Part shown: piece after piece, positions 1 through 29,894 of the stretch
Numbering within the stretch: the stretch's first letter is position 1
Layout: each line of letters begins with the position of its first letter
NCBI GenBank assembly: GCA_020080175.1
Contig: JAGHQL010000243.1
Span: 1-29,894, forward strand
Source: Glutinoglossum americanum
Lineage: Eukaryota > Ascomycota > Geoglossomycetes > Geoglossales > Geoglossaceae
Direction: 5' to 3'
Length of the DNA stretch: 29,894 bases
Notes under the pieces: generated by a model
The model's input: only the letters and a program-made list of their open reading frames with translations
Database searches by the model: none
What the model was told of the DNA's origin: nothing
Made by a program: the position numbers and the translations under genes

Positions 1-55
1 TATTATTATTAGCTATGGTAGGTGCTATTGTTATAACAATAAAACAAAAAAATTA
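1..55. repeat. terminal direct repeat showing circular topology (copy 1)
   Basis: Bases 1-55 match 29840-29894 without a difference. The repeat falls in the middle of a gene and lacks features of a true terminal repeat, so it is best read as assembly overlap of a circular map. The unique length would be 29,839 bp. Confidence 0.93.
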
Positions 56-56
56 A
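1..56 (+). CDS. nad6: 3' end of nad6 (NADH dehydrogenase subunit 6), continued from the end of the window
   Basis: These bases are the last codons of the gene that begins at 29233. The first 55 bases are identical to 29840-29894, so this is the same piece of DNA seen twice on a linearised circle. The frame reads LLLAMVGAIVITIKQKN and stops at TAA 54-56. Only the final A of the stop lies beyond the duplicated stretch. See the main nad6 entry for function. Confidence 0.97.
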   Translation, partial: LLLAMVGAIVITIKQKN

Positions 57-144
57 ATTGTAATTTAATGGGATAAAACCTTTTAATTATATATTATTTA
101 TTTATATATATATAAATTATTATAATGATTTTATAATAATTTAC

Positions 145-216
145 AGGGAATTAGTTCAACGGTAGAACAACCGTTTTACACACGGAAGGTTAAGAGTTCA
201 AATCTCTTATTCCCTA
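145..216 (+). tRNA. trnV: tRNA-Val (UAC)
   Basis: The acceptor arm AGGGAAT pairs fully with ATTCCCT. The anticodon loop TTTACAC carries TAC, and the T arm is AAGAG-TTCAAAT-CTCTT. It sits between nad6 and cox3, a common place for trnV in Pezizomycotina. Confidence 0.93.
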
Positions 217-429
217 TTAAGTATTATATAGTTATTTATTATACTAACTATAATATTGAAAATATAATAATATATATTATTTATATTAATATAAGATTAA
301 CTATTAAATATAAAAAATAATTGTGAAAATACAATATATACAGTTAAATATATTATATTATAAAGTAAAAAAAGCAAAGAAAAAAAAAATGAATTATTAT
401 ATGTTTAAATAAAAAGAAAACAAAAAAAA

Positions 430-1239
430 ATGACAAATTTAAGTCGAAGGAATTTTCAGGCTCATCCTTTTCATCTAGTATCTCCATCACCTTGACCTAT
501 ATTTACTTGTGTTGCATTATTAACTCTAACAACTACATTTGTTCTAACAGTGCATAATTTTAATAATGCAGAATACTTCTTATTATTAGCTTTTATATCA
601 TTAATTAGTTCTATGTCATTATGATTTCGTGATGTAATATCAGAGGGTACTTATTTAGGAAATCATACTTTATCAGTACAAAGAGGTTTAAATATGGGTG
701 TAGGTTTATTTATAGTATCTGAAGGTCTTTTTTTTCTAGCTATATTTTGAGCTTTTTTCCATAGTGCACTATCACCTAATATTGAATTAGGTGCTCAATG
801 ACCTCCTATGGGTATAGAGTCAATTAATCCTTTTGAATTACCATTATTAAATACAGTAATATTATTATCATCTGGTGTTACAGTTACTTACGCTCATCAT
901 TCTTTAATACAAGGTAATAGAAGTGGAACTTTATATGGTTTAATATTTACAATTATATTAGCTATTGTGTTCACTGCATTACAAGGTATTGAATACTCAG
1001 TTTCTTCTTTTACTATTTCTGATGGTACATTTGGATCTTGTTTTTATTTTGGTACAGGTTTCCATGGATTACATGTAATTATAGGTACACTTTTTCTTAC
1101 TGTCGGATTCTGACGTGTATTAGCTTATCATTTTACTGATAATCATCATTTAGGGTTAGAATCAGGTATACTATATTGACATTTTGTTGATGTTGTATGA
1201 CTATTTCTTTTTGTATCTATATATTATTGAGGTTCTTAA
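430..1239 (+). CDS. cox3: cytochrome c oxidase subunit 3
   Basis: Cox3 is a core membrane subunit of complex IV in the inner mitochondrial membrane; it binds lipid and stabilises the Cox1 oxygen site. The 269-residue product begins [20 protein letters not shown] and ends [11 protein letters not shown], which is full length for the family. Seven membrane segments are expected. The hallmark stretches are visible: [20 protein letters not shown] near residues 96-115, the [13 protein letters not shown] region near 205-217, and the C-terminal YWHFVDVVWLFLF. All tryptophans are TGA. The start at 430 gives the usual fungal N-terminus; an ATG at 389 leads only to a very short frame. No intron is present. 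Confidence 0.97.
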
Positions 1240-1441
1240 TATAATATAATTAAATAATAATAAATAAATAAATATTTAGGTTTGTTTTAATTAATTATAA
1301 ATTCTTACTAACTAAGTATAATAATTAAAATTAAAAAAAGTCTATAATTTATTACTATTAATATTAATAAATAAATAATAATAATAATTATGAAAAGAAT
1401 ATAATCTTTAAAAAATATAGATATAATTGTCCTATATATGT

Positions 1442-3166
<1,725 letters not shown>

Positions 3167-3216
3167 TAATAAAAAGAAATAGTTTACCATTATGTAAAAT
3201 ATTTGAATAAATAAAA

Positions 3217-3287
3217 ATCTTATTAGCTTAATGGTAGAGCAGGATACTTCTAATATCTAGATCCAAGTTCAAATCTTGGATAAGAAT
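3217..3287 (+). tRNA. trnR: tRNA-Arg (UCU)
   Basis: The anticodon stem GGATA/TATCT encloses loop CTTCTAA with anticodon TCT, reading AGA/AGG. The T arm is CCAAG-TTCAAAT-CTTGG. The acceptor ATCTTAT/ATAAGAA has a mismatched first pair, so the exact 5' end may differ by one base. It is the first of 11 tRNAs between cox1 and rnl. Confidence 0.9.
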
Positions 3288-3482
3288 TAAATTCATTAAG
3301 ACTATTTAGTTATATATATATATATATTATAAGTTATAAAGATAAAATATATCTATTAAAATAAACATAAAACATATTAGGAATGGTTAGTTATTAATAT
3401 TTATAAATATTAATATTAAAAACTTAAACATATTAATAATATATTTTATTATATTATACTATTATTTCTTTTTTTTATTTAA

Positions 3483-3553
3483 GCCTTTATAGCTCAATGG
3501 TAGAGCAAAATACTGTTAATATTTGTATAGATGTTCGATTCATCTTAAGGGCT
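3483..3553 (+). tRNA. trnN: tRNA-Asn (GUU)
   Basis: Acceptor GCCTTTA pairs with TAAGGGC, and stem AAATA/TATTT encloses loop CTGTTAA with anticodon GTT. The D arm GCTCAATGGTAGAGC is intact. Confidence 0.92.
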
Positions 3554-3581
3554 AAAATTAGTCCTTGTTCATATTTATAAA

Positions 3582-3654
3582 AACGCGTTAGCTTAAGGGT
3601 TATAGTATTGTGCTACGGACACAAAGTATACAAGTTCGAATCTTGTACGCGTTT
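3582..3654 (+). tRNA. trnR: tRNA-Arg (ACG)
   Basis: Acceptor AACGCGT pairs perfectly with ACGCGTT. Stem TTGTG/CACAA encloses loop CTACGGA, anticodon ACG, for the rare CGN codons. The T arm ACAAG-TTCGAAT-CTTGT is canonical. A decayed copy of this gene and about 40 bp of its 3' flank lies at 29008. Confidence 0.93.
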
Positions 3655-3762
3655 AGGTAATTATAAATATATTTCTATTTACTTTTATTTTTAAAAGTCC
3701 TTATATATAAGATAGGTATATAATAATAATAATTAAAAAATAATAGTTAATATTAACTAAAA

Positions 3763-3835
3763 GAGACTTTAGTTTAATAGGTAAAACCTGTGACTTTTAA
3801 TCACCAGTAAATGGGTTCAAATCCCATAAGTCTTA
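3763..3835 (+). tRNA. trnK: tRNA-Lys (UUU)
   Basis: Acceptor GAGACTT pairs with AAGTCTT (first pair G-U). The anticodon loop CTTTTAA carries TTT, and the T arm is ATGGG-TTCAAAT-CCCAT. Confidence 0.92.
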
Positions 3836-3847
3836 CAAATTAATATA

Positions 3848-3918
3848 ACGGCTATAGGTTAATGGTAGACCGTTCGTCTTCCAAACGATGTGTGTCGATT
3901 CGATTTCGACTGGCCGTA
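3848..3918 (+). tRNA. trnG: tRNA-Gly (UCC)
   Basis: Acceptor ACGGCTA pairs with TGGCCGT. Stem TTCGT/ACGAT encloses loop CTTCCAA with anticodon TCC. Confidence 0.92.
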
Positions 3919-3962
3919 TTTAAACAAAAAATAATGTTTAATTAATTTATATTGTATTTATA

Positions 3963-4035
3963 GGGTTAGTAACTTAATAGGTAAAGGACTTCCTTGTCGA
4001 GAAAGTAGATGTCGGATCGTAGCCGACCTAGCTCG
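3963..4035 (+). tRNA. trnD: tRNA-Asp (GUC)
   Basis: Acceptor GGGTTAG pairs with CTAGCTC including two G-U pairs. The anticodon loop TTGTCGA carries GTC; its stem CTTCC/GAAAG has one C-A mismatch. The T arm GTCGG-ATCGTAG-CCGAC has an unusual loop in place of TTCRANN. It is the only Asp tRNA found. Confidence 0.85.
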
Positions 4036-4074
4036 CTATGTATATATATATATATATTATATATTTTTTGTTTA

Positions 4075-4158
4075 GGAAATGTCGCTACAGGTATAGTAAG
4101 ATATTTGCTAAATATTGTGTATATTTCACACTTAGATGTTCGAATCATCTCATTTCCG
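4075..4158 (+). tRNA. trnS: tRNA-Ser (GCU), class II
   Basis: Acceptor GGAAATG pairs perfectly with CATTTCC. Stem GATAT/ATATT encloses loop TTGCTAA with anticodon GCT. A long variable arm (GTGTATATTTCACAC) marks it as a class II serine tRNA. Confidence 0.92.
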
Positions 4159-4248
4159 ATTATTAATTTATGTTATATTTTAATATTACATGTTTTATAT
4201 TACTTTTATTTTATTTTATTTTTGTTTACTTTATTATATATATATATA

Positions 4249-4320
4249 AAGAGCATAGTTTAATAGGCAAAATAGGAAGCTTCAAACTTCAATTTCTCAG
4301 TTCAAATCTGAGTGCTCTTG
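4249..4320 (+). tRNA. trnW: tRNA-Trp (UCA), reads UGA and UGG
   Basis: Acceptor AAGAGCA pairs with TGCTCTT. The anticodon loop CTTCAAA carries TCA, which decodes TGA as tryptophan and so agrees with the many in-frame TGA codons in this genome. Confidence 0.93.
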
Positions 4321-4389
4321 GTATTAAAAGTCATTATAAATAATAGTATATTATCATATATTTTAATATAAAAGATATATATATATATA

Positions 4390-4461
4390 AGTTCTTTAAC
4401 TTAACTGGTAAAGTGCGTTTTTGATAAGGACGTTATTCAAGTTCAAGTCTTGAAAGAACTA
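4390..4461 (+). tRNA. trnI: tRNA-Ile (GAU)
   Basis: Acceptor AGTTCTT pairs with AAGAACT. Stem CGTTT/GGACG encloses loop TTGATAA with anticodon GAT. It reads ATT/ATC; the very common ATA codon needs another decoder. Confidence 0.92.
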
Positions 4462-4507
4462 AATATAAAAATAATTACTACATTTTTATTATATAAATAT
4501 ACATATA

Positions 4508-4593
4508 AGAGAATTGACTGAGTGGTTTAAGGTGATAAGCTTGAGACTTATTTGATCTAATAGATCACATCCGTTCGAATCGGATATTTTCTG
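4508..4593 (+). tRNA. trnS: tRNA-Ser (UGA), class II
   Basis: Acceptor AGAGAAT pairs with ATTTTCT. Stem ATAAG/CTTAT encloses loop CTTGAGA with anticodon TGA. The long variable arm TTGATCTAATAGATCA is a clear hairpin. Confidence 0.93.
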
Positions 4594-4608
4594 TATTTTA
4601 AAATTACA

Positions 4609-4681
4609 CGGGTTAGAGCCAGGTTGGTTAGGCATCTCATTTGGGTTGAGAAGTTGTTATGTTCAAATCATAATAACCCGA
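4609..4681 (+). tRNA. trnP: tRNA-Pro (UGG)
   Basis: Acceptor CGGGTTA pairs perfectly with TAACCCG. Stem TCTCA/TGAGA encloses loop TTTGGGT with anticodon TGG. It is the last tRNA before rnl. Confidence 0.93.
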
Positions 4682-7413
4682 ACAAAAATTATATTTAAAA
4701 TTTAAATATAATAAATTTAAAATAAACATAAATCAAAATAGTAATGTATTGTACATTGATATGGAATGGATTAATTCTACATTGTTTTTAAATACAATGT
4801 AGGTAAGTATACAAAGAAACTATTAAGGATAACTAGCTATATATTAAAGAGAGATTAATTAAATTTGTGTCTTGAAGTTTAAATAACACATGTACTCTTA
4901 GAGAAATTAAGTAATAAACGAAGTGAATTGAAATATCTTACTAGCTTCAGGAAAATAAATCAAACGAGATTCTATAATTAGTGTGAATGAAAGTAGAACA
5001 GCCTATTAATACTAGAATATTTAATATTAAATATATAATAAAATTTTTAGAATCTATTTAATAGAATATTGTAATAAAAAAATAATTATGTTATTATTAC
5101 TAAGATTAGGCCTTATTTATGTCTTATAAACTAAATAACATATAATCTACTAGTATATTAATTAAGTAAAATGGGTTTAAGCCTGTTTGAATACAAGGGG
5201 AACCTTCCTCTAAGGCTAAATATGATATATAAGCGATAGTGAAAAGTACCGAGAGGGAATTAAGTTGAAATAGTAGTTTTATAAGCAGCTCAAGAAAAAT
5301 TAAAAAAAAAAAATGAGAGCGTACCTTTTGCATAATGGGTCAGCAAGTTAATATTAGATGCGAGCAGTAATGCCTAGATAAATCAATTATGAAATAATGA
5401 ATAAGTATCTAAAATTAGACCCGAAGCCTGGTGATCTTACCATGATCAGGGTTATAAAAGCCCGAACGGGTTATCGTTGTAAAGATATCCGATGAATTGT
5501 GGTAAGTAGTGAAAGACAAAACTGACCAGGATAGCTGGTTTTCCGCGAAACCTATATAAGTAGGTAATTCAAATAACATCTTAGCAGGTACAGAACTGTG
5601 ATCTCAGACAACTTGTAATTATTTTTATTTTAAAATAACTCGCTTTGTATATATCGGGGAATCGTGATGATTTTATCGGTGAGTATTTGCACTCGGAAGG
5701 GCAAAGATGATTATTGAATAATCGGACATAGTACGATAAGGTTGTATGTCTAAAGGGAAACAGCCCAGAACAAGAGTTAGTAAGGTTCCAAAATTATTGT
5801 TAAGTGAAATAAAGGAAGTTTTTATCGTATACGACCAGGAAATAGGCTTAGAAGCGGCCATTTTTTGAAGACCTCGTAACAGAGCACTGGTTTATTAAAT
5901 TATATTTATATAATTTATAGAGGTAATAGCATCGAAGATTTAACGGATCTAAACAATATACCGACACCTTGTCCATAAATACAATATAAATATATTATAT
6001 TTATGGGGTAGCGGAACGTTGGGCAAATCTTAGATTTTTTCTTTTTAAGATTAAAAATTAGATAACCCAAGTGATAATGCTGATATGAGTAACGAGAAAG
6101 GGTATTTACCCTCGCCTTAAGCTTATGGTATTTAATTAAAGTAACGGCCTCTAAGTTTATTAACCTAAAGGATTAAACGATGAGAAAATCTTGTTTATAT
6201 AGTAACAACCTTTGTTATAAAGTGACAGAGTGTTCTGGAAAAACAGTAAACATTACACAACCGTACCTAGATACTACCCCAAGTAAGCTAGTAGAGTATA
6301 CGAAGGCGTTTGAGTGAACAATCATTAAGGAACTCGGCAAATTAACTACCGTAACTTCGGGATAAGGAGAGCCATTCCTCCTGATTAATGTCAGGTAAAG
6401 AAAAGGAAGCATAGAATAGTGTTGTACGACTGTTTAATTAAAACAAAGCACTTTGCAATAAGATAATAAATCAAAGTATTGAGTGTGATTTCTGCCCAAT
6501 GTCGGCTGGTTAACGGATTTGCTTTGTTGACTAATATAAGCATGGTTTTGAAGGAAACCCCGATCAATGGCGGCCTTACCTATAAGGGTCCTAAGGTAGC
6601 GGAATACCCTGGCCGTTAAATGCGGTCTTGCATGAATGATGTAACGATACAACAGCTGTCTCAATGATTGGCTCAGTGAAATTGGAATAGCAGTGCAGAT
6701 ACTGCTTACCTCTAGATAGACGAGAAGACCCTATGCAGCTTTACTGTTGCTAGTTATTGGATATGATTGGACAAGTTGTAGTGTATAAGGTAATTGATAA
6801 AATATAATTGAAACACCTTTACTTAGTTAATCATATCAAATAAGTTAAATTAATAACAAATAATGTTATTATATTTACTTTACTTTTGCTATCATTTATA
6901 CTAAATTTAATTTTAAATAAATGAGCAAGGGAACAATTGCTAGGAGGCAGTTTATGCGGGGCACAGATCCCATAAAAAGTACCTGGGTATATCCAAAATT
7001 AATTTTGTAAAATTGCATCTTGCAATTAAATGTATATAATATTTATTTTATATACGTTTTTTATTTTTAGTTTGTTATTTGGTATATATTTACTTATAAC
7101 TAATTCAATTATTTTTCTATTAAGTTAGATTTATTTTTTTTTCAAGTAAGATTTTAACTATATGGAAAATAGATGTGATAAAAATATTAATTAGTAATTT
7201 AATTAGTAATATTTTTAGTTGTTTTATTTGTATGTTTTCCTTTTTTTAGATTAAGTACATATAAAATGATTCTGATTTTCACTTATTAAGTTTAATGGCT
7301 TAATCTTGCTTTACTGTTTGACCTACACGTCTATCAGTCGCGTAAGCGGGGCATATGATCACAAGATGCAGAAAGGAAAGGTCTTGGATTTTTGAAAAAG
7401 CTACGCTAGGGAT

Positions 7414-9397
7414 TAAATGTTAGTCCTCCAATGTTTCTTATATAAACTATTGGTAATTTACTGGGTTAATTTCAAGAATAACTTTTTTGTATAAATAAGT
7501 GTACTTGAAGCGAAACTTATTTAAGCTTTATATTTGTATTTTTATACAATCATTGCTATACATATAAAATAAGAACGTTCAACGACTAGAAGGTGTGTTT
7601 TGCTAACAATAATCTTTCTACTAATGCCCGGCATCTTTATATATATAAATATATATATATATACATAACTATATAAATAAAAATAAAAGAACTATATTTT
7701 ATAAAACAAATATAAAATTATGTTTATTGTATAATAATTAATAATACTCCGTGTTCTATTAATGAAATAGACTAAATTATTTTTTTTAGCTAAAAATAAT
7801 TAGTTTAATTAAAATTAAGCTAAATTATATAACATAAAGAAATATGTCTAATATATTCTACAAGAATAGTTTTAATAAAGCTTATACATCTAAAAATACT
7901 AGTATAATATCTTTGAATAAAGATAATAATAATAATAAAAAAAATATTGATTATACTAGACATTTTCCGCCTGCAAATATTGAATGATCTAATAGCATTT
8001 ATGCTTATAATAAAAATTCTCTTAGACATTTACCTTTTTTTGATAAAATGGTAATTACATTACTTAAATCTTATTTTAATCTTTTTAATATAAAACATGA
8101 AAAAAGATTAAGTTCTATAAAAAAGAGTATTAAACTTAGACGATTATCTATAAATAGAATATTTGTAAGTAAAGCGGAATTAAAACACACTAGCTCAAAA
8201 ATTATTATAACTATATTTATATATAATAGACAAAAAAAATACTATCTTAATAAGATAAATAAAATTAACAGTATAGTACAATTAAATAACACAAATTTTA
8301 TTCAAAAAATAAAATTAGAAAGTCTAAGTATTATTGAACAAGTAAATAAAGAAAAGAAATTATTAGCTGAAGTATTTGAATTAAAAGGTTCTGAGTATTT
8401 TAATATTTATGATGATATATTATTAGAAGATTTTATTAAAAAATCCTTAGAAAAAGAGATGTTAAAAGTTTTGTATGAAAATCTACTATATTTTAATAAA
8501 TCTAAATTCGAAGATACTTCTTTACTTAAGTTTAAAAAATTAATAACTCAAATTTATAAAAAAAAAGTAGAATTTAATATTGTTAATTTAGAATATTTAT
8601 ACTTAAATAGTGATATTTTGTCTGAATCTATTATAATAAAATTAAGAAAAAGAAATAATAAATTATTGAAGGTTTTAAAAACATCTTTAAATATGATAAA
8701 ATTACCTTTTATTAACAAACTTAGTGTAAGTAATAATTTAAATAAGATTAAGTATGATAAAACATTATCACTTAATAATATTCAAAATTTAAATGCTTTA
8801 TTACAAATTTTTGTACAAAAATATCAAAATGTAGATGTATTTGATAAACTATTACAAGATATATTTCCTTTTTTTTCTAAAAAAGAAGAAGATATTCAAA
8901 ATGTTATTTTAAATTGTATTAAACATAAGTCTATAAGTGGTGTTAGATTAGAAGCTACAGGTAGATTAACCAGGCGTCTTACTGCTGCAAGATCTATTTT
9001 TAAATTGAAATATAAAGGTAGTTTAAAAAATATAGATGCTTCTTATAAAGGCTTATCTTCAGTTCTTTTAAGAGGTCATGTTAAATCTAATATACAATAT
9101 ACAAATATAAATTCTAAAACACGTAATGGATCTTTCGGTCTAAAAGGTTGAGTATCTAATGTATAATTATAATAGTAATTATATTATACACAAACAAAAA
9201 AAGAGTAAAAAATAAATAAATGTTAGTATATATGTTATACATTAATATAATAATGTTGGTCTTATATATTTTTAGCGTTGCATATTATTTTTATATAGTT
9301 AATTATTTATTTATAAAAATAAAGATGAAGACATAGTCTGAACCATCTTGTGAAAGATGGAAATAAAGGATAAAAACCTTTATGATAACAAAAATTG
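7414..9397 (+). other. group I intron in rnl at the mL2449 position, hosting rps3
   Basis: The conserved rRNA sequence CTAGGGAT|AACAGGC is interrupted exactly after the base matching E. coli U2449. The exon ends in T 7413 and the intron ends in G 9397, as expected for group I splicing. The R element GTTCAACGACTAGA lies at 7577-7590 and the S element AAGACATAGTC at 9328-9338; their GACTA and TAGTC halves can form P7. The rps3 frame lies between R and S, so it occupies the P8 loop. This insertion site and cargo are conserved across Pezizomycotina (group IA). No LAGLIDADG or GIY-YIG frame is present. The 430 bases before the ORF and 231 after it hold the ribozyme core and AT-rich filler. Confidence 0.92.
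7844..9166 (+). CDS. rps3: mitochondrial small-subunit ribosomal protein S3 (uS3m), intron-encoded
   Basis: Rps3 is a structural protein of the small mitoribosomal subunit. The frame runs from ATG 7844 to TAA 9164 and encodes 440 residues. I chose this start because the N-terminal motif HFPPANIEWSNSIYAYNKNS, typical of fungal intron-encoded Rps3, lies upstream of the internal ATG at 8048 and includes a TGA tryptophan. The C-terminal third has the other conserved block, GVRLEATGRLTRRLTAARSI, followed by FKLKYKGSLKN and the end NGSFGLKGWVSNV, again with a TGA. The middle is Lys/Asn-rich and low in complexity, as usual for this protein. It is probably expressed from the rnl precursor RNA. Confidence 0.95.
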
Positions 9398-10021
9398 AAC
9401 AGGCTAATTGCGCCAGAGAGTACAAATTGAGTGCGCAGTTTGGCACCTCGATGTCGGCTTAGCTCATCCACATGAATGTAGAAATCATGAAGGGTACGAC
9501 TGTTCGTCGTTTAAAGAGCTACACGAGCTGGGTTAAATACGTCGTGAGACAGTATGGTTTCTATCTTCTAGAGGAAATTAGAGTAAAACAAGGATAGCCC
9601 CTTCGTACGAAAGGAGTTGGGTATATAAATCCATGGTTTACCTGTTGTTTATGTGCCCAATATTAAAAAAATTAATATATCAAAGTTATTATTTTTTGAT
9701 AATAATTAAGATAGGGATGTTACTTGCACTTAAGTAAATATATAGCATAGGCACGGCAGGAAAGCTACATTTGTAAAAGATAAGTGCTGAATGCATATAG
9801 GCACGAAACTTACTTTGAGATACTCTTAAATATACGTAGTTTAACACTACGATTTTTATAACAATAATTATTGTTATATTAATAGGCTTCAGCTGAAAGG
9901 ATTTAAATGTCTTTAGGTATGAAGTACTAAAGTTTATTATGTACTAATAAATACACTTATCGCAATACAATATATATGTTTATATATCTATATATAACAA
10001 AATATATAGATTAATAAATTT

Positions 10022-10098
10022 TTAGCCTGGTTAGCATAAAAGTAATGCAACCGTTTTGTAATCGGTAGAAGTAAGTGCAATACTTGCACTGGGCTAAT
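10022..10098 (+). tRNA. trnT: tRNA-Thr (UGU), atypical T loop
   Basis: Acceptor TTAGCCT pairs with GGGCTAA. The loop TTTGTAA carries anticodon TGT, with stem ACCGT/TCGGT (inner T-T mismatch). The T arm AGTGC-AATACTT-GCACT lacks the usual TTC. It is the only Thr tRNA seen. Confidence 0.87.
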
Positions 10099-10127
10099 AA
10101 TAATATTTATATATAAAAAGAATTAAA

Positions 10128-10200
10128 GGCTCAATAGTCAAGTGGTTAAGACATAACGTTTTCATCGTTAAAGGCGGGGATTCGAATTCCCCTTGGGCTT
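10128..10200 (+). tRNA. trnE: tRNA-Glu (UUC)
   Basis: Acceptor GGCTCAA pairs with TTGGGCT. Stem TAACG/CGTTA encloses loop TTTTCAT with anticodon TTC. The T arm is GGGGA-TTCGAAT-TCCCC. Confidence 0.93.
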
Positions 10201-10278
10201 TATTACTATTTAAAGGTAGTAAATAAACTAAAACAGTAAATATATAATAATATTTCTTATATATATATATTAAATATA

Positions 10279-10349
10279 TGCGGATTAGTGTAATAGAAAC
10301 ATAATTGGCTCATGTCCAGTTGATAAAGGTGCAAATCCTTTGTCCGCGC
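10279..10349 (+). tRNA. trnM: tRNA with CAU anticodon, copy 1 (Met)
   Basis: Acceptor TGCGGAT pairs with GTCCGCG, with G-U pairs at both ends. Stem ATTGG/CCAGT encloses loop CTCATGT with anticodon CAT. The G-C-rich inner stem and weak first acceptor pair make it the best initiator candidate of the three (inference). Confidence 0.88.
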
Positions 10350-10354
10350 TTTTT

Positions 10355-10427
10355 AAGGTTATAGCTTAATTGGTAAAGCAAGCTGCTCATGATAGCTCAG
10401 ATGAGTGTTCAAATCATTCTGGCCTTA
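10355..10427 (+). tRNA. trnM: tRNA with CAU anticodon, copy 2 (Met)
   Basis: Acceptor AAGGTTA pairs with TGGCCTT. Stem AGCTG/TAGCT encloses loop CTCATGA with anticodon CAT. It begins only five bases after the previous tRNA. Confidence 0.9.
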
Positions 10428-10495
10428 TATTAAATTAATAAATAATTAATTAAATAAAGGAGATACAATATACATATGTATATTATCTAATTAAA

Positions 10496-10578
10496 ATCCG
10501 AGTGCTGGAATTGGTAGACAGGATAATCTTAAGATTTATTGATTTAACATCGTAAACGTTCAAGTCGTTTTTCGGATA
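10496..10578 (+). tRNA. trnL: tRNA-Leu (UAA), class II
   Basis: Acceptor ATCCGAG pairs with TTCGGAT. Loop CTTAAGA carries TAA, and a short extra arm (GATTTAACATC) follows. TTA is the dominant leucine codon here, so this tRNA bears most of the load. Confidence 0.91.
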
Positions 10579-10695
10579 ATATAATTTATATATTTAATTT
10601 CATATATATATATATTTTTTTTATATTAATTTTTAGTAAAAATGTATATTATTTAGTTAATGAAATCTATTCTTTATTATATATAATATTTAAAA

Positions 10696-10767
10696 GGGGA
10701 TATAGTTTAATTGGTAAAACTGCGATTTTGCATATCGTTAATTTAGGATCGAATCCTAATTTCTCCA
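10696..10767 (+). tRNA. trnA: tRNA-Ala (UGC)
   Basis: Acceptor GGGGATA pairs with TTTCTCC apart from one T-T mismatch. Stem GCGAT/ATCGT encloses loop TTTGCAT with anticodon TGC. Confidence 0.9.
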
Positions 10768-10792
10768 TTATTTTTAATAAATACATATATAA

Positions 10793-10866
10793 GCTCGAGA
10801 AGCTCAACCTGGTAGAGCGGAACTCTGAAGATGTTTAGGTTATAAGTTCAAATCTTATCTCGAGCA
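10793..10866 (+). tRNA. trnF: tRNA-Phe (GAA)
   Basis: Acceptor GCTCGAG pairs perfectly with CTCGAGC. The loop CTGAAGA carries anticodon GAA; the stem GAACT/TGTTT has a weak inner pair. Confidence 0.9.
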
Positions 10867-10918
10867 TTTTATGTTAATATTATTATATTTTAACAATATA
10901 ATAGACTATTATAGATTA

Positions 10919-11002
10919 ATGGGTGTGCTGAAATTTGGTAACCAGGTTCCACTTAGGATGGAATGGTTTTTAACCATACAAGTTCGAGTCTTGTCACCTA
11001 TA
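10919..11002 (+). tRNA. trnL: tRNA-Leu (UAG), class II
   Basis: Acceptor ATGGGTG pairs with CACCTAT. Stem TTCCA/TGGAA encloses loop CTTAGGA with anticodon TAG, reading CTN. A variable arm TGGTTTTTAACCA is present. Confidence 0.91.
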
Positions 11003-11039
11003 TATATATATATTTATATTAAATAAGATTAATGTTAAA

Positions 11040-11112
11040 TATGTTGTAGACTAATAGGTAAGTCCTAAATTTTTGGTATTTAAAATTGAGTGTTCGAATC
11101 ACTCCAACATAA
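11040..11112 (+). tRNA. trnQ: tRNA-Gln (UUG)
   Basis: Acceptor TATGTTG pairs perfectly with CAACATA. Stem TAAAT/ATTTA encloses loop TTTTGGT with anticodon TTG. Confidence 0.92.
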
Positions 11113-11194
11113 AATGAATATAATTATTAATAAAAGTATATAATATATTTTATTTTCTAGTATGTTTATATATTTTTTTTTCTTATATTATTAA

Positions 11195-11268
11195 GATGGA
11201 TATAGTTCAATAGGTAGAACATTTGTATGTGGCACAAAACGTTCCCTGTTCAAATCAGGGTATCCACC
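11195..11268 (+). tRNA. trnH: tRNA-His (GUG)
   Basis: Stem TTTGT/ACAAA encloses loop ATGTGGC with anticodon GTG. The acceptor ATGGATA pairs with TATCCAC, and an encoded G before it can pair with the discriminator C, the extra G-1 pair expected for histidine tRNA. Confidence 0.9.
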
Positions 11269-11311
11269 CTATATATTTATATAATAAAAATTAAATTATG
11301 TTTATTAATAT

Positions 11312-11385
11312 AGCTAGGATAGTTTAAGGGTTAAAACTTTAATTTCATACATTAATAATGAGAATTCGATTTTCTCTCCTGGCTT
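11312..11385 (+). tRNA. trnM: tRNA with CAU anticodon, copy 3 (Met, or Ile reading AUA)
   Basis: Acceptor AGCTAGG pairs with CCTGGCT. Stem TTAAT/ATTAA encloses loop TTCATAC with anticodon CAT. Its last base directly precedes the nad2 start codon, so its 3' processing would also make the nad2 5' end. One CAU tRNA may carry a lysidine-type modification and read the abundant ATA codon as Ile (inference). Confidence 0.88.
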
Positions 11386-13086
11386 ATGCTAATACTATCA
11401 ATATTATCCTTATTATTATCTAATTCAGTCACTTTAAGACGAGATAAATCAATACTTTATTCTAGGGTAGCCATCATAATTTTACTTTATTCTTCTTTAC
11501 TAGGATTAGTAAGTTTATATATTAAATATATAGACAAAGGAATAGGTTTATATGGAGGCTTATTCCACATAACATCTAATACACAAATATTTCACATATT
11601 TATATTTTTGATAAGTGCTGCCATTTTGCAATTAACTAGTTTTTATCCTAGAAAATTATTAATACCTGAACATTCTTCAATATATAGACTATTATTTTAT
11701 AAATTTAATTTTTATAATCATATGATTCAAAATAAAATGGGAGAACAATTTACAATTATAGAATACTCATTAATATTATTATTTATAACAACAGGTGCTA
11801 CATTTTTAATTTCTACTAGTGATTTGGTTTCTATTTTTTTATCTATAGAATTACAAAGTTATGGTTTATATCTATTATCTACATTATATAGAAATTCAGA
11901 ATTAGCTACATCAGCCGGTCTTACTTATTTTTTATTAGGTAGTTTATCTTCTTGTTTCATACTTTTAGGTATATGTTTGTTGTATGCAAATTCGGGTACA
12001 ACTAATCTTGATGGTTTATATGTAATAACTAGCTTATCTGATATGTTTAACGATAATACTAGTAATATTTTATATTGATATAAACCTTATTATATAAATT
12101 TTTCTCTGCTTATATTGTCCATAGGGTTTTTGTTTAAAATTTCTGCTGCACCTTTTCATTTTTGATCTCCTTATGTTTATGATGCTATACCTACAATAGT
12201 GACAACATTTGTAGCAATAATAGCTAAAATATCAATATTTGTATTTTTATTAGAATTAGTTCATTATACTAGCAATTCATTGTTTGCATTTCAGTTTAGT
12301 TGAACTTCTAGTTTATTATTAAGTTCTTTATTGTCTTTAATAATAGGTACAATAGTTGGTTTAACTCAATTTAGAATAAAAAGATTATTTGCATATAGTA
12401 CAATTTCACACGTAGGTTTTATATTGTTAGCTTTAAGTATTAATAGTATAGAATCAATACAAGCATTTATTTTTTATTTAATGCAATATACTATTTCTAA
12501 TTTAAATGCATTTATTATATTAGTTACTATAGGATTTTCTATTTTTTATTATGTTAATGACAATAAAGATGATAAAGAATTTAATAAATTGTTAGATAAA
12601 AATTTATCACCTATACAATTAATTAGTCAATTAAAAGGTTATTTTTTTGTAAATCCTGTCTTAGCTTTAAGTTTAACTATAACTATATTTTCTTTTGTTG
12701 GTATACCTCCTCTTATAGGATTTTTTGCTAAACAAATGGTTTTATCTGCCGCTCTAGATAATGGTTATATTTTCTTAGTTTTAGTAGCTATATTAACTAG
12801 TGTTATTAGTGCTGTTTATTATTTAGGTATTATAAAACAAGTATTTTTTGACAAATCTGATTATAAAATGAATATAATGCTAATGTATTGTAGATATTTT
12901 GGTAATATTTCTTATAAAAATACACATGTTAAACATGTAATATATAAAATTGAACACATTTTTTTATCAAGTTCTTTAACTATTACTATATCTATTTTAA
13001 CTTTAATAATATTATTGTTTATATTCATCCCTCAAGAATGATTAAGTATGGCTAATATATTAGCATTAATATTATTTAATCCTTAA
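11386..13086 (+). CDS. nad2: NADH dehydrogenase subunit 2
   Basis: Nad2 is an antiporter-like, proton-translocating membrane subunit of complex I. The frame reads from ATG 11386 through TGA tryptophans to TAA 13084-13086, 566 residues, within the fungal range. Family signs are the hydrophobic multi-span layout, [17 protein letters not shown] with the conserved glutamate near residue 156, [17 protein letters not shown], the lysine-bearing [19 protein letters not shown], and [15 protein letters not shown]. The start follows trnM with no gap. The stop is immediately followed by nad3 ATG (TAAATG), so the two are surely cotranscribed. No intron is seen. Confidence 0.96.
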
Positions 13087-13524
13087 ATGACTAGTACAAC
13101 TTTTTTTTTCCTTTTTATTCCTTTATTGGCTTTTATTTTATTAGCTGTTAATTTAATATTCGCTCCTCATAATCCTTACCATGAAAAATCATCACCTTTT
13201 GAGTGTGGTTTTTATTCATTCCTTCATCAAAATAGAACTCAATTTCACATTTCTTTCTTCATTTATGCTTTATTATTTTTACTTTTTGACTTAGAAATTT
13301 TATTAATTTATCCTTATATTGTTAGTGCTTATATTAATTCTATATATGGTTTAATTATTGTTATTATTTTATTAATTATTCTTACTATTGGGTTTGTTTT
13401 TGAATTAGGTAAAGGTGCTTTAAAAATTAGTTCAAGACAAAATACAGATATAAATAATGTATATAATTATGAAAATAAAATCAAAGACATATATACATAT
13501 ATTCAATCTTTATATAATAAATAA
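13087..13524 (+). CDS. nad3: NADH dehydrogenase subunit 3
   Basis: Nad3 is a three-helix complex I membrane subunit near the quinone site. The 145 residues include the signature YHEKSSPFECGF with the conserved cysteine of the active/deactive switch loop near residue 40, then the second helix with FFIYALLFLLFDLEILLIYP (conserved Asp/Glu), and ELGKGALKI. The tail of about 25 residues beyond this is Asn/Tyr-rich and poorly conserved. Confidence 0.96.
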   Translation: MTSTTFFFLFIPLLAFILLAVNLIFAPHNPYHEKSSPFECGFYSFLHQNRTQFHISFFIYALLFLLFDLEILLIYPYIVSAYINSIYGLIIVIILLIILTIGFVFELGKGALKISSRQNTDINNVYNYENKIKDIYTYIQSLYNK

Positions 13525-13822
13525 TATATGTTCTTATAAGTTATAAATTTTAATTATATATACAGAAAGGGGAGGGAATGATAGGTTAGATAGTATAATA
13601 TATACTATCTTTTAAATTTTAAAAGTTTCGATATAAAATACTGTCCTTTAGTATTTAATTATAACAATTGTTATAATCAATTACGTTTAATATATTAAAC
13701 GTAATTATCGTTTTAAACTTCACTTTAAAATGAAGTAATATTACTCGACCCTTATACATAAAAATTTTATTTTATATAATCTAATTTACACACAACAATT
13801 TAACACAGTTATACTTTTTTTA
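13525..13822. repeat. nad3-cox2 spacer with an array of six inverted repeats
   Basis: No gene is visible. Between 13588 and 13736 six hairpin-capable units follow each other: 13588-13610 (arms AGATAGTAT/ATACTATCT), 13609-13625 (CTTTTAAA/TTTAAAAG), 13636-13656 (AAATACT/AGTATTT), 13658-13677 (perfect 20-nt palindrome), 13679-13706 (perfect 28-nt palindrome with half-site AATTACGTTTAATA) and 13717-13736 (ACTTCA/TGAAGT). A G-rich run (GAAAGGGGAGGGAATG) precedes them at 13565. Such arrays recall mobile hairpin elements of fungal mtDNA, but could also be RNA processing or stability elements. Confidence 0.85.
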
Positions 13823-14578
13823 ATGCTTAATTTATTACCTAAATATATGTATGATTATTGTGATGCACCAAAACCATGAGGTTTATATTTTCAAGACAGT
13901 GCATCGCCACATATGGAGGGATTAGTAGAATTACATGATAATATCATGTTTTATTTATTTATAATATTATTTGGTGTAGGTTGAATAATAATATCAATAA
14001 TGATAAATTTTATTTATACAAAATCACCTATATCACATAAATATTTAAATCATGGAACTTTAATTGAATTAATTTGAACTATTACACCAGCCTTAATTTT
14101 AATACTTATTGCTTTTCCATCTTTTAAATTATTATTTTTAATGGATGAGGGTAATGATCCAGCTATGTCTATACTAGCTGAAGGACACCAATGATATTGA
14201 AGTTATCAATATCCAGATTTCTTGAATAATGATGATGAATTTATTGAGTTTGATTCATATTTAATACCAGAATCTGATTTAGATGATGGAGCTTTAAGAA
14301 TGTTAGAAGTAGATAATAGAGTTATTCTTCCTGAATTAACAGATATTAGATTTATTGTTACTGCTGCAGATGTTATACATAGTTTTGCTTGTCCAGCCTT
14401 AGGTATTAAATCTGATGCCTATCCAGGGCGTTTAAACCAAACTTCTGTATTTATAAATAGAGAAGGTGTATTTTATGGACAATGTTCTGAAATATGTGGT
14501 GTACTGCATAGTTCTATGCCTATTGTAATAGAATCAGTGTCTATTGAAAAATTTTTATCTTGATTAGCTGAACAATAA
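13823..14578 (+). CDS. cox2: cytochrome c oxidase subunit 2
   Basis: Cox2 carries the CuA centre that accepts electrons from cytochrome c. The 251-residue product starts [20 protein letters not shown]; fungal Cox2 N-termini are usually cleaved around the DAPKPW region. Two membrane helices follow, then the aromatic WYWSYQYPDF segment. The CuA site [13 protein letters not shown] near residues 219-231 holds both cysteines and the distal His and Met, with the upstream His in [13 protein letters not shown]. The end is WLAEQ-TAA 14576-14578, just after a TGA tryptophan. Confidence 0.97.
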
Positions 14579-14904
14579 TATAATATATTTATATAATAAT
14601 ATGTATATATAATTATATTTATATTTATAGCTACCACTTTAATTATTGCAATTATTAGTGATTGATTAGTTATATAGTAAATTATTATAGTTAATATTAT
14701 CTATATTATTTGCTTTAAACTTTGTATTTGTATTTACCATATAAATAGAGTTATTTTAGTTGACGCTTATCTTAATATTGCTTTCCACGATATTACCTTA
14801 TACTTTTGATTACTTTCAATTTTTTGAAATTATATAAGATTTCATCGTATATATGCATACATATTATGTAGTTATGATTATGATTAAACAAGAAATAAAA
14901 AAAA
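14579..14904. other. cox2-nad4L spacer
   Basis: The 326-bp spacer has no intact gene. Its centre resembles an internal part of cox1 (separate entry at 14622). The remainder is AT-rich, with a short poly-A run just before the nad4L start. Confidence 0.8.
14622..14806 (+). pseudogene. decayed fragment of cox1
   Basis: Two stretches match cox1 in the same order and strand. 14622-14670 (GCTACCACTTTAATTATTGC and GTGATTGATTAGTTA) resembles cox1 2450-2518. 14701-14806 resembles cox1 2550-2657, sharing TTATTTGCT, TTTGTATTT, GAGTTATTTTAG, CTT-ATATTGCTTT and GATA. The corresponding protein region covers [10 protein letters not shown] to [10 protein letters not shown]. The copy is shortened between and within the two parts, and its frame is broken by stops (for example TAAATAG after the TTTACCAT match) and small gaps. 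Divergence is high, so it is old. It may descend from a cox1 duplicate made by recombination. Confidence 0.72.
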
Positions 14905-15174
14905 ATGAATTTAACATTAATACTTTTTTTAATAGGAATCTTAGGTTTTGTTCTAAATAGAAAAAATATAATCTTAATGCTTATTTCTATAGAAATAATG
15001 TTATTATCTATTACAATTTTAATATTGATAAGTTCACTTAGCTTTGATGATATATTAGGTCAAACATTTGCTGTTTATATTATAGCAATAGCTGGTGCAG
15101 AATCAGCTATAGGTCTAGGTATTTTAGTAGCTTATTATAGATTAAGAGGAAGTATTACAATAGAATATAAATAA
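14905..15174 (+). CDS. nad4L: NADH dehydrogenase subunit 4L
   Basis: Nad4L is a three-helix complex I membrane subunit of the proton channel near the quinone cavity. The 89-residue product is full length. It has the conserved [16 protein letters not shown] with its glutamate, and [20 protein letters not shown] with the second conserved glutamate. The stop TAA overlaps the nad5 start by one base (TAATG), the usual arrangement in Pezizomycotina, which implies coupled translation. Confidence 0.97.
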
Positions 15175-18137
15175 TGTATTTAGCTATAATTGTCTTACCT
15201 TTATTAGGATCGTTCGTTTCGGGGTTTTTTGGTAGAAAAATTGGAGTTTTTGGAGCACAAATAATAACATGTGGTTCTGTAATAACAACAACATTAATGG
15301 CCATATTGGCTTTTATTGAAGTAGGTTTAAATAATATACCTGTATCAATACAATTATTCAGATGAATAGATTCGGAATCACTTAATGTACTATGAGGTTT
15401 TTATTTTGATTCTTTAACAGTATCTATGTTAATACCTGTATTAATAGTATCTTCTTTAGTACATGTATACTCAATAGGATATATGAGTAATGATCCGCAT
15501 AATCAAAGATTTTTTAGCTATTTAAGTTTATTTACTTTTATGATGATAATACTTGTTACAGCTAATAATTTTTTATTGATGTTTGTTGGTTGAGAAGGAG
15601 TAGGAATTTGTTCATATCTTCTTGTAAGTTTTTGATTTACTAGAATAGCTGCAAATCAAAGTTCTATGTCTGCTTTTTTAACAAACAGGGTTGGTGATTG
15701 TTTTTTAACAATAGGTATATTTGCTATATTGTGATCTTTTGGTAATATAGATTATTCTACAGTATTTTCATTAGCACCATATATTAATGAAAATATTGTT
15801 ACTATAGTTGGTATATGTTTATTAATAGGTGCTATGGCTAAAAGTTCTCAAGTTGGATTGCATGTTTGATTACCTATGGCTATGGAAGGTCCTACACCTG
15901 TTTCTGCATTAATACATGCAGCTACTATGGTAACAGCTGGTGTATATTTATTAATGAGAACATCTCCCTTAATAGAATATAGTTCTACAGTTTTAATATT
16001 ATGTTTATGAGTAGGAGCTATTACTACTATATTTAGTTCTCTTATAGGTTTATTTCAACAAGATATTAAAAAAGTTATAGCTTATTCTACTATGAGTCAA
16101 TTAGGTATGATGGTAATAGCTGTAGGTTTGTCATCCTATAATATAGCTTTATTTCATTTAGTTAATCATGCTTTCTATAAAGGTCTTCTTTTCTTAGGTG
16201 CTGGAGCTGTAATACATGCTGTAGCTGACAATCAAGATTTTAGAAAATATGGTGGACTAAGACCATTTTTACCTTTAACATATTCAGTTATGCTAATAGC
16301 TTCTCTTAGTTTAGTTGCTTTCCCTTTCATGACTGGGTTTTATTCTAAAGACTTTATACTTGAATCAGCATATGGTCAATTTTATTTTTCTAGTACTGTT
16401 GTTTATTTCATAGCTACTATTGGTGCTATGTTTACTACATTATATTCAGTTAAAGTTTTATATTTAACTTTTTTAACTAATCCTAATGGACCTTTAATTA
16501 ATTATAAACAAGCTCATGAAGGTGATATATTTATGAGTTTACCTTTAATTATTTTAGCTATTTTTTCAATATTCTTTGGTTATATTACTAAAGATATTTT
16601 TATAGGATTAGGTTCTAATTTTTTTGTGGATAATAGTTTATTTATTCATCCTTCACATGAAATAATGCTTAATACTGAATTTGCTGTTAGTACTTTTTTT
16701 AAATTGTTACCTTTAATATTTACTATATTATTAAGTATATTATCTATAATTTTATCGGAATTTTTATCCAAATTACTTCTAAAATTTAAATTTTCTAATC
16801 TTGGTTATAATATATTTAGTTTTTTTAATCAGCGTTTCTTAATTGAACTTTTTTATAATAAATATATTACTGGTGTTATCTTAAAATTAGGTGGTCAAAC
16901 AACTAAGATTATAGATAAAGGTTCTATTGAATTGTTAGGACCTTATGGTTTAGAAAGGGGATTACTTAATATAAGTAAAAATATTGCTAGTTTAGATACT
17001 GGTGTTATAACATTTTATGCTTTATATATTTTAATAGGACTAATTTTCTATATATTAACACCTTACCTTTCTTTAGTTAATAATAGTTTATTATTATTAA
17101 TATTATTTGGTTTATTTAGTATAACTAAAAATAAACTACCTGTTATTAGTATTCCAACTCCTCCTACTAAATCATGTTATTATGTACATTGATCTCAATA
17201 TAGTAGTTTTGATTTAACGATGTTGTTATATAATATTAAAGAAAAATTCTTTAATATAAAAAACATTCTTACTATTTTGATAGTTTCTTTATTAATATTT
17301 ATTGTTAGATATATTTTGCTATATTTAGGTTATCCTCCTAATATATCATTTGTTTTATTTTATTTATTTAAAGGTATTAAAACTATATTAAATAGTCTAA
17401 TAGATGATTCTAATATATTTATGTATATAGAAAGTAAAATAGGTGATATAAATTCTTTTAATAAAAATTATAATGATAAAGAATTAAAAAATTTTCATAT
17501 ACTTTGTATGGATAGAGAAAAAATAGAGGAATTTCAAAAGGTACCTACAATTAGTCAGGCTAACCCTGATAATAAATGAAATCAATGAACACCTGGACTT
17601 AAACCTGTACCAGGGACAGTTACTCCTGATGTAGAAGATATGTGTTATACACCGGCTGAAAAATTAGAATGATTACAATTTTTTCAAAATAAGCGTTTAA
17701 ATCTATATAAAACAGAACCTATGTTAAAAGAAGTAAATCTAGATTTACTAGATAAAAAATCTAATATAGCGCAGCATAAATTAAAAGAGCTTTATGATGC
17801 TCAACGGGGTTTAGAACAATGAAAAAAATATGGTAATGATTTTTGGCAACAAAGTCCTCCATATTCAGTACGAACTACTCAACAAAATTGTGTTAGACAA
17901 CTTATTGATATTAATAAAATATTAGGTAGAGAATATAGCCCTGAAGTGATAAAGGATACAGCAAATAAGCGGGAAGTTTATTTGCGTGTTAATAAAAAAT
18001 GAAGCGATACATTTAATGGCTTATATAAAGATCAATTGAACAGACCTTATTTTATAGAAATACGTGAATCAATTAAAACTGAATCATCTTTATCTAGTTC
18101 TTCTAGGTCTGATTCACCTATCCAAGAGTATAATTAA
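15174..18137 (+). CDS. nad5: NADH dehydrogenase subunit 5 with a ~305-residue in-frame C-terminal extension
   Basis: Nad5 is the distal antiporter-like proton pump subunit of complex I. Residues 1 to about 682 are ordinary Nad5: [18 protein letters not shown], the channel block [20 protein letters not shown], and [18 protein letters not shown]. The frame does not stop there. It passes TGA at 17190 and reaches M683 at 17220, then runs to TAA 18135-18137, 987 residues in all. The extension has one membrane helix (about 698-718), the motif LGYPPN, then a hydrophilic domain with a Pro-rich stretch ([18 protein letters not shown]), probable helices rich in Lys/Glu/Gln, and a Ser-rich end ([12 protein letters not shown]). 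It contains one TGG tryptophan and codons such as CGG, GCG and CAG that are scarce in neighbouring genes. I do not recognise the domain. It could instead be a separate protein started at ATG 17220. The Nad5 body is certain; whether a fusion protein is made is not. Confidence 0.93.
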
Positions 18138-18208
18138 AATTATATAAGTGAAGGTGTAAATATATTTATAGCTATAGTTTGTTATTTATATATATATATA
18201 TATTTAAG

Positions 18209-18278
18209 GGATATGTAGCAGTAGGTACTGCATTTTGATTGCAGATCTTAAATATGGGGTTCAATTCCTCCATATCCT
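18209..18278 (+). tRNA. trnC: tRNA-Cys (GCA), weak anticodon stem
   Basis: Acceptor GGATATG pairs perfectly with CATATCC. The D arm GCAG-TAGGTA-CTGC is strong, and the T arm has a TTCAATT loop. The anticodon region TTTGA-TTGCAGA-TCTTA gives GCA but with a poorly paired stem. An alternative stem CTGCA/TGCAG would expose TTG (Gln), but that sacrifices the D arm, and a good Gln tRNA exists elsewhere. Cys would otherwise be missing from the set. Confidence 0.72.
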
Positions 18279-18417
18279 TATTATACATTAGTATAAGATA
18301 TTGTATTGTTAAGATAAATATAAATTATTTATTAATTATAAAGATTTATATTTATCTATATATGTATAAAAGGTAAATAAATACATGTATAAATATATAA
18401 AATAAATAATTAATACT

Positions 18418-18690
18418 ATGAAAATTTTAAAATTTTTTACAGTCTTAAAGCAAAAGCCTTTTAATTTTAATAGATTAATTGCTTTATTTATATCTGGCAT
18501 CATTATTTTTTGTTTTAAATATTATTTTAGTTATATAGGTTATGTTCCCGACTTTTCACTTATATTTATTATTTTTTGTGGATTATTAAAATCTATTATA
18601 TTTATTTGTGTAGAATCTATTCGTGTGCCTTATTTAAATACTATTGATGATATATCAAAAATTAAAAAATATATTAATAATAAAGAATAA
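18418..18690 (+). CDS. unknown 90-residue membrane ORF, paralogue of the nad5 extension
   Basis: The function is unknown. ATG 18418 to TAA 18688 encodes a Lys-rich N-terminus (MKILKFFTVLKQK), one or two hydrophobic helices (about residues 19-40 and 46-63), and a short charged tail ending IKKYINNKE. It aligns with the membrane part of the nad5 extension: KPFNFNRLIALFISGIII / [18 protein letters not shown], then YYFSYIGYVPDFS / [13 protein letters not shown], then CGLLKSIIF / KGIKTILNS. It lacks the large hydrophilic domain. It could be a truncated duplicate or a shorter functional member of the family. Composition resembles the surrounding AT-rich DNA. Confidence 0.6.
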   Translation: MKILKFFTVLKQKPFNFNRLIALFISGIIIFCFKYYFSYIGYVPDFSLIFIIFCGLLKSIIFICVESIRVPYLNTIDDISKIKKYINNKE

Positions 18691-19406
<716 letters not shown>

Positions 19407-19844
19407 TATATATATAATATAATTTAAAATACATATATTATATAAAATATTTATAGTAGATTAGGTTGTTTTAGTGTGTTTTATTAATTAAAAACCATAT
19501 TAAAACTTTAAATTCATCTTTCTTTATAAAAAGGTAAATTATAATTATATATATAACAAATTAAAAACAATTTAATTTAATAATATGTAATATTCATCTT
19601 TTACTATTATTTTATATAATATCATTTAGTATAACAGTAATAATAATAAGTAATATTTTAATATTAAAATTAATACTATATATTTATTAGTATTAATAAC
19701 ATTTCTTAATTTTTTCTTTAGAAAAATAACCTATAATATCCTATTTTATATTTATAAAAAATATTATAATATATATTCTTATAATACATTTAATTTAGCT
19801 TTATTTTTATTTTTAAGAAAAACAAAATTTTAAATCATTAATAT
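19407..19844. other. AT-rich spacer between atp9 and nad1
   Basis: These 438 bases are A/T-dominated. I find no gene, tRNA or strong inverted repeat in them. Confidence 0.7.
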
Positions 19845-20936
19845 ATGTTATATATACCCACATTTATTTCAATTATAGAAGTTATATTAGTAATTGTACC
19901 TATTTTATTAACTGTAGCTTTCGTAACTGTAGCTGAAAGAAAAACAATGGCTAGTATGCAAAGAAGAATAGGGCCTAATATTGTGGGATACTATGGTCTT
20001 TTACAAGCATTTGCCGATGCTTTAAAGCTTCTTTTAAAAGAATATGTATCTCCAACACAAGCTAATTTAATACTATTTTTTCTTGGTCCTATAATAACTT
20101 TAATTTTTTCATTACTTGGTTATATAGTAATACCATATGGGCCAGGTTTAGCTATAACTGATTTTAATTTAGGTATACTTTATATGTTAGCAGTATCTTC
20201 ATTATCTACCTATGGTATATTATTAGCAGGTTGATCTGCTAATTCTAAATATGCTTTTTTAGGTTCACTTAGAAGTACAGCTCAATTAATTAGTTATGAA
20301 TTAATTTTAAGTTCTGCTATATTAATAGTTATTTTATTAACAGGTAGTTTAAGTTTAACTGTAAATATTGAATCACAAAGAGCTATTTGATTTTTAATAC
20401 CATTATTTCCAATATTTGTTATTTTTTTTTTAGGTTCTGTAGCTGAAACTAATAGAGCTCCCTTTGATTTAGCTGAAGCTGAATCTGAACTTGTTAGTGG
20501 GTTTATGACAGAACATGCTGCAGTTATTTTTGTATTTTTCTTTTTAGCCGAATATGCTAGTATAATTTTAATTTGTATTTTAACTAGTGTATTATATCTA
20601 GGTGGATATCTTATCGATTTAAATTTTTTAATCAATATATTACAATATATTGATTTTGATTTTTACATTGATATTATTAGTAATACAAATAATGATAATT
20701 TAATATATAATCCATTATTAGAAGGTATATTTTATGGTATAATTCTAGGATTAAAAACTTGTGTTATGATATTCATTTTTATATGAGTTAGAGCTTCTTT
20801 TCCAAGGATACGTTTTGATCAGTTAATGTCATATTGTTGAATTATATTATTACCTTTAGTAATAGCTTTTATTATATTAATACCTTGTATTATATATAGT
20901 TGTGACATATTACCTACAAATATAATGTTATTCTAA
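19845..20936 (+). CDS. nad1: NADH dehydrogenase subunit 1
   Basis: Nad1 is the complex I membrane subunit that forms much of the quinone-binding chamber. The frame encodes 363 residues to TAA 20934. Family hallmarks: [24 protein letters not shown] near residues 27-50, the loop [23 protein letters not shown] near 202-224 with its conserved acidic residues, and [19 protein letters not shown] near the end. A nonconserved insert rich in Asp/Asn ([16 protein letters not shown]) lies before the last helices, as in several fungi. No intron. Confidence 0.97.
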
Positions 20937-21220
20937 AATTATTTTTATTAATCAAGTAATAGTATTCTTGTATTATAGGTTAATTATATATATTTATATA
21001 ATTAACTAATAACCTAAAAACCTTATATATTTATATGGTGTTACATAATAACCAAAACAATTTATTAATATAGCCTCTTCAATTAGGTTATATTAATATT
21101 AGATAAATGAGTAAAAGGGTGAAAATATAAAATGAGTAAATAAAGTGAAGGGTGTGGGAAATAATTAATATATATATTAAATTTATTATATATATATTTA
21201 TATACATATAAATAAATAAT
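20937..21220. other. nad1-nad4 spacer with imperfect hairpin and purine-rich tract
   Basis: A nested inverted repeat lies at 20977-21015: outer arms AGGTTA/TAACCT and inner TTAATTATA/TATAATTAA. A purine-rich run follows at about 21107-21163 (GAGTAAAAGGGTGAAAATAT, later GTGAAGGGTGTGGGAAAT). No gene is visible in these 284 bases. Confidence 0.65.
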
Positions 21221-22690
21221 ATGTTGCTTTTTTTATTGTTATTAATACCTATTATAGGTATATTTGTTATTTCTATGAGTACATTTTATGATGATTTAGA
21301 TAAAAAAAAAATAAGACAATTTAAATTTATTGCTTTAACAACATCTATAATAAATTTAATTGTTTCTTTAATTATATTTATATTGTTTGATTTTAGTTCT
21401 AATCAATTTCAATTTGTACAAGAATATCATCAAATAAGTTCTTTTGAGATTTATTTAGGTTTAGATGGTTTATCTATATATTTCGTATTATTAACAACTA
21501 TAATTATACCTATTTCATTATTATCTAATTGAAGTTCAATTACTGAAAATATTAGATCATTTTTAATAATAATTTTATTATTGGAAACTTTACTATTAGC
21601 TGTTTTTTTAGTGCTAGATATATTATTGTTTTATATATTTTTTGAAAGTATATTACCTCCTTTATTTATATTAATAGGATTATATGGTTCTAATAATAGA
21701 GTAAGAGCTAGTTTTTACTTATTTTTATATACATTATTAGGATCTTTATTTTTATTGCTATCTATCCTTACGATGTCTTCTATAATGGGAAGTACAGATT
21801 TTGATGCTTTATATAAAACTAATTTTAATTACTTAACACAATTATTTTTATTTTATGGTATATTTATAGCTTTTGCTGTTAAGACACCTACTATTTTTTT
21901 AAACACATGACTTTTGAAAGCTCATGTTGAATCACCTTTAGCTGGTAGTATTATTTTAGCTGCTATAGTTTTGAAATTAAGTTTATACGGTATACTTAGA
22001 TTAATTTTACCTTTACTACCTAAAGCTTCTTTAGATTATACTTATATAATATATCTTATAGGTGTTATAACTATAATATATGCTAGTTTTAGTACTTTAA
22101 GAACTATCGATGTTAAAGAGCTTATCGCTTATTCTTCTGTATCTCATGCAGCTGTATATCTTTTAGGTGTATTTAGTAATACTATTCAGGGTATAGAAGG
22201 TGGTATAATTTTAGGTTTAGCTCATGGTTTTGTATCTTCTGGTTTATTTATTTGTGCTGGAGGTATTTTATATGATAGATCATCTACTAGATTAATTACT
22301 TTTTACAGAGGTATAACTCAAATAATGCCTTTATTTTCTATTTTATTCTTTATTTTATCACTAGGAAACTGTGGTGTTCCTCTTACTCTAAATTTTGTAG
22401 GTGAATTTATGTCTTTATATGGTGTATTTGAAAGATTGCCTTTATTAGGTGTTATTGCTAGTAGTTCAATTGTATTTTCGGCTGGTTATACTATATTTAT
22501 GTTTAACCGTATAGCATTTGGAGGATCGCTATCAAAATGATTCCAAGTTAGTGTACAAGATTTAAATAAACGTGAATTCTTTGTTTTATTTACGTTAAGT
22601 ATGTTTGTAGTCATATTAGGTATATATCCAGTTCCTATATTAGATGGATTACATTATTCTATAACATCTCTTATATATTCTGGATCTTAG
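21221..22690 (+). CDS. nad4: NADH dehydrogenase subunit 4
   Basis: Nad4 is one of the antiporter-like proton pumps of complex I. The frame runs from ATG 21221 to TAG 22688-22690, 489 residues, the usual length. Signatures: FFESILPPLFILIGLYGS with the conserved glutamate, KTPTIFLNTWLLKAHVESPLAGS with the conserved lysine and the H-E pair, the block DVKELIAYSSVSHAAVYLLG, and LAHGFVSSGLFICAG. TGA tryptophans occur at NTWLLK and SKWFQV. It is the only core gene where I noted a TAG stop. Like the other nad genes it has no intron. Confidence 0.97.
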
Positions 22691-22846
22691 TATATAAAAT
22701 AATATAAATTTATATTATTTTATATATTTAAAAGTTTATATTATAATTTTAAAACCTTTATTTTTAATTAAATTACGATACACAAACAATAAATTATTTA
22801 ATTTTATATTGTCAGTATCTAGATATATTAAATAGTAATTAACAAA

Positions 22847-22993
22847 ATGCCACAATTAGTACCTTTTTTTTTTATAAATCAAGTAATATTTGCTTTCATA
22901 TTGCTAGTATTAATGTTATACATATTTTCAAAGTATATATTACCTAGTAGATTACAATTATTTATAACACGTCTATTTATAAGTAAATTATAA
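22847..22993 (+). CDS. atp8: ATP synthase subunit 8
   Basis: Atp8 is a small single-helix subunit of the F0 stator that holds Atp6 in place. The 48-residue product begins MPQLVPFFFINQ, the fungal signature, followed by one helix (VIFAFILLVLMLYIFSKYIL) and the basic end RLQLFITRLFISKL. Length is exactly typical. Its position is odd: atp8 normally sits right before atp6 in Pezizomycotina, but here cob lies between them. Confidence 0.95.
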   Translation: MPQLVPFFFINQVIFAFILLVLMLYIFSKYILPSRLQLFITRLFISKL

Positions 22994-23245
22994 TTATATA
23001 TATATATATAATTCAATAGAATTAAATAAATAAAGTCTGAAATAAGACTAATTTAAATAAAACAAAGTCTAAAATAAGGAGGTTTAAATAAAGACTACTA
23101 GTATTTATTATTATAATAAATAGATATTTAATCTTATAATTTATATATTATACTAATTACTAGAATTAAATAATTAAAACATTCTAAATATAATATTGTA
23201 TTATATCAAATAAAAATAAAAACACAATAAATAATATAATATAAA
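22994..23245. other. atp8-cob spacer with degenerate direct repeats
   Basis: No gene is seen. A unit containing AATAAAGTCTGAAATAAG (about 23027) recurs as ACAAAGTCTAAAATAAG (about 23062) and faintly as AAATAAAGACTA (about 23087), suggesting small tandem duplication. Confidence 0.55.
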
Positions 23246-25714
23246 ATGCGTATTTTGAAAAGTCATCCTATATTAAAAATGGTTAATTCTTACACCATAG
23301 ATTCACCACAGCCATCTAATTTAAGCTATTTATGAAATTTTGGTTCTTTATTAGCTTTTTGTTTAATTATACAAATAGTTACAGGTGTAACTTTAGCCAT
23401 GCATTATAATCCAAGTGTGTTAGAAGCATTTAATTCAGTTGAACATATTATGCGTGATGTAAATAATGGTTGATTAATTCGTTATTTACACTCTAATACT
23501 GCTTCAGCTTTTTTCTTTTTAGTTTATTTACATATAGGAAGAGGTTTATATTATGGATCATATAGAGCTCCTAGAACTTTGGTTTGAACTATAGGTACAA
23601 TTATATTTGTATTAATGATGGCTACAGCTTTCCTGGGTTATAAATATAGCCCAAAATGGTTTAACACAAAAAAATTAAAAGGTAATATATTAAATAAAAG
23701 ATTATATAATAAAAATAAGATAGAAAACAAAAGAGGATATAGCACAAGCTGTTCTTCAAATAAGAATATTTCTTTACAAGACATAAGACTAAAAACAATA
23801 ATAGATGAATTAGATATAAATCCTGTATATATTTTCGAATGTTTAAATTTAGAAAATACTAGGAAACAAATATTAAAAAATACTAAAGATTTAAGTGGTA
23901 TATATATGATAATTAACAAAATAACCAAAGATTATTATATTGGTTCCGCAGCAACTAATAGATTTTATTCTAGATTTTCTAATCATCTTATTTATTTCAG
24001 AGGTAGCAAAATAGTTAAATTAGCTGTTGCTAAGTATAAAATAGAAAATTTTGCTTTTATAATATTAGAATTATATCCTAATATTGTAACTAAAGAAAAT
24101 AATAAAGAATTAATAGATTTAGAAGATAAATATTTAAAATTATTATTACCTAATTATAATATTTTAACTGAAGCAGGTTCAAGTTTCGGTTATAAACACA
24201 CTGAAATAGATCGTCAAAAAATGAAAGATATATATAATGATGCTAGACGTGAAAAAATAGGTAGTTTAAATAAAGGTAAAAATTTATCTAAAGAAACAAT
24301 AGAAAAGATGAAAGAAATAGCTTTGAATAGACCTCCTATGTCAAATGAAACAAAACAAAAATGTATATCACATACAATACCTGTTATATTGTATAATTTG
24401 AACGGAACTATATATGGTAAATATTCAACTATTATAGAAGCATCAAAGGCTATAAATTGTAATGAAAAAACTATTAGAAGAGCATTACAAACAAAGAAAA
24501 AGTTAGTAAAAAGACAATGAATAGTTGAAGATATTTCTAATAAATAAATATCTATTATATTTTTGTTGCTATCCATAAATTACCCTTTTTAATTATTATG
24601 TTAAATTATAGTCCCATTAGTAACAATATTTTTGCAATTTTTATAGAAAAAAAAATATTAAAGTGGTATAGCCCGACAGGGGTATAAAATAATCATGGTG
24701 ATTATTTGGCGATGTTAGTGAAAACGATCAAAGAAATTTTTTTTATTTTAAGATCGTCGGTTATATAAATGATCGCGACAGACTGGGTCACTAATGGGTG
24801 GCTGAAATGCTGCTTAATGCACAGTCGGAACTTCTTTGTAAAAGTTACAAAGTAGAATATTCGAAATAAAAGTTATTCTAGCTCTTTATTAGTATAGAGT
24901 AAGTTTGTATGTTTTACCTTATGGGCAAATGAGTTTGTGAGGTGCCACAGTTATAACTAATTTAATGAGTGCTATACCTTGGGTTGGACAAGATGTAGTT
25001 GAATTTATATGAGGTGGTTTTAGCGTTAATAACGCTACTTTAAATAGATTTTTTTCATTACATTATGTATTACCTTTTATATTAGCAGCATTAGCTTTAA
25101 TGCATTTAATAGCATTACATGATAGTGCAGGATCAGGTAATCCTTTAGGTGTATCTGGTAATTATGATAGATTACCTTTTGCTCCTTATTATATTTTTAA
25201 AGATTTAATTACTATATTTATTTTTATTTTAGTTTTATCTCTTTTCGTATTTTATATGCCTAATTTATTAGGAGATAGTGAAAATTATGTTATGGCTAAT
25301 CCAATGCAAACACCGCCTGCCATAGTACCTGAATGATATTTATTACCTTTTTATGCTATATTAAGATCTATACCTAATAAATTGTTAGGTGTTATTGCTA
25401 TGTTTTCAGCTATTTTAATTTTATTAGCTATGCCTTTTACTGATATGTCTAGATCTAGAGGTATACAATTTAGACCTATTAGTAAAATAGCTTTTTTTGT
25501 TTTTGTGGGTAATTTTTTAATTTTAATGTTATTAGGAGCTAAACATGTTGAATCACCATTTATAGAATTTGGACAAATATCAACAATATTATATTTTTTA
25601 TATTTTTTAATTATAGTACCTTTTATTAGCTTACTTGAAAATAGCTTAGTTGAATTATCTATCTATAACAATAGTTTAAATAAATCATCTAAACATTTTA
25701 CTAAGTTAATTTAA
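23246..25714 (+). CDS. cob: apocytochrome b, two exons
   Basis: Cob is the haem-bearing core of the bc1 complex (complex III). Exon 1 is 23246-23638 (393 nt, ending TTCCTGGGT) and exon 2 is 24908-25714, joined to give 399 residues with [21 protein letters not shown] across the junction. Hallmarks: [21 protein letters not shown], the haem-ligand histidines in TLAMHY and [10 protein letters not shown] plus [10 protein letters not shown], and in exon 2 FSLHYVLPF, the SGNPLG loop region, [18 protein letters not shown] (PEWY of the Qo site). The end is [11 protein letters not shown] 25712. The intron site corresponds to the known cob position 393. Codons close to both splice sites look atypical (see findings). 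Confidence 0.96.
23639..24547 (+). CDS. GIY-YIG homing endonuclease, in frame with cob exon 1
   Basis: This intron-encoded DNase makes the intron mobile and may help splicing. The frame continues directly from cob exon 1 without a stop and ends at TAA 24545, after a TGA tryptophan at 24518. The first 80 or so residues are a linker. The catalytic module follows: [19 protein letters not shown] (GIY...YIG) at 23897-23953, with an Arg downstream in [11 protein letters not shown] and a glutamate region [22 protein letters not shown]-binding repeats come next: NUMOD3-like [12 protein letters not shown] and [14 protein letters not shown], then a NUMOD1-type helix-turn-helix, [20 protein letters not shown] followed by [16 protein letters not shown]. 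It looks intact. As usual it would be translated as a fusion with exon 1 and then cleaved. Confidence 0.93.
23639..24907 (+). other. group I intron in cob at position 393
   Basis: The intron splits cob after codon 131; exon 1 ends in T and the intron ends in G, as in group I splicing. The conserved core lies after the ORF: a structured GC-richer stretch at about 24660-24860 with R-like GCGACAGACTG (24775-24785) and S-like GCACAGTCGGAAC (24819-24831), whose GACTG and CAGTC halves can form P7. The ORF starts in frame with exon 1 and occupies the 5' part. I have not assigned the subgroup. Confidence 0.9.
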
Positions 25715-25792
25715 TTGTTCTAATACCTATTATAAATAAATATTATAATTTAGTATCTAAAAATTTTTCTTAATTATACTTTTAATTAAAAA

Positions 25793-25862
25793 GATTATGT
25801 AATTAATACTATACTTTAATTGCAAATCCTAAATATAGAATTTTATCTTTTTGATATAATCT
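25793..25862 (+). pseudogene. degenerate tRNA-Cys-like copy
   Basis: This stretch in the cob-atp6 spacer resembles trnC at 18209. ATTGCAAATCCTAAATAT matches ATTGCAGATCTTAAATAT in 16 of 18 positions, and the ends GATTATG/TATAATC correspond to GGATATG/CATATCC and still pair. The D and T arms have lost normal form and the TTC of the T loop is gone. It may be an old trnC duplicate; chance similarity in AT-rich DNA remains possible. Confidence 0.4.
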
Positions 25863-25940
25863 TATATATAAACATAAATAGTATAATATTAATATATATA
25901 TATATTAAAAACAATTAATCTATTTCTTTAATCATCATTA

Positions 25941-26726
25941 ATGATGGAGTATCAGCAGAGCTTTACAATAATAGCCAGTCCTTTAGACCAATTTGAAGTT
26001 AGAGATTTATTATCTTTAAATGCACCTATATTGGGTAATATAAATTTAGCTATTACTAATATAGGTTTATACTTAACAATTGGGGCTTTTATTATAATAT
26101 TATTAAATGTTATAGCTACGAATTATAATAAAGTTGTTTCAAATTCTTGATCTATAAGTCAAGAATCTATTTATGCTACAATTCATAGTATTGTAATAAA
26201 TCAAATAAATACAAATAAAGGACAAATATATTTTCCTTTTATATATACTTTATTTATTTTTATTTTAGTTAATAATTTAATAGGAATGATTCCATATAGT
26301 TTTGCATCAACTTCTCATTTTATATTAACATTTTCAATTAGCTTTACAGTAGTTTTAGGTGCAACAATCTTAGGTTTTCAAAAACATGGTTTAGTATTCT
26401 TTTCTCTATTTGTACCAGCAGGTTGTCCTTTAGGTTTATTACCTTTATTAGTTTTAATAGAATTTATATCATATTTAGCTAGAAATGTATCACTTGGTTT
26501 AAGATTAGCAGCTAACATTCTTTCCGGTCATATGCTATTAAATATTTTAAGTGGATTTACTTATAATATAATGACATCAGGTTTTATATTTTTATTACTA
26601 GGGTTAGTACCTTTAGCTTTTATTATTGCATTTTCAGGTTTAGAATTGGGTATAGCCTTTATTCAAGCACAAGTATTTGTAGTATTAACTTCTTCTTATA
26701 TTAAAGATGCTATGGATTTACATTAA
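25941..26726 (+). CDS. atp6: ATP synthase subunit a (F0 subunit 6)
   Basis: Atp6 forms the proton half-channels next to the c-ring. The 261-residue frame runs from ATG 25941 (a second ATG follows at once) to TAA 26724. The N-terminus IIASPLDQFEVRDLLSL matches the fungal SPLEQF start of the mature protein, so a short leader is probably cleaved. Hallmarks: NNLIGMIPYSFASTSHF, the essential-arginine helix ISYLARNVSLGLRLAANILSGH, and the end GLELGIAFIQAQVFVVLTSSYIKDA. No intron. It lies after cob rather than after atp8. Confidence 0.97.
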
Positions 26727-27324
26727 TTTTAATAGTTAAAATTAATAAAATAAATTATCTTATTAATTTTTAAAATATAGTTATAGATTAATGGTTTTTT
26801 TAGTTAATATTATATAAAAAATTGTAATATATATTGCATTCATTTCAATAATTATCTTATTAAAAATAATTTTTATATAACAAGATAGGAAAGTCCTATG
26901 CTTAATAAAAAATGTATATATATATATATATATATATAAAGGTTAAAATCTTAGTAAATAATAGAAAATATAAATCATATTAGTTATAAATAAATAAAAT
27001 AATGTAATTACATTATTTTATTTAGTATATTATGATTGCGAACTTTTCCCTCATTTTTAAGCTTTTTATTTAGATAAATATGCAATAACATAAATAGGCT
27101 TATATATATTCAATATATATATATATATATATAATCATAATAATAATAATAATAACAACTATAATACTTATTATATTTATAATAGTTGTATAAATAATAA
27201 TTTTATTTATTTATGTATTTAAATACATATAAAATAGAAATAAATTATAATAGTAATGATTAGCTATTAATCATTAACTTTTTTTAATTCTTTTAAAGTA
27301 AATAATAAGAATATAGATAAAATT
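26727..27324. other. AT-rich spacer between atp6 and rns; candidate control region
   Basis: At about 600 bases this is the longest spacer. It has no gene. It holds (TA)n runs near 26913-26938 and 27113-27132, a (TAA)n run near 27138, the palindrome at 26991 (separate entry), and an 8-bp inverted repeat ACAACTAT/ATAGTTGT at about 27155-27189. These make it a plausible site for transcription or replication start, but nothing here proves it. Confidence 0.6.
26991..27024. repeat. 34-nt perfect palindrome in the atp6-rns spacer
   Basis: The half-site TAAATAAAATAATGTAA is followed directly by its exact inverse complement. No loop separates the arms, so it could extrude as a cruciform or fold in RNA. 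It sits about 300 bp before rns. Confidence 0.88.
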
Positions 27325-28786
27325 AAGCTGAGTTTGATGATGGCTCTGAATGAACGCTATCCAAATGCTTGACACATGCTAATCGAACGTCTAATTTTAA
27401 TTAAAAATATAATTAGAAGTGGTGTACAGGTGAGTATATGATATTTTGGCTCCCTTAAAGTAAGGGAAAAATCCCTTATAAAAAAGAAAGGAAAAAAAGT
27501 TCCGCTTTAAGATGTTAATAAATATTTCGGATAAGTAGTAGTTAAGGTAATGACTTAACTAGCTTAAAAGTCCGTAGTCGAGACCGAGAGGTCGATCGAC
27601 CACATTGGGTCTGAAAAAAACCCAATACGTATAGTACAGCAGTGAGGAATATTGGTCAATAGCCTAACGGCTGAACCATTAACTTGGAGGAATGTATAGC
27701 ATTAGCTAGTTATAATAACTAATAGTTAATATAGCATCGATTATATCGAATAAAGTTCTAGATAAAATAATGATTATGACAATTTTTTATCTATATGTCT
27801 TGACCAAATCACGTGCCAGCAGTCGCGGTAAGACGTGGAAGACTAGTGTTATTCATCTTTAATAGGTTTAAAGGGTACCTAGACGGTATTTCTAGCCAAA
27901 AAAAGGTACAGATTTACTAGAGTTTTATGTGAGAAGGTGAGAATTTAAAGTGTAGAGATGAAATTTTTTAATACTTTAAGGACTGATAATGGCGAAAGCA
28001 ACCTTCTATGTAATAACTGACGTTGAGGGACGAAGGCCTGGGTAGCGAACAGGATTAGATACCCTAGTAGTCCAGGCAGAGAATTATGAATGCCATAAAC
28101 TAGATTTCTTTTTAGTTTATAAATAAAAGTGTAAGCATTCCACCTCAAGAGTAATGTGGCAACGCAGGAACTGAAATCATTAGACCGTTTCTGAAACCAG
28201 TAGTGAAGTATGTTATTTAATTCGATGACCCACGAAAAACCTTACCACAATTTGAATATTAATTTATTTAATACAAGCGTTGCACGGCTGTCTTCAGTTA
28301 ATGTCGTGAGATTTTGGTTAGTTCCATTAAATTAACGTAAACCCTTGCTTTATTTATTAATTTTTTTTTATAAAGTAGTTCACCGCTACATTGGAAATGA
28401 TAAAAGGGACTAAGACAAGTCAACATGACCTTAATATTGTGGGCTATAGACGTGCCACATATGCTTATACAAAAGGATGCAAAAATGCGAATTTTAGCTA
28501 ATCCCTTAAAATAAGATATAATATGAATTGTAGTCTGTAACTCGACTACATGAAAAAGGAATTACTAGTAATCGTGAATCACCATGTCACGGTGGATTTA
28601 ATCTCAGATAGGTACTAACTACTCGTCAGGCGCTGAAAGGAGTATGTGCAATAAGTTTGGTTGAATCTTAATATATAATATAAGCAATTGGGCTTGTATA
28701 TATTAATATCCAATCTTCGTATGTGTGACTCTAATTAGTGTTAAGTCGAAATACGGTTCGTGTAGTGGAAATTGCACGGGATTAAT
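27325..28786 (+). rRNA. rns: small subunit ribosomal RNA
   Basis: This is the mitochondrial 16S-like rRNA. The 5' landmark GAGTTTGATGATGGCTCTGA is at about 27330. The 530 loop GTGCCAGCAGTCGCGGTAA is at 27813, GGATTAGATACCCTAGTAG near 28052, and GCACGGCTGTCTTCAGTTAATGTCGTGA-like sequence near 28281. The 3' domain retains TAGTAATCGTGAATCACCATGTCACGGTG near 28566 in split form, AAGTCGAAATACGG at 28743, and the terminal hairpin GTGGAAATTGCAC near 28764. No anti-Shine-Dalgarno sequence follows. Ends are estimated from these blocks. No intron is visible. Confidence 0.94.
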
Positions 28787-28807
28787 AAAAATTAACAAAA
28801 CCCCTTA

Positions 28808-28892
28808 AGGAAGGTTCCGTGTGTTGGTTAACGGGTTGAGCTGTAAACTCAATAACATTAAGTTACCGAAGGTTCAATTCCTTTTCTTCCTA
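28808..28892 (+). tRNA. trnY: tRNA-Tyr (GUA)
   Basis: Acceptor AGGAAGG pairs with TCTTCCT. Stem TTGAG/CTCAA encloses loop CTGTAAA with anticodon GTA. A longer variable arm TAACATTAAGTTA is present. It follows rns closely, as in many Pezizomycotina. Confidence 0.93.
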
Positions 28893-29007
28893 TTTAATAT
28901 AGTATGTTTTTTTTGTTAATTATGTTAGGTTATAATTAGAAATAATTTAACTAAATATAGTTTAAATATGAAATATAAAAATTATATAATATAATTTTTA
29001 TTATATT

Positions 29008-29085
29008 AATGCGTTAGCTTAAAGGTTATAGCATTATGTATTAACACATACATAAAGTATACAAGTTCGAATCTTGTACGCGTCT
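29008..29085 (+). pseudogene. decayed duplicate of tRNA-Arg (ACG)
   Basis: The sequence copies trnR at 3582: GCGTTAGCTTAA-GGTTATAG, then AAAGTATACAAGTTCGAATC and TTGTACGCGT are kept. The anticodon arm is replaced by a longer stem TTATGTAT/ATACATAA with a six-base loop TAACAC, and the ACG anticodon is lost. The acceptor now has a mismatch (AATGCGT/ACGCGTC). The 3' flank is also duplicated: ATTATAAATATATTTCTATT follows both copies, to about 3697 and 29129. Probably non-functional; a new identity cannot be excluded. Confidence 0.8.
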
Positions 29086-29232
29086 AAGAAATTATAAATA
29101 TATTTCTATTTACTTTTTTTTTTAATAGAGTAAAAAAAATTATTTTTTTAGTTGTATATTCTCGGTTTAATATTTAAAACTATAAATTAAAATATATATA
29201 TATATATAGATGAGACAGATAATAATAATACA

Positions 29233-29894
29233 ATGAATAGCCTTTTTGTTTTAAACGAAACTTATACTAATGGTTTCAGGGTCGAAATTTTAGATTTTCT
29301 TACAATACTTTCTATACTATGTGGTGTGTTTGTTATTATTAGTAAAAACCCTATAGTATCTATTCTATTTTTAATAGGTTTATTTTTAAGTGTATCTATA
29401 TATTTAATAATGTTAGGATTAAACTTCATAGGTATATCTTATTTATTAGTTTATGTAGGAGCAGTATCAATATTGTTTATTTTTATATTAATGTTAATAA
29501 ATGTTAGAGTTTCTGAATTATTAAGTTCTACTAGTAATACTATACCCTTAGCTATTATAATAGCTATATCATTTTATACATCTATGTATGAAATGTTACC
29601 ATATAGCATAGCAGCATATACTAGTTATACTGAAAATTTAAATACAATATTTAATAATATTTTACTGAATGATACAAACTATTTTAATCAGATTTTTAAA
29701 TTTTTAAATGATAAAGATGAAATAGCATTTGTAACATCTAAATTATGAGATGGTAATTTAGCAGAAACTACACATATATCTAGTTTAGGTAATATAATGT
29801 ATACTAATTATTCTATTTGATTAATAATAGCTTCTATAATATTATTATTAGCTATGGTAGGTGCTATTGTTATAACAATAAAACAAAAAAATTA
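29233..29894 (+). CDS. nad6: NADH dehydrogenase subunit 6, crossing the window junction
   Basis: Nad6 is a membrane subunit of complex I with five helices near the quinone site. From ATG 29233 the frame continues through TGA tryptophans (first at 29746) to the last base. Its stop TAA is completed by the base after the overlap (position 56), giving 220 residues. Family signs: FLTILSILCGVFVIISKNPIVSILFLI, the pi-bulge helix GISYLLVYVGAVSILFIFILMLIN, and a hydrophobic final helix LLLAMVGAIVITIKQ. A variable loop with SYTENLNTIFNNIL separates helices 4 and 5. Confidence 0.97.
29840..29894. repeat. terminal direct repeat showing circular topology (copy 2)
   Basis: This is identical to 1-55. See copy 1. 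Confidence 0.93.

Follow-up and report, generated by a model that had tools for sequence, protein, structure and literature searches.

The nad5 reading frame

The window, by which we mean the whole stretch of 29,894 nucleotides analysed here, is the mitochondrial contig of Glutinoglossum americanum, one of the 317 contigs of a 25.8-Mb assembly. The mitochondrial genome is circular, the contig ends overlapping by 55 bases, and TGA is read as Trp. The usual gene set is present, including a fungal-type atp8 at 22847-22990 and nad6 at 29233-29892, the stop codon of the latter being completed across the joint of the contig ends. The cob gene (23246-24547) is split, and its first exon reads in frame into an ORF with GIY-YIG and NUMOD1 domains, which is an ordinary intron-ORF arrangement. 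ARAGORN, run under the bacterial code, reported a tRNA-SeC (anticodon tca) at 4249-4320, which with TGA as Trp is the mitochondrial tRNA-Trp.

Under code 4, nad5 runs on the forward strand from the ATG at 15174 to the TAA at 18135-18137 as a single frame of 987 codons, in agreement with a preceding sequence-only reading of the locus, according to which neither TAA nor TAG appears before 18135. The body of Nad5 (15174-17138, forward strand; residues 1-655) was delimited by Pfam, by alignment to the Nad5 of the PDB entry 7zm7 and by hydropathy. The Pfam domains PF00361, PF00662 and PF06455 (Proton_antipo_M, Proton_antipo_N and NADH5_C, with E-values of 5e-75, 2e-18 and 3e-8) all pass their curated cut-offs, and the last domain stops at residue 628. 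The Nad5 of 7zm7, which we take to be from Chaetomium, is the best PDB match of the product and covers residues 1-646, while hydropathy places the next-to-last and the final helix of the body, TMH16 and TMH17, at approximately 17001-17057 and 17067-17123 of the forward strand, respectively. Since the 7zm7 alignment and the Nad5 proteins of two other fungal mitochondrial contigs (L001 and L003) stop after the body, the usual end of Nad5 would fall near residue 655-665. The sequence-only reading was thus right about the in-frame continuation, but placed the end of the body too far downstream, near residue 682.

The product is a Nad5 by its domains but not by its length. It counts 987 residues, compared to 687 in L001, 679 in both L003 and 7zm7, and 655 in 6gcs, and the fungal Nad5 proteins among the examples compared typically measure about 655-690 residues and end after the last helices. 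Beyond the body, approximately 330 codons continue in frame without TAA or TAG. At the base frequencies of the stretch itself, the probability that its last 304 codons and the stop form an open frame is about 4e-11; in a first-order Markov control, none of 2000 simulated sequences was open, the longest run being 119 codons, and the remaining forward frames of the same stretch contain 25 and 40 stops. A sequencing error affecting a stop near 17193 had been named as a possible objection. Such a loss of the usual nad5 stop, by an error of either sequencing or assembly, is next to impossible in view of the low chance probability, and is contradicted by the presence of the same fusion in contigs from two sources (ena and jgi).

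Architecture of the extension

The extension begins with a variable linker (17139-17222, forward strand, as are all the parts that follow; residues 656-683), the last codon of which is the ATG at 17220, and which shows 29-47% identity to seven relatives when computed over residues 651-683. It is followed by a probable membrane hairpin module (17223-17399; residues 684-742), recognised from its conservation, from hydropathy and from a low-confidence model, and by a second variable linker of varying length (17400-17507; residues 743-778), with 22-45% identity to seven relatives over residues 746-778. A conserved, helical hydrophilic domain (17508-18059; residues 779-962) then starts at a near-universal Met-Asp. 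The protein closes with a variable Ser-rich tail (residues 963-987), delimited in a nine-row alignment of the extension (A5), which together with the TAA stop occupies 18060-18137. The tail of the window protein (18060-18134) and those of P0005, P0006, P0007 and P0015 end in a common motif near GSPMQ or SPMQES, which in A5 is absent from P0009, P0013 and P0014.

Within the hairpin module, the helix at residues 698-716 is clear by hydropathy, while the helix at residues 724-742, which holds an FKGIK motif, is weaker; in the window protein it lies under the hydropathy threshold and includes two Lys residues. This second segment is clearer by hydropathy in the relative P0014 and in a nearby reading frame, orf90, described below, and the model of the extension shows two helices in the hairpin, at low confidence. 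The stretch ahead of the hairpin contains 6 Lys/Arg compared to 2 Asp/Glu. The hydrophilic domain is predicted to be helical, with block pLDDT values of 75-92 across residues ~824-943, and the mean pLDDT was 59.8 when the extension was modelled alone and 38.3 for full-length Nad5.

Conservation and distribution of the fusion

Residues 683-987 of the full-length protein were used to search for relatives, the candidates admitted measuring 543-1727 residues and thus being long proteins only. This length-matched search yielded 11 proteins, with 45-65% identity in the extension, and every one of them carries Nad5 domains (E-values of 1e-70 to 3e-126). P0008-P0012 are five near copies, judged by length, score and one compared stretch, which leaves approximately seven distinct groups among the 11. 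The comparison of nad5 3' ends across relatives, proposed earlier as a check, consequently revealed the same in-frame fusion in all of the long proteins. The extension is a real, conserved and lineage-specific part of a mitochondrial core subunit.

Compared to seven relatives, identity amounts to 89-95% in the body (for P0009 over 412 of 650 positions), 22-47% in the linkers, 47-66% in the hairpin, 49-75% in the helical domain and 21-52% in the tail. Because neighbouring stretches differ so sharply in identity, this modular contrast points to selection on the protein, and on a folded domain within it. Alignment A5 has 56 invariant columns, every one inside the helical domain, although its P0001 row falls short of the hairpin, so that hairpin columns could not count as invariant. 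A different explanation would be that Nad5 ordinarily includes the extension in this clade and has already been annotated with it, the added part being an inert tail without a distinct function, and P0004, P0007 and P0017 are indeed named simply NADH-ubiquinone oxidoreductase chain 5 in one source. We find this quite improbable, since an inert tail would hardly retain so many invariant columns, and the helical domain is far better conserved than the linkers.

The sequence-only reading had also raised the possibility of a translation start at ATG 17220. This is disfavoured by the poor conservation of Met 683, which recurs at the corresponding alignment position in P0016 alone; in P0009, P0013 and P0014 a Met follows one residue later, and P0004-P0007, P0015 and P0017 have none at or near this position. 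The Met-Asp at residue 779 (17508), on the other hand, is found in 17 of the 18 proteins compared, a figure that includes near copies, the exception being P0003, which does not align across that stretch. Such a conserved Met would suit separate initiation, and it may be asked whether the helical domain acts in the matrix as a protein on its own, either cut free within the linker or translated from ATG 17508, the fused frame serving only to express it. The variable linkers that flank the hairpin on either side would agree with this.

Two extension-sized queries for free copies returned four and six proteins, four of which were common to both, giving six distinct proteins. P0004 and P0017 are also fused to Nad5, and end where the aligned residue of the window protein is a Trp encoded by TGA, while P0002, P0003 and P0016 sit on contigs of 874, 722 and 695 bases, respectively. 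At most one of the six is a free copy: the candidate is P0001, a protein of 188 aa that starts exactly at the conserved Met-Asp, on a 6463-base contig where the upstream frame is not readable. P0001 thereby favours release to some extent, but it is the only such candidate, and the frame is joined in all 11 long relatives despite their differing linker lengths, though these were found as long frames. Taken together, we consider release of the domain somewhat unlikely.

The Nad5 proteins of L001 and L003 (72% and 82% identical) end normally, and no continuation of the extension was found behind their nad5 stops. Across the three MAG records containing L001, L002 and L003, the best match of the extension profile had an E-value of only 0.25. 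When 13 Nad5 bodies, partial ones among them, were placed on a tree, a single change of state was enough to account for the 10 rows that carry the extension; this grouping has weak support (73/71), one change sufficing in 72% of 200 bootstrap trees, and no inner branch of the tree is strongly supported. L002 would fall either beside or among the extension-bearing rows, and its contig ends at Nad5 residue 532, ahead of the extension.

L001, L002 and L003 are fungal-type mitochondrial contigs inside GTDB records titled Mucilaginibacter, Caulobacter and Bacilli MAGs, which is contamination. In L002, cox1 and nad4L share an uninterrupted reading frame of 652 codons (1636-3594), a further in-frame fusion in a related fungal mitochondrial genome. 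Just ahead of its cob gene, positions 1-156 give a second match to Nad5 residues 515-566 (52-62%), which is possibly a duplicated piece of nad5.

A second hairpin-like frame downstream of nad5

The frame orf90 (18418-18690, forward strand; 90 codons) lies downstream of nad5. Its local alignment to residues 677-770 scores 110. In the controls, 2000 shuffled versions of orf90 reached no more than 69, windows of the Nad5 body 36, and seven other mitochondrial reading frames at most 52. Comparison of orf90 with the A5 profile gave a probability of 96.4. Scanned in all six frames with the same profile, the window yielded nad5 and orf90, the next matches having E-values of 0.6. Judged by these alignments, orf90 is a paralogue of the hairpin module, i.e. 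a diverged copy. The DNA repeats D1 and D6 link the extension and orf90 at offsets of 1204 and 1183, which would be compatible with one old duplication but is weak alone in AT-rich sequence. No further copy of the extension or of orf90 was found in the rest of the 317-contig assembly.

The copy stops roughly where the second linker runs out and the helical domain would be expected to follow, an observation that would again suit a domain made or released separately. No decayed helical domain was found after orf90, the profile hits there having E-values of 5 or worse among the matches listed.

Family, fold and origin

Profile searches of the extension against known families gave no credible match in Pfam, NCBIfam or PHROGs. 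For the nine A5 members the best E-values were 0.015, 0.012 and 0.0038, respectively, each found in at most four of the nine, and all lie above the E-value of 0.001 that was used as the limit for assigning a family. The hydropathy and profile data thus bear out the initial description of an extension that combines a membrane segment with a hydrophilic region and has a domain matching none of the families searched. The A5 profile matched none of the PDB chain sequences at E-values up to 10, and a fold search of PDB and BFVD gave no significant match with a query model (mean pLDDT 59.8) that is good only at residues ~824-943. No credible polymerase, homing endonuclease or maturase domain was detected in the A5 members; the HNH-endonuclease family of PHROGs reached an E-value of 0.043 at best, in three of the nine. 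A plasmid collection produced no match, though this collection is mostly bacterial and hardly probes fungal mitochondrial plasmids. A Nad5 extension of this kind is not described in those parts of the open-licence literature on nad5, complex I/ND5 or Aureobasidium mitogenomes that were covered, including PMC7999263, PMC8672057, PMC4227064, PMC8762328 and PMC8329847 (nad5 being absent from the last).

The sequence-only reading had explained the locus by a foreign or plasmid-borne ORF inserted in frame, pointing to deviant codon use. Part of this deviation is seen, weakly: Arg is encoded by CGN in 6 of 12 cases in the extension and in 12 of 89 elsewhere (p 0.007), and Ala by GCG in 1 of 5 and 1 of 232 cases (p 0.04), both p values being nominal and uncorrected for the number of tests. 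The other codon signs examined did not hold up, as Trp TGG (1 of 6 in the extension and 0 of 53 elsewhere, p 0.10), CAG, CCG and GC3 do not differ significantly from elsewhere. The paralogous hairpin frame nearby could likewise be taken as a trace of an inserted element, as could an inverted repeat. There are 40 AT-rich inverted pairs, and the longest among the 25 listed, in a raw listing without a chance control, is an imperfect pair of 33 nt and 73% at 17091-17123 and 18651-18683, with one arm where the body ends and the other where orf90 ends.

Set against these signs is the presence of the same fusion in all 11 long relatives, at extension identities down to 45%, together with the lack of any credible match to the plasmid- or intron-borne families searched. 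That nad5 of this genome recently took up a foreign ORF, whether from a plasmid, an intron or elsewhere, is therefore very improbable, and this explanation was rejected.

A possible role as a built-in domain of complex I

On balance, though with modest confidence, we favour the reading that the conserved C-terminal extension of Nad5 is a covalently attached accessory domain of complex I, situated beside NDUFA11, uncleaved and probably on the matrix side. The ribosome would make a single 987-residue protein from nad5, and after TMH17 the chain would enter the short membrane hairpin, starting on the matrix side at the NDUFA11 arch, and be brought back to the matrix by it. The helical hydrophilic domain would then end the chain, most likely in the matrix and near NDUFA11, ND2 and ND4, where it may stabilise either the junction between membrane-arm modules or the interface with complex III.

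The placement of the extension builds on the ND5 of Yarrowia lipolytica (NU5M), which is like the window protein in its antiporter-like body and has an extra TMH17 after TMH16. According to a review, TMH17 of Yarrowia occupies the cavity formed by the arch of NDUFA11, a subunit that stabilises the junction between both modules of the membrane arm and, in mammals, provides the contact with complex III within the membrane (PMC8762328). If the window protein shares the TMH17 plan of Yarrowia, its extension would start on the matrix side, and the excess of Lys/Arg ahead of the hairpin fits such an orientation. The topology of the hairpin is the weak point of this proposal, because its second helix lies under the threshold and carries two Lys residues; if that helix does not cross the membrane, the helical domain would instead be located in the intermembrane space.

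In length, the window protein differs from the solved chains of Yarrowia ND5 and of the Nad5 of 7zm7, which have 655 and 679 residues, by being approximately 330 residues longer. A likeness in working only is offered by NDUFB8, a nuclear-encoded, single-helix accessory subunit that is described, in the same review, as combining a membrane helix with a matrix domain and binding over the lateral helix of ND5 (PMC8762328). In contrast to subunits of the NDUFB8 type, the domain here lies within the mitochondrial nad5 gene. The variable region of Fusarium mitochondrial genomes presumably holds a large, free-standing ORF of unknown function, which, compared by description only, is alike in being a clade-restricted mitochondrial protein of unknown role, whereas the extension is fused to a core subunit.

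A further idea, which we hold to be rather unlikely, is that a single protein family born in the mitochondrion gave rise to both the extension and orf90. The hairpin would have been duplicated, the copy fused to Nad5 having a new matrix domain and the other being a small membrane subunit in its own right, which pairs with the first. If this is true, complex I or a I-III supercomplex of one fungal clade would have gained two new parts encoded in mitochondrial DNA.

The core subunits of mitochondrial complex I are usually held constant or shrinking, while new parts come from the nucleus. If the favoured reading of an attached accessory domain is true, a large conserved domain has been gained inside the mitochondrial genome, near NDUFA11, which would be a rare example of how a core subunit can acquire an accessory domain of its own.
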